Assembly: GCF_004327285.1 (NCBI RefSeq)
Contig: NZ_QJUI01000021.1
Coordinates: 1-64,000 of the forward strand
Length of the DNA: 64,000 nucleotides
Source of the DNA: Phytopseudomonas daroniae
GTDB lineage: Bacteria > Pseudomonadota > Gammaproteobacteria > Pseudomonadales > Pseudomonadaceae
Reading direction: 5' to 3'
Shown: positions 1 to 64,000 of the stretch, piece after piece
Layout of the letters: each line of letters starts with the position of its first letter
Numbering within the stretch: the stretch's first letter is position 1
Program-made: the position numbers and the translations under genes
Notes under the pieces: generated by a model
What the model was told of the DNA's origin: nothing
Databases searched by the model: none
What the model saw: the letters and a program-made list of their open reading frames with translations, nothing else

Positions 1-153
1 GATTATTCGTACCACTACGGCCTGGATCGCTTGGCTTGCCCAGGCAATGTGGCTCCATCTTCGCCCATTGGGCGTCGGTGAGTACAAGTCTAGTCATACC
101 CAAAATTTCACCACAGGAAGGCGGGGTGGGGAAAGCTGTATCTCAACAAGCCC
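1..153 (-). mobile_element. IS5-family insertion sequence, one end only (cut by window edge)
   Basis: The start of a transposase gene reads leftward off the window from 97. About 55 bases upstream of it the element appears to end, reading GGGCTTGTTGAGATACAGC inward from about 153 on the minus strand. The bases just outside complete a CTAG, the target preferred by the IS427 group of IS5 elements, with TA as the likely duplication. The flank at 154-172 resembles the end of the D-type repeat at 48870-48890 (CGCCCGCAAGGCTAG), so the element probably jumped into such a repeat. The other end, outside the window, is needed to confirm the boundaries. Confidence 0.7.
2..97 (-). CDS. IS5-family transposase, N-terminal 32 residues
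   Basis: The frame begins with ATG at 97 and reads MTRLVLTDAQWAKMEPHCLG..., ending in a GRSGTNN-like segment at the window edge. This matches the N-terminal domain of IS5/IS427 transposases, which typically open with LTDAQWA.(I/M)EP followed by a G-K-P-.-D-.-G-R-.-G-.-D-N stretch. The DDE catalytic residues lie beyond the window. Nothing in these 32 codons is broken, so the element may be intact. It stands next to the 3' end of the NAGGN peptidase gene and reads in the same direction as that operon. Confidence 0.75.
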   Translation of the reverse strand, partial: MTRLVLTDAQWAKMEPHCLGKPSDPGRSGTNN

Positions 154-185
154 TAGCCTTGCGGGCGATATGGACGCCCGGGCGG

Positions 186-1376
186 CTAGCTTTCTTTGTC
201 CCGATTACCGACCAGGCTATCGACCGTGGGCACCCGGGTGTCCGGTTCCATTTGTGCGTCGTGTTCCAGTTGGTGGCTGAAGCGTTCCAGGGAGCCGTTT
301 TCCGGCTGTGCGTCGCTTGCGAATACCGGTGGGCTGAGCAGGTAGGCGCTGAGCAGGCGGGAGAGGGCAGCGAGGCTGTCGATGTGGGTGCGCTCGTAGC
401 CGTGGGTGGCATCGCAGCCAAAGGCGATCAGTGCGGTGCGGATGTCATGGCCTGCGGTGACCGCCGACTGGGCGTCGCTATGGTAGTAGCGGAACAGGTC
501 GCGGCGTACGGGGATCTCGTTTTCGCTCGCCAGGCGCAGCAGCTGCCGCGACAGGTGATAGTCGTAGGGGCCGCCTGAGTCGTGCATGGCCACGCTGACG
601 GTGTGCTCGGTAGAGCGCTGGCCGGGGGCTACCGGGGCAATGTCGATACCGACGAATTCGCTGACGTCCCACGGCAGGGCCGCGGCGGCGCCTGAGCCGA
701 CTTCTTCGGTGATGGTGAACAGTGGGTGGCAGTCGATGTATGGCTCCTGGCCGCTTTCAACCACTGCCTTGAGTGCGGCGAGCAGCGCGGCGACGCCGGC
801 CTTGTCGTCCAGATGGCGGGCGCTGATATGGCCGCTTTCAGTGAACTCCGGTAGCGGGTCGAAGGCCACGAAATCGCCGACCGATACGCCCAGGCTCTCG
901 CAGTCGGCTCGGCTGGCGACCAGGGCGTCCAGGCGCAGTTCGACGTGATCCCAGGAGATCGGCATTTGGTCGACTTCGGTGTTGAACGCGTGCCCGGAGG
1001 CCATCAAGGGCAACACGCTGCCGCGCAACACACCGTGATCGCTGAATACGCTGACGCGGCTGCCTTCGGCGAAGCGGCTCGACCAGCAGCCAATGGCGGT
1101 CAGGCACAAACGACCGTTGTCCTTGATCTCGCGCACCATGGCGCCAATGGTGTCGAGGTGAACGGAGACCGCACGATCCGGGCTATAGCGGCGGCCCTTG
1201 AGTGTGCCGCGGATGGTGCCGCGACGGGTCATTTCGAAGGGGATACCGATTTCTGTCAGTCGCTCGGCAACGTAGCGCACGATGGTGTCGGTAAAACCGG
1301 TGGGGCTGGGAATGGCGAGCATTTCCAGCAGCACTTTCTGCATGTATTCGAGATCGGGTTCGGGAAGCTGCGACAT
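186..1376 (-). CDS. M42-family peptidase of the osmoprotectant NAGGN system
   Basis: This 396-residue metallopeptidase belongs to the M42 (glutamyl aminopeptidase/FrvX-like) family found with N-acetylglutaminylglutamine amide (NAGGN) synthesis genes. It presumably trims or recycles the dipeptide osmolyte; that role is inferred from context. Visible metal-site motifs are HLD at residues 73-75, HLDDKAG in the middle of the chain, the TEEVGSG acidic pair, a GIDIAP segment and a late THGYERTH histidine. I chose the ATG at 1376 because GGAGA lies just upstream and homologues begin MSQLPEPDLEYMQ; a longer frame opens at 1436 without support. It is the last gene of the asnO-ngg-peptidase set, but a repeat-bearing gap of about 370 bases separates it from ngg, so it may have its own promoter. 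Confidence 0.9.
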   Translation of the reverse strand: MSQLPEPDLEYMQKVLLEMLAIPSPTGFTDTIVRYVAERLTEIGIPFEMTRRGTIRGTLKGRRYSPDRAVSVHLDTIGAMVREIKDNGRLCLTAIGCWSSRFAEGSRVSVFSDHGVLRGSVLPLMASGHAFNTEVDQMPISWDHVELRLDALVASRADCESLGVSVGDFVAFDPLPEFTESGHISARHLDDKAGVAALLAALKAVVESGQEPYIDCHPLFTITEEVGSGAAAALPWDVSEFVGIDIAPVAPGQRSTEHTVSVAMHDSGGPYDYHLSRQLLRLASENEIPVRRDLFRYYHSDAQSAVTAGHDIRTALIAFGCDATHGYERTHIDSLAALSRLLSAYLLSPPVFASDAQPENGSLERFSHQLEHDAQMEPDTRVPTVDSLVGNRDKES

Positions 1377-1563
1377 GGGATCTCCATCTATGACGGGGAT
1401 GGGCCGCCGAGCGGCGTCAGTCCTGGGTGAATGCATGACGCCCTGTCGACGGACGGTAAATCAGGTCTGAGTTATATGCTGACCTGCGATAACGGCGAGG
1501 GTTTCCTGCCGGGCTAGCGTTGGGTCGATCGATGGGTATCGTCGCTTCGCTCCTCGACCCATC

Positions 1564-1700
1564 CTAGTGTGGCGTCACACATCAAATGTTGTATCCGAGC
1601 GATTGGGCTGAGTGGTCGCTCAACGGCGGGAGTGGACGCTCACTCCGTAGGGTGGATGACGCTCTTTTCATCCACCATTGCGATTGCAGAGCGGTGGACG
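1564..1700 (-). repeat. D-type intergenic repeat, partial, carrying hairpin module B
   Basis: Bases 1569-1636 are the reverse complement of the 3' shell sequence also seen at 32461-32520 and 49141-49202 (GTCACACATCA, then GATTGGGCTGAGTGGTCGCT). Next to it, 1647-1700 is hairpin module B, with GTGGATGA/TCATCCAC arms. The other shell end was not found, so this copy looks partial. It fills most of the gap between ngg and the peptidase gene; I see no coding sequence in that gap. Confidence 0.75.
1647..1700. repeat. Hairpin module B, copy 1
   Basis: GTAGGGTGGATGACGC is followed by TCATCCACC and a second GGTGGACG segment. The same module occurs at 32373-32448, 36034-36120 and 52093-52182, with a variant near 6023-6087. 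Confidence 0.8.
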
Positions 1701-1747
1701 GGTCGGGCCGCGTAGGTGAAACCTATCAATCCGTATAATGAGAAGAC

Positions 1748-3490
1748 TCAATCGCCCACGCCATGGCTGAGCGGGAACAGCAGATCGATGAAGCGCTCTG
1801 CGGTCGGCTGTGGTTCGTGGTTGGCGAGGCCGGCGCGCTCGTTGGCTTCGATGAACACATACTCGGGCTGATCCGCCGCAGGCACCAGCAGGTCGAGGCC
1901 CACTACCGGAATGTCCAGCGCACGGGCGGCTTTCACCGCTGCTTCGGCGAGCGTTGGGTGAAGGATGGCGGTGACGTCCTCGAGGATGCCGCCAGTATGC
2001 AGGTTGGCGGTCTTGCGTACGGCCATGCGTTTGCCCTGGGGCAGTATGCTGTCGTAGTCGTAACCGGCGGCGTGCAGGGTGCGCAGGGTTTCGGCATCCT
2101 TTGGGATACGGCTTTCGCCATCCGTGGCAGCTTGGCGCCGCCGGCTTTGCGCATCGATCAGCTCGCCAATGGTGTGGCGACCGTCGCCGAGCACTTCTGC
2201 CGGACGGCGGATCGCGGCGGCAACCACTTCGAAACCGATCACCACGATGCGCAGGTCGAAACCTTCGTGGTAGCTCTCCAGCAATACGCGTTCATCGAAG
2301 GGGCGGGCGCGCTCGATGGCCGCCTGCACATCGGCCGGCGTGCGCAGGTCGACTGCCACGCCCTGGCCTTGTTCGCCGTCCACGGGTTTGACCACCAGGC
2401 TGCCGTGCTCGGCGAGAAATGCCGCGTTCTCTTCGGCACTGCCCGCCAGGCGCTGGGCCGGCAGGCTGAGGCCGGCGCGGCTGAGGGTGCGATGGGTCAG
2501 GCGCTTGTCCTGGCACAGGGTCATGGTCACGGCGCTGGTCAGGTCGGTCAGCGACTCGCGGCAGCGGATACGGCGGCCGCCTTGGCTGAGGGTGAACAGG
2601 CCGGCCTCTGCATCATCGATATGGGCTTCGATACCGCGACGACGGGCTTCGTCGACGATGATGCGCGCATAAGGGTTGAGGTTGTCGTCCGGGCCAGGGC
2701 CGAGAAACAGCGGCTGGTTGATGCCGTTCTTGCGCTTGATGCTGAAGGTCTGCAGCTCACGAAAGCCGAGTTTGGCGTAGAGCTTCTTGGCCTGGCCGTT
2801 GTCATGCAGTACCGACAGGTCGAGGTGGCTCAGGCCGCGGCTCATGAAGTGTTCGATCAGGTGGCGCACCAGGACTTCGCCAACGCCGGGGCGGCTACAG
2901 GCTGGGTCGACCGCCAGGCACCACAGGCTGCTGCCGTTTTCAGGATCGTGATAGGCCTTCTGGTGGTTAAGGCCCATCACGCTGCCGATCACCGCGCCGC
3001 TGTCTTCATCCTCGGCCAGCCAGTAGACCGGGCCGCCCTGATGACGAGGCGTCAGTTTTTCCGTGTCGATGGGCAGCATGCCGCGGGTCTGGTACAGGCA
3101 GTTGATCGCCTGCCAGTCTTCCGGCGTCTGCGCACGGCGTACGCGAAAACCACGGAAGCCTCGACGAGCCTGGCGATAGTCGCTGAACCACAGGCGCAGG
3201 GTGTCCGACGGATCGAGAAACAACTGTTGCGGCGCCTGGGCCAGTACCTGCTGTGGCGCGGCGACGTAGAGGGCGATGTCGCGCTCGCCGGGCTCTTCGC
3301 TGAGTAGCTCTTCAGCCAGCATGGCAGCATCAGGGAACGTATGTCCGATCAGCAGCCGTCCCCAGCCGCAATGCACGAGCTGTGGTTGGCTGATGCCGTC
3401 GCCGTGCTCTTCGGCGAAACGGGCCTGCAGGCGTTCATAGGAGGGGGATTGGCCCCGGAGGAGGCGTTGATTGTGGGCAGTGGCTCGCAT
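1748..3490 (-). CDS. ngg: N-acetylglutaminylglutamine synthetase (GNAT plus ATP-grasp)
   Basis: This 580-residue two-domain enzyme builds the acetylated glutamine dipeptide that is the precursor of the osmolyte NAGGN. Residues of about 105-255 form a GNAT acetyltransferase domain (FRVRRAQTPEDWQAI at its start, acetyl-CoA loop around CSRPGVGEVLVRHL). Residues of about 300-575 form an ATP-grasp ligase domain with the nucleotide-binding segment VVKPVDGEQGQGV and a late FIEANERAG motif. This fusion is diagnostic for the family, and the length is normal. The ATG at 3490 has AAGGAA about eight bases upstream. The gene lies 133 bases downstream of asnO on the same strand, with a strong hairpin between them. 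NAGGN genes are generally induced by high osmolarity; no specific osmotic promoter could be recognised here. Confidence 0.93.
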   Translation of the reverse strand: MRATAHNQRLLRGQSPSYERLQARFAEEHGDGISQPQLVHCGWGRLLIGHTFPDAAMLAEELLSEEPGERDIALYVAAPQQVLAQAPQQLFLDPSDTLRLWFSDYRQARRGFRGFRVRRAQTPEDWQAINCLYQTRGMLPIDTEKLTPRHQGGPVYWLAEDEDSGAVIGSVMGLNHQKAYHDPENGSSLWCLAVDPACSRPGVGEVLVRHLIEHFMSRGLSHLDLSVLHDNGQAKKLYAKLGFRELQTFSIKRKNGINQPLFLGPGPDDNLNPYARIIVDEARRRGIEAHIDDAEAGLFTLSQGGRRIRCRESLTDLTSAVTMTLCQDKRLTHRTLSRAGLSLPAQRLAGSAEENAAFLAEHGSLVVKPVDGEQGQGVAVDLRTPADVQAAIERARPFDERVLLESYHEGFDLRIVVIGFEVVAAAIRRPAEVLGDGRHTIGELIDAQSRRRQAATDGESRIPKDAETLRTLHAAGYDYDSILPQGKRMAVRKTANLHTGGILEDVTAILHPTLAEAAVKAARALDIPVVGLDLLVPAADQPEYVFIEANERAGLANHEPQPTAERFIDLLFPLSHGVGD

Positions 3491-3594
3491 TGGAGAATGT
3501 TCCTTTGCTTTCGCATATCCGGCTTTCGCCGGCTATCGGTTGACCTGTCTGCTAATCCGCGGCGAGGCGAATGCGGTCATTCCTGTTGAGTTAC

Positions 3595-3614
3595 GGGGGA
3601 GCAGTGGCTCCCCC
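3595..3614 (-). promoter_or_regulatory. Perfect hairpin between asnO and ngg
   Basis: An 8-bp GC-rich stem (GGGGGAGC with GCTCCCCC) closes a four-base loop, 10 bases past the asnO stop codon. No run of T follows on the minus strand, so it is more likely an RNA-stability or partial-attenuation element than a full terminator. A smaller CCGGC/GCCGG hairpin lies near 3520-3533. Confidence 0.6.
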
Positions 3615-3623
3615 GGTTCGTCA

Positions 3624-5393
3624 TTACAGCCCCTGTTCACTCAGCCACAGGTTCAGTGCCGCCAACTGCCACAGTTTGGAGCCACGCAGTGGCGTCAATT
3701 GGCCTTGTGGATCGGTCAGCAGGCGGTCGAGCATCTGCGGATTGAAGATGCCGCGATCATGGGCCGGATCGACCAGCAGATCGCGTACCCAACCGAGCGT
3801 CGCGCCTTCCAGATGCTTGAGACCCGGCACCGGGAAGTAACCCTTCTTGCGGTCGATGACCTCGGAAGGGATGACCTTGCGCGCCGCTTCCTTGAGCACG
3901 TACTTGCCGCCTTCCGGCAGTTTGAACTGCCCGGGGATGCGCGCGGACAATTCGGCCAGGCGGTAGTCCAGGAACGGCGTACGCGCTTCCAGGCCCCAGG
4001 CCATGGTCATGTTGTCCACGCGCTTGACCGGGTCGTCGACCAGCATCACCGTGCTGTCCAGGCGCAGGGCCTTGTCCACGGCGGCGTCGGCGCCAGGCTG
4101 GGCGAAGTGCTGGCGGACGAATTCGCCGGCCATGTCATCGGTCAGCCAGGCGGGCTGCACGCAGGCAGCGTACTCGTCGTGCTCGCGGTCGAAGAAGGCC
4201 TTGCGGTAAGCGCTGAAGGCGTCTTCGGCACCATCGACCAGCGGATACCAGTGGTAGCCGGCGAACAGCTCATCGGCACCCTGGCCGCTCTGCACCACTT
4301 TGCAGTGCTTGGCCACTTCCCGCGATAGCAGGTAGAAGGCGATGCAGTCGTGGCTGACCATCGGCTCGCTCATGGCGCGGAAGGCGGCTGGCAGTTGATC
4401 GAGAATCTCGTTCTCGCCGATGCGCAACTGGTGATGCTGGGTGCCGAAGCGTTTGGCGATCAGATCCGAGTACTGGAATTCGTCGCCACGCTCGCCGCCG
4501 GCATCCTGGAAACCGATGGAAAAGGTCAGCAGGTTGTCGACGCCCGCTTCACGCAGCAGGCCGACCAGCATGCTGGAGTCGACGCCGCCGGAGAGCAGCA
4601 CGCCGACATCGACCGCCGCGCGCTGACGGATCGAAACCGCCTCGCGCATGCCGTCGAGCACCGCATCGCGCCACTCTTCGAAACCGTAGTTGGCTTCCTC
4701 GGCTTTCGGGCCGTAGTTCAGCGTCCACCAGACCTTCTGCTCGACCTTGCCGTTGATGTCGATGCGCATCCAGGTGGCCGGCGGCAGCTTCTCGACACCG
4801 GCAAGAATGGTGCGCGGTGCCGGTACCACGGCATGGAAGTTCAGGTAGTGGTTGAGCGCGATAGGGTCGAGGGTCTTGGCGATATCGCCGCCTTGCAGCA
4901 AGGCTGGCAGGCTGGAGGCGAAACGCAGGCGATCCCTGGTCTTGGAAAGATACAGCGGCTTTACGCCAAGACGGTCACGGGCGATGAACAACTGTTGGCT
5001 GTCGCGCTCCCAGATGGCGAAGGCGAACATGCCGTTGAGCTTGGGCAGCAGGTCTGTGCCCCAGGCGTGATAGCCCTTGAGCAGCACTTCGGTATCGCCG
5101 CCCGAGAAGAAGCGATAGCCAAGCTGTTCCAGCTCGCTGCGCAGTTCCGGGTAGTTGTAGATGGCGCCGTTGAAGACCATCGACAGGCCGAGATCGTTAT
5201 CGATCATCGGCTGGCCCGAGGCTTCGGCGAGATCCATGATTTTCAGTCGACGGTGGCCGAAGGCGACAGGGCCGCGGCTGTGGAAGCCATGGGCGTCGGG
5301 GCCACGTGGGGCGAGGTGGTGGGTGATGCGTTCGACGGCAGCCAGGTCGGCCGGTCGGTTATCGAAGCGTAATTCGCCTGCTATTCCGCACAT
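3624..5393 (-). CDS. asnO: N-acetylglutaminylglutamine amidotransferase (asparagine synthase-like)
   Basis: This 589-residue class II glutamine amidotransferase converts the acetyl-dipeptide to its amide, the last step of NAGGN synthesis. The N-terminal glutaminase domain begins MCGIAGELRF, so Cys2 is the nucleophile once Met is removed. The synthetase domain starts around residue 230 and carries the ATP pyrophosphatase loop LLSGGVDSSMLVG. Length and both active sites are intact. The start is fixed by the need for Cys2 and by an in-frame TAG two codons upstream. It is the first gene of the NAGGN set and is followed by ngg. The sequence just before the ATG has no close Shine-Dalgarno; an AAGGAGG lies further up (see 5397-5435). 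Confidence 0.93.
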   Translation of the reverse strand: MCGIAGELRFDNRPADLAAVERITHHLAPRGPDAHGFHSRGPVAFGHRRLKIMDLAEASGQPMIDNDLGLSMVFNGAIYNYPELRSELEQLGYRFFSGGDTEVLLKGYHAWGTDLLPKLNGMFAFAIWERDSQQLFIARDRLGVKPLYLSKTRDRLRFASSLPALLQGGDIAKTLDPIALNHYLNFHAVVPAPRTILAGVEKLPPATWMRIDINGKVEQKVWWTLNYGPKAEEANYGFEEWRDAVLDGMREAVSIRQRAAVDVGVLLSGGVDSSMLVGLLREAGVDNLLTFSIGFQDAGGERGDEFQYSDLIAKRFGTQHHQLRIGENEILDQLPAAFRAMSEPMVSHDCIAFYLLSREVAKHCKVVQSGQGADELFAGYHWYPLVDGAEDAFSAYRKAFFDREHDEYAACVQPAWLTDDMAGEFVRQHFAQPGADAAVDKALRLDSTVMLVDDPVKRVDNMTMAWGLEARTPFLDYRLAELSARIPGQFKLPEGGKYVLKEAARKVIPSEVIDRKKGYFPVPGLKHLEGATLGWVRDLLVDPAHDRGIFNPQMLDRLLTDPQGQLTPLRGSKLWQLAALNLWLSEQGL

Positions 5394-5396
5394 AGT

Positions 5397-5435
5397 CTAT
5401 AAAGCCCGCATATGTCCTGGGCTCTGTTCCTCCTT
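5397..5435 (-). promoter_or_regulatory. Displaced Shine-Dalgarno and four-codon upstream ORF before asnO
   Basis: On the minus strand AAGGAGG (5435-5429) is followed 17 bases later by ATG CGG GCT TTA TAG (5411-5397). Three bases after that TAG comes the asnO ATG, in the same frame. The mini-ORF encodes M-R-A-L. The strong ribosome site is too far from either ATG by normal rules. It could be used through RNA folding or by coupled re-initiation; this is inference only. Confidence 0.4.
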
Positions 5436-5758
5436 AACTTCAGTCCGTACCAGTTGTGTACCGGTTCTGAGTTCCAGCACGCTCCAGAGCGCGCCGGAGA
5501 CGATCAAACATTGTGTATGGAGCTGATGCGCGTCAGCTGCAGCACATCAGTTCCGAGCTTTTTGAGTCGCCTCGGTACGCGAATGTTCAATAAACTGACG
5601 GGCCGCCCGATCAGGCCCATCGAGCAATAGCGTCCCCTGTGCATGAATGGCGGTCAACCCCGCGATGGCTATCGTCGCTGTTCCTGACCCATCTACGGGC
5701 TCAGAACCTGTTCACGATCTTTCGAGCAATGACAGCAGAAAGGCGGGAGCGGACAGTC

Positions 5759-5807
5759 GTAGGATGGGTGAAACCCATCGGAAATTGATGGGTTTCACCC
5801 ATCCTAC
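5759..5807. repeat. Hairpin module A, copy 1 (perfect palindrome)
   Basis: Two perfectly complementary 21-base arms starting GTAGGATGGGTGAAACCC surround a seven-base loop. The same module is at 52011-52060 and, with a 13-base insertion in one arm, at 48992-49054. Confidence 0.85.
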
Positions 5808-5839
5808 GGGCTAATCCAAGCTACAGGTCGTGGCCGAAC

Positions 5840-5913
5840 GTAGCCTGGATTAGCCGCAGGCGTAATCCGGGGCCGAAGGCCGTGATCCATGGTTCAACGC
5901 GGGTCACCGACCG
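5840..5913. repeat. REP-like module C, copy 1
   Basis: The module begins GTAGCCTGGATTAGCCGCAG and can fold through GGATTA/TAATCC with GCC/GGC inside; it ends GGTCACCGACCG. Nearly identical copies are at 36155-36228 and 49067-49140. Confidence 0.8.
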
Positions 5914-6022
5914 TCCGCTTACGCCACATTGCCGCCGATCTATAGGGATACGGGTTCCTGTTTGCCAAGTGCACAAAGATCGTGAACAGGCTCTCAGGCA
6001 ATTGGCAGTAAGTAGGGGAGAT

Positions 6023-6087
6023 CGGGGCGCGTAGCTGACGCTTTTTTTGTTGTATCGGTGGATCGATGAAGCGTGATCCACCCTACG
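6023..6087. repeat. Module B variant
   Basis: GGGGCGCGTAGCTGACGCTT is followed by GGTGGATCGATGAAGCGTG and GATCCACCCTAC. This resembles the right half of module B at 52093-52182, inverted in part. It lies between MITE 1 and the transposase remnant. The rest of 5436-6157 shows no coding sequence. Confidence 0.55.
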
Positions 6088-6157
6088 GCGCTTGCAGTGC
6101 TCCCGCAGTCATTTCGCGCCGGGGCGACGTTCCTAACGCGGTGGGCTGGCGATATGC

Positions 6158-6397
6158 TTACAGCCAGATTGCGTCCCAGTGCGGGTAGTCGCCTACTCGT
6201 GTGACCAATCCAGCGCGTACTGGATTTGCCACGATGTAGCGGGCTATGCCAAGCACATCGTCTTCACTACGCAAGGCATGATCGTGGAAGCCTTTCTGCC
6301 AGATTGACCCGCCAAAACGCTTGGCTGACAGCGATTTCACTCTCCCAACGAGTTGTGACAGTGTTCCTTGCTGCAGTTGTAGGAGCCAATGCAGAGA
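6158..6397 (-). pseudogene. Truncated REP-associated tyrosine transposase (RAYT)
   Basis: The last 79 codons of a Y1-type RAYT remain: HWLLQLQQGTLSQLVGRVKS, then a SIWQKGFHDHALRSEDD segment, then ARYIVANPVRAGLV and a final DYPHWDAIWL before TAA. In RAYTs the first histidines of the HUH metal motif precede HW; here the reading frame looks shifted by one base just upstream (a GTGGCCGATCT stretch where a codon for M-P-D-H would be expected) and the N-terminal half is gone. Transposition proteins of this group are associated with REP sequences, and REP-like modules lie directly beside it. The remnant stands at the left edge of the catabolic island. Confidence 0.8.
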
Positions 6398-6507
6398 TCG
6401 GCCACTCGATCTTTCAATCCCTGGGTATTTTCCTTTGGGCAAACTAAGCAGGGAGGCCCTCGAAGGCTTGCGGATATCGCTTTTATGCCAAGATGGCCGG
6501 CTTGGCT

Positions 6508-7362
6508 TTAACAGCAGCTCTGCAGGCGCTGGGCGCACACCTGCAGGACTTCGGCTTCGGGGCGCCGCCACCAGTTGTCTCGGGAGAAGATCTCTACCTC
6601 CATGAGCCCTGTATAGCCAGCCTGTTCGGTGGTATGGCGCAGGCTCGGTAAATCGATGACCCCGTCGCCCATCATTCCGCGATCCAGCAGCAGGTCGCGG
6701 GTCGGTACCAGCCAGTCGCACAGGTGCAGGCCGAGAATGCGCCGGTTCGCGCCGGCCCGCCGGATCTGCGTGTGCAGTTCGGGATCCCACCAGCAATGGT
6801 AGGCGTCTATGGCAACGCCCAGGTACTGGTATTCGGGCTCCAGCAGTTCGCACAGATCCAGTGCCTGCTGCAGCGTCGACAGGCATGAGCGGTCGGCCGC
6901 ATACATGGGGTGCAGGGGCTCGAGGGCGAGGGGCACGGCGTACTGCCGGGCGTATTCGAGCAGCCGGGCGACGCTTTCGAGTACCTGTCGGCGGGCGCCG
7001 GGCAGATCCTTGGAACCTTCCGGCAGGCCGCCGACCACCATCACGAAGCATTCCGCTCCCAGCAGCGCCGCCTGTTCCAGGGCGCGGCGATTGTCTTCGA
7101 TGTTGGCGGCCAGGCCCGCCGCGTCGCTGGCCGGCAGATAGGTGGAGCGGCAATAGCTGCTGACCTTGAGGCCGGCAGCGCGAATGTGCCGAGCGACCCT
7201 GGCGACGTCGCAGCCGTCGAGGTCGCGGCGCCAGGGGGCGATGGCGCCGAAACCGGCGCGGGCGACCCGCTCCACCACCTGCTCGATGGGCAGGCGGTGG
7301 CCGAGGGTGGCGGTGTTGATCGAGCACAGATCCAGGCGGTTCTGCAGGGGGCGTAGTGACAT
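6508..7362 (-). CDS. Sugar phosphate isomerase/epimerase-family TIM-barrel protein
   Basis: This 284-residue protein belongs to the AP-endonuclease-2/xylose-isomerase-like TIM-barrel superfamily, whose members isomerise, epimerise or cleave sugars and related compounds using a divalent metal. Likely metal-site segments are PLALEPLHPMY (Glu), VAIDAYHCWWDP (Asp, His), LHLCDW (His) and LMEVEIFS (Glu), spread along the chain as in the family. AGGAGAGAACC just precedes the ATG at 7362. It is the last gene of a leftward unit, 54 bases after the DUF993 gene. The specific reaction cannot be told; a pairing with the DUF993 aldolase-like protein suggests late carbon-skeleton steps. Confidence 0.85.
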   Translation of the reverse strand: MSLRPLQNRLDLCSINTATLGHRLPIEQVVERVARAGFGAIAPWRRDLDGCDVARVARHIRAAGLKVSSYCRSTYLPASDAAGLAANIEDNRRALEQAALLGAECFVMVVGGLPEGSKDLPGARRQVLESVARLLEYARQYAVPLALEPLHPMYAADRSCLSTLQQALDLCELLEPEYQYLGVAIDAYHCWWDPELHTQIRRAGANRRILGLHLCDWLVPTRDLLLDRGMMGDGVIDLPSLRHTTEQAGYTGLMEVEIFSRDNWWRRPEAEVLQVCAQRLQSCC

Positions 7363-7416
7363 GGTTCTCTCCTGGGGGGATCAGCGCTGCCGCTGCAGCG
7401 CTGGGAGGCCCGCGGG

Positions 7417-8595
7417 TCAGCCGGCGACGCCGTAGAGCGCGAGGAACGCCTTCATGCGGGCGACCGCCCGCTCGGGGTCGGCGAGCAGGCCGGCCTGGTC
7501 GGCCAGGCGGAAGATCTCGCTGAAATAGGGCAGCGGGCGCAGGGCCTGGTGGCCGGCGAGCATGACGAAGTGATCCTGATGGCCATTGAGGTAGGCGAGG
7601 AACACCACCCCGGTCTTGTAGTACTGGGTCGGGCTGCTGAAGATCAGCCGCGCCAGCGGCAGCGTGGGGGCCAGCAACTGGTGGAAGCGGGCGTTGTCGC
7701 CGGCGGCCAGGGCGCCCAGGGCGTGGGAGGCGGCCGGGGCGATGGCGTCGAAGATCCCGAGCAGGGCGTGGGAGTAACCCTGCTCGTCGCCGGCGATCAG
7801 CTGCGGATAGTTGAAGTCGTCGCCGGTGTACATCTTCACTCCGGCGGGCAGCAGTCGGCGCAGGCGGATCTCCTTGTCCTTGTCGAGCAGGGAGATCTTG
7901 ATGCCGTCGACCTTGTCGGCGTGCTGGTGAATGATCTCCAGGCAGGTCTGCAGGGAGGCCTCGAAGTCATCGCTGCCCCAGTAGCCCTTGAGGGCCGGGT
8001 CGAACATGTCTCCCAGCCAGTGCAGGATCACCGGCTCCTGGGCGTTGCCCAGCACCTCGCCGTATACCCGGCGGTAATCCTCGGTGCCACGGGCCACGCG
8101 CGCCAGGGCGCGGCTGGCCATCAGGATGATGCGGCCATCGAGGCGCTGGATGGCGCTCAGCTGTTCGTCGTAGGCGCGCAGCACGTCGTCGAGGCTACCG
8201 GCCTGAGCCGCTTCCAGCTGATCGGTGCCGCATCCGGAGAAAATCAGGGCCTCCGGGATATCGCGGGTTTCCGCCAGGGTGCGCTTGATCAGTTCCAGCG
8301 CCTGCGGCCAGTCCAGGCCCATGCCGCGCTGCGCGGTATCCATGGCTTCGGCGATACCCAGGCCCTGGCCGAGCAGGTAGCGGCGATAGGCGATGGTGGC
8401 CTGCCAGTCGATCGCCGCCGTCTGCCCCGGTTGGGCGGGGCTCATGGGGTCGGCGACCACGTGGGCGGCGGAAAGGGCCAGGCGGTTGAAGGGTTGCGGC
8501 TGCCCGGGGATGGCGAGCGGCTGGCCGCTCAGGTTGTAGGTCTGCAGGAGCCGTTCGGTCGTGGGAGTCGGGAGCTTGAGGGCAAGGGAGGTCAT
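7417..8595 (-). CDS. DUF993 family protein (DapA-like aldolase superfamily)
   Basis: This 392-residue protein matches the DUF993 family, distant relatives of dihydrodipicolinate synthase and other class I TIM-barrel aldolases. Visible landmarks are an IDWQATIAYRRYLL segment near residue 65, the EPVILHWLGDMFDP stretch, and VDGIKISLLDK, where Lys may be the Schiff-base residue of a DapA-like enzyme; that last point is inference. The family has no established reaction that I can name. It lies 20 bases after the SDR gene and 54 bases before the isomerase gene. I recall similar pairs in sugar-catabolic clusters of other bacteria, usually with RbsABC-type importers, as here. Confidence 0.85.
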   Translation of the reverse strand: MTSLALKLPTPTTERLLQTYNLSGQPLAIPGQPQPFNRLALSAAHVVADPMSPAQPGQTAAIDWQATIAYRRYLLGQGLGIAEAMDTAQRGMGLDWPQALELIKRTLAETRDIPEALIFSGCGTDQLEAAQAGSLDDVLRAYDEQLSAIQRLDGRIILMASRALARVARGTEDYRRVYGEVLGNAQEPVILHWLGDMFDPALKGYWGSDDFEASLQTCLEIIHQHADKVDGIKISLLDKDKEIRLRRLLPAGVKMYTGDDFNYPQLIAGDEQGYSHALLGIFDAIAPAASHALGALAAGDNARFHQLLAPTLPLARLIFSSPTQYYKTGVVFLAYLNGHQDHFVMLAGHQALRPLPYFSEIFRLADQAGLLADPERAVARMKAFLALYGVAG

Positions 8596-8615
8596 GGTGT
8601 GGTCTCGGACAGTCT

Positions 8616-9386
8616 TCAGAATTTGGGCATCAACAGGCCGCCATCCACGGGGATGGCCTGGCCGACGGTGTAGGGCAGGGCGCCGCTGGCCATGGTGGCG
8701 ACCACGCGGGCGACGTCCTCGGGCTGGCCCCAGCGCTTGATGGCGGTCAGGCCGCGTTCGATCTCGCTGTCGTAGCGGGCCTTGGACGGCGCCGTCATTT
8801 CCGTGGCGATCAGCCCGGGCTGCACCTCGTAGACGCCGATGCCGTGCTCGGCCAGGCGTACCGCGAACAGGCGGGAAGCCATGGACAGCCCGGCCTTGGA
8901 GACGCAGTACTCGCCACGCTGGATCGACACCGCCTGGGCATTGGAGGAGGTGATGGTGACGATGCTGCGATGCCGGTCGCCCGGCTCCCTGGCCAGCAGG
9001 TAGCGGGCGAAGGCCTGGGTGAGGAAGAAGGTGCCGCGCAGGTTGATCTGCTGGCAGCGGTCGAAACTCTCCGTGCTGACGTCCAGCAGGTCGCCGCGCG
9101 ACAGCACCGAGACGCCGGCATTGTTGACCAGGCAGGACAGCCGTCCCAGGGCCTGTTCGGCCCTGTGCAGCAAGCCTTCATGGGCTTCGATGGCGGCGAT
9201 GTCGGCGGCCAGCGCGATGGCCTTGGCGCCATGGGCCTGGGCCAGCTCAACGCTGTGCCTCAGCTCGTCGCTGATTTCGAGGTCCACCAGGGCCAGGTCG
9301 TAGCCGGCCTGGGCCAGGCCGACCGCGATGGCGCGGCCGATGCCGCGGCGGGCACCGGTGACCAGGGCTACCGGGCGCGCGCTCAT
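8616..9386 (-). CDS. Short-chain dehydrogenase/reductase (FabG-like)
   Basis: This 256-residue classical SDR has the cofactor motif TGARRGIGRAI near residue 10, an NNAGVS segment, the catalytic YCVSK pair, and an IPVDGG ending typical of 3-oxoacyl-ACP reductase-like enzymes. The Asp in LVDLE after the second strand suggests NAD(H) rather than NADP(H). The start overlaps the stop of the upstream acyl-CoA dehydrogenase gene by four bases (ATGA), showing translational coupling. In a beta-oxidation-like route it could oxidise a 3-hydroxyacyl-CoA, but an enoyl-CoA hydratase is missing from the island; it may instead act on a hydroxyl group of the substrate. Confidence 0.88.
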   Translation of the reverse strand: MSARPVALVTGARRGIGRAIAVGLAQAGYDLALVDLEISDELRHSVELAQAHGAKAIALAADIAAIEAHEGLLHRAEQALGRLSCLVNNAGVSVLSRGDLLDVSTESFDRCQQINLRGTFFLTQAFARYLLAREPGDRHRSIVTITSSNAQAVSIQRGEYCVSKAGLSMASRLFAVRLAEHGIGVYEVQPGLIATEMTAPSKARYDSEIERGLTAIKRWGQPEDVARVVATMASGALPYTVGQAIPVDGGLLMPKF

Positions 9387-10528
9387 GGCCGCGCTCCATG
9401 GGCCAGCAGCTCGCGGGCGATGATGCTGCGCTGGATCTGGTTGGTGCCTTCGTAGATCTGGGTGATCTTGGCGTCGCGGTACAGGCGCTCGACCTCGAAG
9501 CCGCGAATGAAGCCGCTGCCGCCGAACATCTGCACCGCATTGGCGGTCTGCGCCACGGCCACGTCGGCGGCGAAGCACTTGGCCATGGAACAGGCGATGG
9601 TGGCGTTGTCCTGGCGGTCGAGGCGGCTGGCGGCATCCTGCACCAGCAGGCGCGCGGCGCGGATGTCCTTGGCCATGTCCGCGAGCATCCATTGCAGGCC
9701 CTGGTTGTCGGCGATCGGGCGGCCGAACTGCTTGCGCTGGGGCACGTATTCCAGCGCCGCCTCGAGCCCTGCCTGGGCGATGCCCACCGCCAGCGAGGCG
9801 ATGCCGACGCGGCCCTTGTCCAGTGCGCTCATCATCATGTGGAAGCCGCGGCCTTCCTGGCCGAGCAGGGCGTCTTCGGCGAGTTCGACGTTATCGAAGT
9901 TGAGGCCGCCGACCTGGGAGGCGCGCTGCCCCATCTTGTGTTCCTTGGGCCCTTTGGACACGCCGGGCAGGTGGCAGTCGACGATGAAGATGCTCATGCC
10001 GCGCTTGCCCGCGGCCGGGTCGGTGCGTGCCAGGACGAACGCCAGGTCGGCCACTGGCGCGTTGTGGATCCACAGTTTCGAGCCGTTGAGGCGCCAGCCG
10101 TTGTCGGTGCGCACCGCGGTGGTACGGATGCCGGAAACGTCCGAGCCGGCCTCGGCCTCGGTGATGCAGTAGGCCGGGCGTTTTTCCGCGCGCAGCAGCG
10201 GCAGTATGTGGCGCTCGCGCTGGGCCTCGCTGCCGTGTACCGAGAGCAGGGTGCCGACCAGTTCGAGCAGGCCGCACTGGTCGGCGATCGAGCTGTAGCC
10301 GCGCGACAGCTCTTCCATGACCAGGGCATAGGCGAGGGTATCCAGGCCGGCTCCGCCGTAGGCCTCGGGCACGGTGATGCCGAACAGGCCCAGTTCGCCC
10401 AGCTGGCGGTAGATGTCGGCCGGGAAGCTCTCTTCATGGTCGAGCTTTTCGGTGACGGGGCGGATCACTTCGTCGGCGAAGCGCCGGGTCAGGTCGCGGA
10501 TCTGCATGTGGGTTTCGGACAGCTGCAT
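9383..10528 (-). CDS. Acyl-CoA dehydrogenase family protein
   Basis: This 381-residue FAD flavoenzyme has the full acyl-CoA dehydrogenase fold: the YCITEAEAGSD segment of the middle domain, a KLWIHNAPVADL segment, and the C-terminal YEGTNQIQR motif whose Glu is the usual catalytic base. It would introduce a double bond alpha-beta to a thioester and pass electrons to ETF; the island's own etfBA lies at 25100-26779. It is the first gene of the leftward unit and its start region faces the divergent CoA-transferase gene. A copy of the island palindrome lies 86 bases upstream of its start. The exact acyl substrate is unknown. Confidence 0.9.
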   Translation of the reverse strand: MQLSETHMQIRDLTRRFADEVIRPVTEKLDHEESFPADIYRQLGELGLFGITVPEAYGGAGLDTLAYALVMEELSRGYSSIADQCGLLELVGTLLSVHGSEAQRERHILPLLRAEKRPAYCITEAEAGSDVSGIRTTAVRTDNGWRLNGSKLWIHNAPVADLAFVLARTDPAAGKRGMSIFIVDCHLPGVSKGPKEHKMGQRASQVGGLNFDNVELAEDALLGQEGRGFHMMMSALDKGRVGIASLAVGIAQAGLEAALEYVPQRKQFGRPIADNQGLQWMLADMAKDIRAARLLVQDAASRLDRQDNATIACSMAKCFAADVAVAQTANAVQMFGGSGFIRGFEVERLYRDAKITQIYEGTNQIQRSIIARELLAHGARP

Positions 10529-10613
10529 GGTCTTTTCCTTTTTGTTGGTCGGTGACGGTGCGGGTCGCGGGGGTGGTTGTGTTCTTTTCGGTGCTTCTCT
10601 AATCTATATTATG

Positions 10614-10631
10614 TAACCAACTAGTTATTTA
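10614..10631. promoter_or_regulatory. Predicted TetR operator 1, between acyl-CoA dehydrogenase and CoA-transferase
   Basis: TAACCAACTAGTTATTTA fits TAANNAACTRGTTNNTTA, a palindrome shared with sites at 13165, 16720 and 20429. It lies in the 179-base divergent gap and could repress both directions. Binding by the TetR protein encoded at 12385-13038 is inferred. Confidence 0.75.
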
Positions 10632-10716
10632 TTTAAAGCGAGCCGTGCGCCCCCGTCAAGCGGAATGGGTGAGGCCAGGCGACGATTGACTCGGCAGGGC
10701 CGATGAGGTGAAAACA

Positions 10717-12228
10717 ATGAAAAGAAGCTGTATTTCGGCGTATGAAGTGGCCAGCCGGATTGCGGATGGCGCGACCGTTGCGGTGTGTGGCTCGGGCACC
10801 CTGCTGGAGCCCGATGCGCTACTGGCGGCGGTCGAGGCGAGATTTCTCGAGACGGGGCATCCGTGCGGCCTGACCCTGGTGCATGCCCTGGGTATCGGTA
10901 ACGGCCAGGGCAGCGGGCTGGATCGCCTGGCGCACAAGGGGCTGGTCAAGCGCGTGATCGGTGGGCACTGGAGCTGGTCGTCGAAGATGCAGGCGCTGGC
11001 CCGCAACGAGGAGATCGAGGCCTACAGCCTGCCCGCCGGGGTGATCATGGCGCTGATGCGCGAGATCGGCGCCGCCCGCCCGGGGTTGATCACCCATATC
11101 GGCCTGGGTACTTTCGCCGATCCCCTGGTGGCGGGCGGCAAGTGCAACGGACGGGCGACCGAGGAGCTGGTCGAGAGCCTGGAGCTCGATGGCAGGCGCT
11201 ACCTGCGCTACAAGCCATTGCGGATCGATGTCGCCCTGCTGCGCGGTAGCCTGGCCGACCCGAGCGGCAATATCAGCTTGTGCCACGAGGCCGCCGACCT
11301 GGATGCCTATGCCCTGGCGCTGGCGGCCCATAGTTGTGACGGGCAGGTGTTCGTGCAGGTGCGTGGGCTCAGCGCGCAGCCATTCGTGCCGGCGCGCCTG
11401 GTGCGCATCCCGGGGGTGCTGGTCGATGCGCTGGTGGCGGTGCCCGGGCAGCGCCAGTCCATCGCCAGCGAATACGATCCGGCGATCAGCGGCGAGTGCC
11501 TGCCGGGTGGCGAGGTGCAGGCAGCGGAGGCGCCCGAAGGCATACGCCGTCTCATCGCCCAGCGGGCCGCGCGCGAGATCACCCCGGGGCTGTCGCTGAA
11601 TTTCGGTTTCGGTATTCCGGGGGGCATTCCGGCCCTGCTGGCCGAGCGGGAGCCGCCCGTGCCCTATTGGGGCAGCATCGAGCAGGGCATCCACAACGGC
11701 CGCATGATGGATGGCGCCATGTTCGGCTCGGCCCGCTACCCGCAGGCGATAGTCACCTCCCTCGACCAGTTCGATTTCTACAGTGGTGGCGGTGTGGACA
11801 TGGCCTTCCTGGGCATGGGCGAAATGGACGGACTGGGCAATGTCAATGTGTCGCACCTGGGCGGGACGCTGGTGGGGCCTGGCGGTTTCATCGATATCAC
11901 CCAGGGCGCCAGGAAGGTGGTGTTCTGCGGCGCCTTCGAGGCCAAGGGGCTGCAGGTCGTGGCCGATGGCGCCGCCTTGCGGCTGACCGGTCTCGGGCAG
12001 GTGCCCAAGCTGGTCGAGCGGGTGAGCCATATCACCTTCAGTGGCCCGCAGGCCCTGGCGGCCGGGCAGGAGGTTCTGTATGTGACCGAGCGCGCCGTGT
12101 TCCGTCTGGTTGGCGATGGCATCGAGCTGATCGAGGTGGTCGAGGGGGTCGATATCCAGCGCGACGTCATCGAGCGCATGGCGTTCACGCCGATCGTGCG
12201 CGAGGTGCGGGTAGTGCCGTTGGCGTAA
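10717..12228 (+). CDS. Fused acyl-CoA:acetate/3-ketoacid CoA-transferase
   Basis: This 503-residue class I CoA-transferase has the alpha and beta halves in one chain, like YdiF and propionate CoA-transferases. The N-terminal half has the GATVAVCGSG glycine-rich segment; the C-terminal half carries SIEQGIHNG, in which Glu322 is the probable residue that forms the glutamyl-CoA intermediate. It would move CoA from a donor such as acetyl-CoA to the acid made by the island's aldehyde dehydrogenase. The ATG at 10717 is preceded by GAGGTG; a GTG at 10708 is an alternative. It is monocistronic, divergent from the acyl-CoA dehydrogenase unit and convergent with the TetR gene. A small AGGGCG/CGCCCT hairpin follows near 12289-12304. 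Confidence 0.87.
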   Translation: MKRSCISAYEVASRIADGATVAVCGSGTLLEPDALLAAVEARFLETGHPCGLTLVHALGIGNGQGSGLDRLAHKGLVKRVIGGHWSWSSKMQALARNEEIEAYSLPAGVIMALMREIGAARPGLITHIGLGTFADPLVAGGKCNGRATEELVESLELDGRRYLRYKPLRIDVALLRGSLADPSGNISLCHEAADLDAYALALAAHSCDGQVFVQVRGLSAQPFVPARLVRIPGVLVDALVAVPGQRQSIASEYDPAISGECLPGGEVQAAEAPEGIRRLIAQRAAREITPGLSLNFGFGIPGGIPALLAEREPPVPYWGSIEQGIHNGRMMDGAMFGSARYPQAIVTSLDQFDFYSGGGVDMAFLGMGEMDGLGNVNVSHLGGTLVGPGGFIDITQGARKVVFCGAFEAKGLQVVADGAALRLTGLGQVPKLVERVSHITFSGPQALAAGQEVLYVTERAVFRLVGDGIELIEVVEGVDIQRDVIERMAFTPIVREVRVVPLA

Positions 12229-12384
12229 TCCGGCCGGTTTCCCAGGTGGTGTATCGGGGGCTGACGCTGCTGTTCTGCGCAGCCCGTCAGGGCGCCAGCG
12301 CCCTACGGCCAAGGCCCTTCCGCATCCGTATCCGTGCAGTCGCCGCGGCGAGCTTCTGGGGAACGTCTGCTGGCAGGCTGTGGA

Positions 12385-13038
12385 TCAGTCCGGGCGCAGG
12401 GAGGCGAGGATGGTCTGGATATTGAATTCCAGGCGTTCCTTCAGCGCCTCGGGCGAGGTGAAGTCGAAGCCGTAGATGACTTCGCCGGTGAAGCGGTTGT
12501 TCAGGTAGTAGTAGCTGATGGCGGCGATGCTGATATTGAGCTGGATGGGGTCGATGCCGGGCCTGAACACGCCTTGTGCCACGCCGCGCTCGAGGATGTC
12601 GCCGACCAGTTGCACCAGCGGCCTGTGCATTTCGCCGATCTTTGCCGACGCTTTCAGGTGGGCGGCCCGGTACAGGTTCTCGCTGTTGACCAAGGTGAGG
12701 AACTGCGGATTCTTCAGGTAGTAGTTCCAGGTGAAGGTGATCAGTTTGCTGATCGCCTCCCGTGGCTCCAGTTCCTCGAGCCTGAGTTTGCGCTCGGCGC
12801 TGCGGATGTTGGTGTAGGCCTCCTCGAGGACAGCCTGGAACAGTCCGTCCTTGTTGCCGTAGTACTCATAGATCATGCGTTTGTTCGACTTGGCGCGTCG
12901 GGCTATGCCATCGATGCGGGCGCCAGCCAGGCCAAGCTTGGCGAATTCGACTTTTGCCGCCTTGAGAATGCGACCGCGTGTGGCCTCGGCATCACGCGTG
13001 GGTCTTTCCTTGTCCGTGCCAGTCGATTTGCTTGCCAT
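12385..13038 (-). CDS. TetR-family regulator, probable repressor of the island
   Basis: This 217-residue protein has an N-terminal TetR helix-turn-helix (RGRILKAAKVEFAKLGLAGA, then IARRAKSNKRMIYEYYGNKD) and a ligand-binding C-terminal half. I start it at the ATG at 13038 (MASKSTG), since the longer frame to 13152 would run into the promoter. It is divergent from the aldehyde dehydrogenase gene, and one of four identical-pattern palindromes lies between them, so self-regulation is likely. As no other regulator is in the island, it is the best candidate to control all of its promoters, with release by the substrate or a CoA thioester. The ligand is unknown. Confidence 0.9.
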   Translation of the reverse strand: MASKSTGTDKERPTRDAEATRGRILKAAKVEFAKLGLAGARIDGIARRAKSNKRMIYEYYGNKDGLFQAVLEEAYTNIRSAERKLRLEELEPREAISKLITFTWNYYLKNPQFLTLVNSENLYRAAHLKASAKIGEMHRPLVQLVGDILERGVAQGVFRPGIDPIQLNISIAAISYYYLNNRFTGEVIYGFDFTSPEALKERLEFNIQTILASLRPD

Positions 13039-13164
13039 TAGAGGCGGGTCTCCAGAGCTTGAGTATTGCCAAGAATTGATGGTCTGCGGGTCGGGTTCGC
13101 AGGCCAAGAGCTTATCCGGAAGGCCTTGGGTTGGACAAACAAAGCTTGTCATGGGACTTGTATG

Positions 13165-13182
13165 TAAACAACTGGTTAGTTA
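13165..13182. promoter_or_regulatory. Predicted TetR operator 2, between tetR and aldehyde dehydrogenase
   Basis: TAAACAACTGGTTAGTTA fits TAANNAACTRGTTNNTTA; the arms are better matched here than at site 1. A TATATT just to its right could be the -10 box of the rightward promoter. Confidence 0.78.
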
Positions 13183-13287
13183 TATATTGCTTGTGGAAAA
13201 GCCGCTGGATGGCCTCCTTGGGGCGTGTTCGGCATAGCTAGGGCGGAGGCCGTCAGAGGCTGAGTGCCCATACAGAGGATGAAGGTA

Positions 13288-14790
13288 ATGAGTGACAAGC
13301 AATGCTTAGAGAAGCTGCCGGCGCAACCCAAGGTCTACGCCATGTTCATCGACGGGCAGTGGACCGGCGGCGTGGGCTCGGCCCAGGTCGTACGCAGCAG
13401 CCCCGCCCACGATGTCCCGGTCAGTATCTATCCGTCCGCCCAGCGCGAGGATGTCGAGCAGGCGGTCGCCGCGGCCCGCCAGGCCTTCGACGATGGGCGC
13501 TGGTCGCAGGTGGGCGGGGAGGTCAGGGCCGAAGTGCTGCTCAAGGTGGCGCGGCTCATCCGCGAGCGGTCCGACGCGCTGGCGCTGCGCGAAACCCTCG
13601 AGACCGGCAAGCCGATCAGCCAGGCGCGGGGCGAGATCCAGGCCGCCGCCGGGATCTGGGAATATGCCGCGGGCCAGGCCCGCGCGCTGCACGGCGACAG
13701 CTTCAACAACCTGGGCGGCGGCCTGCTCGGCCTGGTGACCCGTGAGCCGATTGGTGTGGTGGGCTTGATCACGCCCTGGAACTTTCCATTCTTCATCCTC
13801 GCCGAGCGCCTGCCGTTCATCCTGGCGTCGGGCTGTACCCTGGTGGTCAAGCCCAGCGAGCTGACTTCCGGCAGCACGCTCGAACTGGCGGCCATCCTCG
13901 AGGAGGCCGGCTTGCCGGCCGGCGTGGTGAACGTGGTGACCGGCAGCGGTTCCAGGGTGGGCCAGGCCATCTCCGAGCACATGGACGTGGACATGGTGTC
14001 GTTCACCGGCTCGACGGAGGTCGGCCGCCTCACGCTGGCGGCGGCCGCCGGCAACATGAAGAAGGTCGGCCTGGAGCTGGGCGGCAAGAATCCACAGGTG
14101 GTCTTCGCCGATGCCGACCTGGACGCGGCGGCCGATGCCATCGTCTTCGGCATATGTTTCAACGCCGGGCAGTGCTGTGTGAGCGGCAGCCGCCTGCTGG
14201 TGCAGCGCTCGGTCGCCGACGCGCTGGTCGACAGGCTGCTCGCGCTGATCGGCAAGGTGCGCATCGGCGATCCCCTGGATGAGTCCACCCAGGTCGGTTC
14301 GATCACCGAGGCCCGTCATCTCGAGCGTATCCTTGCCTATATCGAGCAGGGCAAGGGCGAGGGCGCGCGCCTGCTCCACGGCGGCAAGCGCATCGCTAGC
14401 CCGGCCGGCCTGTATGTCGAGCCGACGCTGTTCGCCGATGTCGTGCCGGAGATGGTCATCGCCCGCGAGGAAATCTTCGGGCCGGTGCTGACGATCACTG
14501 TCTTCGACGATTTCGAGCAGGCCATGCAACTGGCCAACGACACGCCTTTCGGCCTGGCCGCCAGCATCTGGACCCGCGACCTGGACACCTCGCTGCGGGC
14601 CGTGCGTGCGATCAAGGCCGGGCGGGTCTGGGTCAATACCACCATCACTGGCGGCCCCGAGCTGCCATCCGGTGGTTTCAAGCAGTCGGGCATCGGCCGG
14701 GAGACCGGGCGCTATGGTGTGGAGGAGTACACCGAGCTCAAGTCCGTGCATGTCCAGATCGGGGATCGTCCCCGCTGGGTCGAAGCCTGA
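13288..14790 (+). CDS. NAD(P)-dependent aldehyde dehydrogenase (betaine aldehyde dehydrogenase-like)
   Basis: This 500-residue ALDH oxidises an aldehyde to its acid. It shows the family landmarks in order: TPWNFPFF, KPSELTSGS for the cofactor, FTGSTEVGR, the general base Glu in LELGGKNPQ, the nucleophile Cys in NAGQCCVSGSR, and EEIFGPVL. Length is normal. ATG at 13288 follows GAGG at nine bases; GTG at 13264 is an alternative. The gene stands 33 bases upstream of the GMC oxidoreductase gene. This order resembles betB-betA, but there is no betI-type or betT gene. The pair most simply performs alcohol to aldehyde to acid. Confidence 0.92.
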   Translation: MSDKQCLEKLPAQPKVYAMFIDGQWTGGVGSAQVVRSSPAHDVPVSIYPSAQREDVEQAVAAARQAFDDGRWSQVGGEVRAEVLLKVARLIRERSDALALRETLETGKPISQARGEIQAAAGIWEYAAGQARALHGDSFNNLGGGLLGLVTREPIGVVGLITPWNFPFFILAERLPFILASGCTLVVKPSELTSGSTLELAAILEEAGLPAGVVNVVTGSGSRVGQAISEHMDVDMVSFTGSTEVGRLTLAAAAGNMKKVGLELGGKNPQVVFADADLDAAADAIVFGICFNAGQCCVSGSRLLVQRSVADALVDRLLALIGKVRIGDPLDESTQVGSITEARHLERILAYIEQGKGEGARLLHGGKRIASPAGLYVEPTLFADVVPEMVIAREEIFGPVLTITVFDDFEQAMQLANDTPFGLAASIWTRDLDTSLRAVRAIKAGRVWVNTTITGGPELPSGGFKQSGIGRETGRYGVEEYTELKSVHVQIGDRPRWVEA

Positions 14791-14823
14791 GTCGTCCGGG
14801 CTGGGTTTTAGGAGAACAATAAT

Positions 14824-16476
14824 ATGTACGATTACGTCATCGTCGGCGGCGGCTCGTCCGGCTGCGTCCTGGCCTCGCGTCTCAGCGAGTCGCCGGACAT
14901 CCGCGTGCTGCTGCTCGAGGCCGGTCCTGCCGATACCAACCCTTACATCCACATGCCGGTGGGTTTCTTCAAGATGACCGGCGGCCCGCTGACCTGGGGC
15001 TATGGCACGACCCCGCAGGGCAACGGCCACAACCGTTCGATGCTGTATCCCCAGGGCCGGGTGCTGGGCGGTGGCGGCTCGATCAACGCCATGGTCTACA
15101 CCCGCGGCAACGCCCGTGACTACGATATGTGGGAGCAGGAGGAGGGCTGCCGGGGCTGGGCCTACCGCGATGTGCTGCCCTATTTCCGCCGCGCCGAGGA
15201 TAACGAACGCTTCGCCAACGAATACCACGGCAGCGGCGGGCCGCTCGGGGTTTGCGACCTGATCAGCGTCAACGAGCTGACCAAGGCCTTCGTGCGCTCC
15301 GCCCAGGAGGCCGGTATACCCTTCAATCCGGACTTCAACGGCGCGCGCCAGGAAGGCTGCGGCACCTATCAGGTCACCCAGCGCGGCGGGCGTCGTTGCA
15401 GTGCGGCGCAGGGCTATCTCAAGGATGCCCGCGAGCGCGCCAACCTGACGGTGCTGACCGAATGCCTGGTGACCAGGGTGCGGATCGAGAACGGACGCGC
15501 CGTCGGTGTCGAATACGTCCAGGGGCGGACTTCCAGGGAGATCCGCTTCGCCCGGGCCGAGCGGGAGGTCGTGGTGGCGGCTGGCGCCATCGGTTCGCCG
15601 AAGATCCTGATGCTGTCCGGCATCGGCCCCGCCGACGCGCTGCGAGCCCAGGGCATCGAGCTGGTGCAGGATCTGCCGGGGGTCGGGCAGAACCTGCAGG
15701 ATCATTTCGACATCGATATCGTCTACGAGCTCAACGGCGCCTACAGCCTGGACAAGTACGCCAGGCCGCACATGATGCTGCTGGCCGGGCTCGAGTACAA
15801 ACTGTTCAACAAGGGCCCGGTAACCTCCAATATCGCCGAGGGCGGCGCCTTCTGGTACGGCGATTCGCAGTCGCCGACCCCGGATCTGCAGTTCCACTTC
15901 CTGCCGGGCGCGGGGGTCGAGGCGGGTATCCCGCCGGTGCCGTCCGGTTCGGGCTGTACCTTGAATTCGTATTTCCTGCGGCCGCTCAGCCGGGGCAGCG
16001 TGACCCTGCAGAGTGCCGACCCATTGGTCGCGCCCTGCATCGACCCGAACTACATCGACGATCCGTACGATTTGAAAATGTCGGTCGAGGGCATCAGGCT
16101 GAGCCGGGAAATCATGTCTCAGGAGGCGCTGCGCCGTTACATCAAGGCCGAGCATTTCCCCGGTTCGAGCATGCGCACCCAGGCGGACTACGAGGACTAC
16201 GCCAGGCGCTGCGGCAGAACCGGCTATCATCCCGTGGGCACCTGCAAGATGGGCATCGACGCCCTAGCGGTGGTCGATCCGGCGCTGCGGGTGCGGGGTG
16301 TCCCGGGGCTGCGGGTCGTCGATTCGTCGATCATGCCGCGCCTGGTCAGCGCCAATACCAATGCGCCGAGCATCATGATCGGCGAAAAGGGCGCGGATCT
16401 CCTGCTGGGCCGCAGTCTCGGCCCTTCGGAGGTGGCCGAACGCTTCAGCCGTCAGGGCGAGAAGCAGTACATCTGA
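14824..16476 (+). CDS. GMC-family FAD oxidoreductase (choline/alcohol dehydrogenase-like)
   Basis: This 550-residue glucose-methanol-choline flavoprotein oxidises a primary alcohol, probably passing electrons to the respiratory chain. The FAD motif YVIVGGGSSGCVLASRLSE opens the chain; GGGGSINAMVYTRG and GAIGSPKILMLSGIGP are the two family signatures; the active-site pair is His in YHPVGTCKMG and Asn in SANTNAPSIM, as in choline dehydrogenases. AGGAG stands eight bases before the ATG. There is no signal peptide. It follows the aldehyde dehydrogenase gene by 33 bases. The alcohol is unknown; choline is possible but is not supported by neighbours. Confidence 0.92.
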   Translation: MYDYVIVGGGSSGCVLASRLSESPDIRVLLLEAGPADTNPYIHMPVGFFKMTGGPLTWGYGTTPQGNGHNRSMLYPQGRVLGGGGSINAMVYTRGNARDYDMWEQEEGCRGWAYRDVLPYFRRAEDNERFANEYHGSGGPLGVCDLISVNELTKAFVRSAQEAGIPFNPDFNGARQEGCGTYQVTQRGGRRCSAAQGYLKDARERANLTVLTECLVTRVRIENGRAVGVEYVQGRTSREIRFARAEREVVVAAGAIGSPKILMLSGIGPADALRAQGIELVQDLPGVGQNLQDHFDIDIVYELNGAYSLDKYARPHMMLLAGLEYKLFNKGPVTSNIAEGGAFWYGDSQSPTPDLQFHFLPGAGVEAGIPPVPSGSGCTLNSYFLRPLSRGSVTLQSADPLVAPCIDPNYIDDPYDLKMSVEGIRLSREIMSQEALRRYIKAEHFPGSSMRTQADYEDYARRCGRTGYHPVGTCKMGIDALAVVDPALRVRGVPGLRVVDSSIMPRLVSANTNAPSIMIGEKGADLLLGRSLGPSEVAERFSRQGEKQYI

Positions 16477-16694
16477 GCCTGTGCCTGCCGCTCGCGGGCA
16501 GGCCCACCCATCCTGTTTCCGGCGCGCGCTGCTCGGCCTCGAGGCGTGCTGCGCGCCGGTGCTTCGGCCGCAGGCGCGGCATCCGTCCGGATGCCGCGCC
16601 TTTCCCGAATCTTCCGATCTTGCATTTCGTCGTGCCGCGGGGCTCGGGCGCCGAGGCGTTCGTTGCCGTTTGGTGGTGTGCGCGCAATCGGGGC
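16477..16694 (+). other. Gap after the GMC gene with a terminator-like hairpin
   Basis: A CCTGCCGC/GCGGGCAGG hairpin lies near 16486-16503, about ten bases after the stop codon, without a T run. The rest of the gap up to the next promoter shows nothing I can name. Confidence 0.45.
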
Positions 16695-16723
16695 TTGCGC
16701 CCGGAATGCGAGTGGAATATAAA
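16695..16723 (+). promoter_or_regulatory. Predicted sigma-70 promoter of the tct operon
   Basis: TTGCGC (16695-16700) and TATAAA (16718-16723) are separated by exactly 17 bases. The palindromic operator at 16720 overlaps the -10 box and the likely start point, an ideal repression position. The same arrangement exists at 20404-20432. Confidence 0.65.
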
Positions 16724-16737
16724 TAACTAGTTGGTTA
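16720..16737. promoter_or_regulatory. Predicted TetR operator 3, before the tct operon
   Basis: TAAATAACTAGTTGGTTA fits TAANNAACTRGTTNNTTA and is identical, base for base, to the site at 20429-20446. Confidence 0.8.
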
Positions 16738-16832
16738 CTTAAAACTCCAAGAAAACACCATGACCGGCACCGCAAGGTGCTCGGAGGCAACGATGAACAA
16801 CAACAAGCAAGCATCCGGCGGGCTCCAGTCGA
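16720..16832 (+). repeat. Duplicated operator-leader-start segment, copy 1
   Basis: From the operator through CCAAGAAAACA, CATGACCGG, CGGAGGCAACGATGAAC and CATCC.CCGGGCTC to GAGCCGT, this stretch aligns with 20429-20540, where it leads into the gene for the ABC substrate-binding protein. Here the similarity stops after about 13 codons. One promoter region was evidently copied from the other. Confidence 0.8.
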
Positions 16833-17119
16833 GCCGTTTCCCATCTGCCGATCCGGCACCTGCCGCCGCTGTGACGGTTCGCTCGCGGCTATTCAACGGT
16901 CTTCGCCGGGCCTGGTCGTGCCTGGTGCCCGCACCGTGCGAGCGCGCTGACCAGCCCCCGCTCCTCGACCACTGGTCTTTCCTCGCTCCCGCCGCGTGCA
17001 TCCTGAGCATGCCGCCGAGCACTCCAGTACAGGCTGTCATGCCCTCCGGCGCAGCGGCGTCGGGCCGCTCTCCGTTGCGTGCCTGGCTCGGCCGGGGCTC
17101 CGCCCGGGCTCGTGCCTGA
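16793..17119 (+). CDS. Possible 108-codon leader ORF, unknown
   Basis: The ATG at 16793 has an excellent ribosome site (CGGAGG) and its first codons (MNNNKQASGGLQSSR) are a copy of the start of the substrate-binding protein gene at 20501. The rest is Ala/Pro/Arg/Ser-rich with no recognisable domain and may be non-functional. It could be a decayed copy of a gene start, or the leader RNA of the tct operon that happens to remain open. I do not claim a function. Confidence 0.3.
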   Translation: MNNNKQASGGLQSSRFPSADPAPAAAVTVRSRLFNGLRRAWSCLVPAPCERADQPPLLDHWSFLAPAACILSMPPSTPVQAVMPSGAAASGRSPLRAWLGRGSARARA

Positions 17120-17147
17120 CCGCCCTGCATCCCGTTGGAGTCCTGCT

Positions 17148-17618
17148 ATGAAAACGACTGGAAAAATGCTGGTGGGTGAGCGCGCTTTCTGTCTGGCGCT
17201 GCTGCTTGCCAGCCTGTTCATCCTGGTTCAGGCCTATGCGATCGCCGGCTTGTCGTCGATCAGCTCGCCGGGCGCCTTTCCGCTGGGCATCAGCCTGATC
17301 CTGGTGGTGTCGGCGACCCGGGTGCTCTTCGCCCTGCGCCACAAGCAACCCGCAGCCTACGGGGGCTGGCTCGACACCCTCAGGCAGTTCTGCCACCTGC
17401 ATTTTCCCCGGCGCGTGCTGGTCTTCATTCTGCTGGCCACGGTCTATCTGGCGGCGATTCAGTGGGCCAGTTTTTATGTCAGCACCTTCGTGTTCCTGCT
17501 GCTTTCCATCGCCTACCTGCGCAATGGCCGGCTCATGGGTGCGCTGCTCACCAGCGTGCTGTCCGTGCTGCTGATCTACCTGCTGTTCACCCTGGCGTTC
17601 AGCGTCTACCTCCCCTAA
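17148..17618 (+). CDS. tctB: TctB-family small permease subunit
   Basis: This 156-residue protein has four hydrophobic segments (around residues 10-30, 42-60, 88-110 and 125-153), the layout of TctB, the small membrane subunit of tripartite tricarboxylate transporters. GGAG precedes the ATG at 17148 by seven bases. TctB proteins vary greatly in sequence, and this call rests on size, topology and its place 10 bases before tctA. With TctA and TctC it forms a secondary importer for a carboxylate. Confidence 0.85.
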   Translation: MKTTGKMLVGERAFCLALLLASLFILVQAYAIAGLSSISSPGAFPLGISLILVVSATRVLFALRHKQPAAYGGWLDTLRQFCHLHFPRRVLVFILLATVYLAAIQWASFYVSTFVFLLLSIAYLRNGRLMGALLTSVLSVLLIYLLFTLAFSVYLP

Positions 17619-17628
17619 GGAGATCCTC

Positions 17629-19137
17629 ATGAGCGAAACGCTCTCATACCTGTTCATGGCCTGGACCCATCCGAACCTGCTGATGCTGACCGCGCTGGGT
17701 ACCTTCGCCGGTATCTACATCGGCGCCATCCCCGGCCTGTCGGTGACCATGGCGGTGTCCATCCTGGTGTCCTTCACCTTCGCCTGGGACGTCAACAACG
17801 CCCTGGCGCTGATCGTCGGCATCTTCATTGGTGGGGTCTACGGCGGTGCGCGCAGCGCCATCCTGCTGAACATTCCCGGCGGCCCGGCGCAGGTGGCCAC
17901 CGCTTTCGACGGCTACCCCCTGGCCAAGCGCGGGGAGGCCGGGCAGGCCATTGGTCTGAGCACGGTGATGTCGGTGATCGGCGGCCTGGTCGGCACCCTG
18001 GTGCTGGCCGCTGCGGCCCCGGTGATCGGCGATCTGGCCCTGCAGTTCGCCCCGCGCGACTACTTCATGGTCGCCGCCATCGGCCTGCTGCTGGTCGGCA
18101 GTCTGGCCGACGGCTCGTTGGCCAAGGGTATCTTCGCTGCGGCGCTGGGTGCGGTGATCGGCTTGATCGGCATGGATCCGGTGACCGCCGAGGGCCGTTT
18201 CACCCTTGGCCAGGTCGAGCTGATGGGAGGCATCCACTACGTGGTGGTGATGATCGGTCTGTTTGGCGTCGCCGAGGCGCTCTATCAGTTGCACAACCTG
18301 GATGCCGCTGTGGTGCGGCAGAAGGTCGACAAGATCATCCCTTCCATCGCCATGGTGCTGAAGTTCCTGCCGCTGTCGCTGCGCACCTCGATCATCGGTG
18401 TGCTGGTCGGCGCGCTGCCAGGTGTTGGCGGCGATATAGCCGCGTTGCTGGCCTATGACCATGCCAAGCGTACGGTGAAGAATCCTACTGCGCCATTCGG
18501 CCAGGGTGCCTATGAAGGTCTGGTGGCGCCGGAAACCGCCAACAGCTCGGCGGTAGGCAGCGCCTATATCCCCATGCTGACCCTGGGCATCCCGGGCGAT
18601 GCAGTGACCGCGGTGATCATTGGTGCTCTGGTGATTCACGGCCTCAACCCTGGCCCGATGCTGATGGTGGATAACCCGCACATCTTCTGGTTCACCGTCG
18701 GCAACCTGGCCCTGGCCAATGTCTTCCTGCTGATCTTCGGCCTGATGGGCATCAAGCTGTTCGCCAGGCTGGTGGAATTGCCCAAGGCCATACTGATCCC
18801 GCTGATCCTGGTGCTCTGCGTGGTCGGCACCTACTCGATCAACAGCAGTATGACCGAAGTGTACTGGATGCTCGGCTTCGGTCTGCTCGGCTACTTCCTC
18901 AAGGCCTTTGGCTTCCAGATGGGCCCGATCATCCTCGGCGTGATCCTCGGCCCGATGATGGACAACGCCTACCGCCAGGCCATGGCGTCGGTCGGCGACA
19001 GCCCGTTCGAGCTGATGGCGGAACTGGTCAGCAATCCCGTATCGCTGGTTTTGACCATCGGCATGCTGCTGATCCTGTTGGGCAACACGCCTCTGTTCGG
19101 TTGGCTGAAGCGCAAGGCCTCCCTGTCCCATTCCTGA
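17629..19137 (+). CDS. tctA: TctA-family large permease subunit
   Basis: This 502-residue polytopic protein is the large channel subunit of a tripartite tricarboxylate transporter. It has the family's GIYIGAIPGLSVTMAVSIL and GGVYGGARSAILLNIPGGP segments near the N-terminus, and the internal repeat VGALPGVGGDIAALLAYDHA with LGIPGDAVTAVIIGAL in the second half. AAGGAG precedes the ATG. Systems of this family take up citrate, other di- and tricarboxylates or aromatic acids with the help of a periplasmic TctC protein. Location beside acid-forming enzymes suggests it could import an acidic form of the substrate. Confidence 0.93.
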   Translation: MSETLSYLFMAWTHPNLLMLTALGTFAGIYIGAIPGLSVTMAVSILVSFTFAWDVNNALALIVGIFIGGVYGGARSAILLNIPGGPAQVATAFDGYPLAKRGEAGQAIGLSTVMSVIGGLVGTLVLAAAAPVIGDLALQFAPRDYFMVAAIGLLLVGSLADGSLAKGIFAAALGAVIGLIGMDPVTAEGRFTLGQVELMGGIHYVVVMIGLFGVAEALYQLHNLDAAVVRQKVDKIIPSIAMVLKFLPLSLRTSIIGVLVGALPGVGGDIAALLAYDHAKRTVKNPTAPFGQGAYEGLVAPETANSSAVGSAYIPMLTLGIPGDAVTAVIIGALVIHGLNPGPMLMVDNPHIFWFTVGNLALANVFLLIFGLMGIKLFARLVELPKAILIPLILVLCVVGTYSINSSMTEVYWMLGFGLLGYFLKAFGFQMGPIILGVILGPMMDNAYRQAMASVGDSPFELMAELVSNPVSLVLTIGMLLILLGNTPLFGWLKRKASLSHS

Positions 19138-19205
19138 ATCGATTGCGTCAAGGCGTGCCCCGGCCGGCAGGGGTCAACAACAATAACCAGATGGAGAACC
19201 TCCAC

Positions 19206-20201
19206 ATGCTCAAAGCTCTATGCGCCAGTGCCGCCATTGCACTCGGCACCCTGACCCTATCCGTTCACGCCGATTATCCCGAGCGCAGCATCCAGGCCGT
19301 GATCCCCTGGGGTGCTGGTGGCGGCACCGACAGTGTGATGCGTAGCCTGGCGCCCCATGTGGAGAAAGAATTGGGTGGCAAGCTGATCCTCAACAACCGT
19401 CCGGGCGGTACGGGGGTTGTAGGCAGTACCTACGTACTGCAGCAAAGACCGAACGGCTACACTCTGCTGCTCGGTGCGGAAAACCCGCAGCTGTATCCGG
19501 TGCTGGGCCTGGCCAAGTTCGACTATAGCGACTTCTATCCGGTCAATATCATTGGCCAGAACGTAGCGGTGATCGTCACCCATGCCGATGCGCCGTGGAA
19601 CTCCATGGCCGAGCTGCTGGCCGAGGCCAAGACCAATCCGGGCACCCTGCGCATGGGTGGTACCGGCGCCGGCGGGATCCCGAGCACGGTGCATGCGATG
19701 ATCAACGCGGTGGGCGAGCTCAAGGTGCGCGAAGTGACCTTCGCCGGAGACGGCCCCAGCGTCACCGCGCTGCTGGGCAAACATATCGACTTCACCCCAC
19801 TGAGCCTGGCGGCATCCAAGGAAATGATCCGCACCGGCAAGCTCAAGGGGCTGGCGGTGATTGCCACGCAAGAGGTGCCGGATCTGCCAGGCGTCGAGCC
19901 GATCACCGAGTCTCTGCCGGAGATCGCCGAGTACCTGCCGTGGGGCTCGTTCTGGGGCGCCTTCGTGCACAAGGATACACCGGACGAGATCAAGCAGAAG
20001 CTGACCGACGCCTACGCCAAGGCGGTGGCCAGCGAGGAGTTTCAGCAATTTCTGAAGAACTTCGGCGGGCATTCGCTGAACCTCAGCGGTGTCGAGGCCG
20101 AGTCCTACCTCAAGCGCTGGCAGTCGGTCACTGCCTGGTCCATGTACAAGGCCGAGGCCATCAGCATCGCCCCGGACTCGGTAGGCATTGCCCGGCCCTG
20201 A
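19206..20201 (+). CDS. tctC: TctC-family periplasmic substrate-binding protein
   Basis: This 331-residue solute-binding protein has a Sec signal peptide (MLKALCASAAIALGTLTLSV, cleavage probably after HA) and then DYPERSIQAVIPWGAGGGTD, the hallmark opening of TctC/Bug proteins. GGTGVVGSTYV and MGGTGAGGIPS form the binding loops. The ATG at 19206 is preceded by GGAGA; ATG 19191 is possible. It lies 68 bases after tctA, the reverse of the usual tctC-first order, but tctBAC order is also known. It would deliver a carboxylate to TctAB. Confidence 0.9.
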   Translation: MLKALCASAAIALGTLTLSVHADYPERSIQAVIPWGAGGGTDSVMRSLAPHVEKELGGKLILNNRPGGTGVVGSTYVLQQRPNGYTLLLGAENPQLYPVLGLAKFDYSDFYPVNIIGQNVAVIVTHADAPWNSMAELLAEAKTNPGTLRMGGTGAGGIPSTVHAMINAVGELKVREVTFAGDGPSVTALLGKHIDFTPLSLAASKEMIRTGKLKGLAVIATQEVPDLPGVEPITESLPEIAEYLPWGSFWGAFVHKDTPDEIKQKLTDAYAKAVASEEFQQFLKNFGGHSLNLSGVEAESYLKRWQSVTAWSMYKAEAISIAPDSVGIARP

Positions 20202-20283
20202 GCCTGGTGGCGATTCGAACCTGATGCCCTGAGCATCGGCGGCAATCAACTGCTCGCCGATGTCGCCTTGTGTCAGTCACCTT

Positions 20284-20311
20284 GGCCCGTCCTCGTGGCG
20301 GGTTCTTTTTC
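20284..20311 (+). terminator. Probable intrinsic terminator after tctC
   Basis: GCCCG pairs with CGGGT across a short loop that can pair further (CC with GG), followed by TTCTTTTT. It lies 83 bases after the tctC stop codon and before the next regulated promoter, so it probably ends the tct operon. Confidence 0.65.
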
Positions 20312-20403
20312 GCGTTTCTGTTTGCCGGTATATCCGCGGCTATCGATCCGTCGCGGTTCGGCTCCCGTGTGCGGCGATGGCTATCGTTGGCCGCAAATAA
20401 GGG

Positions 20404-20432
20404 TTGCTCCTGGCTGGCTGGTGAAATATAAA
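20404..20432 (+). promoter_or_regulatory. Predicted sigma-70 promoter of the ABC-etf-porin operon
   Basis: TTGCTC (20404-20409) and TATAAA (20427-20432) lie 17 bases apart, mirroring the tct promoter. The operator at 20429 overlaps the -10 box. Confidence 0.65.
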
Positions 20433-20446
20433 TAACTAGTTGGTTA
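20429..20446. promoter_or_regulatory. Predicted TetR operator 4, before the ABC transporter operon
   Basis: TAAATAACTAGTTGGTTA is identical to operator 3 and fits the shared TAANNAACTRGTTNNTTA pattern. Confidence 0.8.
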
Positions 20447-20540
20447 CTTAGAATTCCAAGAAAACATCATGACCGGTGCCGCGCGTACCCGGAGGCAACG
20501 ATGAACGACAAGCAAACATCCACCGGGCTCGATCTGAGCC
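20429..20540 (+). repeat. Duplicated operator-leader-start segment, copy 2
   Basis: This is the counterpart of 16720-16832. Here it continues into an intact gene, so it is likely the source copy. Confidence 0.8.
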
Positions 20541-21592
20541 GTCGCCAACTGATCAAGGGCGCTGCCGGCCTGGCGGGTGTCGGGGCAGTGGCAGGGCTCT
20601 TCCCCTCGCTGTTGTGGGCTCAGGACACGTTGAGCCTGTCCAACTCCTTCCGATCCCTCACCAATCCTTACCATGCCTTGTTCAATCGCGGTGGCGAAGC
20701 CTATGCGGCCAGCCTGAAGATGCCTTATCTGCCGCAGGTCACCGAAGGCAACAGCCAGAAAGGCATCGCCGATGTCCGTGCCCTGATCGCGAAGACCGGC
20801 GGCAACCTGATCCTCAACATCGAGCCAAACGATTCCGCCGATGCCCGGGTAATCATCGAGCAGTGCGTGAAAGCGGGCGTGTATGTAACCACCATCTGGA
20901 ACAAGCCCGACGACATGCACCCCTGGGACTACGACCCCTACTGGGTCGCACATATCTCCGAGGACGGTGAGGCGGTCGGCGAGGCCATTGCCACCGAGCT
21001 GTTCGAGTCCATGGGTGGTAAAGGCGGTGTGGTTGCGCTGGGCGGCATCTATAGCAACGTCGCGGCTATTGGCCGACGGGCCGGCCTGGAGGCGGCGCTG
21101 AAGAAGTTTCCCGACATCGAGCTGCTGGATTTCCAGCCTGCCGACTGGAGCGCCAACCGCGCCTTTCCCATCGTGCAGTCCTGGCTGACCCGATTTGGCT
21201 CTAGCGTCAAGGGTATCTGGTGCGCCAATGACGACATGGGGATGGGGGCGCTCGAAGCGTTGCGCGGGGAGGGGTTGGCCGGAATGATCCCGGTAGTGGG
21301 TATCGATGGCATTCCGCAGGCGGTCGAGGCGGTGCAGAGTGGCGAATACGTAGCGACCGCCAGCCTCGATCCCTTCTGGCTGGGCACCATGGGCCTGGCC
21401 CTGGGACACGCGGCGAAAACCGGGCGTATCGACCCGCGGCAGGAGCCGAGGGAGCATCGCGAGTTCTACGTCACGCCGCAACTGATTACCCGTGACAACG
21501 CCGAGGCTTTCTACCAGGCCAATTTCAAGGCGACACCGCAAGTGGACGCCAATGACTTCTGGGGGCGCGTGGCCGGGCCGATCCGTTATTGA
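20501..21592 (+). CDS. Sugar-type ABC transporter substrate-binding protein (RbsB-like, Tat signal)
   Basis: This 363-residue periplasmic binding protein of the ribose/galactose type (Peripla_BP_4) starts with a twin-arginine signal: SRRQLIKGAAGLAGVGAV, ending near WAQD. The mature part has the alternating Rossmann lobes, with LSNSFRSLTNPYHALFNRGG, then GIYSNVAAIGRRAGLEAALK and WCANDDMGMGALEALRG as family segments. CGGAGG stands before the ATG. It heads an operon with two permeases and an ATPase. The family binds sugars, polyols, autoinducer-2 and similar hydroxylated ligands; use of the Tat route is uncommon for this family. The ligand cannot be told. Confidence 0.9.
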   Translation: MNDKQTSTGLDLSRRQLIKGAAGLAGVGAVAGLFPSLLWAQDTLSLSNSFRSLTNPYHALFNRGGEAYAASLKMPYLPQVTEGNSQKGIADVRALIAKTGGNLILNIEPNDSADARVIIEQCVKAGVYVTTIWNKPDDMHPWDYDPYWVAHISEDGEAVGEAIATELFESMGGKGGVVALGGIYSNVAAIGRRAGLEAALKKFPDIELLDFQPADWSANRAFPIVQSWLTRFGSSVKGIWCANDDMGMGALEALRGEGLAGMIPVVGIDGIPQAVEAVQSGEYVATASLDPFWLGTMGLALGHAAKTGRIDPRQEPREHREFYVTPQLITRDNAEAFYQANFKATPQVDANDFWGRVAGPIRY

Positions 21593-21659
21593 GCCCCGTG
21601 CACCAATGTTTCCGAAGCCCGTCCCGGGCTGTCTTGAAGTCTGTTCTGGAGTAGCTGTC

Positions 21660-22604
21660 ATGGCCTACTTGCGGCGGTTCTCATCCCTGCTGGTGCTGGT
21701 TCTTATCGGCCTGTCGATCGGTCTGATAAACCCGAATTTCTTCGACCCTCTGAACCTGTCGCGCATCGCGACGACGTCCGCCATTCCGTTGTTGATGGCC
21801 CTGGGCGGCATGTTCGTGATCCAGATGGGCAGCATCGATCTGTCCATCGAGGGCGTCGTGGCGATTGCCGCGGTGTGCTTCGCCCTGCTCGTCGGCAACA
21901 CCCTCAACGGCAACGACCTGGGGCTGTGGGTTCTGCCCCTGGTGGTGCTGATCGGCGCCTGCGCGGGGCTGGTCAACGGCCTGGTCCAGGTCAAGCTGCG
22001 CATCCCTTCCTTCATGGCGACCCTGGGCATCGGTTTCGTCGGCGTGGGCCTGGCCACGGCGCTGCTGGCGGGCAATACGGTCAGGGTGACGGACATGGAG
22101 ATCCGCGCCATCGCCCTGCAGCGCTGGCTGGGCTTGCCCCTGTCGGTGTGGATCGCGCTGCTGGGGCTTGGCGTGGCGCATTTCATCTCCCGCCACACCG
22201 TTCTGGGGCGACATGCCCTGGCCATCGGCGGCGGGGAGGATCTGGCCAGGCTCAACGGGGTCGATATCAACCGGGTGCGCATCCTGGTGTTCGCGCTGGC
22301 CGGGGCATTCTATGGCGCGGCGTCGATCCTGGCGGTCGCCCAGTTCGGCCAGGGCCATGCCTTGATCGCCCAGGGACAGCTGTTCACCGCCATCACCGCC
22401 ATCGTCGTGGGTGGCGCGTCGCTGGCGGGGGGCAATGGCAGCCCCTTCGGCACCCTGATCGGCATCCTCATCGTGGTCGTGGTGAGTAACGGCATGGTGC
22501 TCATGGGGATTCCTCCCTACGTGCAGCAAGGGGTGCAAGGGGCGCTGATCATCGCGGCGGTGGCCTTGGCCCATGACCGGGCCAAGACCCGCGTGGTGAA
22601 GTGA
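21660..22604 (+). CDS. ABC transporter permease (RbsC-like), first of two
   Basis: This 314-residue inner-membrane protein has eight to ten hydrophobic stretches and the BPD_transp_2 pattern of ribose-type permeases, including MGSIDLSIEGVVAIAAV and the late VGGASLAGGNGSPFGTLIG. I start it at the ATG at 21660 (MAYLRRFSS), 67 bases after the binding-protein gene; the frame is open further upstream but overlaps that gene. It is followed after 10 bases by the ATPase gene. With the second permease at 24130 it likely forms a heterodimer channel. Confidence 0.9.
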   Translation: MAYLRRFSSLLVLVLIGLSIGLINPNFFDPLNLSRIATTSAIPLLMALGGMFVIQMGSIDLSIEGVVAIAAVCFALLVGNTLNGNDLGLWVLPLVVLIGACAGLVNGLVQVKLRIPSFMATLGIGFVGVGLATALLAGNTVRVTDMEIRAIALQRWLGLPLSVWIALLGLGVAHFISRHTVLGRHALAIGGGEDLARLNGVDINRVRILVFALAGAFYGAASILAVAQFGQGHALIAQGQLFTAITAIVVGGASLAGGNGSPFGTLIGILIVVVVSNGMVLMGIPPYVQQGVQGALIIAAVALAHDRAKTRVVK

Positions 22605-22614
22605 GGAGATCGTC

Positions 22615-24117
22615 ATGCTCAAGCTGATTCAGGTATCCAAGAGTTTCCCCGGGGTCAGGGTGTTGAAGAACATCTCCCTGGAAGTGCGCAAGAACGAAGT
22701 GGTCGGCCTGATCGGCGAGAACGGCGCCGGCAAGTCGACCCTGATGAAGATCCTTACCGGCGTGTACCAGCCCGATGAAGGGCATCTGGAGCTCGATGGC
22801 CGCGCCATCGTGCTCGACGGCCCCCGTGGCGCAACCGCGCAGGGCATCGCCATGGTTCACCAGGAGCAGTCGATACTGCCGAACCTGTCGGTGGCGGAAA
22901 ACCTGTTCATGGGCCGCGAGGACGAGTTTTCCCGTTTCGGCCGCCTGGACTGGAAGCGGCTGTGCGGCGCGGCCCGCCAGCAACTGGCCAAGGTGCACCT
23001 GGACATCGATCCGCTGACCAAGTGCAGTGAGTTGAGCTTCGGCCAGCGGCAGATGATCGAGCTGGCCAAGGCCCTGGCCCTCGAAGAACGCACGGACGGG
23101 CATCTGGTGATCATGCTGGACGAACCCACTTCCGTGCTCGAACAACGGGAAATCGACATTCTGTTCCGTCTGGTCAGGGAACTGAGGTCGCGCGCCTCGT
23201 TCATCTTCGTCTCGCATCGACTGGACGAGCTGCTGGAGCTGAGCGACCGGCTGTATGTCATGAAGGACGGCGAGGTGGTCGCCGAGATGGCCGCTGCCGA
23301 GGCCTCCAAGGAGCGCCTGCACAGCCTGATGGTGGGGCGCTCCCTGCATGCCGAGTATTACCGGGAGTCGCTGCAGGCGCCCTGTTCCTCGGAGGTCGCG
23401 CTGGCGGTGGACGGGCTGTCGCTGGATCGGCATTTCCGCGACGTGTCCTTCGCCCTGCATCGCGGCGAAGTGCTGGGGATCGCCGGGGTGATCGGCTCCG
23501 GGCGGGAAGAGTTGTGCCGGGTGATCGCCGGCTTGCTGGCGCCGACCTGCGGAACCATCGAGGTCGCAGGTCGGCGCCTCAAGGGCAGGGGGCCGGGCGA
23601 GGCCATCGCTGCCGGCATCGGCTATATCCCGCGTGAGCGCAAGGTCGAGGGGATAGTGCTGATGATGAGCGTCGCCGAGAACATGACCCTGGCGCGCATC
23701 GGCCAGGTGACCACCCTCGGCCTGCTGGACGAGGGCCGGGAGGCCCGGTTCGCCGAGGACTGGATCAAGCGCCTGAGCATCAAGACGCCGGGGCCCGGGG
23801 CGCTGTGCCAGAACCTCAGTGGCGGCAACCAGCAGAAGGTGGTGCTGGCCAAATGGCGCAACGCGGGCTCGACCATCCTGGTGCTGGATCACCCGACCCG
23901 GGGGCTGGATGTCGGCGCCAAGGAGGACGTCTACCAGCTGATCCGCGAGATCACCGCCGAGGGGGTGTCGGTGCTGCTGACCGCGGACACCCTGGAGGAA
24001 ATGATCGGCCTGAGCCACCGCATCCTAGTGATGCGCGACGGGGAAGTCGCCCAATCCTTCGACTGCATGCCCGGCGCCAAGCCGGAGCAAGTCGACCTGA
24101 TCCAGTACATGGTTTGA
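22615..24117 (+). CDS. ABC transporter ATPase with two nucleotide domains (RbsA/MglA-like)
   Basis: This 500-residue protein carries two ABC domains in one chain. The first has a full Walker A (GENGAGKSTL), an LSFGQRQMIELAKAL signature and Walker B VIMLDEPTS. The second has the degenerate Walker A GVIGSGREELC normal for this class and a strong LSGGNQQKVVLAKW signature. GAGGAG precedes the ATG. It energises import by the two permeases either side of it. Spacing of 10 and 12 bases to its neighbours marks a single operon. Confidence 0.93.
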   Translation: MLKLIQVSKSFPGVRVLKNISLEVRKNEVVGLIGENGAGKSTLMKILTGVYQPDEGHLELDGRAIVLDGPRGATAQGIAMVHQEQSILPNLSVAENLFMGREDEFSRFGRLDWKRLCGAARQQLAKVHLDIDPLTKCSELSFGQRQMIELAKALALEERTDGHLVIMLDEPTSVLEQREIDILFRLVRELRSRASFIFVSHRLDELLELSDRLYVMKDGEVVAEMAAAEASKERLHSLMVGRSLHAEYYRESLQAPCSSEVALAVDGLSLDRHFRDVSFALHRGEVLGIAGVIGSGREELCRVIAGLLAPTCGTIEVAGRRLKGRGPGEAIAAGIGYIPRERKVEGIVLMMSVAENMTLARIGQVTTLGLLDEGREARFAEDWIKRLSIKTPGPGALCQNLSGGNQQKVVLAKWRNAGSTILVLDHPTRGLDVGAKEDVYQLIREITAEGVSVLLTADTLEEMIGLSHRILVMRDGEVAQSFDCMPGAKPEQVDLIQYMV

Positions 24118-24129
24118 GAGAGCGCCAAC

Positions 24130-25077
24130 ATGCCCATCACCCTATCCGGCCTGCGCAACCAGGCCCCGTTGTTCGCCCTGGTCGTGCTGTTCGCCTTGAT
24201 TGCCGGCTATGACCCCAGGTTCATCCAGCCGGCTTCCATCCTGGCCTTGCTGGCCGATACCGCGACCCTGTTCATCATGGCGGCCGGGATCACCTTCGTG
24301 CTGCTGATCGGCGGCATCGACCTGTCGTCCCAGGCCGTGGCCTCCATGGCCAGCGTCATAGTGGCGCTGTTGCTGCCGGAGCTGGGCTACCTGGCCTTGC
24401 CGCTGGGCCTGGCCATCGGCATTGCCGCAGGCGCCCTGTCCGGTGTGCTGCATACCTGGCTGCGCCTGCCGTCCTTCATCGTCACCCTGGCGGTCGGCGG
24501 GGTGGTCACCACCATCACCATGCTGGCGTCGCAGACCCGCACCATCAATATCAGCGGGACCGATCGCGATGCCTACTTCGCCTGGGTCACCGGCCAGACC
24601 TGGGGGATTCCCCATGAGGTGCTGGTCGCCCTGGTGGTGCTGCTGGCCTGCGTGTTCCTGCAACGCAAGACCGCGTTCGGGCGTTTCTGCAATGCCGTCG
24701 GCGCCGGCGAACCGGCGGCCTGGGCCTCGGGCATCGCGGTCAAGCGCATCAAGCTCTGGGTCTTCGTGATCTCCGCCGGGCTCGCCGCGCTTTCCGGCAT
24801 CGTCATGGCCGGCCGGCTGTCCAGCGGTTCGCCGACCCTGGCCAATGAATTCCTGCTGCCCGCCATTGCCGCGGTGCTCGTCGGCGGTACCGCCCTGACC
24901 GGCGGCGTGGGCGGCATCTGGCGCACCCTGATCGGCGCGCTGCTGGTCTCGGTGGTGCGCGTGGGGATGACCTTCGTCGGGGTCAGCGTATTCGCCCAAC
25001 AGATCGTCTTCGGCGTGATCCTGGTGCTGGCCGTGGCCCTGACCATCGACCGCTCGAAGATTCCCGTGGTCAAGTGA
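24130..25077 (+). CDS. ABC transporter permease (RbsC-like), second of two
   Basis: This 315-residue polytopic protein is of the same BPD_transp_2 family as the permease at 21660. Landmarks are [31 protein letters not shown] and the late [19 protein letters not shown]. It follows the ATPase gene by 12 bases and precedes etfB by 22. Its distance in sequence from the first permease suggests an old heterodimer, not a recent duplication. Confidence 0.9.
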
Positions 25078-25099
25078 TTCGTTATCGGATGGAAACCCT

Positions 25100-25849
25100 A
25101 TGAAAACCCTCGTAGCTGTCAAACGTGTGGTCGATTACAACGTCAAGGTTCGCGTCAAGGCGGACAACAGCGGCGTCGACCTCGCCAACGTCAAGATGTC
25201 GATGAACCCCTTCTGCGAGATCGCCGTGGAAGAGGCCGTGCGCCTGAAAGAGCAGGGCGTGGCGAGCGAGATCGTCGTGGTCTCCGTCGGCCCGAGTGCT
25301 GCCCAGGAGCAACTGCGCACCGCCCTGGCCCTGGGCGCCGACCGCGCCGTGCTGGTCGAGTCCAACGATGAGCTGAACTCCCTGGCCGTGGCCAAGCTGC
25401 TCAAGGCGGTGGTCGACAAGGAGCAGCCGCAGTTGGTGATCCTCGGCAAGCAGGCCATCGACAGCGACAACAACCAGACCGGGCAGATGCTCGCCGCGCT
25501 GAGCGGTTACGCCCAGGGCACCTTCGCCTCCAAGGTCGAGCTGGCCGGCGACAAGGTCAAGGTCACTCGCGAGATCGATGGCGGCCTGCAGACCGTCTCG
25601 CTGAACCTGCCGGCGATCGTCACCACCGACCTGCGCCTGAACGAGCCGCGTTATGCCTCGCTGCCGAACATCATGAAGGCCAAGAAGAAGCCGCTGGAAA
25701 CCCTCACCCCGGACGCCCTGGGCGTGTCCACCGCTTCCAGCGTCAAGACCCTCGAGGTCGAGGCGCCGGCTGCCCGCCAGGCCGGCATCAAGGTGGGGTC
25801 GGTAGCTGAACTGGTCGAGAAACTGAAGAACGAGGCGAAGGTAATCTAA
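25100..25849 (+). CDS. etfB: Electron transfer flavoprotein beta subunit
   Basis: This 249-residue protein is a standard ETF beta ([20 protein letters not shown] at the start, [20 protein letters not shown] for [23 protein letters not shown] recognition region). It carries electrons from acyl-CoA dehydrogenases to ETF:quinone oxidoreductase. It is very close to the housekeeping EtfB I recall from Pseudomonas, but here no ETF:quinone oxidoreductase gene is adjacent, and it lies inside the regulated transporter operon. It is therefore probably an extra copy serving the island's acyl-CoA dehydrogenase. The etfA gene follows with no gap. Confidence 0.93.
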
Positions 25850-26779
25850 ATGGCTATCCTGGTTATCGCTGAACACTCCAATACCGCGCTGGCGCCCGCC
25901 ACGCTGAACACCGTTGCCGCCGCGCAGCAGATCGGTGGCGACATTCACGTACTGGTCGCCGGTGCCAATGTCGGCGCCGCTGCCGAAGCCGCCGCCAAGA
26001 TCGCCGGCGTGGCCAAGGTACTGGTTGCCGACAACGCCGCCTTCGCCCACCAGTTGCCGGAGAACGTCGCGCCGCTGGTCGTGCAGTTGGCGCCCGCCTA
26101 CAGCCATGTGCTGGCCGCCGCCACCAGCAACGGCAAGAACAGCCTGCCGCGCGTCGCCGCGCTGCTGGACGTCGACCAGATCTCCGAGATCATCGCCGTC
26201 GAAAGCCCGGACACCTTCAAGCGTCCGATCTATGCCGGTAACGCCATTGCCACCGTGCAATCCGATGCCGCGGTGAAGGTGATCACCGTGCGTGCCACCG
26301 GTTTCGATGCGGCGGCCGCCAGCGGTGGTTCCGCCGCCGTGGAAGCGGTTGGCGCGGGTAGCGACGCCGGCATCTCCGCCTTCGTCGGCGAGGAACTGGC
26401 CAAGTCCGACCGGCCGGAACTGACTGCCGCCAGGATCGTGGTGTCCGGTGGCCGTGGCATGGGCAACGGCGACAACTTCAAGCACCTGTACGCCCTGGCC
26501 GACAAGCTCGGTGCCGCCGTCGGCGCCTCGCGCGCCGCCGTGGATGCCGGTTTCGTGCCCAACGACATGCAGGTCGGCCAGACCGGCAAGATCGTTGCGC
26601 CGCAGCTGTACATCGCCGTGGGTATCTCCGGCGCGATCCAGCACCTGGCCGGCATGAAGGACTCCAAGGTGATCGTGGCGATCAACAAGGACGAGGAGGC
26701 GCCGATCTTCCAGGTCGCCGACTACGGCCTGGTTGCCGACCTGTTCGAAGCCGTACCGGAGCTGGACGCCGCGTTATAG
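25850..26779 (+). CDS. etfA: Electron transfer flavoprotein alpha subunit
   Basis: This 309-residue protein is the FAD-binding ETF subunit. The C-terminal domain shows [17 protein letters not shown], the [15 protein letters not shown] segment and [18 protein letters not shown], all flavin contacts; the N-terminal half is the lobe that pairs with EtfB. Its ATG directly follows the etfB stop codon. Length and motifs are normal. It probably accepts electrons from the acyl-CoA dehydrogenase at 9383-10528. Confidence 0.94.
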
Positions 26780-26794
26780 CGGCAGGCGATGGTG

Positions 26795-26814
26795 GCCGGT
26801 GAGCCTTCACCGGC
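26795..26814 (+). promoter_or_regulatory. Hairpin between etfA and the porin gene
   Basis: GCCGGTGA pairs perfectly with TCACCGGC around a four-base loop, 15 bases after the etfA stop codon. There is no T run, so it may reduce or stabilise transcripts into the porin gene rather than end them. The remaining gap to 26944 shows no other signal. Confidence 0.5.
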
Positions 26815-26944
26815 TGCTTCGTTCCGTTTCCTGCCCAGAGCGTCTGGGCCGCCCAAATCACGGGTCATCACGAGTAGCCAACGGCCAGCTTGGAGGCCGG
26901 AGGCGTGCCCGGATTTTCATTAAATAAAAACAAGAGGTGTGGTT

Positions 26945-28168
26945 ATGCAGGTGGTTAAGAAAGCTTCTTTGTTGGGGGGTGGGCTGTTCATGGCTTGCTC
27001 TTTGACTGTGCATGCAGTGGAGTTCAGTGGCTATTTGCGCGCTGGCATGGGGGGCAGCAGCCAGGGCACGACGCAAAGCTGTTTCCAATTGCCCGGCAGC
27101 CAGACCAAGTATCGCCTGGGCAACGAATGCGAACAGTACGGCGAGTTCGCCCTGGGCCACGACCTGGCGACCTTCGCCGATGGTTCGGCGGTCAAGGCCT
27201 TCGGCATGCTGGCGCTGTACAACCCCTACGATGAGTCGCTGACCTTCAGCGACGATAACGGTTATGCGCGCCTGGCCCAGGCTTATCTCGAGTGGCGCGA
27301 TATCCCCGCTTTGAATGGGGGCTCGCTATGGGCGGGACGGCGTTTCTACAAACGCAATGACATCCACATATCCGACTTTTTCTACTGGAACCAGAGTGCC
27401 ACCGGGGCCGGGATTGAAGATGTCCTGATCGGGGGGCTCAAATACAGTTACGCCTTTTCGAGAAAGGACAGTGTGTTTCAGGATGACTATATCAACCGCC
27501 ATGATTTCAACGTGGCCGGCTTCGCCAGCAACCCGGGCGGAGAACTGGAGCTAGGCCTCAGTTATATCGATGAGCCGCAAGGGCGCGACGCTGTGCACAG
27601 CGGCTGGTCCGCCACCGTGCAGCATGTGCAGAGCGATTTTTTCGGCGGGCGCAACAAGCTCGCCCTGCAGTATGGCGAAGGCGCCGGTACGGGGCTGGGC
27701 TATACCGGGGACGTGAGGCTCGATGACCGGGCCAGAAGCTGGCGCCTGGTCGAATTCTTCGACTGGCAACTGACCCCGCGCTTCGGCGGTCAATTCCAGG
27801 TCGTCTATCAGCAGAACAAGCGTGCAGGCGGCTACGAGCAGGACTGGCTATCGCTCGGCGTGCGTCCCAGCTATGCGCTGACGGAGCAGTTCAAGCTGGT
27901 CGCCGAACTGGGGTACGACCAGGTGGATGCGTCCGAAGGCTTGCGCAAGCTGAGCAAGTTCACCCTTGCGCCCACCTGGTCGCCCAAGGGGCCCGGATTC
28001 TGGGCGCGTCCCGAAGTACGCCTGTACTACACCTATGCCCGCTGGAATGCCGAGGCGCAGGCTGCGGCCGATCGACTGGCTGCGGGCTCGGCCCTGTCGC
28101 GAAGCGGCGCCTTTGGCGACGCCCGGCACGGCTCCAACTTCGGTGCGCAGATCGAATACTGGTGGTAG
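26945..28168 (+). CDS. LamB-family outer-membrane porin (maltoporin-like)
   Basis: This 407-residue protein has a Sec signal peptide (KKASLLGGGLFMACSLTVHA) and then the LamB pattern: FSGYLRAGMGGSS, a disulphide-prone CFQLPG...KYRLGNECE segment, SLWAGRRFYKRNDIHISDFF and a C-terminal strand ending EYWW with a terminal aromatic residue, needed for outer-membrane insertion. AAGAGG precedes the ATG at 26945. LamB-family channels pass oligosaccharides, so the island's substrate may carry a sugar moiety. It is the last gene of the island, 165 bases after etfA, and there is no maltose gene nearby. Confidence 0.88.
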   Translation: MQVVKKASLLGGGLFMACSLTVHAVEFSGYLRAGMGGSSQGTTQSCFQLPGSQTKYRLGNECEQYGEFALGHDLATFADGSAVKAFGMLALYNPYDESLTFSDDNGYARLAQAYLEWRDIPALNGGSLWAGRRFYKRNDIHISDFFYWNQSATGAGIEDVLIGGLKYSYAFSRKDSVFQDDYINRHDFNVAGFASNPGGELELGLSYIDEPQGRDAVHSGWSATVQHVQSDFFGGRNKLALQYGEGAGTGLGYTGDVRLDDRARSWRLVEFFDWQLTPRFGGQFQVVYQQNKRAGGYEQDWLSLGVRPSYALTEQFKLVAELGYDQVDASEGLRKLSKFTLAPTWSPKGPGFWARPEVRLYYTYARWNAEAQAAADRLAAGSALSRSGAFGDARHGSNFGAQIEYWW

Positions 28169-28274
28169 TGACCAGCCAAGCGGATCAATCGGACGAGTCA
28201 CGGGCATCTGCCGGCGGCTCACCCGCTCTGCCTGACGAAACCGGGCCGGAAAGTCGAATCTCGCGAACTACCGG

Positions 28275-28448
28275 CTACCTGTACCGGGAAAGGGCTTTCT
28301 GCACCTGGCTGTGCCTCTCGCGGTTCAGCAGGCTCGGGGCAACGCCAATCTTTTGGGCTATTTGACGGCAACTGGCTTCGGCGCGACGAACCGGCTCAGT
28401 ATCTTCCCGCTTGAATTCGGAACTGTACTTCTTGCGCTTCGTGAACAC
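28275..28448 (-). pseudogene. Remnant of IS3-family transposase OrfA
   Basis: From GTG at 28448, preceded by AAGGAGT, the frame reads VFTKRKKYSSEFKRE..., then EASCRQIAQKIGVAPSLLNR and stops at 28275 after 57 codons. This is the helix-turn-helix N-terminus of IS3-type OrfA (usually about 90-100 residues); the leucine-zipper end and OrfB are missing. It marks the right boundary of the catabolic island, before mnmC. Confidence 0.8.
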
Positions 28449-28534
28449 TCCTTAAACTCGCTGTGAGCTTACTCGAAAGCATCCGCGTTAACGGGGTAGA
28501 ATCCCGATGGACTGGCGATCGAATGGCTTACGGC

Positions 28535-30493
28535 TCAACCCTTGCGAATCAGCTGCCGCAGCATGAAGCGGTTGGGGTGGCAGGCTTCGGCTACGTCCTG
28601 CGGCACCGGCAGCGGTTCGCCCTCCAGCCAGGCGGCGATCAGTTCACCGGACAGTGGCGCGGTGATCAGCCCGCGGGAGCCGTGCCCACTGTTGATGTAC
28701 AAACCTTCCTGCCACGGGCAGGGGATTTGCGGCACCTGACGGGCGTCGCGAGCCAGCACGGCGTACGCTTCGGCAAACGCGTCGGTATCGGCGAGTGGGC
28801 CGACGATCGGCAAGTAATCCGGGCTGGTGCAGCGAAAGGCCGCGCGACCTTGCAGCGTATCCGGGGCGAGCGTATCGACCTGCAGGCGCTCAGCCAGATC
28901 GGTGGAGATGTCTCTGAGCAGATCCAGATTGCTGGCGTGTTCGGCGCCACTTGGCGTCAGGTCGTCGCTGTCGAAGTTGAAGCTGGCCCCGAGGGTGTGT
29001 TCGCCGTCGCGCACCGGCGCCACATAACCTTCAGCACAAACCACCGTGCGCAACGCGGCGCTTTCCCTCGATGCGGGCAGTCGACTGATCTGCCCGCGGA
29101 TACGCTTGAGCGGCAGTTGCGCGCTCTGTTCGAAGCGGGTGATATCCGCAGCGCCGCAGAGGACGACCACCGCAGCGCTGGCAATCAGTTGTTCGCCGCT
29201 CCAGGCCTGCCATTCACCGTTTACGCGCTTGAGCTGCAAGGCGTGCTGGCAGCCATGCAGATGCACGTTGGGATGAGCGATCAGATGCTGGCAGAGCGCG
29301 GGCGGATGCACCCAGCCTGCGTCGGGATAGAACAACCCGCCGCTCTCCAGGGCGATGCCTGCCTCGAACTCGGCCTGCTGGCGATCCACCCGGGTCAGCA
29401 GCGTCTCGGGAAAGGCGGCGGCGAGTTTGGTCTGGCGCTGCGCTTCGCGATCATCGAAAGCCAGTTGCAGCACGCCGCAGTTATCCCAGTCCTGGCCCTT
29501 CTGCAGACGCTCGAGCAGCCGGCGGGTGTAACCGAAACCATCGACGATCAGCCGCGACAGCGCCGTGCCGTGGGCGGAAAGCTTGAGATAGAGCACGCCC
29601 TGCGGATTGCCCGAGGCTTCCATGGCAATGGCCGCGTGCCGCTCAAGCAAATCCACCAGCCAGCCACGCGCGGCGAGGCTGGCTGCGGTGGCGCAGCCGG
29701 CCAGCCCCGCACCGATGACCAGCGCCCGGCGCTCGGCGGGGCGATACGCAGGGCGAGCGAACCAGGGCTTGCTCGAGGTGTTCGCCGCTGCGCCGAAGGT
29801 GCCGCGCATGACTTCCCATTTTTTGCCGAGGCCGGGCACGCGCTTCATCTGGAAGCCAGCCTCGTTGAGCGCACGGCGAACGTAGCCGGTAGCGGTGAAG
29901 GTGCCGAGGGTGGTTTGCGGCGTGCTCAGCCGGGCCAGTTGGGCGAACAGCTCGGGCGTCCACATCTCGGGGTTCTTCGAGGGCGCGAAGCCGTCGAGAA
30001 ACCAGGCGTCGATACGAGCGTCGAGCTGCGGCAGCATGGCTTGGGCATCGCCGATCAGCAGCGTCAGCACCACGCGGCCGGCATCGAATACCTGGCGCTG
30101 AAAGCCTGGGTTGAGACCGACATAGCCATCGAGCAACTGCTCGCTGTAGCGCTGCAACGATGGCCAGAGGGCGAGGGCGCGCTGCAGATCGGCACGGGTG
30201 AGTGGGTGTTTTTCAACACTGACGAAATGCAACCGTGCTCCGGCTGGCGCCTGCTGCTCGAACAGCTCCCAGGCACACAGGAAATTCATGCCGGTGCCGA
30301 ATCCCGTTTCGCCGATCACCAACTGCTCGCCAGGCCCCAGAGCGGCGAAGCGCTGCGGCAGATCATTGTTGCTCAGGAACACATAGCGGGTCTCTTCCAG
30401 GCCGTTGTCCCGGGAGAAATAGACGTCGGCGTATTGGCGCGAGGTGGGCTGGCCCTGTTCGTCCCAGTCGAGTTGTGCGTGTTGATCGGCCAT
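28535..30493 (-). CDS. mnmC: Bifunctional tRNA-modification enzyme MnmC (MnmD plus FAD oxidoreductase)
   Basis: This 652-residue enzyme finishes the wobble uridine modification mnm5(s2)U34 in certain tRNAs. Residues of about 1-235 are the SAM-dependent methyltransferase domain (GETGFGTGMNFLCAWELF). From about 255 the FAD-dependent domain that removes the carboxymethyl group starts with ALVIGAGLAGCATAASLA and has the HGSRGL segment near the end. Length and domain order are normal for gammaproteobacteria. The ATG is at 30493. It is a core gene and adjoins the right border of the island. Confidence 0.95.
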   Translation of the reverse strand: MADQHAQLDWDEQGQPTSRQYADVYFSRDNGLEETRYVFLSNNDLPQRFAALGPGEQLVIGETGFGTGMNFLCAWELFEQQAPAGARLHFVSVEKHPLTRADLQRALALWPSLQRYSEQLLDGYVGLNPGFQRQVFDAGRVVLTLLIGDAQAMLPQLDARIDAWFLDGFAPSKNPEMWTPELFAQLARLSTPQTTLGTFTATGYVRRALNEAGFQMKRVPGLGKKWEVMRGTFGAAANTSSKPWFARPAYRPAERRALVIGAGLAGCATAASLAARGWLVDLLERHAAIAMEASGNPQGVLYLKLSAHGTALSRLIVDGFGYTRRLLERLQKGQDWDNCGVLQLAFDDREAQRQTKLAAAFPETLLTRVDRQQAEFEAGIALESGGLFYPDAGWVHPPALCQHLIAHPNVHLHGCQHALQLKRVNGEWQAWSGEQLIASAAVVVLCGAADITRFEQSAQLPLKRIRGQISRLPASRESAALRTVVCAEGYVAPVRDGEHTLGASFNFDSDDLTPSGAEHASNLDLLRDISTDLAERLQVDTLAPDTLQGRAAFRCTSPDYLPIVGPLADTDAFAEAYAVLARDARQVPQIPCPWQEGLYINSGHGSRGLITAPLSGELIAAWLEGEPLPVPQDVAEACHPNRFMLRQLIRKG

Positions 30494-30750
30494 GGTGGTG
30501 TTCCGGAGCAGGCAGGGCGGCGATTCTAGCAGGGCGGTGGCGGCGTTGTGGCCGTGGGCGCGGGTAGCGTGCCGTGTAGGGGCGTTGACCTCGGCGCGAA
30601 TTATCGTGGTTACCGCGATTATGGCGTTGCCCTTGCGATTCGCCGCGAGGGCGCGGCTCCTACAGAGCGCGCAGCTTATCGTGTTATCTCGGCTTGCACT
30701 GGAACATCAACGGCACCTAGGCTGGGCACACATTTCAGGAAGAGGTGCTT
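30494..30750. other. Divergent gap between mnmC and pap with a REP-like sequence
   Basis: Around 30635-30665 lies a CGATTCGCCGCGAGGGCG...GCTCCTACA stretch typical of Pseudomonas REP-like repeats. Promoters for both genes should be here, but I see no clear boxes. Confidence 0.5.
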
Positions 30751-32244
30751 ATGTTCGAATCCGCCGAGATCGACCACGTCATCGACAAGGCCACCTTCGA
30801 TGCCGAGGAGCAACTGCTGCGCGAGGCACTGCTGGAAGTGCAGTACGCACTGCGTGAGCAGGGGCGGTTCGCGGTGATCATCCTGATCAACGGCATCGAG
30901 GGAGCGGGCAAGGGCGAGACGGTGAAGCTGCTCAACGAGTGGATGGATCCGCGCCTCATCCAGGTCAGCACCTTCGATCAGCAGACCGACGAGGAGCTGG
31001 CCCGGCCCGTCGCCTGGCGTTACTGGCGGCAGCTGCCACCCAAGGGGCGCATCGGTATCTTCTTCGGCAACTGGTACAGCCAGATGCTGCAGGGCCGTGT
31101 GCACGGCGATCTGAAGAAGAATGAGCTGGGCAGGGCCATCGACGGCGCTCTCGGCCTGGAGCAGATGCTCTGTAACGAAGGCACGCTGATCTTCAAGTTC
31201 TGGTTTCACCTCTCCAAGAAGCAGATGCACGCGCGCCTGAAGACGCTGCAGGACGACCCCCTGCACAGCTGGCGCCTGAGCCCGCTGGACTGGCAGCAGT
31301 CGAAAACCTACGACAAATTCGTGCGCGTCGGCGAGGATGTGTTGCGTCGCACCAGTCGCGACTATTCGCCCTGGTACATCGTCGCCGGGGCGGATGCCAA
31401 TTACCGTAGCCTGACCGTCGGGCGCATTCTTCTGGACGGTATGCAGGCCGCACTGCGCGGCAGCGGTGAGCGCGCGCCGTTGCCCCATGCCACGCCGCTG
31501 ATGACTCGCACCGATCAGCACAGTCTGCTCGACAGCCTGGACATGAGCGTGCGCCTGAACAAGGCCGACTACCGTGAGCAGCTGACCCGCGAACAGGCGC
31601 GCCTGTCGCAGTTGATGCGCGACAAGCGCATGCGTCGCCATGCCTTGATCGCTGTATTCGAAGGTAACGATGCGGCGGGCAAGGGCGGGGCGATCCGTCG
31701 GGTCGCCGCCGCGCTGGATCCACGTCAGTACCGTATCGTGCCGGTGGCGGCGCCGACCGAGGAGGAGCGTGCTCAGCCTTATCTGTGGCGCTTCTGGCGG
31801 CATATTCCGGCGCGTGGCAAGTTCACCGTGTTCGACCGCTCCTGGTACGGCCGGGTATTGGTGGAACGGGTCGAAGGCTTTTGTGAGCCGGCGGACTGGC
31901 TGCGCGCCTACGGTGAAATCAACGATTTCGAGGAGCAGCTCAGCAATGCCGGCGTGGTGCTGGTGAAGTTCTGGCTGGCCATCGATGAGAACACCCAACT
32001 GATGCGTTTTCGCGAGCGCGAGGCCAACCCCGTGAAGCGCTTCAAGATCACCGAAGAAGACTGGCGCAACCGCGAGAAATGGTCGCAGTACCGCGAAGCC
32101 GTAGGCGATATGGTCGATCGCACCAGTACCCGCCTGGCACCCTGGACGCTGGTCGAGGCCAATGACAAACAGTTCGCCCGGGTAAAAGTGCTGCGCACCA
32201 TCAACGACGCGCTGGAGGCGGCGTTCGAGAGGGATGAGCGATAG
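30751..32244 (+). CDS. pap: Polyphosphate:AMP phosphotransferase (tandem PPK2 domains)
   Basis: This 497-residue cytoplasmic kinase uses polyphosphate to phosphorylate AMP to ADP. Two PPK2 domains lie in tandem, as in class II PPK2 enzymes: the first has a Walker-like IEGAGKGETVK loop near residue 50, the second EGNDAAGKGGAIRR near 308 and VFDRSWYGRVLVERVEGF as the lid region. GGAAGAGG precedes the ATG at 30751. The second domain is usually the active one. It is transcribed away from mnmC. Confidence 0.92.
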   Translation: MFESAEIDHVIDKATFDAEEQLLREALLEVQYALREQGRFAVIILINGIEGAGKGETVKLLNEWMDPRLIQVSTFDQQTDEELARPVAWRYWRQLPPKGRIGIFFGNWYSQMLQGRVHGDLKKNELGRAIDGALGLEQMLCNEGTLIFKFWFHLSKKQMHARLKTLQDDPLHSWRLSPLDWQQSKTYDKFVRVGEDVLRRTSRDYSPWYIVAGADANYRSLTVGRILLDGMQAALRGSGERAPLPHATPLMTRTDQHSLLDSLDMSVRLNKADYREQLTREQARLSQLMRDKRMRRHALIAVFEGNDAAGKGGAIRRVAAALDPRQYRIVPVAAPTEEERAQPYLWRFWRHIPARGKFTVFDRSWYGRVLVERVEGFCEPADWLRAYGEINDFEEQLSNAGVVLVKFWLAIDENTQLMRFREREANPVKRFKITEEDWRNREKWSQYREAVGDMVDRTSTRLAPWTLVEANDKQFARVKVLRTINDALEAAFERDER

Positions 32245-32296
32245 GAGCGTTTTCTGGAGCTGGAGCGCGTTGCTGACGCCCGGCCAGGGGCGCCTG

Positions 32297-32524
32297 GTGT
32301 CGCGATGTGACCGAGGCGGCGAACGGGGTATCGTAATGTGGGATGGCAGCCAGGTGGCGGTAGCGGCCTGTCGTAGGGTGGACGACGCTTTATCCGTCCA
32401 CCGCTCTGCAATCGCAATGGTGGATGAAAAGAGCGTCATCCACCCTACGGGGTGAACGGCCGCTTCCGCCTTTGAGCGACCACTCAGCCCAATCGATCGA
32501 ATACGACATCTGATGTGTGACACT
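32297..32524. repeat. D-type mosaic repeat with module B
   Basis: The left shell GTGTCGCG, then GAGGCGGCGAACGGGGTATC and GGATGGCAGCCA, matches 48884-48972. The right shell GCTTCCGCCTTTGAGCG, then ACTCAGCCCAATCG and GATGTGTGACAC, matches 49142-49202. Module B at 32373-32448 is the cargo. This covers nearly all of the gap between pap and the DUF454 gene, which holds no gene. Confidence 0.75.
32373..32448. repeat. Hairpin module B, copy 2
   Basis: GTAGGGTGGACGACGC at the left pairs largely with GCGTCATCCACCCTAC at the right, giving a long imperfect stem with an inner CGTCCACC/GGTGGATG pair. Confidence 0.8.
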
Positions 32525-32553
32525 CGCCTTGCGGGCGAAGCGCTAGTGGCCGT

Positions 32554-32955
32554 TCAGCGCCGATCCGGCAGCGTCTTCTGCCTGAGGATATACAGGCTCA
32601 CCAGTACGGCGCTGGTCAGCATGAACGCTCGCGCCCATATCAACGGAACCAGCCAGCAGGAAATGCCGATGCTCAGCCACATCAGGCCGATGGCGTAGAC
32701 CTTGGCTTTGCGCGGAATGTCTTCACCATTCAGGTAGTCACGAATCCACGGGCCGAGGCGTGGATGTTCGACCAACCATAGATAGAAGCGCCGCGAGCTG
32801 CGCATGAAACAGGCGGCGGCCAGCAGCAGGAAGGGTGTGGTGGGCAGCACCGGCAGGAAGATGCCCAGCACACCCAGCGCTACGCTCAGCCAGCCGAGAG
32901 TCAGCAGGCTGTAGCGCAGCAGGGGGTTGCGGGTTTCGTAGGGTTCGCGCGCCAT
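32554..32955 (-). CDS. DUF454 (YbaN-like) inner-membrane protein
   Basis: This 133-residue protein has the YbaN/DUF454 pattern: hydrophobic LGWLSVALGVLGIFLPVLPT near residue 20, TTPFLLLAAACFMRSS next to it, then a WLVEHPRLGPWIRDY loop and two more membrane segments. Its role is unknown. I start it at the ATG at 32955 (MAREPYE), which family members resemble; no strong ribosome site is visible, and coupling to the yecA-like gene 16 bases upstream may help. The gene abuts the D-type repeat. Confidence 0.85.
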   Translation of the reverse strand: MAREPYETRNPLLRYSLLTLGWLSVALGVLGIFLPVLPTTPFLLLAAACFMRSSRRFYLWLVEHPRLGPWIRDYLNGEDIPRKAKVYAIGLMWLSIGISCWLVPLIWARAFMLTSAVLVSLYILRQKTLPDRR

Positions 32956-32971
32956 ATCGATGGCGTCGCCA

Positions 32972-33559
32972 TCAATGATGGCGAGGTTTGAGCAGCGCCG
33001 GTTTTTCGTCCGGGGCATTGCACAGCAGGAACAGCGCGGTGAGCAGCTCGGGGATCTGCTCGATCATGCTGTCGACCAGGTCGCGGTCACGGGCAATCTC
33101 GGCGAACTCCGGTTGCTCGTCGAACAGGCCCGAGCCGACCATGATCGGCAGCAGCAGCTCGCTGACCTCGTCTTCGGCGTCGTCGAACCACACGGCTTCG
33201 CGCAGGAACACGCCTTCCATGAAACCGATGCACCAGCCGCGCAGGTCGGAATCGTCCGGCTCGTCGCCCAGATCCAGGTCGCACGGTACTTCCGGCTCGT
33301 CGTCGCTGGCCAGTTGGCGGGCGATATGCGCCTGCAACTGGATCAGGGTGGCTTCGATGTCATCGCGCTCGGCATCGCTGCGGTAATGCGGCGGCTCGGA
33401 GAACAGGGCGTCGATCCACTCGCGCGCCTCGACCTTGTCCGGGCAGATGGAAAGGGCGGTCAGGTAACCGTGTGCAGCGACATAGTCCAGCGCTTCTTCG
33501 TGCAGATCATCGGCATCGAGGAAGGCTTGCAGACGGGACAGTTGCTCGGCGAAGGACAT
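32972..33559 (-). CDS. UPF0149 (YecA/YgfB-like) family protein
   Basis: This 195-residue acidic, helical protein fits UPF0149, with the WCIGFMEGVFLREAVWF core in its middle. It lacks a SecA-like zinc tail of CxCxxC type. The function of the family is unclear. Translation starts at the ATG at 33559 (MSFAEQLSRL), preceded by an AAGGTAGCC stretch. It reads away from recQ and is followed after 16 bases by the DUF454 gene. Confidence 0.85.
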   Translation of the reverse strand: MSFAEQLSRLQAFLDADDLHEEALDYVAAHGYLTALSICPDKVEAREWIDALFSEPPHYRSDAERDDIEATLIQLQAHIARQLASDDEPEVPCDLDLGDEPDDSDLRGWCIGFMEGVFLREAVWFDDAEDEVSELLLPIMVGSGLFDEQPEFAEIARDRDLVDSMIEQIPELLTALFLLCNAPDEKPALLKPRHH

Positions 33560-33723
33560 CGGTGGCTACCTTGAAGAAGTAAACGAGGCTGGATTCTAGT
33601 GCAGACCCACCAGCCCGGCCAGAGTTGCAGGCAAAACGGCGTGCTAAACGCTAAAAAACACATCGGTTCCCCGTCGCCGGGAGACACTTGCGTATAATGC
33701 CCCGCTTGATTCGGAGACCCTAC

Positions 33724-35847
33724 ATGCTCGAGCAGGCGCAACGCATCCTCAAAGACGTATTCGGCTATGACAGCTTCCGTGGCCGCCAGGGTGCGATCAT
33801 CGAGCGTGTGGCCAGCGGCGGCGATGCGCTGGTGCTGATGCCGACCGGCGGCGGCAAGTCGCTGTGCTTCCAGGTGCCAGCGTTGCTGCGTGACGGGCTG
33901 GCCGTGGTGGTGTCACCGCTGATCGCGCTGATGGACGACCAGGTGGCGACCCTGGAAGAACTGGGCGTGGCCGCCGTGGCGTTGAACTCCACCCTGGAGG
34001 CCGATCAGCAGCGCGATATCGCCGAGCGTATTCGTCGCGGCGAGATCAAGATGCTCTACCTCGCCCCGGAAAGGCTGGTGCAGCCGCGCATGCTGGCCTT
34101 CCTGCAGCAGCTGCAGATCGCTCTGTTCGCCATCGACGAGGCCCACTGCGTGTCCCAGTGGGGGCATGATTTCCGTCCCGAGTACCTGCAACTGGGGCAG
34201 TTGGCCGAGCTGTTTCCCGACGTGCCGCGCATCGCCCTGACCGCGACCGCCGACATGCGTACCCGCGAGGAAATCGTCAATCGCCTGCATCTGCAGGACG
34301 CAGAGCGCTTCCTGTCCAGTTTCGACCGACCCAACATCTTCTACCGCATCGTGCCCAAGGAGCAGCCGCGCAAGCAGTTGCTGGCGTTTCTGGCCGCCCG
34401 CAAGGGGGATGCCGGCATTGTCTATTGCCTGTCGCGCAAGAAGGTCGAAGAGGTGGCGGCTTTTCTGTCCGAACAAGGCTTTCCGGCGTTGCCCTACCAC
34501 GCCGGCTTGCCGTCGGAGCTGCGTGCTTACAACCAGAAGCGCTTCCTCAACGAGGAAGGCCTGATCATGGTGGCGACCATTGCATTCGGCATGGGCATCG
34601 ACAAGCCCAACGTGCGCTTCGTCGCCCACCTGGATCTACCCAAGTCACTGGAAGCCTATTACCAGGAAACCGGACGTGCCGGCCGCGACGGTCTGCCTGC
34701 CGATGCCTGGATGGCCTACGGGCTGCAGGACATGATCTTCCTCAAGCAGATGCTGGCGAACTCCGAGGGTGACGAGCGCCACAAGCGCGTGGAGCAGCAC
34801 AAGCTCGACGCCATGCTGGCGCTCTGCGAGGAAACCCGTTGCCGCCGCCAGGTGTTGTTGGCTTATTTCGACGAAGACATGCCACAGCCATGCGGGCACT
34901 GCGACAACTGCACCGACGGCGTGCAGACCTGGGATGCCACAGAGTCGGCGCGTCAGGCGCTGTCGGCGATCTACCGTAGCGGCCAGCGTTATGGCGTCGG
35001 TCACCTGGTGGACATTCTGCTCGGTCGCGACAACGAGAAAATGCGTGGGCTTGGCCACCAGCATCTATCCGTGTTCGGCGTTGGCAGCGCGCTCAGCGAA
35101 GGTGAGTGGCGTTCGCTGTTCCGTCAATTGGTGGCGCGTGGTCTGGCGGATGTCGATCTGGAAGGCTATGGCGGGCTACGCCTGTCCGACAGCTGCCGGC
35201 CGCTGTTGCGAGGCGAGGTGACGCTGCAGCTGCGCCGCGACCTCAAGCCGCAGCAGAGTGCCAAGGCTTCGGGCAGCCCGGCACGTCAGTTGGTGCGCGG
35301 CGACGAGCGCGAGCAGTGGGAAGCGCTGCGTGCCTTGCGCAAGCGCTTGGCCGAAGAGCATGCGGTGCCGCCTTACGTCATCTTCCCTGATGCCACGCTG
35401 CTGGAAATGCTGCGCAGCAAACCCACCACGCTGGCGGAAATGGCCCGCGTCAGCGGCGTGGGAGCGCGCAAGCTGGAGCGTTATGGCGATGCCTTCCTCG
35501 AAGTGCTGGCCGGTAACGAGACGCCGCAGCCGGTAGTGGACTTGCGCCATGAACTGGTCAGCCTGGCGCGCGCCGGCATGACGCCCGCGCAGATCGCCAA
35601 TCAGCTCGGCTGTAGCCCGAAGAGCGCTTACTCACTGCTCGCCGAAGCAATCGCTGAGCAGCAGATTTCCCTCGAACAGGCTCTCGATCTGCCCGAAGAG
35701 CTGCTCGGTGAGATTCAGGATGCGTTTCTCGATGGCGAAGGTGAATTGCCGCCTGTGGCGCAAATCAGTCCGCTGTTCGTTGGGCGTGTGGAAGAGGGCG
35801 TGCTGCATTGTGTGCGTGCTGCCCTGCAAGCCGAATTCGAAGCCTGA
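33724..35847 (+). CDS. recQ: ATP-dependent DNA helicase RecQ
   Basis: This 707-residue 3'-5' helicase acts in recombination and replication-fork repair. Motif I is [16 protein letters not shown], the DExH box is [19 protein letters not shown], and motif VI is [15 protein letters not shown] zinc-binding region follows (CEETRCRRQ...CGHCDNC), then a winged-helix and an HRDC domain (from about [15 protein letters not shown]), with a further ~100-residue C-terminal tail common in Pseudomonas. GGAG precedes the ATG at 33724. It is divergent from the yecA-like gene. Confidence 0.96.
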
Positions 35848-36033
35848 TCGGCGATTAGGGTCGCGCAACGGTCATGTGTCGGCCAGGGTGGCAGATGTGC
35901 CCGAGACGGCGAACGGGGTCATTGAATTGCAAGCCGCAAGCTTCAAGCTGCAAGACAGAAGCAAGAGCGATAGAGCGCTCCGAGCCGCTTTAAACTTGTC
36001 GCTTGAAGGGGGCGGCCATCCGCCTTGCAGGCC

Positions 36034-36120
36034 GTAGGGTGGATGACGCTCTTTTCATCCACCATTGCGATCACTAGGTTGGTGGACGGATCGGGCCGCG
36101 CAGGTGAAGCGTCGTCCACC
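36034..36120. repeat. Hairpin module B, copy 3
   Basis: It begins GTAGGGTGGATGACGC like copy 1, and ends GAAGCGTCGTCCACC with a CGGGCCGCGCAGGTGAA insertion that also occurs inside module A at 48992-49054. Confidence 0.75.
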
Positions 36121-36154
36121 CGAATGGCCGTTTGCGCCTTTAAGACCGTAGAAT

Positions 36155-36228
36155 GTAGCCTGGATTAGCCGCAGGCGTAATCCGGGGCCGAAGGCCGTGA
36201 TCCATGGTTCAACGCGGGTCACCGACCG
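36155..36228. repeat. REP-like module C, copy 2
   Basis: It is nearly identical to 5840-5913, from GTAGCCTGGATTAG to GGTCACCGACCG. Confidence 0.8.
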
Positions 36229-36385
36229 GCCGCTACCGCCTTTGAGCAACCACTCATTTGATCTATGAATGTGGCACTAGCGCCACGACAGACACTTATC
36301 TCGCAACGACTGCAATCTTGCTCTCTGCCAAAAGCTATGGTTAGCTCGCTAATAATTAGTTTTTGACAATTCCAAGAGTGCCTAC

Positions 36386-36820
36386 ATGTCTCATTCCGAT
36401 CAACACCGTTTTGCCATGCAGTTGGCCCAGCTGTCCCGCTCCTGGCGCGCCGAGCTGGATCGGCGGCTCGCCGGCCTGGGGCTGTCCCAGGCGCGCTGGC
36501 TGGTGCTGCTGCACATCGGCCGTTTCGCCGAATTGCCGACCCAGCGTGAGCTGGCCCAGAGCGTTGGCGTCGAAGGGCCGACCTTGGCGCGTCTGCTCGA
36601 TAGCCTGGAGGCACAGGGGTTGGTCAGCCGTCAGGCGGTGCCCGAGGATCGCCGAGCCAAGAAAATCGCCTTGTGTCCGCCGGCCCTGCCGTTGATCGAG
36701 CAGATCGAAGCCATCTCCACGCAGGTTCGCGAGGAGCTTTTCGCCGGCATCGACGAGGACGATCTGCGCCTCTGCCAGCAGGTGCACGCGCGTATTCTGG
36801 GTAATCTGGAACGGCGCTGA
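36386..36820 (+). CDS. MarR-family transcriptional regulator
   Basis: This 144-residue winged-helix regulator has the MarR core: SQARWLVLLHIGRF, the recognition region TQRELAQSVGVEGPTLARLL, and the wing VSRQAVPEDRRAKKIALCP. It overlaps the MFS transporter start by one base, so the two are coupled, and the protein most likely represses this small operon and responds to a transported toxic compound. The short upstream region beyond the repeat (36281-36385) is AT-richer and should hold the promoter and operator, but no clear palindrome was identified. Confidence 0.9.
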   Translation: MSHSDQHRFAMQLAQLSRSWRAELDRRLAGLGLSQARWLVLLHIGRFAELPTQRELAQSVGVEGPTLARLLDSLEAQGLVSRQAVPEDRRAKKIALCPPALPLIEQIEAISTQVREELFAGIDEDDLRLCQQVHARILGNLERR

Positions 36821-38220
36821 TGCAGGATCTGTCTCTTCTGCAGAGACGCTTTGGGCCACGCTATCCTCAGTATCTGCTGGGTGTGCTGATGCTCGGTAGC
36901 ATGGCGATGATTCTGGCGTCGACTAGTATCAACGTGGCCCTGCCGGCGATCATGGCCGATTTCCGCATTGGTCGACCTCTCGCCCAGTGGCTGTCCACCG
37001 GGTTTCTCGCCGCAATGACCGCTGGCCTGCTGCTGTCGGCCTGGGCTCAGGCACGACTTGGCGCCCGCGCGACGGCGCAAGCCGGCCTCAGTCTGTTTAT
37101 CGTGACTTCATTGCTCGCGCTGGTGGCAGATGCCGCCTGGCAATTGATTGCCCTGCGCATCATCCAGGGGCTGTGTGCCGGTATCGTCCAGCCGCTGGCG
37201 ATGGTGCTGATCTTCCAGGTGTTCGCGGGTGGTGGCCGTGGTACCGCGCTGGGTGCCTACGGCCTGGGCGTGATGATCGCGCCGACGCTGGGGCCGACGA
37301 TTGGTGGCTATCTGGTCGATGGTTTTGGCTGGTACGCGGTGTTCTGGCTGCCTCTGCCGATGTGCGTGCTGGCCATGTTCGCCGGGCAGTTTCTGATGCC
37401 CAGCGAGCGGCAACGGGATACACCGTTTCTCGACCTCTGGGCCTTTTGCCTGCTGTGCGTCGGGTTGTTCGCCTGGCTCGGTGCCCTGGCTGAGGCACAG
37501 CGCTTCGCCTGGAGTGAGCCGAGGGTCTGGCTGACTGGCCTGATCGGCACCTTGGCGGTAGTCGGCTTTCTGTTGCGCAGTCACTACAGCGCTCGTTCGT
37601 TGCTGCCGCTGGGGCTCTGGCGGCATGTCGGCTTTCGCAAGGCCAGTTGGGTAGCGCTCGCCCTGGGCATGGGCTTGTACGGCACCACCTACTTGATTCC
37701 CCTGCATGTGCAAACCATCGAAGGCTACAGCGCCGGTTGGGCTGGTTTGCTGTTGCTGCCCACGGGCGTTCTGATGGGCGTGGCGTCCTTTCTTGGCGGG
37801 TGGTTGAGCGACCGCTTGTCCACCGCCGTGCTGCTGGTCAGTGGGCTGCTTCTGCTGGCGTTCTCGTCATTCGGGCTCGGCTGGCTGGAGCCAGGCGCAT
37901 CGTTCCTGGTGCTTTGTTGCTGGGCCTGCGTCGGCCGTATCGGGCTGGGTATCCTGCTGCCCGCGCTGAGCACCGGCGCGCTGGACATCCTGGATCGGGA
38001 GCAACTGGCTCACGGAGCGGGCGCCATTACCTTCGTACGTCAATTGGGTGGGGCATTCGGGGTCAATCTGCTGACCTTTTTCCTGGAGTGGCGTCATCGC
38101 CAGGAGGGTGGTGATTTCGCTGCCGAGGTAGTGGCCTTCCAGCAGAGTTTTCTGCTTATGGGTGTGCTGTTCGCATTGACCGTGTTTGCCGCTTGGAACA
38201 TTCGGCCGTCACGACGTTGA
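36820..38220 (+). CDS. MFS drug-type transporter (DHA2 family, EmrB-like)
   Basis: This 466-residue polytopic protein looks like a DHA2-type multidrug exporter. INVALPAIMADFRI and QWLSTGFLAAM match the first two helices of EmrB-type proteins; LVIFQVFAGGGRGTALGAYG and IAPTLGPTIGGYLVD form motif C in helix 5. It begins on the last base of the marR stop. A partner EmrA-like adaptor is not present. The substrate is unknown. Confidence 0.9.
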   Translation: MQDLSLLQRRFGPRYPQYLLGVLMLGSMAMILASTSINVALPAIMADFRIGRPLAQWLSTGFLAAMTAGLLLSAWAQARLGARATAQAGLSLFIVTSLLALVADAAWQLIALRIIQGLCAGIVQPLAMVLIFQVFAGGGRGTALGAYGLGVMIAPTLGPTIGGYLVDGFGWYAVFWLPLPMCVLAMFAGQFLMPSERQRDTPFLDLWAFCLLCVGLFAWLGALAEAQRFAWSEPRVWLTGLIGTLAVVGFLLRSHYSARSLLPLGLWRHVGFRKASWVALALGMGLYGTTYLIPLHVQTIEGYSAGWAGLLLLPTGVLMGVASFLGGWLSDRLSTAVLLVSGLLLLAFSSFGLGWLEPGASFLVLCCWACVGRIGLGILLPALSTGALDILDREQLAHGAGAITFVRQLGGAFGVNLLTFFLEWRHRQEGGDFAAEVVAFQQSFLLMGVLFALTVFAAWNIRPSRR

Positions 38221-38456
38221 CGTTCTTCGCATGGCTAGCCAAATTTCTGGCTTTTGCGTATGATGGCTAATTGATGGCCTTCAAGTAGATCAAGCGGGCT
38301 GAACGCTCGCAACCCCTTGAATTATTACCACACTCACTACTCGGTGGGGCAAAGCGCGCTTGCCAATCAGCGCTGTGCCACGCCGCATTTTGCAGGACAC
38401 CCGGCTCGGCTCCGGTTGCTGCAGCTACTTTTCGAGCGGAGTTATCGGGAGCTTTT

Positions 38457-40472
38457 ATGACTCGTGTTCGTCACTTGCTGATCGGTCTGGCATCGGGTTC
38501 GGCATTATATTCGGGGCTGGCAGCAGCGCTGGGGCTGGGTGAGATAACCCTGAATTCGGCGCTCAATCAGCCGCTGAACGCCGAGATCGAGCTGCTGGCG
38601 GTCGGCGACGACATGAGTGCCTCGGATATCAAGATCGCTCTGGCTCCGGCCGATGCCTTCAATCTCGCTGGCGTCGATCGGCTTCACTTTCTCAATGACC
38701 TGCGTTTCAGCCCGGTTCTGCGCGGCGCCAACAGTGTCGTGCGGGTGATCTCCAACCAGCCTGTGCGCTAGCCCTACCTGAATTTCATCGTCGAGCTGAA
38801 GCGGCCGGGTGGGCAGTTGTTGCGCGAATATACGGTGCTGCTCGACCCGCCGACGTCCTCTTCCTACAACCGCCAGGCCACAGCGGTCGGCAATGAGCAG
38901 TTCACTTCCTACGCGCCACCGCGCCGTACACCTATCGCCAGCCGTGAGGAGCGTTATCAGGTCGCCAGCGGTGAGAGCCTGTGGACGATCGCTTCCAAGC
39001 TGCGTGTCGAGGGTAATCGGATCTCCCTGCAGGATCTGATGCTGGATATCCACGCGCTCAATCCGCAGGCTTTCAGCAACGGCGACATCCACCGCCTGCG
39101 CGCCGGGAGTTCGCTGCTGTTGCCGGATCATGCACGGATGCCGGAGGCTGCACCGAGTCAGCCTGTGGAGGCTGGCGCTGCACCACGTCCTGAAGCGCCT
39201 GCGGAAATCATCCCGGATACCGCGCCTCAACAGCCTGCCGAGCCGCAGGTGGAAGTCATCGCGCAGATCCGCCGTGTGGAAGATGAAGTGGCCAACCGCG
39301 CTGCCGAGAACCTGCAACTGCAGCGGGATCTGCTGGTGATGCAGAGCCAACTGCACGATCTGATGACGCGTATGGAAGCGCGTGACCAGCAGATTGCCCA
39401 GTTGCTGGAGCAGCTCGCCCAGCGCCCGGCTCTTGCCGCGTCTCCCGCAGAAAGTGCTGCGCCGCCCGCAGCCGTTCAGGAGCCCGTTGCAGCAGCCGCA
39501 CAGCAGGCTGTCGCTGAAGGTTTCTGGAGCCTGTGGACTGTGCTGCTGTCATCGGTGCTGGCGCTGTTGGCTCTTGTACTGCTGCTGTTCAAGCGTAAGC
39601 GCAAGCCTGAACCCGACGCTGTTGCCGAGCCTGTGGTTGTCGCGCCGTCGCCGGTACGTTCACCGATTGTCGCACGAACCGAGCCGAACACCACCGACCC
39701 GTTGGAAGGCGCCAATATCTACATCGCCTATGGTCGTCTGGGGGAGGCCGTAACCGCATTGCGTCAGGCTTCCCTGGCCGACCCGCAACGACTGGATATT
39801 CGCTTCCGCCTGCTCGAAGTGCTGGCTCAACAGGGCAGCAGCGGCGCCTTCGCCGAAGAAGAAACGAAGCTGCGTCAGGCCGGTTTCGATGGCGTGCGCA
39901 TCGATCAGCTCAAGGGCCGTTACTCGGCGCTGTTCGCGCTGCCGCTGGAAACGCCGGAGTCCTTCGATTCGCTGGTACCTCTGGAAGGCCTGGATGAACT
40001 GACACTCGAGTTGGACGATGTTCCTGCGCCGGAGCAGAAGAGTCAGGGCGACGATTCCCAACTGAACCTGGACAACCTGTCTCTGGACGCCGACTGGGAT
40101 CTGCTCAGTCCTTTCGTGCCTGGGCGCAAGAAACGTGATGTCGAAGTCGAAAGCGCTCCTGCGCCGAGTGCCGAGCAGTCGACCGATATTCTCGGTCACG
40201 ACGCCCGCAGCCCGTTCGCCAGCTCGATGTTGGTCGAGGAAGAAGGCCCCGAGGATGAATGGCTGGAGTTGGATCCGTTACCTGCGGATGCAGCCGATGG
40301 GCTCGACCGTTTCGTCGCCAACCACGAGAACCTGACCAGGCTCAATCTGGCGATGGCCTACATCGAACAGGATGATCTGGAGGCCGCCTGCGACGTCCTC
40401 AACGAAGTGCTCAGCGAAGGCGACGAGGAGGAGAAGCAGGAAGCTCGCGAGTTGCTTGCACGCATCGCCTGA
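38457..40472 (+). pseudogene. FimV-like LysM protein gene with an in-frame amber codon
   Basis: The reading frame has signal peptide and FimV-type N-domain (GLGEITLNSALNQPLNAEIE) from 38457, TAG at 38769-38771 (codon 105), and then continues open in the same frame to 40472: PYLNFIVELKRPGG, a LysM-like YQVASGESLWTIASKL, a coiled coil, one membrane span (WTVLLSSVLALLALVLLLF) and the FimV C-terminal domain (LTRLNLAMAYIEQDDLEAAC). Homologues usually have Glu in the R-E-P-Y-L-N-F context, so one GAG-to-TAG change explains it. At about 671 codons it is shorter than classical FimV of some 900 residues and its neighbours differ, so it is probably a paralogue. FimV-like proteins act at the cell pole and in type IV pilus function. 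GGGAG precedes the start. Confidence 0.85.
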
Positions 40473-40532
40473 TCCTTCTTGCCCTCGAATGGTCTGGCGC
40501 TAATATGGTCGCCTCAGCCGTGGAGCCGTTTC

Positions 40533-40826
40533 ATGACCCAGACCAAAGCCGAAGTGACCATCACCTATTGCACCCAGTGTCAGTGGCTGCTGCGCGCCGC
40601 CTGGTTGGCTCAGGAGCTGCTGTCCACCTTTGCCGACGATCTCGCCAGGGTGAGCCTGGAGCCGGCTACCGGCGGTACGTTCCGCATCCTGTGCAACGGC
40701 GTGCAGATCTGGGAACGCAAGACCGATGGCGGCTTTCCCGAAGCCAAGGTGCTCAAGCAGCGGGTGCGCGATCAGATCGACCCGGCCCGGGATCTGGGCC
40801 ACAGTGATCGGCCTGCGGCAGGTTAG
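40533..40826 (+). CDS. SelT/SelW/SelH-family (Rdx-type) selenoprotein homologue, Cys form
   Basis: This 97-residue thioredoxin-fold protein has the Rdx pattern VTITYCTQCQWLLRAAWLAQ, with Cys-x-x-Cys where some homologues have selenocysteine, and GGTFRILCNGVQIWERK as the middle strand pair. A redox role is likely but the partner is unknown. GGAG precedes the ATG at 40533. Its TAG stop overlaps the TA target duplication of MITE 3, which separates it from the convergent eamA-like gene. Confidence 0.9.
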   Translation: MTQTKAEVTITYCTQCQWLLRAAWLAQELLSTFADDLARVSLEPATGGTFRILCNGVQIWERKTDGGFPEAKVLKQRVRDQIDPARDLGHSDRPAAG

Positions 40827-41090
40827 GGTCTGTTCCCGTTTCACGCACGGCCGCGCCGGAGCCAGTTTTTGCGCGAGGCAAGGCACGAGATGCGAAGTTT
40901 GGCGGGCCAAATGAGCCATCGAGTAACGCCGCATCGCACAAAAACTGGCCCGGCCCTTCGGGTTGCGCGGGAAATGACCTCCGCTGTCGTTGCAGGACTT
41001 GGCAAGGAAATGACCATTCCCTGCGTCCTGCGCCTAACCGGAGGCCATTTCTCGCTGCAACGCGGCTCGCGCTGAAACGGGAACAGACCC
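40826..41090. mobile_element. MITE-like element 3, 265 bp, inserted between two stop codons
   Basis: Both ends read GGGTCTGTTCCCGTTTCA inward, and TA lies on each side (40824-40825 and 41091-41092). The left TA plus the first G of the element forms the TAG stop of the SelW-like gene. The last C of the element plus the right TA forms the TAG stop of the opposite-strand eamA-like gene. Before insertion the two genes would have had overlapping stops (TTAG). Inside are GC-rich, partly repeated sequences (TTTTTGCGCGAGGCA and GCACAAAAACTGG) but no gene. Confidence 0.8.
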
Positions 41091-41959
41091 TAGGCAACCT
41101 TCGGCGCGTGGCTCGAATCGGCCTGCACGGCGCTCATGCACACTGCCAGGATGATCAGGCCTCCCCCGGCGAGCATGCCAAGGCTCGGAGCCTGGCTGAA
41201 CAACAGCCAGGCGAAGCTGATGCCGTAGACCGGCTCCAGGGCGAAGATCAGCGCTGCGCTACGGGCCTTGACGACCCGCAGGCTGGCAACCAGCAGGCTG
41301 TGCGCCACGCCCGTGCAGAACACGCCGAGCAAAGCCAGCCATAGCCACTGTGGCGCGGCGAGACTCTGCAGGGTCGCACCGGCGAATGGCAGGGAGCAGG
41401 CCAGGGCCACGAGGTTCTGGCCCAGTGCAGCCTGAATCGGATCGACGCGTGACGCGACTAGGCGGCCAAGCAGCGACAGCAAGGCGAACAGCAACCCCGA
41501 CAGAATGGCCCACAGCAGGCCCTGGGTATTGTCATCGCTTGGATCCAGGGCGGGTGCGACCATCAGCAGGCCGATACTGACCAGGGCGACCATCAGGTAT
41601 TCGCCAGGCCGTGGGCGTTCGCCCAGTAGCAGAATTTCCAGCAGTACCGTGAAGGCCGGGAAGCTGGCGAACCCCAGGGTCGCGATGGCGACGCCGGACA
41701 CTTGCACCGACTCGAAAAAGGTCAGCCAGTGAGCGCCGAGCAGCAGCCCTCCGAGTACCAGCCAGGGCAACTGGCGGCCCGCGATGCGTAGCGGTTTGCC
41801 AAGCACGACGAGAAACAGGCCCAGTGCGAGCACGGCAAACAGGGCGCGGCCGCTGACGATGGCAATAGGTGAGGTGTTTGCCAGTTCGCCGAATATGCCG
41901 GACAGGCCAAAGGCCAGTGCGCCCAGGTGCAGGCCAAGCAGTGCCTTGCGCGTGGTCAT
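41090..41959 (-). CDS. EamA/DMT-family transporter
   Basis: This 289-residue protein has about ten hydrophobic helices in two EamA repeats, beginning LGLHLGALAFGLSGIFGELA and with a second-half GLLFALLSLLGRLVASRVD. Family members export metabolites or amino acids; the substrate is unknown. The start overlaps the stop of the CsaA-like gene by four bases, so they form an operon. Its stop codon is made by the end of MITE 3. Confidence 0.9.
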   Translation of the reverse strand: MTTRKALLGLHLGALAFGLSGIFGELANTSPIAIVSGRALFAVLALGLFLVVLGKPLRIAGRQLPWLVLGGLLLGAHWLTFFESVQVSGVAIATLGFASFPAFTVLLEILLLGERPRPGEYLMVALVSIGLLMVAPALDPSDDNTQGLLWAILSGLLFALLSLLGRLVASRVDPIQAALGQNLVALACSLPFAGATLQSLAAPQWLWLALLGVFCTGVAHSLLVASLRVVKARSAALIFALEPVYGISFAWLLFSQAPSLGMLAGGGLIILAVCMSAVQADSSHAPKVA

Positions 41960-42291
41960 GCCAGGCGAGCGCCATTGGCTAGCGGCTTGTCGAAGCTGGC
42001 CAGCACGACCTTGCCGTCGCTGTCATAAGCGCCGGTGACCAGTACTTCGGAGCGTACGCCGGCGATGCGTTTGGCGGCGAAGTTGCAAACGCATAGCACT
42101 TGGCGCCCCAGCAGATCGTCGATGCTGTAATGGGCCGTGAGCTGTGCGCTGGAGGTTCGTGTGCCCAGCTCGCCGAGATCCACCTGCAGCACATAGGCAG
42201 GCTTCAGCGCTTTCTCGTTGGGGGCCGCGCTGATGATGGTGCCGACGCGCAGCTCGACGCGTTCGAAGTCCTGCCACTCGATGATCTGCAT
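41956..42291 (-). CDS. CsaA-like tRNA-binding domain protein
   Basis: This 111-residue OB-fold protein matches the CsaA/EMAP-II tRNA-binding family: FERVELRVGTIISAAPNEKA at the N-terminus, the Q-V-D-L-G segment, and CNFAAKRIAGVRSEVLVTGA near the end. CsaA has been linked to secretion chaperoning in Bacillus, but its role here is unclear. AGGAGG lies seven bases before the ATG at 42291. It is coupled to the downstream EamA gene. Confidence 0.9.
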   Translation of the reverse strand: MQIIEWQDFERVELRVGTIISAAPNEKALKPAYVLQVDLGELGTRTSSAQLTAHYSIDDLLGRQVLCVCNFAAKRIAGVRSEVLVTGAYDSDGKVVLASFDKPLANGARLA

Positions 42292-42357
42292 GCTATGCCT
42301 CCTGTTTTGGCCGCACTTTAACGGGGCCAAACAGGATGGGCTGTCGCAGGACTGGCG

Positions 42358-43116
42358 TTATTTGTCGCGAGGCTGGCGCTCGCGCAAAACCTTGGGCGTT
42401 TCGCCGAAATGCCGGGAGAGGGCAGCGGTAAAGGCGCTCTGCGAGGTGTAGCCGACCCGCGCGGCGATCTCGCCGACACTGAGGCGGCTGTTGTGCAGCA
42501 GCTGGCGGCCAAGGCGCAGGCGCTTGTCGCGTACGTAGGCCATGGGCGTAAACCCCGTCTCTTCGAGAAAACGATTGTGAAAGCGCGCGGTAGAAAGCCC
42601 GGCCAGGCTCGCCAGATCTGCCACCTGGATAGGGTGCGCGGCGTGCCGTTCGATGTAGGCATCGAGCGCCGTCAGCGGCAGGCCGGCGCAAGGGCGTACA
42701 TGCGTTTCTGCATTGAGGCTGGCGAGTAGCAGAATCGCGCCCTGGCGGGCGATTAGCGGATCGTTGATCGAGCTGGCGGCAAGCCAGTTGACCAGGCCGT
42801 TTTGCGTCACCGACAGCTCGATTTTTTGCGGAGCTTCCAGCAGGCGGCGGCTGGCATCGGCATGGTTGCCCAGGTGATGTTCCAGCCAATTGCCAGCGGG
42901 CACGTCGAGCACCAGGCATTCGCTGCCGTTGCGACTGTCGCAGGCGTGGCGTGCACCCGCAGGCACTACGGCGAGGATCTGCCGGCTGATGCGGCTACCC
43001 AGACCCGCAACCTCGAACTGCAGATGGCCGCTCAGGCCGAAAACCAACTGGGCATGGTCGTGCTCGTGGCAGACGATGTCCTGATGGTAATGGCGCACTG
43101 ACAAGAGCGATGACAT
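42358..43116 (-). CDS. AraC-family transcriptional regulator
   Basis: This 252-residue regulator has an N-terminal cupin-type sensing domain (HDHAQLVFGLSGHLQFEVAG) and a C-terminal AraC DNA-binding domain with two helix-turn-helix units (IQVADLASLAGLSTARFHNR and VGEIAARVGYTSQSAFTAAL). GAGGAG precedes the ATG at 43116; the frame is open further upstream without support. It ends 66 bases before the CsaA-like gene on the same strand and might control the CsaA-EamA pair, which is only a guess. Confidence 0.9.
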   Translation of the reverse strand: MSSLLSVRHYHQDIVCHEHDHAQLVFGLSGHLQFEVAGLGSRISRQILAVVPAGARHACDSRNGSECLVLDVPAGNWLEHHLGNHADASRRLLEAPQKIELSVTQNGLVNWLAASSINDPLIARQGAILLLASLNAETHVRPCAGLPLTALDAYIERHAAHPIQVADLASLAGLSTARFHNRFLEETGFTPMAYVRDKRLRLGRQLLHNSRLSVGEIAARVGYTSQSAFTAALSRHFGETPKVLRERQPRDK

Positions 43117-43231
43117 GGCGGAACTCCTCGACGGATAGCGCCAGTTTACTCCTCGAAGCGGGTTCCTGGATGCCGGTAGTTGGAGAGGGGGCTGCGAAAA
43201 CAGCGGTGTCAGTACCGCCCTGGCATCGCCG

Positions 43232-43260
43232 CTGTCATCGAATCGCCATGCCACGTTCAC
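43232..43260 (+). promoter_or_regulatory. Possible degenerate Pho box before plcP
   Basis: CTGTCAT (43232-43238) is followed at 11-base spacing by TCGCCAT and CGTTCAC, which match the CTGTNAY repeat of PhoB sites at 4 and 5 of 7 positions. The first half is perfect, the others weak. The position, about 60-80 bases before the start codon, is suitable. This is suggestive only. Confidence 0.35.
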
Positions 43261-43315
43261 ATTCATTTCACCGCTTTCGCGCAAGCTCGGCCGAAAATCT
43301 GCCGGAGATCGCCCG

Positions 43316-44140
43316 ATGAGCATCGCACAACTGGTAAGGCCGAGCCGCAAGCAACGTGTCCGTACGCTGTGGATTTCCGATGTGCACCTGGGCACACGCG
43401 ATAGTCAGGCCGAGCACCTGGCGGCCTTTCTCAAGCGTTATCAGGCCGAGCGCATCTATCTGGTGGGCGACATCATCGACGGCTGGAAGCTGCGCGGCGG
43501 CGTCTATTGGCCCCAGGCGCACACCAACGTGATCAGGCGCCTGCTGACCATGAGCAAGCGTGGCACCGAGGTGATCTACGTCACCGGCAACCACGACGAA
43601 TTCCTGCGCCGCTATTCGAAACTGCTGCTTGGCAATATTCAACTGGTCGACGAGGCCGAGCACGTCACCGCGGATGGCCGACGCCTGTTGGTGATCCATG
43701 GCGATCAGTTCGATGTGATCACCCGCTATCACCGCTGGCTGGCGTTTCTCGGCGACTCGGCCTACACCTTCACCCTGGTGCTGAACCGCTGGCTCAACCA
43801 CTGGCGGCGCCGTTACGGCTATGGCTACTGGTCGCTGTCCGCCTACCTCAAGCACAAGGTCAAGAGTGCGGTGAACTTCATCAGCGATTTCGAGGAAGCC
43901 ATTACCCACGAGTGCAGTCGCCGTGGTTTCAACGGCGTGGTGTGCGGGCATATTCACCATGCCGAGATTCGCAAGCTGGGCGATGTCGAGTACCTCAATT
44001 GCGGTGACTGGGTCGAATCCTGCACCGCGCTGATCGAGCACCCGGACGGTAACATCGAGTTGTATCGCCTGGTCGACGAGCAAGAGCGGCTGGCACGATT
44101 GCAGGCGGACAAGGTCGCGGTCATCGAGCCGGCAGCATGA
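43316..44140 (+). CDS. plcP: PlcP-like calcineurin-type phosphoesterase (UDP-2,3-diacylglucosamine diphosphatase family)
   Basis: This 274-residue metallophosphoesterase has all calcineurin-like metal motifs: WISDVHLGTRD, LVGDIIDGW, VTGNHDEFL, VIHGDQFD and CGHIHHAEI. Annotation pipelines often call it LpxH-like, but the larger size and its place before a family 1 glycosyltransferase gene match PlcP. PlcP cuts head groups from membrane phospholipids to give diacylglycerol during phosphate shortage. As I recall, P. aeruginosa has such a phosphoesterase beside glycosyltransferase Agt1 and cyaB, the same order as here. It overlaps the next gene by four bases. Confidence 0.82.
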   Translation: MSIAQLVRPSRKQRVRTLWISDVHLGTRDSQAEHLAAFLKRYQAERIYLVGDIIDGWKLRGGVYWPQAHTNVIRRLLTMSKRGTEVIYVTGNHDEFLRRYSKLLLGNIQLVDEAEHVTADGRRLLVIHGDQFDVITRYHRWLAFLGDSAYTFTLVLNRWLNHWRRRYGYGYWSLSAYLKHKVKSAVNFISDFEEAITHECSRRGFNGVVCGHIHHAEIRKLGDVEYLNCGDWVESCTALIEHPDGNIELYRLVDEQERLARLQADKVAVIEPAA

Positions 44141-45184
44141 GGCTGCTGATCGTCACCGACACCTGGGCGCCGCAGGTCAATGGCGTGGTCACCAGCCTGC
44201 AGGCACTGGTCGGCGAATTGCGGGACATGGGGCATCATGTCGAAGCCCTCTCGCCTGGCGCATTTCGCTGTGTGCCCTGTCCGAGCTACCCGGAGATTCC
44301 CCTGGCGTGGAACCTCTGGCGGGTCGGCGCGGCCATCGAGGCGTTTGTTCCGGATTGCGTGCACCTGGCGACCGAAGGGCCGCTGGGTTGGGCCGCCCGG
44401 CGTTGGTTGCTGCGCCGGGGACTGGCCTTCTCCAGCGCCGTGCACACCCGTTTTCCCGAGTACCTGAAGGCCCGTTGCCCGTGGCTTCCTCTGGGATTGG
44501 GCTATGCCTATCTGCGTCTGTTTCATCGCCCTAGCCAGGCGGTGCTGGTGACTACCGAGCGATTGCGTACGGGACTCGCCGATCGGGGGCTTGAGCGCCT
44601 GGTGCTATGGCGTAAGGGCGTGAACACACGCTTGTTCGCACCCGAGACTCAGGCTTCGACGCCAGTGACGGCAGTGTTTCTGTACGTGGGCCGTATTGCG
44701 CCGGAGAAGAACCTGCAGGCGTTTCTCGATCTGGATCTGCCGGGCGAGAAATGGGTGGTCGGCGACGGGCCGCAGCGTCAGGCGCTGCAGCAAACCCATG
44801 GGCAAGTGAAGTTCTTTGGCTACCGGCATGGAGAGGAACTGGCCGAATTCTATCGCCGCGCCAGTGTGCTGGTGTTTCCCTCGCAGACCGATACCTATGG
44901 TTTGGTGATGCTGGAAGCCCAGGCCTGCGGAACGCCAGTGGCGGCCTTTGCCGTACCGGGGCCGCTGGATGTGGTGGTGCCGGGGGTGACCGGCGTGCTT
45001 GGTGACGATCTGCGCCAAGCCTGCCTGCCTGGCGGCGCTGGAGCTGGATCGGGCGCAGTGTGCGGAGGAGGCGGGACGGCAGTCCTGGCGCGCATCGGCC
45101 ATCGAATTTCTGGCCCGTCAGCCACTGCTTAGCGGCGAACCGATGACCGCTGATTTACCGGGACGAGTCGCCCGCAGTTACTGA
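44137..45184 (+). pseudogene. Glycolipid glycosyltransferase (Agt1-like, GT family 4), frameshifted near the C-terminus
   Basis: The frame starts MRLLIVTDTWAPQVNGVVTS and has a complete GT-B core with the acceptor-side HTRFPEYLK and donor-site VFLYVGRIAPEKNL, then SQTDTYGLVMLEAQACGTPV. At 45020-45031 the unit CCTG is present three times; two copies would keep the frame. After it the frame reads a Gly/Ala-rich tail to 45132, whereas the adjacent frame carries the normal end (LAALELDRAQCAEEAGRQSW to TGA at 45184). Removing four bases gives 347 codons. The enzyme would add a sugar to the diacylglycerol made by PlcP. The catalytic domains are intact, so some activity may remain. Confidence 0.85.
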
Positions 45185-45201
45185 ATGCCGAGCGAGGAGC
45201 G

Positions 45202-46590
45202 TCACATGATGATCTTGTCGCGCAGCTTCTCGGCAGCCTGCTGCAGGGCCTGGATGACCCGCTCCTTGTCGAAGTTCTGAATGCCATTGGTATCCAGGTA
45301 CATGGAAAAGCCGGGCAGTTCATGCTCGAGGAAGGTGGAGCTGGCGCCCAGGTCACGGCGGAAGTCCACCACCTGGTAGATCTGCACCGGCCGGGTGAAG
45401 CCCTTGACGTTGATCTGGCCCTTGTCGCGGCACATGATCACGTCCTTGATCAGCGAGTAGGTCTCGTGGGAGATCAGGATCTCGCCGGACTCGGCGGCGC
45501 TTTCCAGTCGACTGGCGAGGTTCACGTCGCGACCGATGATGGTGTAGTCCATCCGCGTATCGGCACCGAAGTTGCCGACGGTGCAGTAACCGGTGTTGAG
45601 ACCCATGCGGATCTCCAGGGGCTTGGTGATGCCCTGGGCACGCCAGTGCTGGCGCAGTACCTTCATGTGCTTGCGCATGGCGATGGCCATCGAGACGGCG
45701 GCCATGGCGTCCTTCTTGGCACCCTGGCTGCTTGGGTCGCCGAAGAACACCATCACGCTGTCGCCGATGAACTTGTCGATGGTGCCGCCGAACTTCATGC
45801 AGATCTTCGACATCTCGTTGAGATAGGTATTGAGCAGATCGGTAAGGGCTTCGGCTTCCAGCTCTTCGGACAGCTCGGTGAAACCGCGGATGTCGGAGAA
45901 GAACACCGTGAGCTTCTTGCGCTGGGTTTCCAGACGCACGTGTTTCTTGCCGCTGAAGATCGACTCCCACACCTGGGGCGACAGGTATTTGGCCAGGTTA
46001 CGGGCCAGGCGTGCGGCCTTTTCCTGCTCACGCTTGATCTCGATACGCACCTGAGTCAGGCGTATGCCCTGCTGATGGACGAAGTATGCGTTGATGCAGA
46101 TATACAGCATGGTGAATACGCTGCTGACCAAGGCCACCAGAGCCGGAGTTTCCGGCACCACGCGCAGATCGGTGAGCGAGGAGGTGAGCAGGGAGCCGCT
46201 GAAGGCCACCAGCAGCGCCAGGCCCATGTCGCGCAGGCCGCCCACGATCAGGGCGCTGAAGGTCAGGGTGAGCAGGCACATCAGGCTGGGGACTACCGAG
46301 AACCCCAACAGCACCGCGACGGCACCACAGTGCAGGGCATCGATGAACATCAGGGACATGACGGTACGGTGTGGCTGTTCATCCCTGAAGCGTTTGCTCA
46401 GCCAGTACGCCAGGTGCGGGTAGAGCAGGGCGTACGGCACCATCCACAGAATATCCTGGCTGAACACCTGGATATAGGTGCCGGCGGCGACGCTGGCGGC
46501 CACGGCAATGTAGGCCAGCACGCGCGAGTAATACTCGCGTGTGGGCAACGTTGGCAGTCCGCTTGGTGCGGATGAAAGAGTTGCATTCAT
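45202..46590 (-). CDS. cyaB: Class III adenylate cyclase with MASE2 membrane domain
   Basis: This 462-residue protein makes cAMP and resembles P. aeruginosa CyaB in length and layout. Residues of about 20-190 form the MASE2 domain with several membrane spans; the cyclase domain begins near KKLTVFFSDIRGFTELSEEL with its metal-binding Asp residues, continues FIGDSVMVFFGDP (second metal Asp), and DYTIIGRDVNLASRLE provides the transition-state contacts. In P. aeruginosa CyaB-made cAMP acts with Vfr on virulence and pili. It lies convergent to the agt1-like gene. Confidence 0.93.
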   Translation of the reverse strand: MNATLSSAPSGLPTLPTREYYSRVLAYIAVAASVAAGTYIQVFSQDILWMVPYALLYPHLAYWLSKRFRDEQPHRTVMSLMFIDALHCGAVAVLLGFSVVPSLMCLLTLTFSALIVGGLRDMGLALLVAFSGSLLTSSLTDLRVVPETPALVALVSSVFTMLYICINAYFVHQQGIRLTQVRIEIKREQEKAARLARNLAKYLSPQVWESIFSGKKHVRLETQRKKLTVFFSDIRGFTELSEELEAEALTDLLNTYLNEMSKICMKFGGTIDKFIGDSVMVFFGDPSSQGAKKDAMAAVSMAIAMRKHMKVLRQHWRAQGITKPLEIRMGLNTGYCTVGNFGADTRMDYTIIGRDVNLASRLESAAESGEILISHETYSLIKDVIMCRDKGQINVKGFTRPVQIYQVVDFRRDLGASSTFLEHELPGFSMYLDTNGIQNFDKERVIQALQQAAEKLRDKIIM

Positions 46591-46776
46591 TCGTTGCTGA
46601 TGATCCCTGCCGAGAGTCCGACTGCATTACCGGACGCCAGTCTGGAAGCGGCGTGCGGGCGGAGCCAGCGGAAAAGCGGGATCATATACGCTGGGGCCAA
46701 GACCGGCAAAGCCGGAGTGCCATAAGACACCGAACGGTCATATTGACCCGCCTGCCGGTCTTTTCCGTGAGGACGC

Positions 46777-47094
46777 TTAAAAGCGGATTCGGCCGGTGAG
46801 GGCATCCTTGAGCATCACCCAATCGCCCATCAGCGAATAGAGCGGATACTGGAACGTGGCCGGGCGGTTGCGCTCGAAGACGAAGTGGCCCACCCAGGCG
46901 AAACCATAGCCGATGACCGGCAACGCCAGCAGCCAGACCCATTGCTGGCTGATCAATGTATAGCCCAGCACCACGAGTATCAGGAGGCTGCCAAGGTAAT
47001 GCAGGCGCCGGCAGATCGGGTTGCTGTGTTCCTGCAGGTAGTAGGGATAGAACTCGGCGAAGGAGTGGAATCGCTCGTGGGGCTGGCTGTTCAT
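46777..47094 (-). CDS. Mpo1/DUF962-family membrane protein
   Basis: This 105-residue protein shows the DUF962 pattern FYPYYLQEHSNPICRRLHYL, with a His-x-x-Pro-x-x-R-x-x-H arrangement, two hydrophobic helices, and GYGFAWVGHFVFERNRPATF with further histidines. Yeast Mpo1 of this family is an iron-dependent dioxygenase of 2-hydroxy fatty acids; a similar role here is only possible. Translation starts at the ATG at 47094. Confidence 0.9.
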   Translation of the reverse strand: MNSQPHERFHSFAEFYPYYLQEHSNPICRRLHYLGSLLILVVLGYTLISQQWVWLLALPVIGYGFAWVGHFVFERNRPATFQYPLYSLMGDWVMLKDALTGRIRF

Positions 47095-47158
47095 CGACGG
47101 CTTCCTGTTGTTGTTATGTGAGGAAAGTATAGGGCGCTCGTGACGCCCGGTTGTCCTG

Positions 47159-48613
47159 TCAATGCCGCCAGAAAGCAGGCATCAGCAAGACCAGTACGGT
47201 GAGGATTTCCAGGCGCCCCAGCAGCATGCCCAGAGTCAGCAGCCACTTGGCCATATCCGGCAGGCTGGCGTAGGTGCCGGCCGGGCCGATTATCGGGCCC
47301 ATGCCTGGGCCGACGCCGGCGACCGTGCTGGCAGCGCCGCTCAGCGCGGTGATCCAGTCCAGGCCGCACAAGGTCAGTGCCAGGGCCAGCAAGGCGATAG
47401 TGATGGTGAAGAAGAAGGAGAAGGTGAGAATCGAGCGGACGATGTCTTCATCCAGGCGGTGGCGGTTGTACTGCTGCTTGATCACCGCGCGGGGGTGCAC
47501 CAGTTGCATCAGGTTGGCCTTGAGCAGAATGTAGGCGACCTGGAAACGGAAGATCTTCAAGCCACCGGCGGTGGAGCCGGAGCAGCCACCGATAAAGCCC
47601 AGGTAAAAGAACAGCATCCCGGCGAAACCGCCCCACAGCGAGTAATCGCCGAGCGCGAAACCGGTGGTGGTCATGATCGAGGTGGTGTTCACCGCCACGT
47701 GGCGCAGGGCATCGAGCCAGTGCAGATCGGTGGTCAGGTAGTACCAGGTGCCGAGAATCAGCCAGGTGCCCATGAGAATGGCGAGAAAACCGCGTACCTG
47801 CTGGTCGCCAAGCACCGCGCCGAAGTTGCCGCGCAGGGTCGAGACGTAGAGCACGAACGGCAGGCTGCCGAGGATCATCAACACCACGGCCATCCAGTGC
47901 ACGGCCGGTTGCGTCCACTTGGCCAGGGACAGATCCGAGGTGGAGAAGCCGCCCGTGGAGATGGCCGACATGCTGTGATTGATGGCATCGAAGAGGCTCA
48001 TGCCGGCCAGCCAGAAGCCCAGGCAGCCGAGCAGGCTGATGCCCAGGTAAGCCACCACCATGTACTTGGCCACCATGTGCGAGCGCGGCATGACCTTGTC
48101 GGAACGATCCGAGGACTCGGTCTGGAACAGGCGCATACCGCCGATGCGCAGCATCGGCAGAATGGCCACGGCCATGGCGATGAAGCCGATACCGCCCAGC
48201 CAGTGCAGCATGGAGCGCCAGATCAGGATGCCCGGTGACATGTTGTCCAGGCCGATCAGTACGGTAGCCCCGGTGGCGGTGATGCCCGACATGCTCTCGA
48301 AGAAGGAGTCGGTGTAACTCATGTGCTGGGTGAACATGAATGGCAGGGCGGCGAAGATGCACACCATCAGCCAGCTCGAGACCGTCAGCAGGTACATGTC
48401 GCGGGGGCGCAGATGAGCGTCCTTGGGGCGCCCGCGGACGATCATCGACAGCCCGGCGACAAAGGTGATCAGGCTCGACCAGATGAAGGGGCTCAGTTCA
48501 GATGCCCGATCGAAGGCTATCAGGGTCAGCATGGGGCCGGTCATGCCGATGGCCAGGGTGATCAGGAAGATGCCGTTGATGAACGCGATGAGTCTTAGGG
48601 TTGGCCAGGCCAT
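47159..48613 (-). CDS. trkH: Trk-type potassium uptake permease TrkH
   Basis: This 484-residue membrane protein is the channel-like subunit of the Trk K+ system and works with cytoplasmic TrkA. It has four pore repeats; visible ones include DSFFESMSGITATGATVL and NHSMSAISTGGFSTSD, with the TTGFALGDYSLWGG and AASTVAGVGPGMG regions in the second half. I start it at the ATG at 48613 (MAWPTLRLIAF); an extension to 48643 is possible. The downstream gene is the small DUF962 gene, about 60 bases away. Confidence 0.94.
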   Translation of the reverse strand: MAWPTLRLIAFINGIFLITLAIGMTGPMLTLIAFDRASELSPFIWSSLITFVAGLSMIVRGRPKDAHLRPRDMYLLTVSSWLMVCIFAALPFMFTQHMSYTDSFFESMSGITATGATVLIGLDNMSPGILIWRSMLHWLGGIGFIAMAVAILPMLRIGGMRLFQTESSDRSDKVMPRSHMVAKYMVVAYLGISLLGCLGFWLAGMSLFDAINHSMSAISTGGFSTSDLSLAKWTQPAVHWMAVVLMILGSLPFVLYVSTLRGNFGAVLGDQQVRGFLAILMGTWLILGTWYYLTTDLHWLDALRHVAVNTTSIMTTTGFALGDYSLWGGFAGMLFFYLGFIGGCSGSTAGGLKIFRFQVAYILLKANLMQLVHPRAVIKQQYNRHRLDEDIVRSILTFSFFFTITIALLALALTLCGLDWITALSGAASTVAGVGPGMGPIIGPAGTYASLPDMAKWLLTLGMLLGRLEILTVLVLLMPAFWRH

Positions 48614-48883
48614 CGGGTTTGTTCCGCGAAAAAGTGGCGCCATTCTACCTTTGCCGCCGGTGCTGTAAACCTGCCAGCCAGCCTGCTTTCATCGCCTTTC
48701 AGTGGGGCCTTTCAACGCTATGGCGGCGAATGGATTACGCCCTCAGGTAGTGGCCCTTGCCGCAATCGCATCGCTCCGAGGCGAACTGGTCGCTGCACGC
48801 GATCCCGTAGGAACCGGCTTGCTGGCGATTGGCGGCCGTGACGCAAATTTGCAGAACGGCCAACGCCGCATCGCCCGCAAGGC
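48614..48883. other. Gap upstream of trkH with a REP-like sequence
   Basis: Near 48808-48832 lies GTAGGAACCGGCTTGCTGGC, a common Pseudomonas REP-type motif. The trkH promoter should be here; no clear boxes or genes are seen. Confidence 0.5.
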
Positions 48884-48991
48884 TAGTGTCGCGACAACGG
48901 TCATATGTCGGCCAGGATGGTCGATGTGCCCGAGGCGGCGAACGGGGTATCGTAATGTCGGATGGCAGCCATGTGGCGCAAGCGGACGGTC

Positions 48992-49054
48992 GTAGGATGG
49001 GTCGGGCCGCGCAGGTGAAACCCATCGGAAATTGATGGGTTTCACCCATCCTAC
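48992..49054. repeat. Hairpin module A, copy 2, with an arm insertion
   Basis: The right arm is intact; the left arm GTAGGATGGG is separated from TGAAACCCATC by a stretch starting TCGGGCCGCGCAGG. The same stretch occurs in module B at 36034-36120, so modules exchange pieces. Confidence 0.8.
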
Positions 49055-49066
49055 GGGCTGTAGAAC

Positions 49067-49140
49067 GTAGCCTGGATTAGCCGCAGGCGTAATCCGGGGC
49101 CGAAGGCCGTGATCCATGGTTCAACGCGAGTCACCGACCG
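49067..49140. repeat. REP-like module C, copy 3
   Basis: It is nearly identical to 5840-5913 and 36155-36228, with one change near the end (GAGTCACC for GGGTCACC). Confidence 0.8.
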
Positions 49141-49335
49141 GCTGCTTCCGCCTTTGAGCGACCACTCAGCCCAATCGCTCGGATACGACATTTGATGTGT
49201 GAGCCCCCCGCAGCTCCCGGTGCGGCGGATTCAGGTAGTACCGTAGCGTCGCGCTTTCGCGGCGATCGGAAGCCTTGGCTCATGCTTCGGTAGCTTGGCT
49301 GTTAGAATTCCGTTCTTTTTCCTGGAGGTGAGCCG

Positions 49336-49902
49336 ATGGATGCCCTCGATGCGCTGATCAACCGTGTCTCCGTTCCCCGCCTGGTCGAGCCAGCGCCGAC
49401 CGCCGCTCAGCGTGAACAGCTGTTTCGCGCCGCGTTGCGGGCGCCGGATCACGGGCAACTGCGCCCTTGGCGTTTCCTGACCATCGAAGGGGAAGCCCGG
49501 CATGCGTTGGGCAAGCTGTATGCCGAAGCGCTGGCTGCCAAGTCGGCCGAGGTGAGTGAGGAGGCCCTGGCCAAGGCGCGCAATATGCCATTGCGGGCTC
49601 CCTTGCTGGTGGTGGTCATCGCCCGCGTGCAGGAGCACCCGAAGGTGCCGGCTCAGGAGCAGGTGTTGGCTGCTGGTTGTGCCGCTCACGGCATTCTGCT
49701 CGCCGCCCATGCGCAGGGCATCGGTGCGGTGTGGCGCACGGGTGAGCTGTCCCACGATCGCCATGTCGATGCCGGTTTGGGGCTCGCTGCGAACGAGCGG
49801 ATCGTTGGCTACCTCTATCTGGGTACGCCGGAGCGGGAGCTGCGTACGCCACCGCAGTTGGCCGTCGAGGATTATGTCAGCGCTTGGCCGGGCAACGCAT
49901 AA
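49336..49902 (+). CDS. Nitroreductase-family protein (YdjA-like)
   Basis: This 188-residue FMN-dependent oxidoreductase resembles YdjA, a compact nitroreductase homologue. RALRAPDHGQLRPWRFLTIE near residue 30 gives the FMN-binding Arg/His region, AHGILLAAHAQGIGAVWRTG the central helix, and IVGYLYLGTP the end of the fold. The natural substrate is unknown. TGGAGGTGAGCC precedes the ATG. It is convergent with the sensor kinase gene at 49970. Confidence 0.9.
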   Translation: MDALDALINRVSVPRLVEPAPTAAQREQLFRAALRAPDHGQLRPWRFLTIEGEARHALGKLYAEALAAKSAEVSEEALAKARNMPLRAPLLVVVIARVQEHPKVPAQEQVLAAGCAAHGILLAAHAQGIGAVWRTGELSHDRHVDAGLGLAANERIVGYLYLGTPERELRTPPQLAVEDYVSAWPGNA

Positions 49903-49969
49903 AGTCCTGATTGGTCAATAAAAAACAGCAGTGGAAGCGAGAACCGTATGCCGCTCCCAACTGCCTGCG

Positions 49970-51295
49970 TTAAACAGGTATCTCCAGTGGCAGCACCAGT
50001 TTGGCGCTGAAGCCGCCGTCCGGGTGATTCTCCAGTTGCAGGCGGCCGCCATGGCGTTCTGCGGCTCGGCGGGCGATGGCCAGGCCCAGGCCGTGGCCCG
50101 CTGCGCTCTGCCCGGGGGCGCGGAAGAATGGCTCGCCGAGTTGCGCCAGATGCTGCTCGGCCACGCCAGGGCCGTGGTCGCGAACTTCCAGATACACCTC
50201 ATCGGCGCGGCGTACGAAGTTCAGCTCGATGGGCTGCCCCTCGGGGTTGAAACGCAGTGCATTGCGCAGCAGGTTATCCAGCGCACGTTCGAGCATGGCC
50301 GGCCAGCCGTGCAGATGCATGCCCGGCTGTAGACTGACGTCCAGTTGCTGCGCGGGGTAGCTGAGCTTCACGTCCTCGCGCAGCTTGCCGGCCAATTGCG
50401 CCAGGTCGATGGGTTGCGCCGAGCCAGGTTCTGCGTCGAGGCGGGCGAGGGCGAGGATTTCGCTGATCAGGTCTTCCAGGCGGTCGCATTCACGGATCAG
50501 GCGTGGCCAGAGCTTCTCGCGTTCTGCGGGTTCGGCGCGCTCTGCCAGCGCCAGAGCGATGCGCAGCCGCGCGAGGGGCGAACGCAGCTCGTGGGAAACG
50601 TCGCGCAATAGCTGGCGCTGGCTACCGATCAGATCCTGCAAGCGCGCGCCCATGCGGTTGAAGTCGTTGGCCAGCACTCCCAGTTCGTCACGGCGATTGG
50701 CCAGGCGCGCCAGGCTGTTCTGCTGGTAGGCGGTCTGGCCGAGGTCATGTACGGCGCCGCGCAAACGATCAAGCGGGCGAGTGATGGACAGGGTCAACAG
50801 CAGGCTGAACAGGGTCAGTACCACCAGGGCGATGCCCAGGGCGCTCAACGGCCAGAGCAGGCTGCCGCGGTGCCAGGCATCCAGTTCCGGATGCGGAATG
50901 CGGTAGATGAACAGGTAGGTTTCGCCGCTCGATGGGCTGGTGTAGTCGGTGCTCAGGCGCCGCCAGGGCAAGCGTCGATCGCCCTCGTTGCGCTCTTCGA
51001 AGGCGGCTGCTCGTGCGGGAAAGGTGCCGCGCACCAGGGGCTGGCCATTTTCGGAAAGTACTTGGGTATCGATGCGAAAGCGTCGCTTGCGCATATCCAG
51101 TACATCCTGGGCTGCACGCACGCCTTGGCTTTCATAGGCCTGAACCCACTGTTCCGGCAGGCTTTGCAGCGCCGGGTGCTGGTTGAGAATCCAGGCGTCC
51201 TGATTAAGGGCGCGGCCGAGCAGCATGGACAAACCGGCTACCACGGCTATCGCCAGCCAGAAGCTGGCAAGGATACGCCAGAACAATGAGCGCAC
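49970..51295 (-). CDS. Sensor histidine kinase of a Cpx-like system
   Basis: This 441-residue membrane kinase has an N-terminal span (SLFWRILASFWLAIAVVAGL), a periplasmic sensor of about 120 residues, a second span near residue 160, a HAMP linker, the phospho-acceptor His in LLRDVSHELRSPLARLR, and ATPase boxes NLLRNALRFNP, DHGPGVAEQHL and GHGLGLAIARR. I start it at the GTG at 51295, since AAGGAG lies just before it; the frame is open to 51370 without support. It follows a Spy/CpxP-like gene and a response regulator gene on the same strand, an envelope-stress layout. Confidence 0.92.
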   Translation of the reverse strand: MRSLFWRILASFWLAIAVVAGLSMLLGRALNQDAWILNQHPALQSLPEQWVQAYESQGVRAAQDVLDMRKRRFRIDTQVLSENGQPLVRGTFPARAAAFEERNEGDRRLPWRRLSTDYTSPSSGETYLFIYRIPHPELDAWHRGSLLWPLSALGIALVVLTLFSLLLTLSITRPLDRLRGAVHDLGQTAYQQNSLARLANRRDELGVLANDFNRMGARLQDLIGSQRQLLRDVSHELRSPLARLRIALALAERAEPAEREKLWPRLIRECDRLEDLISEILALARLDAEPGSAQPIDLAQLAGKLREDVKLSYPAQQLDVSLQPGMHLHGWPAMLERALDNLLRNALRFNPEGQPIELNFVRRADEVYLEVRDHGPGVAEQHLAQLGEPFFRAPGQSAAGHGLGLAIARRAAERHGGRLQLENHPDGGFSAKLVLPLEIPV

Positions 51296-51405
51296 GAGAG
51301 CTCCTTGAGAAAGGGGCGGCCTCGTGCAGTCGCACGCGGCAGCTGGTTTGGACGGGTGAAACGGCGACACCCACGCAAGGGTGGGTGTCGGTTTTGGCGC
51401 TGGGT

Positions 51406-51813
51406 TCAGCTGGCTTTCTTCTGCTGGGATTTCCAGGTTTCAAAGGCTTCGCGGTCGGCCTTGCGCTCTTTCATCTTGGCGGCTTTTTCGTCGAAAGTCT
51501 TCTGCTGCTCCGGTGTCAGCAGGGCGCGGATGGCAGCCTGTTGCTTGTCACGGGACGCCTTGCGTTCGGTTTCCAGTGCGGTCTTTTCTGCGGCTGGCAG
51601 TTTGTCCAGGTAGCGCAGGGTCAGCTCGCGATCGTTCTTCATCTGCTCGCCCAGCAGTTTGCGTACCTGGCGCTGTTGATCCTTGCTCAGATCCAGTTCA
51701 TGGAAGAACCGTGGGCCGTGATCACTGCCCGGGCGATGGTCGCCACCAGGGGCAGCCATTGCCAGCGTCGGCAGGGTCATGGCGAGGAGCAGGGCGGTCA
51801 TGGTCTTGCGCAT
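51406..51813 (-). CDS. Spy/CpxP-family periplasmic protein
   Basis: This 135-residue protein has a signal peptide (MRKTMTALLLAMTLPTLAMA) and a mature helical part rich in Lys, Glu and Gln, with LDLSKDQQRQVRKLL and ALLTPEQQKTF as the two LTxxQ-type motifs of Spy and CpxP. Such proteins are periplasmic chaperones and, in the Cpx system, feedback inhibitors of the kinase. It lies between the response regulator and kinase genes, 110 bases before the kinase gene. Its promoter may now be affected by MITE 2 upstream. Confidence 0.88.
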   Translation of the reverse strand: MRKTMTALLLAMTLPTLAMAAPGGDHRPGSDHGPRFFHELDLSKDQQRQVRKLLGEQMKNDRELTLRYLDKLPAAEKTALETERKASRDKQQAAIRALLTPEQQKTFDEKAAKMKERKADREAFETWKSQQKKAS

Positions 51814-52010
51814 GGTGTATCTCCTTGTCTCGAAACCGGCCAGTTGCCGGATGTGCCCAGATTAGGGGTTTCAAGGTAAGGCGCAGTCAGCCAAGGTAAA
51901 GGCAGGGTAAAGAGAAACCGGGCTGTGTAAATCGCTCAGAACCTGTTCACGATCTGCTGCGTGTCGCCTGCAGACGTAACAGGTGCGACTGCAACAAGGC
52001 GGGAGCGGAC

Positions 52011-52060
52011 GTAGGATGGGTGAAACCCATCGGCATATTGATGGGTTTCACCCATCCTAC
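52011..52060. repeat. Hairpin module A, copy 3
   Basis: The arms are the same 21 bases as copy 1 (GTAGGATGGGTGAAACCC at the start); only the loop differs. Confidence 0.85.
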
Positions 52061-52092
52061 GAGCTGTTCATGATCTGTTGCGTGTCGCCTTC

Positions 52093-52182
52093 GTAGGGTG
52101 GACGACGCTTCATCCGTCCACCACCACGCGATCGCAATGGTGGATGAAAAAAGCGTCGGCTACGCGCCCCGATCCACCCTAC
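52093..52182. repeat. Hairpin module B, copy 4
   Basis: It begins GTAGGGTGGACGACGC and ends GATCCACCCTAC, with GGTGGATGAAAAAAGCGTC before a GGCTACGCGCCCC stretch also seen inverted at 6023-6087. Confidence 0.8.
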
Positions 52183-52243
52183 GTCTGCTTTCGCCTTGTA
52201 GCGTCCTGTCAGGCTTCTGGCTCGGGAGACGTTGAACAGGCTC

Positions 52244-52927
52244 TCAGATTGCGTAGTAATAGCCGCGGCTGCGCAGGGCGATGATGCGTTGGCGGCCGTC
52301 CGGGTGCGGGCCGATCTTCTTGCGCAGGTTGCTGACGTGCATGTCCAGGCTGCGGTCATAGAGGGTCAGCTTGCGGCCAAGAGCCAACTGCGCCAGCACC
52401 TGCTTGTCCACCGGCTCGCCGGGCTGCTTGAGCAGGGCTTCCAGCACACGGCTTTCGGACAGCGTGAGGACGATTTCCTGGCCATCCTCGCCAAGCGCAA
52501 CCACGCCGCGTGCCGAACTGAAGCGCAGGTCGCCCAGTTCCAGCTGGCTCGAGGTTGCCGGTGGCAGGCTGCGGCGCAGCACGGCGCGCAGGCGGGCGGT
52601 CAGCTCGCGAGGGTCGCAGGGTTTGGCCAGGTAATCGTCGGCGCCCAGTTCCAGGCCGAGAATCCGATCCAGCGGCTCGCCGCGGGCGGACAGCATCAGC
52701 ACCGGTAGCTCCGGGTGCTCGCTGCGCAGCTGTTTGAGCACCTCCAGGCCACTGCCGTCGGGCAGCATCACGTCCAGCACCACGGCATCGGGGGCATTTT
52801 GCGCGAGCGCCTGGCGGGCGCTCTGGCCATCGTGGCAGGCGGTGACCTGAAAACCTTCCTGGGTCAGCCAACTGGCCAACAGATCACAGAGTTCGACATC
52901 GTCGTCGATCAGCAGCAGATTGCTCAT
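52244..52927 (-). CDS. OmpR-family response regulator of a Cpx-like system
   Basis: This 227-residue regulator has a receiver domain (MSNLLLIDDDVELCDLLASW, phospho-Asp in PDAVVLDVMLPDGSG, Lys in DDYLAKPCDPRELTARL) and a C-terminal winged helix ending KIGPHPDGRQRIIALRSRGY. I start it at the ATG at 52927. It would be phosphorylated by the kinase at 49970-51295 and control envelope-stress genes such as the spy-like gene next to it. MITE 2 starts exactly at its stop codon and separates it from the other two genes of the set. Confidence 0.93.
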   Translation of the reverse strand: MSNLLLIDDDVELCDLLASWLTQEGFQVTACHDGQSARQALAQNAPDAVVLDVMLPDGSGLEVLKQLRSEHPELPVLMLSARGEPLDRILGLELGADDYLAKPCDPRELTARLRAVLRRSLPPATSSQLELGDLRFSSARGVVALGEDGQEIVLTLSESRVLEALLKQPGEPVDKQVLAQLALGRKLTLYDRSLDMHVSNLRKKIGPHPDGRQRIIALRSRGYYYAI

Positions 52928-52961
52928 GGTAAGAGGTGAAGATTCCCGATCAGACTGCCTT

Positions 52962-53261
52962 TCAAGGCAGCACGTGTTTGAACGGCTTGACCACCACTTC
53001 GGCGTAAACGCCGGCATCGCGGTAAGGATCGGCATCGGCCCAGGTCTTCGCTGCATCCAGCGACTCGAACTCGGCGACGATCAGGCTGCCGCTGAAACCT
53101 GCCGGGCCTGGATCGTTGCTGTCGACGGCCGGGTTCGGGCCGGCGAGAATCAGCCGTCCTTCGGTTTTCAGTTTTTCCAGGCGTGCCAGATGGGCTGGGC
53201 GTACGGAGAGACGACGTTCCAGGGAGTTTTCCACGTCGGTGGCGATGATGGCGTAGAGCAT
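52962..53261 (-). CDS. YciI-like family protein
   Basis: This 99-residue ferredoxin-like fold protein has the YciI pattern: the Asp in [33 protein letters not shown] with the conserved His and Gly region, and [20 protein letters not shown]. Family functions include dehydrochlorination-like chemistry in distant members; in most bacteria it is unknown. It lies just upstream of the response regulator gene on the same strand, 34 bases apart, and may be co-transcribed with it. It is divergent from the PHP gene. Confidence 0.92.
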
Positions 53262-53369
53262 GTCGATCCTTGTGTTCGGAAACATCGGGAGGGAAGGCTG
53301 TGCAGTGCCAGCAAGAATCCGCGAGCCGGGGCATAATAACAAACATGAATCCTCGGGAAAGTGCCCCTT

Positions 53370-54233
53370 ATGCAGGTTGATCTCCATTGTCACAGCACCG
53401 CCTCGGATGGCGCCTTGCCGCCTGCCGAAGTGGTCGCCCGCGCGCACGGGCGTGGTGTTCAAATGCTGGCGCTGACCGATCACGACACCCTCGAAGGGCT
53501 CGACGAGGCCAGCGCTGCGGCTAAAACGTTGGGGATGCGGTTGGTCAATGGCATCGAGCTGTCCTGCACCTGGGGCGGTGCGACCATCCATGTGCTCGGC
53601 TATGCCTTCGACAGTGATGCGCCAGCATTGCGCCAGGTGATTGCCGACCTGCACCAGGGCCGCTGGCTGCGCGCCGAGGAGATATCCCGGCGCCTGGCGC
53701 TCAAGGGCATGGACGGTGCACTGGAAGGCGCGCGTGCCATTCAGCAGGCCCAGGGCGAGAGCGGTAACGCGCCGGCGCGACCGCATTTCGCCGAGTTCCT
53801 GGTGCGCGGCGGCTACGTCAAGGATCGCGCCGATGCGTTTCGCAAGTGGCTGGGTTCCGGCAAGCTGGGCGACGTCAAGCAGCACTGGCCAACGTTAGAT
53901 GAAACGCTCGAGACCCTGCGCCAGTCCAACGCGTGGATCAGCCTGGCTCATCCGTGGCAGTACGATTTCACCCGCAGCAAGCGGCGCAAGCTGGTGACAG
54001 CCTTTGCGGCGGCTGGTGGCCATGCGTTGGAAGTGGTCAACGGTATGCAGCCTGCGGAGCAGGTCGGTGGCCTGGCGATCCTCGCGCGCGAGTTCGGTTT
54101 GCTGGCCAGCGTCGGCAGCGATTTTCACGCGCCGGGCGATTGGTCGGAGCTGGGACTGTACCGACCGTTGCCTGATGATCTGTCACCCATCTGGACGCGG
54201 TTCGCCTGTTCCCCGTCTGCCGATGCCGTTTGA
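53370..54233 (+). CDS. PHP-domain phosphoesterase (TrpH/RNase AM-like)
   Basis: This 287-residue metalloenzyme opens [18 protein letters not shown], with the first two PHP histidines and the Asp, followed by [19 protein letters not shown], and later [10 protein letters not shown] and VGSDFHAPG with the remaining metal ligands. Relatives hydrolyse 3',5'-nucleoside bisphosphates and trim RNA 5' ends. Start is ATG at 53370; a GTG at 53361 is less likely. It leads a rightward series continuing with the Sua5-like gene 12 bases later and scpAB. Confidence 0.92.
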
Positions 54234-54245
54234 GAGCCCCTAGCC

Positions 54246-54875
54246 ATGAGCCAGTTTTTCCAGATCCATCCGGAGAGTCCTCAGGCCCGCCTGATCAAGC
54301 AGGCGGTCGAAATCATCCGCAATGGCGGAGTGGTGGTCTATCCCACCGACTCGTCCTACGCGGTGGGTTGCGTGATGGGCGCCAAGAGCGCTCTGGAGCG
54401 CATTCGCCGTCTGCGCCAGCTCGATGACAAGCACAACTTCACCCTGGTGTGCCGCGACCTGTCGCAGCTCAGCACCTTCGCCAAGGTCGACACCGCGGCC
54501 TTTCGCCTGTTGAAGAACCACACCCCGGGCCCCTACACCTTCATCCTCAACGCCACTCGGGAAGTGCCGCGCATGCTGCTGCATCCCAAGCGCCGCACCA
54601 TCGGCCTGCGTGTGCCCAATCATCCGATTGCATCGGCGCTGCTGGAGGAGCTGGGCGAAACGATGATGAGCGTCAGCCTGATCCTGCCTGGCGAGGAACT
54701 GCCGATGAGCGATCCCTACGAGATGCGCCAGATGCTCGAGCATCAGGTGGATCTGATCATCGATGGCGGTTTCGGTGGGCTAGAGGCTTCCACGGTGATC
54801 AGCCTGGTGAACGACGAGCCCGAGGTGATCCGCGTCGGCTGTGGCGATCCGTCGCCGTTTACCGAACAGCGCTGA
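54246..54875 (+). CDS. Sua5/YciO/YrdC-family protein (YciO-like)
   Basis: This 209-residue protein has the YrdC fold, with AVEIIRNGGVVVYPTDSSYA for ATP and threonine binding, the K-R motif around LRQLDDKHNFTLVCRDLSQL, and RTIGLRVPNHPIASALLEEL. TsaC/Sua5 proteins make threonylcarbamoyl-AMP for the t6A tRNA modification. Sequence details fit YciO, whose own role is less certain. It follows the PHP gene by 12 bases and precedes scpA by 4, a common Pseudomonas arrangement. Confidence 0.9.
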   Translation: MSQFFQIHPESPQARLIKQAVEIIRNGGVVVYPTDSSYAVGCVMGAKSALERIRRLRQLDDKHNFTLVCRDLSQLSTFAKVDTAAFRLLKNHTPGPYTFILNATREVPRMLLHPKRRTIGLRVPNHPIASALLEELGETMMSVSLILPGEELPMSDPYEMRQMLEHQVDLIIDGGFGGLEASTVISLVNDEPEVIRVGCGDPSPFTEQR

Positions 54876-54879
54876 GCCG

Positions 54880-55731
54880 ATGTCGAACCCGGCCGAACAC
54901 GTCGACAGTCAGGCTGGCACCCAGCAGGAGCTGCCCTTCGCGCTGGTCTACGGCCAGGCGCTGACCGAACTGCCGGTGGATCTGTACATTCCGCCGGACG
55001 CCCTGGAGGTGTTTCTCGAAGCCTTCGAAGGGCCGCTGGATCTGCTGCTCTACCTGATCCGCAAGCAGAACATCGACGTACTCGACATCCCCGTGGCGGA
55101 GATCACCCGCCAGTACATGGGCTATGTCGAGCTGATGCACAGCGTGCGTCTGGAACTGGCCGCCGAGTATCTGGTGATGGCCGCCATGCTCGCCGAGATC
55201 AAGTCACGCATGCTCCTGCCGCGCTCGGCCGAAGCCGAGGCGGAGGAAGACGATCCGCGTGCCGAACTGATCCGCCGGCTGCTGGAGTACGAACGCTACA
55301 AGGCGGCCGCCGAAGGTATCGACACCCTGCCCAGGGTTGGCCGCGACCTCATCGTGCCGCGGGTCGAGGCGCCCGAAGCGCGAGCGCGCAAGTTGCTGCC
55401 CGAGGTCAGCCTGCAGGAGTTGCTGGTGTCCATGGCCGAAGTGCTGCGCCGCGCCGACATGTTCGAGAGCCATCAGATCAGCCGCGAGGCGCTGTCGACC
55501 CGCGAGCGCATGAGTGAAGTGCTGGAGCGCCTGAAGGGCGGCGCATTCGTGCCCTTCGTCGAACTGTTCAGCGCCGAGGAAGGGCGCCTCGGTGTGGTGG
55601 TGACCTTCATGGCGATTCTCGAACTGGTCAAGGAGTCGCTGGTCGAGCTGGTGCAGAACGAGGCTTTTGCCGCCGTGCATGTGCGCTTGCGTATCGACGC
55701 TGGCGAGCAAGAGCAGGAAGAGCCTGTCTAA
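54880..55731 (+). CDS. scpA: Segregation and condensation protein A
   Basis: This 283-residue kleisin bridges the SMC heads in chromosome compaction. The N-terminal part has FEGPLDLLLYLIRKQNIDVLD, the hallmark of ScpA, then AAEYLVMAAMLAEIKSRMLL; the C-terminal winged helix starts near FVPFVELFSAEEGRLGVVVTF. I start it at the ATG at 54880, four bases after the preceding stop. The scpB gene follows after 54 bases. Confidence 0.94.
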   Translation: MSNPAEHVDSQAGTQQELPFALVYGQALTELPVDLYIPPDALEVFLEAFEGPLDLLLYLIRKQNIDVLDIPVAEITRQYMGYVELMHSVRLELAAEYLVMAAMLAEIKSRMLLPRSAEAEAEEDDPRAELIRRLLEYERYKAAAEGIDTLPRVGRDLIVPRVEAPEARARKLLPEVSLQELLVSMAEVLRRADMFESHQISREALSTRERMSEVLERLKGGAFVPFVELFSAEEGRLGVVVTFMAILELVKESLVELVQNEAFAAVHVRLRIDAGEQEQEEPV

Positions 55732-55785
55732 ATGCTAGACTCGCGTGCTTTCGTTTCCCTTGCCTACGGCTGGTAGCCCTCGACG

Positions 55786-56595
55786 ATGAATCTGTCCGAC
55801 CCTCGCCAACTTTCCACCTTGCTCGAAGGCCTGCTGCTGGCAGCCGGCAAGCCGCAGTCCCTGGAACGGCTGATGGAGCTGTTCGAAGAAGCCGAGCGAC
55901 CCGAAGCGGATGTGTTCAGAAAGGCCCTGGCGATTCTGGGGGGCAGCTGCAAGGGGCGGGCATTCGAACTCAAGGAAGTGGCCTCCGGCTACCGCCTGCA
56001 GATTCGTGAGAGTTTCTCCCCCTGGGTTGGCCGTTTATGGGAAGAGCGCCCACAGCGCTACTCCCGCGCCATGCTCGAGACCCTGGCGCTGATTGCCTAC
56101 CGTCAGCCGATCACCCGCGGCGAGATCGAAGAGATTCGCGGCGTGGCGGTCAACAGTCAGATCGTCAAAACCCTGCAGGAGCGCGAGTGGATTCGCGTGG
56201 TGGGCTATCGGGACGTTCCCGGTCGCCCGGCAATGTTCGCCACCACCAAGGGTTTTCTCGATCATTTCAACCTGAAGAATCTTGACGAGCTGCCGCCCCT
56301 GGCCGCGCTGCGCGAGCTGGAGCCCGAACCGATCCTGGCCCAGGACGATGATCCGGAGGTACCACAGAGTCTGCAGGCTCGCGCCGATCTTGCCCTGGGC
56401 GACGAGCCCGAAGCGGATGCCGGATCCGAAACCAGCTTCGGTTCGCTGCTGGCCGAGCTGGATGCCATGGAGCAGGGCCTGAAAACCGATTTCGACGACC
56501 TGGCGCGCAGTGAGGATGAGCCCGACGACGAGGAGCAGGGTGCGCGCTCTACGCTCGTGGATGACGAGCCCGCCAGCCGTGAAGAGAGTCCATGA
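55786..56595 (+). CDS. scpB: Segregation and condensation protein B
   Basis: This 269-residue partner of ScpA has two winged-helix domains; LLEGLLLAAGKPQSLERLME is at the start and ALIAYRQPITRGEIEEIRGV in the second domain, with GRPAMFATTKGFLDHF after it. The last ~80 residues are acidic and low in complexity, as in other Pseudomonas ScpB proteins. Its stop overlaps the start of the DUF1289 gene by four bases. Confidence 0.94.
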   Translation: MNLSDPRQLSTLLEGLLLAAGKPQSLERLMELFEEAERPEADVFRKALAILGGSCKGRAFELKEVASGYRLQIRESFSPWVGRLWEERPQRYSRAMLETLALIAYRQPITRGEIEEIRGVAVNSQIVKTLQEREWIRVVGYRDVPGRPAMFATTKGFLDHFNLKNLDELPPLAALRELEPEPILAQDDDPEVPQSLQARADLALGDEPEADAGSETSFGSLLAELDAMEQGLKTDFDDLARSEDEPDDEEQGARSTLVDDEPASREESP

Positions 56596-56771
56596 AAGAC
56601 CCCTGCATTGGTGTCTGTAAGTTCAGTGACAGCATCTGCCTCGGCTGTGGGCGCAGCAAGGCCGAGATAAAAGCCTGGAAGAAGCTCGACAAGGGCGAAC
56701 AGCGCCTGGTCATGGCCGAGGCCGATATGCGTCTGCTGGCTTTGGGCTCCAAGGCGCGGCGCAAGCGCTGA
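56592..56771 (+). CDS. DUF1289 small cysteine-rich protein
   Basis: This 59-residue protein reads MKDPCIGVCKFSDSICLGCG, giving the four cysteines of DUF1289 in a C-x3-C-x6-C-x2-C spacing, likely to bind zinc or another metal, then a basic helix ending ARRKR. It starts inside the last codons of scpB (ATGA overlap), so it is translationally coupled. The family's role is unknown, though it is often found near pseudouridine synthase genes, as here with rluB 134 bases on. Confidence 0.9.
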   Translation: MKDPCIGVCKFSDSICLGCGRSKAEIKAWKKLDKGEQRLVMAEADMRLLALGSKARRKR

Positions 56772-56905
56772 GTCCGACGCTGGACGCCTTCGTCTGGTCA
56801 GCTATGCTCTTGCGCCAGGTGCGTCACGTGCCTTATCCGCGTATGATGCGCGCCCCTTCGACGACATGATCGTCCCATCACCAGAAAACACCGGGAGGTG
56901 CCCAG

Positions 56906-58081
56906 ATGAGTGAAACCGAAGAATACAGCCCCGCTGGCGAGAAACTGCAGAAAGTCCTGGCTCGCATGGGCCTGGCCTCGCGCCGCGAAATCGAATCCTG
57001 GATCAGTGCCGGCCGCGTCAAGGTCAACGGCAAAGATGCCACCCTGGGCCAGCGCGTCGACCTGCATGACGCCATTGCCATCGACGGCCGTGTGCTGCGC
57101 CGCGAAGAGGCCGCGGAAAATCTGCGTCGCGTGCTGATCTACAACAAACCCGACGGCGAAATCTGTACCCGCGACGATCCGGAAGGTCGGCCGACGGTGT
57201 TCGACCGCCTGCCGCGCCCGAAGGAAGGCCGCTGGATCAATATCGGCCGCCTCGACATCAACACCACTGGCTTGCTGATGTTCACCACTGACGGTGAGCT
57301 GGCCAACCGGTTGATGCACCCGTCCTACCAGATGGATCGCGAGTACGCCGTGCGTGTGCGTGGCGAAGTCGACGAGGAAATGATCGAACGCCTCAAGGCT
57401 GGCGTGATGCTCGAAGACGGCCCGGCGAAGTTCACCGACATCAAGGAAGCACCTGGCGGTGTCGGCTTCAACCACTGGTACCACTGTGTGGTCATGGAAG
57501 GCCGTAACCGTGAGGTGCGTCGCCTGTGGGAATCCCAGGGGCTGGTGGTCAGCCGTCTGAAGCGTGTGCGCTTCGGCCCGGTGTTCATGACCTCCGATCT
57601 GCCCATGGGCCGCTGGCGCGAAATGGGCCAGCGCGAAGTCGACATCCTCAGCGAAGAAGTCGGCCTCAAGCCGGTGGCATTGCCGGAAATGAAGGAAAAA
57701 GCCCGCGAGAAGCTTGAGCGCCTGCAGCGCAAGGCGGCGAAGCCGATTGGCCGTGGTGAGCGTCCAGCGCGCACCTTGCGTCCGGCCAGTGGCGGCCCTG
57801 CTCAGGGTTCCAGCAACGGTCGTGGTTCCCGTGACGAGCAGGGCGAGCGTCCGACCCGTGCGCCTCGCGCTCCGCGTGGTGAGGGTCGTAGCGAGCCATC
57901 GCGCGGCACGCCAGTGGCCGAGCGCCCACGTGATGTCGGCAAGAAGCCTGGCAAGCCCCGCGGCGAGCGTCCTGAATCGAACGCGCCGCGCAAGCCTGCT
58001 GGCGCCGACAACCGTCGCAGCCGCCCGGCAGGCGAAGGCCAGCGCCCGGGTTTTGGGCGTGGTAGCCGCAAGCCGCAGTAA
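56906..58081 (+). CDS. rluB: 23S rRNA pseudouridine(2605) synthase
   Basis: This 391-residue enzyme makes pseudouridine in 23S rRNA. An S4 RNA-binding domain is at the N-terminus ([20 protein letters not shown]); the catalytic Asp is in [40 protein letters not shown] is the conserved C-terminal core motif. From about residue 270 there is a long Arg/Gly/Pro-rich tail, typical for Pseudomonas RluB and likely RNA-binding. GGGAGG precedes the ATG. Confidence 0.94.
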
Positions 58082-58121
58082 CTGATCTCACGGCAGCTCG
58101 CAGGAGCTGCCCGTGATAATG

Positions 58122-58160
58122 AAAAAGGGCCCCATCCATGAGGAATGGGACCCTTTTCAT
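58122..58160 (+). terminator. Intrinsic terminator after rluB
   Basis: AAAAGGGCCCCATCC pairs with GGAATGGGACCCTTTT around a short ATGA loop. The A/T flanks make it active in both directions, so it probably also ends the opposing diguanylate cyclase transcript. Confidence 0.8.
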
Positions 58161-58196
58161 TTGCCAGGCAGACGTGCCTCTGCCGTTTGTCGTGGA

Positions 58197-59120
58197 TCAG
58201 CTCGCCATGGTCATACAGTTGCGGCCACTGCGTTTGGCGCTGTACAGCGCCTTGTCCGCGCGGGTGAGCAGGCTTTCGATCGGCTCACCGGCTTCGAGGG
58301 TGGCGCAACCGAGACTGATCGACATCTCGATGGGCTTGCCCTGCGTCACGTACTGCAGCTCCATCACCGACTGACGCAGGCGCTCGCCGACCAGTGCGGC
58401 ACCTTCGGATGACGTGTCGGAGAGCAGCACCAGAAATTCTTCGCCGCCGTAGCGGAATACCATGTCGATATTGCGCAGCTGATCCTTCAGGGTCGTGGCG
58501 ACGGCTTTCAGCATCTCGTCGCCAGCACTGTGACCATGCTCGTCGTTGATGCGTTTGAAATGGTCGATGTCCAGCATCAGCAGTGACAGCGGTTGAGCGT
58601 TGCGGCGTGCCAGTTCGATTTCCCGGCCCAGTACCTGATCCATGGCGATGCGGTTGCCGGTGTTGGTCAAAGGATCGCGCAGCGCACTCTGGATGGCGAC
58701 GCGGTAGAGCAGGGAGTTGCGCAGGGGGAAGAGCAGGCTGGCCAGCAACGCCTCCAGTTGCGCCAGTTCCTGTTCGGAGAAGCGCTGACGACGACGAAAG
58801 GTCAGCTCGCCCAGGTACTCGCTCTCGTGGCTGAGGCAGTAGCTGGCCGAATGATTGGCCTGCTGGCCCATCTGCAGACGCAGGTCGCTGCTCGGGTGTT
58901 GGTAATCCAGCGCGTCGACTGGTACCAGATGTTGCAGCTCGCGAAAGAACATACCGAGAATGCGCTCTGTATCCAGGCTGGTCTGCAATTGCAAGCCGAG
59001 GCGCTGGCGCAACTGGGCGAGGCTGATCGGGCGGGCCTGATCCTTACGATTCGAGAAGCCGAGGCGCTGCAGCTTGGCAGCGTCGAAATCGATCGTGTTT
59101 TTCTGGCTGGGTGGAACCAT
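58197..59120 (-). CDS. GGDEF-domain diguanylate cyclase
   Basis: This 307-residue protein has an N-terminal part of about 145 residues without a family I can name, and a GGDEF domain after it. The active site is FRYGGEEFLVLLSD, and RNID five residues before it is an inhibitory I-site (RxxD). LLMLDIDHFKRINDEHGHSA is the metal- and base-binding segment. It should make cyclic di-GMP with product inhibition. There is no membrane span, so it is probably cytoplasmic. Translation starts at ATG 59120 by the track of similarity; upstream starts cannot be excluded. Confidence 0.9.
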   Translation of the reverse strand: MVPPSQKNTIDFDAAKLQRLGFSNRKDQARPISLAQLRQRLGLQLQTSLDTERILGMFFRELQHLVPVDALDYQHPSSDLRLQMGQQANHSASYCLSHESEYLGELTFRRRQRFSEQELAQLEALLASLLFPLRNSLLYRVAIQSALRDPLTNTGNRIAMDQVLGREIELARRNAQPLSLLMLDIDHFKRINDEHGHSAGDEMLKAVATTLKDQLRNIDMVFRYGGEEFLVLLSDTSSEGAALVGERLRQSVMELQYVTQGKPIEMSISLGCATLEAGEPIESLLTRADKALYSAKRSGRNCMTMAS

Positions 59121-59392
59121 TTTGCTGAACCTTTGGCGCTTCGTTACGGCTTGCGAGCAATAGAGCGAATTTCGTGCCAGTCGTTATGGGCCATATAAAA
59201 TCCTTAAGGTTCAACAGGTTGGCTAAATTGGAGGGTGGCGTATGGCCGTTAGTGGCAATCCGCCGTCAGAAGAACGGCAATCATTTGCCGGTTCGAGCAC
59301 TGCCGCGACAATTTAATGTCACGGCATATCGGTTCGCGATGGAGGGCGTCTAGGACGGGCAATCCGCTATATCGCCAGATCACCCACAGCGG
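59121..59392. other. Gap between diguanylate cyclase and yciK-like genes
   Basis: On the plus strand a GGAGGGTGGCGT ribosome-like site precedes a 24-codon ORF at 59242-59316 (MAVSGNPPSEERQSFAGSST...). I give it little weight. No other feature is visible. Confidence 0.3.
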
Positions 59393-60133
59393 CTATTGCG
59401 CGTCGAAAGCCTGGCCATTGATGCCCTGGCTGTCGGGGCCCATCAGGTACAGATAGACCGGCATGATGGCTTCGGGCTGCGGATTGTTGTCCGGGTTTTC
59501 GCCTGGGTAAGCCTGGGCGCGCATATCGGTACGGGTAGCGCCAGGATTGACGCTGTTGGCGCGAATCGCCGTGATGCCATCGACTTCGTCAGCCATCACC
59601 TGCATCAGCCCTTCGGTAGCGAACTTGGATACCGCGTAGGCGCCCCAGTAGGCCCGACCCTTGCGGCCAACGCTGCTGGAAGTGAAGATCACCGAGGCGT
59701 CTGCGGAGAGCTTGAGCAGTGGTAGCAGCGTACTGGTGAGCATGAAGGTGGCGTTGACGTTGATCTGCATGACGCGCATGAAATTGTCGCCGGACAACTG
59801 CTCGAGCGGTGTACGCGGGCCGATGATCGAGGCGTTGTGCAGCAGGCCATCGAGCTTGCCGAATTCCTTCTCGATCATGGCCGCCAGTTCGTCGTACTGG
59901 TGCGGCAGGGCGCTTTCCAGGTCGAAGGGAATCACTGCCGGCTGCGGGTGGCCGGCCTGTTCGATGGCGTCATAGGTACGCGTCAGGTTGTCTTCGCTCT
60001 TGCCGAGCAGCAGTACGGTAGCGCCGTGGGCCGCATAGGTGCGGGCGGCGGCCGCGCCTATCCCGCGTCCGGCTCCGGTGACGAGGATTACACGATCCTT
60101 GAGCAAGTCGGGGCGGGCGCTGTAATCGAACAT
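59393..60133 (-). CDS. Short-chain dehydrogenase (YciK-like)
   Basis: This 246-residue SDR matches YciK oxidoreductases. RVILVTGAGRGIGAAAARTY is the cofactor site, NASIIGPRTPLEQL the catalytic Asn region, and YWGAYAVSKFATEGLMQVM carries the Tyr and Lys. Substrate unknown. GAAGGAGC precedes the ATG at 60133. It follows mupP on the same strand by about 110 bases; the mupP-yciK pair is conserved in Pseudomonas. Confidence 0.92.
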   Translation of the reverse strand: MFDYSARPDLLKDRVILVTGAGRGIGAAAARTYAAHGATVLLLGKSEDNLTRTYDAIEQAGHPQPAVIPFDLESALPHQYDELAAMIEKEFGKLDGLLHNASIIGPRTPLEQLSGDNFMRVMQINVNATFMLTSTLLPLLKLSADASVIFTSSSVGRKGRAYWGAYAVSKFATEGLMQVMADEVDGITAIRANSVNPGATRTDMRAQAYPGENPDNNPQPEAIMPVYLYLMGPDSQGINGQAFDAQ

Positions 60134-60242
60134 GGGAAAGCTCCTTCGCAGAGCTACAAGCTTCAAGCCATAAGCTTCAAGCAAAAGCTCGCATTCTGAA
60201 AATTTCTAGCTGTGCGCCGTCGCGCGGCGTGCCGCTGTCGCC

Positions 60243-60914
60243 TTAGCAGCTGCACAGTGCCTGATCGAGCACGGCACGCAGCTCCAGTGGATGATCGACC
60301 ACCACGTCCGCGCCCCAGTGACGGGGGTTGTCGTCGGGGTGGATATAGCCGTAGGTCACCGCGGCAGTCTTGGTGCCCGCGTCGCGACCGGATTCGATGT
60401 CGCGCAGGTCGTCGCCGACGAACAGCACGCTGGCCGGATCCAGCTTGAGGGTCGAGCAGGCAAGGATCATCGGCTCCGGATCCGGCTTGCTGCGGGTCAC
60501 GTGGTCAGGGCAGATGAGTATGGAGGAGCGCTCGGACAGCCCCAGGCGCTGCATGATCGGCTCGGCGAAGCGCAGCGGCTTGTTGGTCACCACCCCCCAG
60601 GTCAGTTTGGCGCGCTCGATATCCTCGAGCAGGGCCTCGATGCCGTCGAAGGGGCGCGTCAGTACCGCGCAGTGATCCTGATAGCGCTCGAGGAACTCCA
60701 GGCGCAGCGCTTCGAAGCCATCGCTCATCGGATCGATGTCGAAGGAATTGAGGATCATGGCGCGTGCGCCACCCGAGACGTGGTCGCGGATCAGTTGCTC
60801 GTCCACCGGCGGCAGGCCGTGCTCGGCACGCATGGCCTGGCAGATGGCGATGAAATCCGGTGCACTGTCGAGCAGCGTACCGTCCATGTCGAAAAGAACT
60901 GCGCGCAGGCGCAT
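60243..60914 (-). CDS. mupP: N-acetylmuramic acid 6-phosphate phosphatase MupP (HAD family)
   Basis: This 223-residue HAD phosphatase opens [17 protein letters not shown] with the nucleophile Asp; VVTNKPLRF is motif II and [14 protein letters not shown] followed by [16 protein letters not shown] gives motifs III and IV. Annotation tools often say phosphoglycolate phosphatase, but its pairing with yciK matches MupP, which dephosphorylates MurNAc-6-P in the Pseudomonas cell-wall recycling bypass that confers basal fosfomycin resistance. AAGGAGG lies ahead of the ATG at 60914. In P. aeruginosa ubiG is directly upstream as I recall; here it is not. Confidence 0.87.
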
Positions 60915-61083
60915 CAGGCCTCCTTGGGTATCTGAACCATGTCGTTGACGTGTTGGCCCGCAGGCTGGCGTGTCGCAACGGGCTAGAGACTCATGTTGCC
61001 AGTTTCCAGGGCCTGATTGTGCTGCGGTGTGTGTCTCACTGTATGTCACTTTGTCGCAGTGTGCAGCCAGGGATGGGCGCCGC

Positions 61084-61467
61084 TCAGCTCATCAAACTGA
61101 CCTGTGCGGCCACGATGCGCCAGTTGCCGGCCAGTTTCACCCAGCTCTGTTGCTGGCGCCCGATCCTGTCGCTGCCCTCACGGGTGAATTCGGTACTGCA
61201 CACCGCGAAGCTGTCACCGTAGGTGGTGATGACGGTATTGCTCAGCTTGCGATCCAGCCCCGCAGCCGGCCGCGAGGCGCGGAATTCACGAATCTCGCTG
61301 ATGCCGTAGAGGTTTTCTCCAGCACCCAGGCGTACCGTGCGTTCGTCGTGCCAGAACAGCTCGTCCAGCACCTCGATATCGTTGCCGACCAGTGCTTTTT
61401 CGTAGCGCTGGAAGGCGGTTGTGACTTCGGCCAGTACGTCAGGGCGATCTATCTGTTCAGGGCTCAT
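61084..61467 (-). CDS. hpxZ: Oxalurate catabolism protein HpxZ (AtzH-like, DUF3225)
   Basis: This 127-residue NTF2-like fold protein has the DUF3225 pattern: [40 protein letters not shown] and a final strand [20 protein letters not shown]. HpxZ accompanies the amidase HpxY in the breakdown of oxalurate, an intermediate of allantoin use; AtzH proteins act in similar cyanuric-acid-type pathways. It starts five bases after the hpxY stop codon, so the three genes are one operon. Translation starts at ATG 61467. Confidence 0.87.
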
Positions 61468-61471
61468 CGAT

Positions 61472-62866
61472 TCACTCCAGTTTGGCAGGCGCGGCGTGCG
61501 CGATGCCCATGCGCTCGAGCGCGCTGGCTGCACGCAGGCAAGCCTCTTCCTTGAACGGGGCGGCGATCAGTTGCACGCCAACCGGCAAGCCACTGGCGCT
61601 GCGCAACGGCACGCTGACGACTGGCAGGCCAAGGAAGGAGATCGGCTGAGCCAGCATGCCCATGCTGGCGCGAGTCGGCAGGTCGGTACCGTTGATACGC
61701 ATCATTTCCTGGCCGATGGGTGTCGCACTGGTCGGTGTCGCCGGTGCGATCAACACGTCGACACCGGCGAACAGGGGCAATACCTGTCTCTGGAAGTGGC
61801 GCCGGAAGCGTTGTGCCTGCACATACCAGGCGGCGGGGATCATCGCGCCGGCCAGCAGGCGTTCACGTGACAGCGGCTCGAAGGATTCCGGCGAGCTGCG
61901 CAGTGCCGGCAGGTAGCTGTTGCCGCCTTCCGACGCGCTGATGATGAACGCCGAGGTACGCGCCAGCTCGGCATCCGCCAGGATGACTTCTTCGCTGGCG
62001 TTCAGGGCCTTGGCCACCTGGGCCACGGCCTCGCGGGCGGTGTCGTCGCACCACTGCTGAAAGTAACCGCCAAGTACGCCGAAGCGCAGGCCGTCCAGGT
62101 CGCGATCCAGCAGTGCTGCTACTGGTTGATGATCCTGCGTGGCCTGAAACCCGTCTTCAGGGTCATGCCCTTGCAGCGCGTCGTAGACCTCGGCGAGATC
62201 GCGGGTTCTGCGCGCCAGTGGGCCGATGTGGTCGAGGCTACCCACGAACGGGTGAGAGCCACTGCGCGACAACCGGCCAAAGGTGGGTTTGAGACCGAAG
62301 ACGCCGCATAGCGAGGCAGGCACGCGGATGGAGCCGTTGGTGTCACTGCCCAGGGAGAAATTCACCAGCCCGGCCGCGACGGCGGCTGCCGAGCCTCCGG
62401 AGGAGCCGCCGGCGATACGGGAAAGATCGTGGGGGTTGCGGGTTGCACCGAAGTGGGTGTTTTCCGTGGTGAAGCCGTAGGCGTAGGCATCCATGTTCAG
62501 CATGCCCGACAGCAGCCCGCCGCTGGCCGCCAACTGGCGTACTGCCCAGGCGTCGATACCTGCCGCGGGGCGATCCTGAAAGAGACGGGCGCCGGCCAGG
62601 GTCGGGAAACCGGCGACATCGAACAGGTTCTTCACCGCATAAGGCACTGCCGCCAGGGCGGGCAGGGGCGAGCCCTGGCGACGCAGGCGATCCAGGCCAT
62701 CGGCCTCATGCTTCATCCGCTGGTGGGTGATCTGCGTCCAGGCGTTGATCGCTGGATTGTGCTGCTCGATCGCTGCGAGGCTGTGCTCGGCAATTTCGCG
62801 TGCGCTGAGGTCGCCCGATGCCAGGGCATTCCTCAATTGGCTGATCGACAGGAGGGCTGGATTCAT
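61472..62866 (-). CDS. hpxY: AtzE/HpxY-family amidase (amidase signature enzyme)
   Basis: This 464-residue amidase signature enzyme has the Lys of the Ser-cisSer-Lys triad in AVPYAVKNLFDVAGF and the Gly/Ser-rich signature RIAGGSSGGSAAAVAAGLVN with the two serines. In the HpxXYZ set it is thought to hydrolyse oxalurate. The partner HpxX/AtzG is needed for stability in the related AtzE. Its start overlaps the hpxX stop by four bases (62863-62866). Length is normal. A plain amidase of other specificity is possible, but the three-gene context favours this call. Confidence 0.87.
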   Translation of the reverse strand: MNPALLSISQLRNALASGDLSAREIAEHSLAAIEQHNPAINAWTQITHQRMKHEADGLDRLRRQGSPLPALAAVPYAVKNLFDVAGFPTLAGARLFQDRPAAGIDAWAVRQLAASGGLLSGMLNMDAYAYGFTTENTHFGATRNPHDLSRIAGGSSGGSAAAVAAGLVNFSLGSDTNGSIRVPASLCGVFGLKPTFGRLSRSGSHPFVGSLDHIGPLARRTRDLAEVYDALQGHDPEDGFQATQDHQPVAALLDRDLDGLRFGVLGGYFQQWCDDTAREAVAQVAKALNASEEVILADAELARTSAFIISASEGGNSYLPALRSSPESFEPLSRERLLAGAMIPAAWYVQAQRFRRHFQRQVLPLFAGVDVLIAPATPTSATPIGQEMMRINGTDLPTRASMGMLAQPISFLGLPVVSVPLRSASGLPVGVQLIAAPFKEEACLRAASALERMGIAHAAPAKLE

Positions 62867-63051
62867 GCCTTGTACACCCCCGCGACTTCCAGTCTGTCGT
62901 CGAGCGGGTACTCCATCAGTGGCTTGGCCATCGCCGCGATGCGGCTGAACTGAGTGAGCAATTCGTGGCGGCGCGCGTCGTCCAGCTCCAGGGCCAGAAC
63001 CTGTTCCATCTGTGCGACGTACGCTGCCCAGTCGGGCGTGATCTGTGTCAT
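62863..63051 (-). CDS. hpxX: HpxX/AtzG-like small subunit (DUF4089)
   Basis: This 62-residue helical protein begins MTQITPDWAAYVAQMEQVLA and ends with PLDDRLEVAGVYKA, the DUF4089 pattern of AtzG, which forms a tight complex with the amidase AtzE. GAGAGGAG stands before the ATG at 63051. It is the first gene of hpxXYZ, read leftward from a divergent promoter region shared with the RpiR regulator. Confidence 0.87.
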   Translation of the reverse strand: MTQITPDWAAYVAQMEQVLALELDDARRHELLTQFSRIAAMAKPLMEYPLDDRLEVAGVYKA

Positions 63052-63181
63052 GGTGAACTCCTCTCGGAGGCAGCGGCAAGCCGCCTGGCGCGGGTTGACG
63101 AATTCCTGCATTGCGACTTCAAGCAGGCACGTGACTTCCTATATCATCGGCTGAATGAAACGAAAGTTACAAGGCGCCGCC
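63052..63181. promoter_or_regulatory. Divergent promoter region hpxX / rpiR-type regulator
   Basis: This 130-base gap holds both promoters. A TGAAACGAAAGTTACA segment near 63155-63170 is a weak imperfect inverted repeat of a kind bound by RpiR-type regulators, and lies close to the regulator start. Assignment is tentative. Confidence 0.4.
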
Positions 63182-64000
63182 ATGAATCAACTCGATGAAC
63201 GTCTGCGTAGCCACTATTCGCAACTCGCTCCCCAAGAGCAGCGAATCGCCGATTTCGTACTCGATCATTACGACGATCTGGTCAGCTACAACAGCGCCGA
63301 GCTGGCGCGTCTGACCGGGGTTTCCAAGGCTACCGTCAGCCGCCTGTTCAAGCGCCTGGGCTACGAAAAATACAAGGACATGCGCGAGGAACTGCGCACG
63401 CTGCGCCAGAGCGGCATGCCCGTCGCCGACAACCGCGACGTGGTGCAGGGCAACACCTTGCTGGCCCGCCATTACAAGCAGGAGATGGCCAATCTCAGCC
63501 AATGGGTGAATGGTATCGATGCCAGGCAGTTCACCGACGTGGTGCAGGCGCTGGGCAACAGCAAGCGCGTTTTCGTCATCGGCATGCGCAACGCCTTTCC
63601 CGCGGCCTTGCACCTGCGTCAGCAACTGCTGCAGATTCGTACCGGCGTTCAGGTGCTGCCCCAGCCTGGCCAGACGCTGGCGGAAGAGCTGGTGGATCTG
63701 ACTGCCGAGGACATGGTGGTGGTACTGGCGTTCCGGCGTCGGCCACGAATCATTCGCCCCCTTCTGCAGGCCTTGCAGGTGCAGCAGATCCCGACGCTGG
63801 TCATCTGCGAGCCGCAGGCACAGGCGATCATCGAACTGGCCAGGTGGCGGCTCTGCACGCCGCTGGACAGCGTGTCGGCCTTCGACAGTTATGCCGGTGC
63901 CAACAGCCTGATCAATCTGCTGGTCAACGCCGTGCTGCATGAGCAATTGAGTGAGGGGCGCCAGAGGATTCATCAGATCGCCGCGCTCTATGGGCAACTC
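63182..64000 (+). CDS. MurR/RpiR-family transcriptional regulator, C-terminus cut by window edge
   Basis: From ATG at 63182 the frame stays open for 273 codons to the window end. The N-terminal RpiR helix-turn-helix is clear (LAPQEQRIADFVLDHYDDL, then SAELARLTGVSKATVSRLFK, then LGYEKYKDMREELR). A SIS domain follows from about residue 115 (NSKRVFVIGMRNAFPAALHL, then TAEDMVVVLAF). The SIS serines of sugar-phosphate binders are not obvious (GMRNAF in place of G-x-G-x-S), consistent with a non-sugar ligand. Divergent from hpxXYZ, it is probably the regulator of that operon, like other purine-pathway RpiR proteins. Confidence 0.9.
   Translation, partial: MNQLDERLRSHYSQLAPQEQRIADFVLDHYDDLVSYNSAELARLTGVSKATVSRLFKRLGYEKYKDMREELRTLRQSGMPVADNRDVVQGNTLLARHYKQEMANLSQWVNGIDARQFTDVVQALGNSKRVFVIGMRNAFPAALHLRQQLLQIRTGVQVLPQPGQTLAEELVDLTAEDMVVVLAFRRRPRIIRPLLQALQVQQIPTLVICEPQAQAIIELARWRLCTPLDSVSAFDSYAGANSLINLLVNAVLHEQLSEGRQRIHQIAALYGQL

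Follow-up and report, generated by a model that had tools for sequence, protein, structure and literature searches.

The window, by which is meant the whole stretch of DNA analysed, comprises 64,000 nt (positions 1-64,000 of contig NZ_QJUI01000021.1) from the assembly GCF_004327285.1 of Phytopseudomonas daroniae, 5.4 Mb in 59 contigs. Within it, two convergent genes are separated by a MITE that supplies one nucleotide to the stop codon of each:

40533..40826, plus strand: gene of the SelW/SelT/SelH (Rdx) family (selW); its TAG stop, 40824-40826, is the TA of the target-site duplication plus the G of the element
40824..40825, no strand: left target-site duplication, TA
40826..41090, no strand: 265-bp MITE, one of about 41 full-length copies genome-wide, similar to a partner IS at its ends alone
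40826..40843, plus strand: left terminal inverted repeat (TIR), GGGTCTGTTCCCGTTTCA, 18 bp, perfect
41073..41090, minus strand: right TIR, the identical 18 bp, GGGTCTGTTCCCGTTTCA, perfect
41091..41092, no strand: right target-site duplication, TA
41090..41959, minus strand: EamA-family transporter gene (eamA); its TAG stop is the complement of 41090-41092, the C of the element plus the duplicated TA

The joints of the insertion read ...GGCAGGT TA [GGGTCTGTTCCCG...CGGGAACAGACCC] TA GGCAACC... A preliminary description of this DNA, made from the sequence alone, had placed a MITE at the stop codons of convergent selW-like and eamA-like genes, and its coordinates and base-level description are right. 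It had also claimed that the element completes TAG for both genes, and this is borne out by the letters: the final G of the selW stop is the first base of the MITE, and the C of the eamA stop (CTA on the plus strand) is its last. Pfam assigns the SelW-like protein to Rdx (PF10262) and the convergent transporter to EamA (PF00892). Read by eye against the nearest relative found with the gene pair, the C-termini lie at an equal codon distance (SelW, ...DRPAAG* vs ...DRPATN*; EamA, ...PKVA* vs ...PKAA*).

The element has what defines a MITE. It is short (265 bp), bounded by 18-bp TIRs, flanked by a duplicated TA and present in many copies, and it carries no transposase gene of its own, the longest listed open reading frame fully inside it encoding 68 amino acids. 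Its RNA would fold strongly (-157.7 kcal/mol, z -10). It has no match in Rfam at gathering scores, and a search of the element for terminator-like or promoter-like sites found none.

Upstream of selW lies a putative fimV-like gene (38457-40472). Its reading frame is interrupted by a TAG at 38769-38771 and then remains open to 40472; the TAG is either a nonsense mutation or a sequence error.

The MITE family and its spread

The genome of P. daroniae contains about 41 full-length copies of the MITE, 40 loci found by similarity and one (L140) by its ends, and a duplicated TA flanks both sides in 26 of the 41 copies examined. The copy closest to the element at 40826-41090 is 97% identical to it and the next 90%, while the remainder fall at about 76-85%; of 39 aligned copies, 24 are at least 97% identical to some other copy. 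The pattern of TA plus TIR (19 positions, at most 3 mismatches) has 2 matches in the 64-kb window where 0.04 would be expected, and a 17-base end, again with at most 3 mismatches, occurs at 149 sites in the genome, as compared with 8 for a reversed control pattern. By these numbers the ends are not due to chance. The sites greatly outnumber the full copies because solo ends, and palindromic micro-copies some 50 bp long, are present as well.

At least nine palindromic mini-copies of 47-68 bp in P. daroniae (loci L141, L142, L143, L144, L150, L154, L156, L162 and L166) keep both TIRs, with at most 3 mismatches, and little between them. Similar short palindromic copies are present in two other genomes, G281 and G154, and in an IMG/VR contig (L177). 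In G281, a MITE-type end lies within about 70-160 bp of the start of at least 12 contigs, and one is similarly placed at the close of contig C7, as though the assembly had been broken by a longer repeated element with such ends.

Within a draw of 298 Pseudomonas genomes that includes P. daroniae, 124 contain a match to the MITE at E <= 0.001, often a partial one. Matches also occur in four plasmid records, one from Halomonas, two from Azotobacter and one from Pseudomonas, and the phage records searched gave no match.

A partner insertion sequence

The duplication of TA first suggested an origin from IS630/Tc1-mariner elements. The genome of P. daroniae has no match to PF13358 (DDE_3), no partner with an IS630-type DDE_3 transposase was found, and the partner whose ends do match belongs to the IS5 family. 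It came to light when viral contigs were scanned for the end pattern. Of the 11 stretches obtained, one (IMG/VR contig L178, 4772-5628) is a complete IS of 857 bp with MITE-type ends, a TA duplication and a transposase of 249 amino acids matching NF033580 (IS5 family) and PF01609. The same IS, with the IS5 family transposase WP_122212308.1, is found in full in five plasmid records of P. avellanae. The first 19 bp of the MITE are exactly those of the left end of the IS and the last 17 bp exactly those of its right end; there is no internal similarity.

Relatives of the L178 transposase (E <= 1e-75) occur in 9 of the 298 Pseudomonas genomes, with nine copies in genome G276. Seventeen IS loci from other Pseudomonas genomes were surveyed (L186-L202). 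The 11 that have both ends, 852-855 bp apart, were counted; all carry a TA duplication, and the target was YTAR in ten, nine of these being CTAG. Two more end pairs, 946 and 1003 bp apart, lack a duplication and were taken as chance pairs. The partner IS is 855-857 bp long, and the MITE has in common with this autonomous IS5-family element its terminal repeats, its TA duplication and its CTAG/YTAR target.

The P. daroniae assembly yielded no transposase gene with MITE-type ends and no match to the L178 transposase at E <= 1e-75. Its four places with a DDE_Tnp_1 domain were rejected as helpers, since their flanking repeats differ from the ends of the MITE. The nearest of these candidates (L173, 1547-2456) encloses a DDE_Tnp_1 transposase stretch between ends reading GGTTCTGTACGAAAAG and sits in CTAG with a TA duplication. 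Single TIR sites near long open reading frames were also considered as autonomous copies and set aside; those at L147, read by eye, suggested no transposase. To judge from its ends, the MITE has probably been mobilised in trans by an IS5-family transposase. The helper is deduced from relatives, because no matching transposase was found in the assembly and the likeness of MITE to IS is confined to the ends.

Choice of target

The flanks of 130 copies were joined: 41 from P. daroniae, 29 best matches in other genomes and 60 further copies. The last formed a test set chosen before their flanks were seen, a selection of the places listed, with 40 (most of them full-length) from the listing for the 298 genomes and 20 from G281 and G154. 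Thirteen copies were dropped, 5 because the joint had no TA, 1 because it lay at the edge of a contig and 7 for similar flanks, leaving 117. Background TA sites came from 3-kb flanks of the copies, from the 64-kb window and from the selW or eamA loci of 60 relatives. Sites were classed with genes called by a codon-usage script rather than from annotation.

The target was YTAR in 75 of 117 insertions, as compared with 1,121 of 11,583 background TA sites (P 1e-45), a background that samples these regions rather than whole genomes and counts some orthologous sites more than once. CTAG was the best target (44 of 117), and outside YTAR the neighbouring bases mattered little, with C mildly favoured in front of it and G behind it. 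The same motif is reported, in the part of the source available, as highly conserved for IS5 of E. coli (PMC10359306), and CTAG or YTAA, likewise from a partial source, as the target of MITEPsy1 (PMC3189936).

YTAR is about ten times rarer within predicted genes than between them (0.66 vs 6.67 per kb), so the preference alone keeps insertions away from genes. Coding hits account for 3 of the 75 YTAR insertions, as compared with 341 of the 1,121 background YTAR sites. By class, the 117 insertions comprise 78 that are intergenic, 18 at a single stop codon, 5 at a double convergent stop and 16 in predicted genes.

Insertions at stop codons

The preliminary description had named a random position of other copies as counting against it, and had proposed a genome-wide count of those on stop codons as a check. 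Both kinds of stop prove to be over-represented. Among the 101 non-coding insertions, 23 hit stop codons where 12.8 were expected from four-mer-matched background (P 0.003), and 5 hit double convergent stops where 0.26 were expected (P 1e-5).

The excess is also seen when only YTAR sites are compared. Stops were then hit in 21 of 72 non-coding insertions and make up 109 of 780 background sites (Fisher P 0.001), a result stable across four gene-calling settings. Single stops contribute modestly (16/72 vs 107/780, 1.8-fold odds, P 0.04) and double stops strongly (5/72 vs 2/780, P 7e-5, about 29-fold odds on a background of two sites); with the selW/eamA locus left out, double stops number 4 of 71 (P 6e-4). 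With flank GC matched too, the figures are 21 vs 11.0 for stops and 5 vs 0.23 for double stops. For the three sets tested separately, the P value of the stop excess is 0.02 (P. daroniae), 0.22 and 0.06. No clear enrichment was seen at convergent intergenic sites, which make up 12 of 51 insertions and 104 of 577 background sites where the context is known.

With the terminal G or C of the element beside it, each duplicated TA reads TAG; a former TAG is thereby unchanged and a former TAA becomes TAG. At 25 places, two of them flagged as duplicates, 30 genes are affected; 29 still end in TAG, and nine of these stops are reconstructed as TAA before the insertion; the one stop lost is at L025. Nine of the ten proteins encoded at the five double stops belong to a Pfam family. 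Copies also lie at the stops of two different dgkA paralogues, one in P. daroniae (L012) and one in G281 (L253).

Empty sites in relatives

The three nearest relatives found to hold both genes are genome G185, P. seleniipraecipitans and P. argentinensis, their EamA proteins being 88%, 79% and 78% identical to that of P. daroniae. In all three the empty site reads selW TGA, 9-10 bp, then CTA (the TAG of eamA), and the P. daroniae lineage lacks about 13 bp that include the selW TGA. The preliminary description had expected an empty site of TTAG with overlapping stops, and had named different gene ends as counting against it; different ends, with no TTAG and no overlap of the stops, are what these relatives have at selW/eamA. 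Joining the flanks of the element suggests that the two stops overlapped before insertion, and had the overlap come first, the empty joint would read GGTTAGGC. The likely target TA is that of the eamA stop.

A search of 398 Pseudomonas genomes for EamA above 69% identity gave only G185 besides P. daroniae, and a second search of 398 genomes, apparently largely the same draw, centred on genome G001, gave only G185 at E <= 1e-112. G001 has the closest SelW (91%), yet no eamA beside selW and no match in the EamA search.

The expectation of overlapping stops at empty sites, which fails at selW/eamA, holds in some relatives at two other double-stop loci. Of the five double stops, which include those of L089 and L254, these two (dgkA/LysR and a pair of cinA-like and TPP-enzyme genes) were compared in relatives along with selW/eamA. 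At dgkA/LysR, where 10 of 14 loci were read, three relatives show the overlap without an element (G185, GGCTAACG; G168, GGCTAGCGG; G261, GGCTAGAAC) and in six there is no overlap of the stops. At the dgkA stop of G001 (L265) a scar of 14 bp, GGTTCAACAGACCC, lies between two TA; it bears one MITE end, and TAG is kept at either side. At this double-stop site P. daroniae carries a full MITE. For the cinA-like/TPP-enzyme pair, 2 of 14 loci were read, by eye, having been missed by a motif search, and both have overlapping stops without the element (G001, GGTTAGCG; G168, GCTTAGCG).

Discussion

The observations are very probably explained by a YTAR-targeting MITE with IS5-family ends whose insertions are filtered by selection, its G-ended repeats making hits on stop codons harmless. 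An IS5-family transposase, postulated from the shared ends, would bind ends of the form GGGTCTGTT...GTTTC, join them to YTAR and duplicate TA. In these GC-rich genomes, YTAR sites lie mostly between genes or at stops, and insertions inside genes would mostly be lost by selection. Hits on stop codons would survive with neither protein changed, because TA followed by G is a stop on either strand. At selW/eamA the target would be the TA of the eamA stop. Either a small deletion would first have fused the eamA stop with the end of selW, with insertion following, or the insertion would have come first, and a short stretch with selW's own stop would then have been lost and replaced by the edge of the element.

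Tolerance of this kind explains the single stops. Host benefit or an evolved stop-preserving design is unproven, and the explanation needs neither. The preliminary description had seen in the stop-preserving ends an advantage for elements with GGG...CCC termini, but the preference for YTAR and the loss of harmful insertions cover much of the pattern, and G-initial ends may simply be those bound by this transposase.

By the letters alone, no arrangement but YTAR lets two convergent genes have the TA of their stops in common. Perhaps overlapping convergent stops are natural safe harbours for G-ended, YTAR-targeting IS5-type elements across Pseudomonas: the palindrome of the target would be that of the shared stop, both stops would be rebuilt, double-stop sites would receive insertions at over ten times the rate of the remaining non-coding YTAR sites, and insertion would leave a footprint of TAA-to-TAG changes and new spacers. 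As a joint reading this is tentative, and we consider it rather less probable than its failure in some part.

Simple tolerance is strained at one point: the double-stop excess is larger than it predicts, while the convergent intergenic excess is slight. Since the first so exceeds the second, some probability must be left to the transposase, or a DNA state at convergent gene ends, directing insertion there, so that enrichment arises at integration. Such direction would account for the double stops among YTAR sites (5 of 72 vs 2 of 780), for the persistence of the excess with four-mers and flank GC matched (5 vs 0.23 expected) and for copies at the stops of two dgkA paralogues in two genomes (L012 and L253). 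We nevertheless think it unlikely, because the counts of double stops are small, single stops are raised only 1.8-fold in odds (P 0.04), copies of the partner IS hit a stop once among 12, and the sequence beyond YTAR matters only mildly (C before, G after). Less likely still is a useful role at convergent ends, as a terminator, a transcript barrier or a stabilising 3' hairpin, for which the element would have been retained. The preliminary description had remarked that the element separates two converging transcripts, and it does part genes that would otherwise abut, with a strong fold (-157.7 kcal/mol, z -10). But palindromic MITEs in general are expected to fold strongly, no terminator-like or promoter-like site was found in this one, and convergent intergenic sites show no clear enrichment (12/51 vs 104/577).

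For the selW/eamA locus by itself, the double stop may be secondary: the element would have entered the CTA of eamA, and a later deletion would have removed the selW TGA and the spacer, with the edge of the element providing a new TAG. The arrangement common to G185, P. seleniipraecipitans and P. argentinensis (selW TGA, 9-10 bp, CTA) argues for this course of events, and we give it not far short of an even chance. Against it, deletion before insertion yields the identical sequence, and the overlap exists without an element in some relatives at dgkA/LysR and at the cinA-like/TPP-enzyme pair.

The tolerance of stop hits by a YTAR-targeting element offers a simple, countable reason for settling harmlessly at gene ends: the target it favours is in itself a mark of stops in both directions, and its terminal base restores the stop on both strands. 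If this is general, then the choice of TAG over TAA and the spacing of convergent genes in GC-rich bacteria may have been shaped in part by such elements, and overlapping stop codons would be predictable as tolerated insertion sites.

The element is an IS5-type MITE, a known kind, though this MITE itself is newly described. The 857-bp IS of L178 and the P. avellanae plasmids resembles it in ends, TA duplication and CTAG target and differs in having a transposase gene. IS5 of E. coli is an autonomous element. Its target likewise has a highly conserved YTAR; in the available part of the report, however, YTAR is described as the duplication (PMC10359306), whereas the P. daroniae MITE duplicates TA only. 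MITEPsy1 of P. syringae pv. phaseolicola is likewise a Pseudomonas MITE, marked "IS5?" and inserted in CTAG or YTAA, but it is 100 bp in length, has ends reading GGAAGGTCTGAAAAAGCC and is reported, in the portion available, with a 4-nt duplication (PMC3189936). No description of the rebuilding of two overlapping convergent stops was found in the literature searched, available in part and with most subscription journals outside it. Stop codons supplied by a repeat are known from the BOX elements of pneumococcus: according to the accessible text, 36 of 58 overlaps with coding sequences fall at the very 3' terminus, where the stop is encoded by the repeat (PMC3049150). BOX is a different repeat, and that text does not describe the rebuilding of both convergent stops. 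Finally, MITE-like elements at the 3' ends of genes are described, in the available parts of the two reports, for enterobacterial RU-1 (PMC2759123) and Coxiella QMITE2 (PMC5896051). In those cases the usual stop may be lost on insertion and the protein lengthened; the P. daroniae MITE does the opposite.
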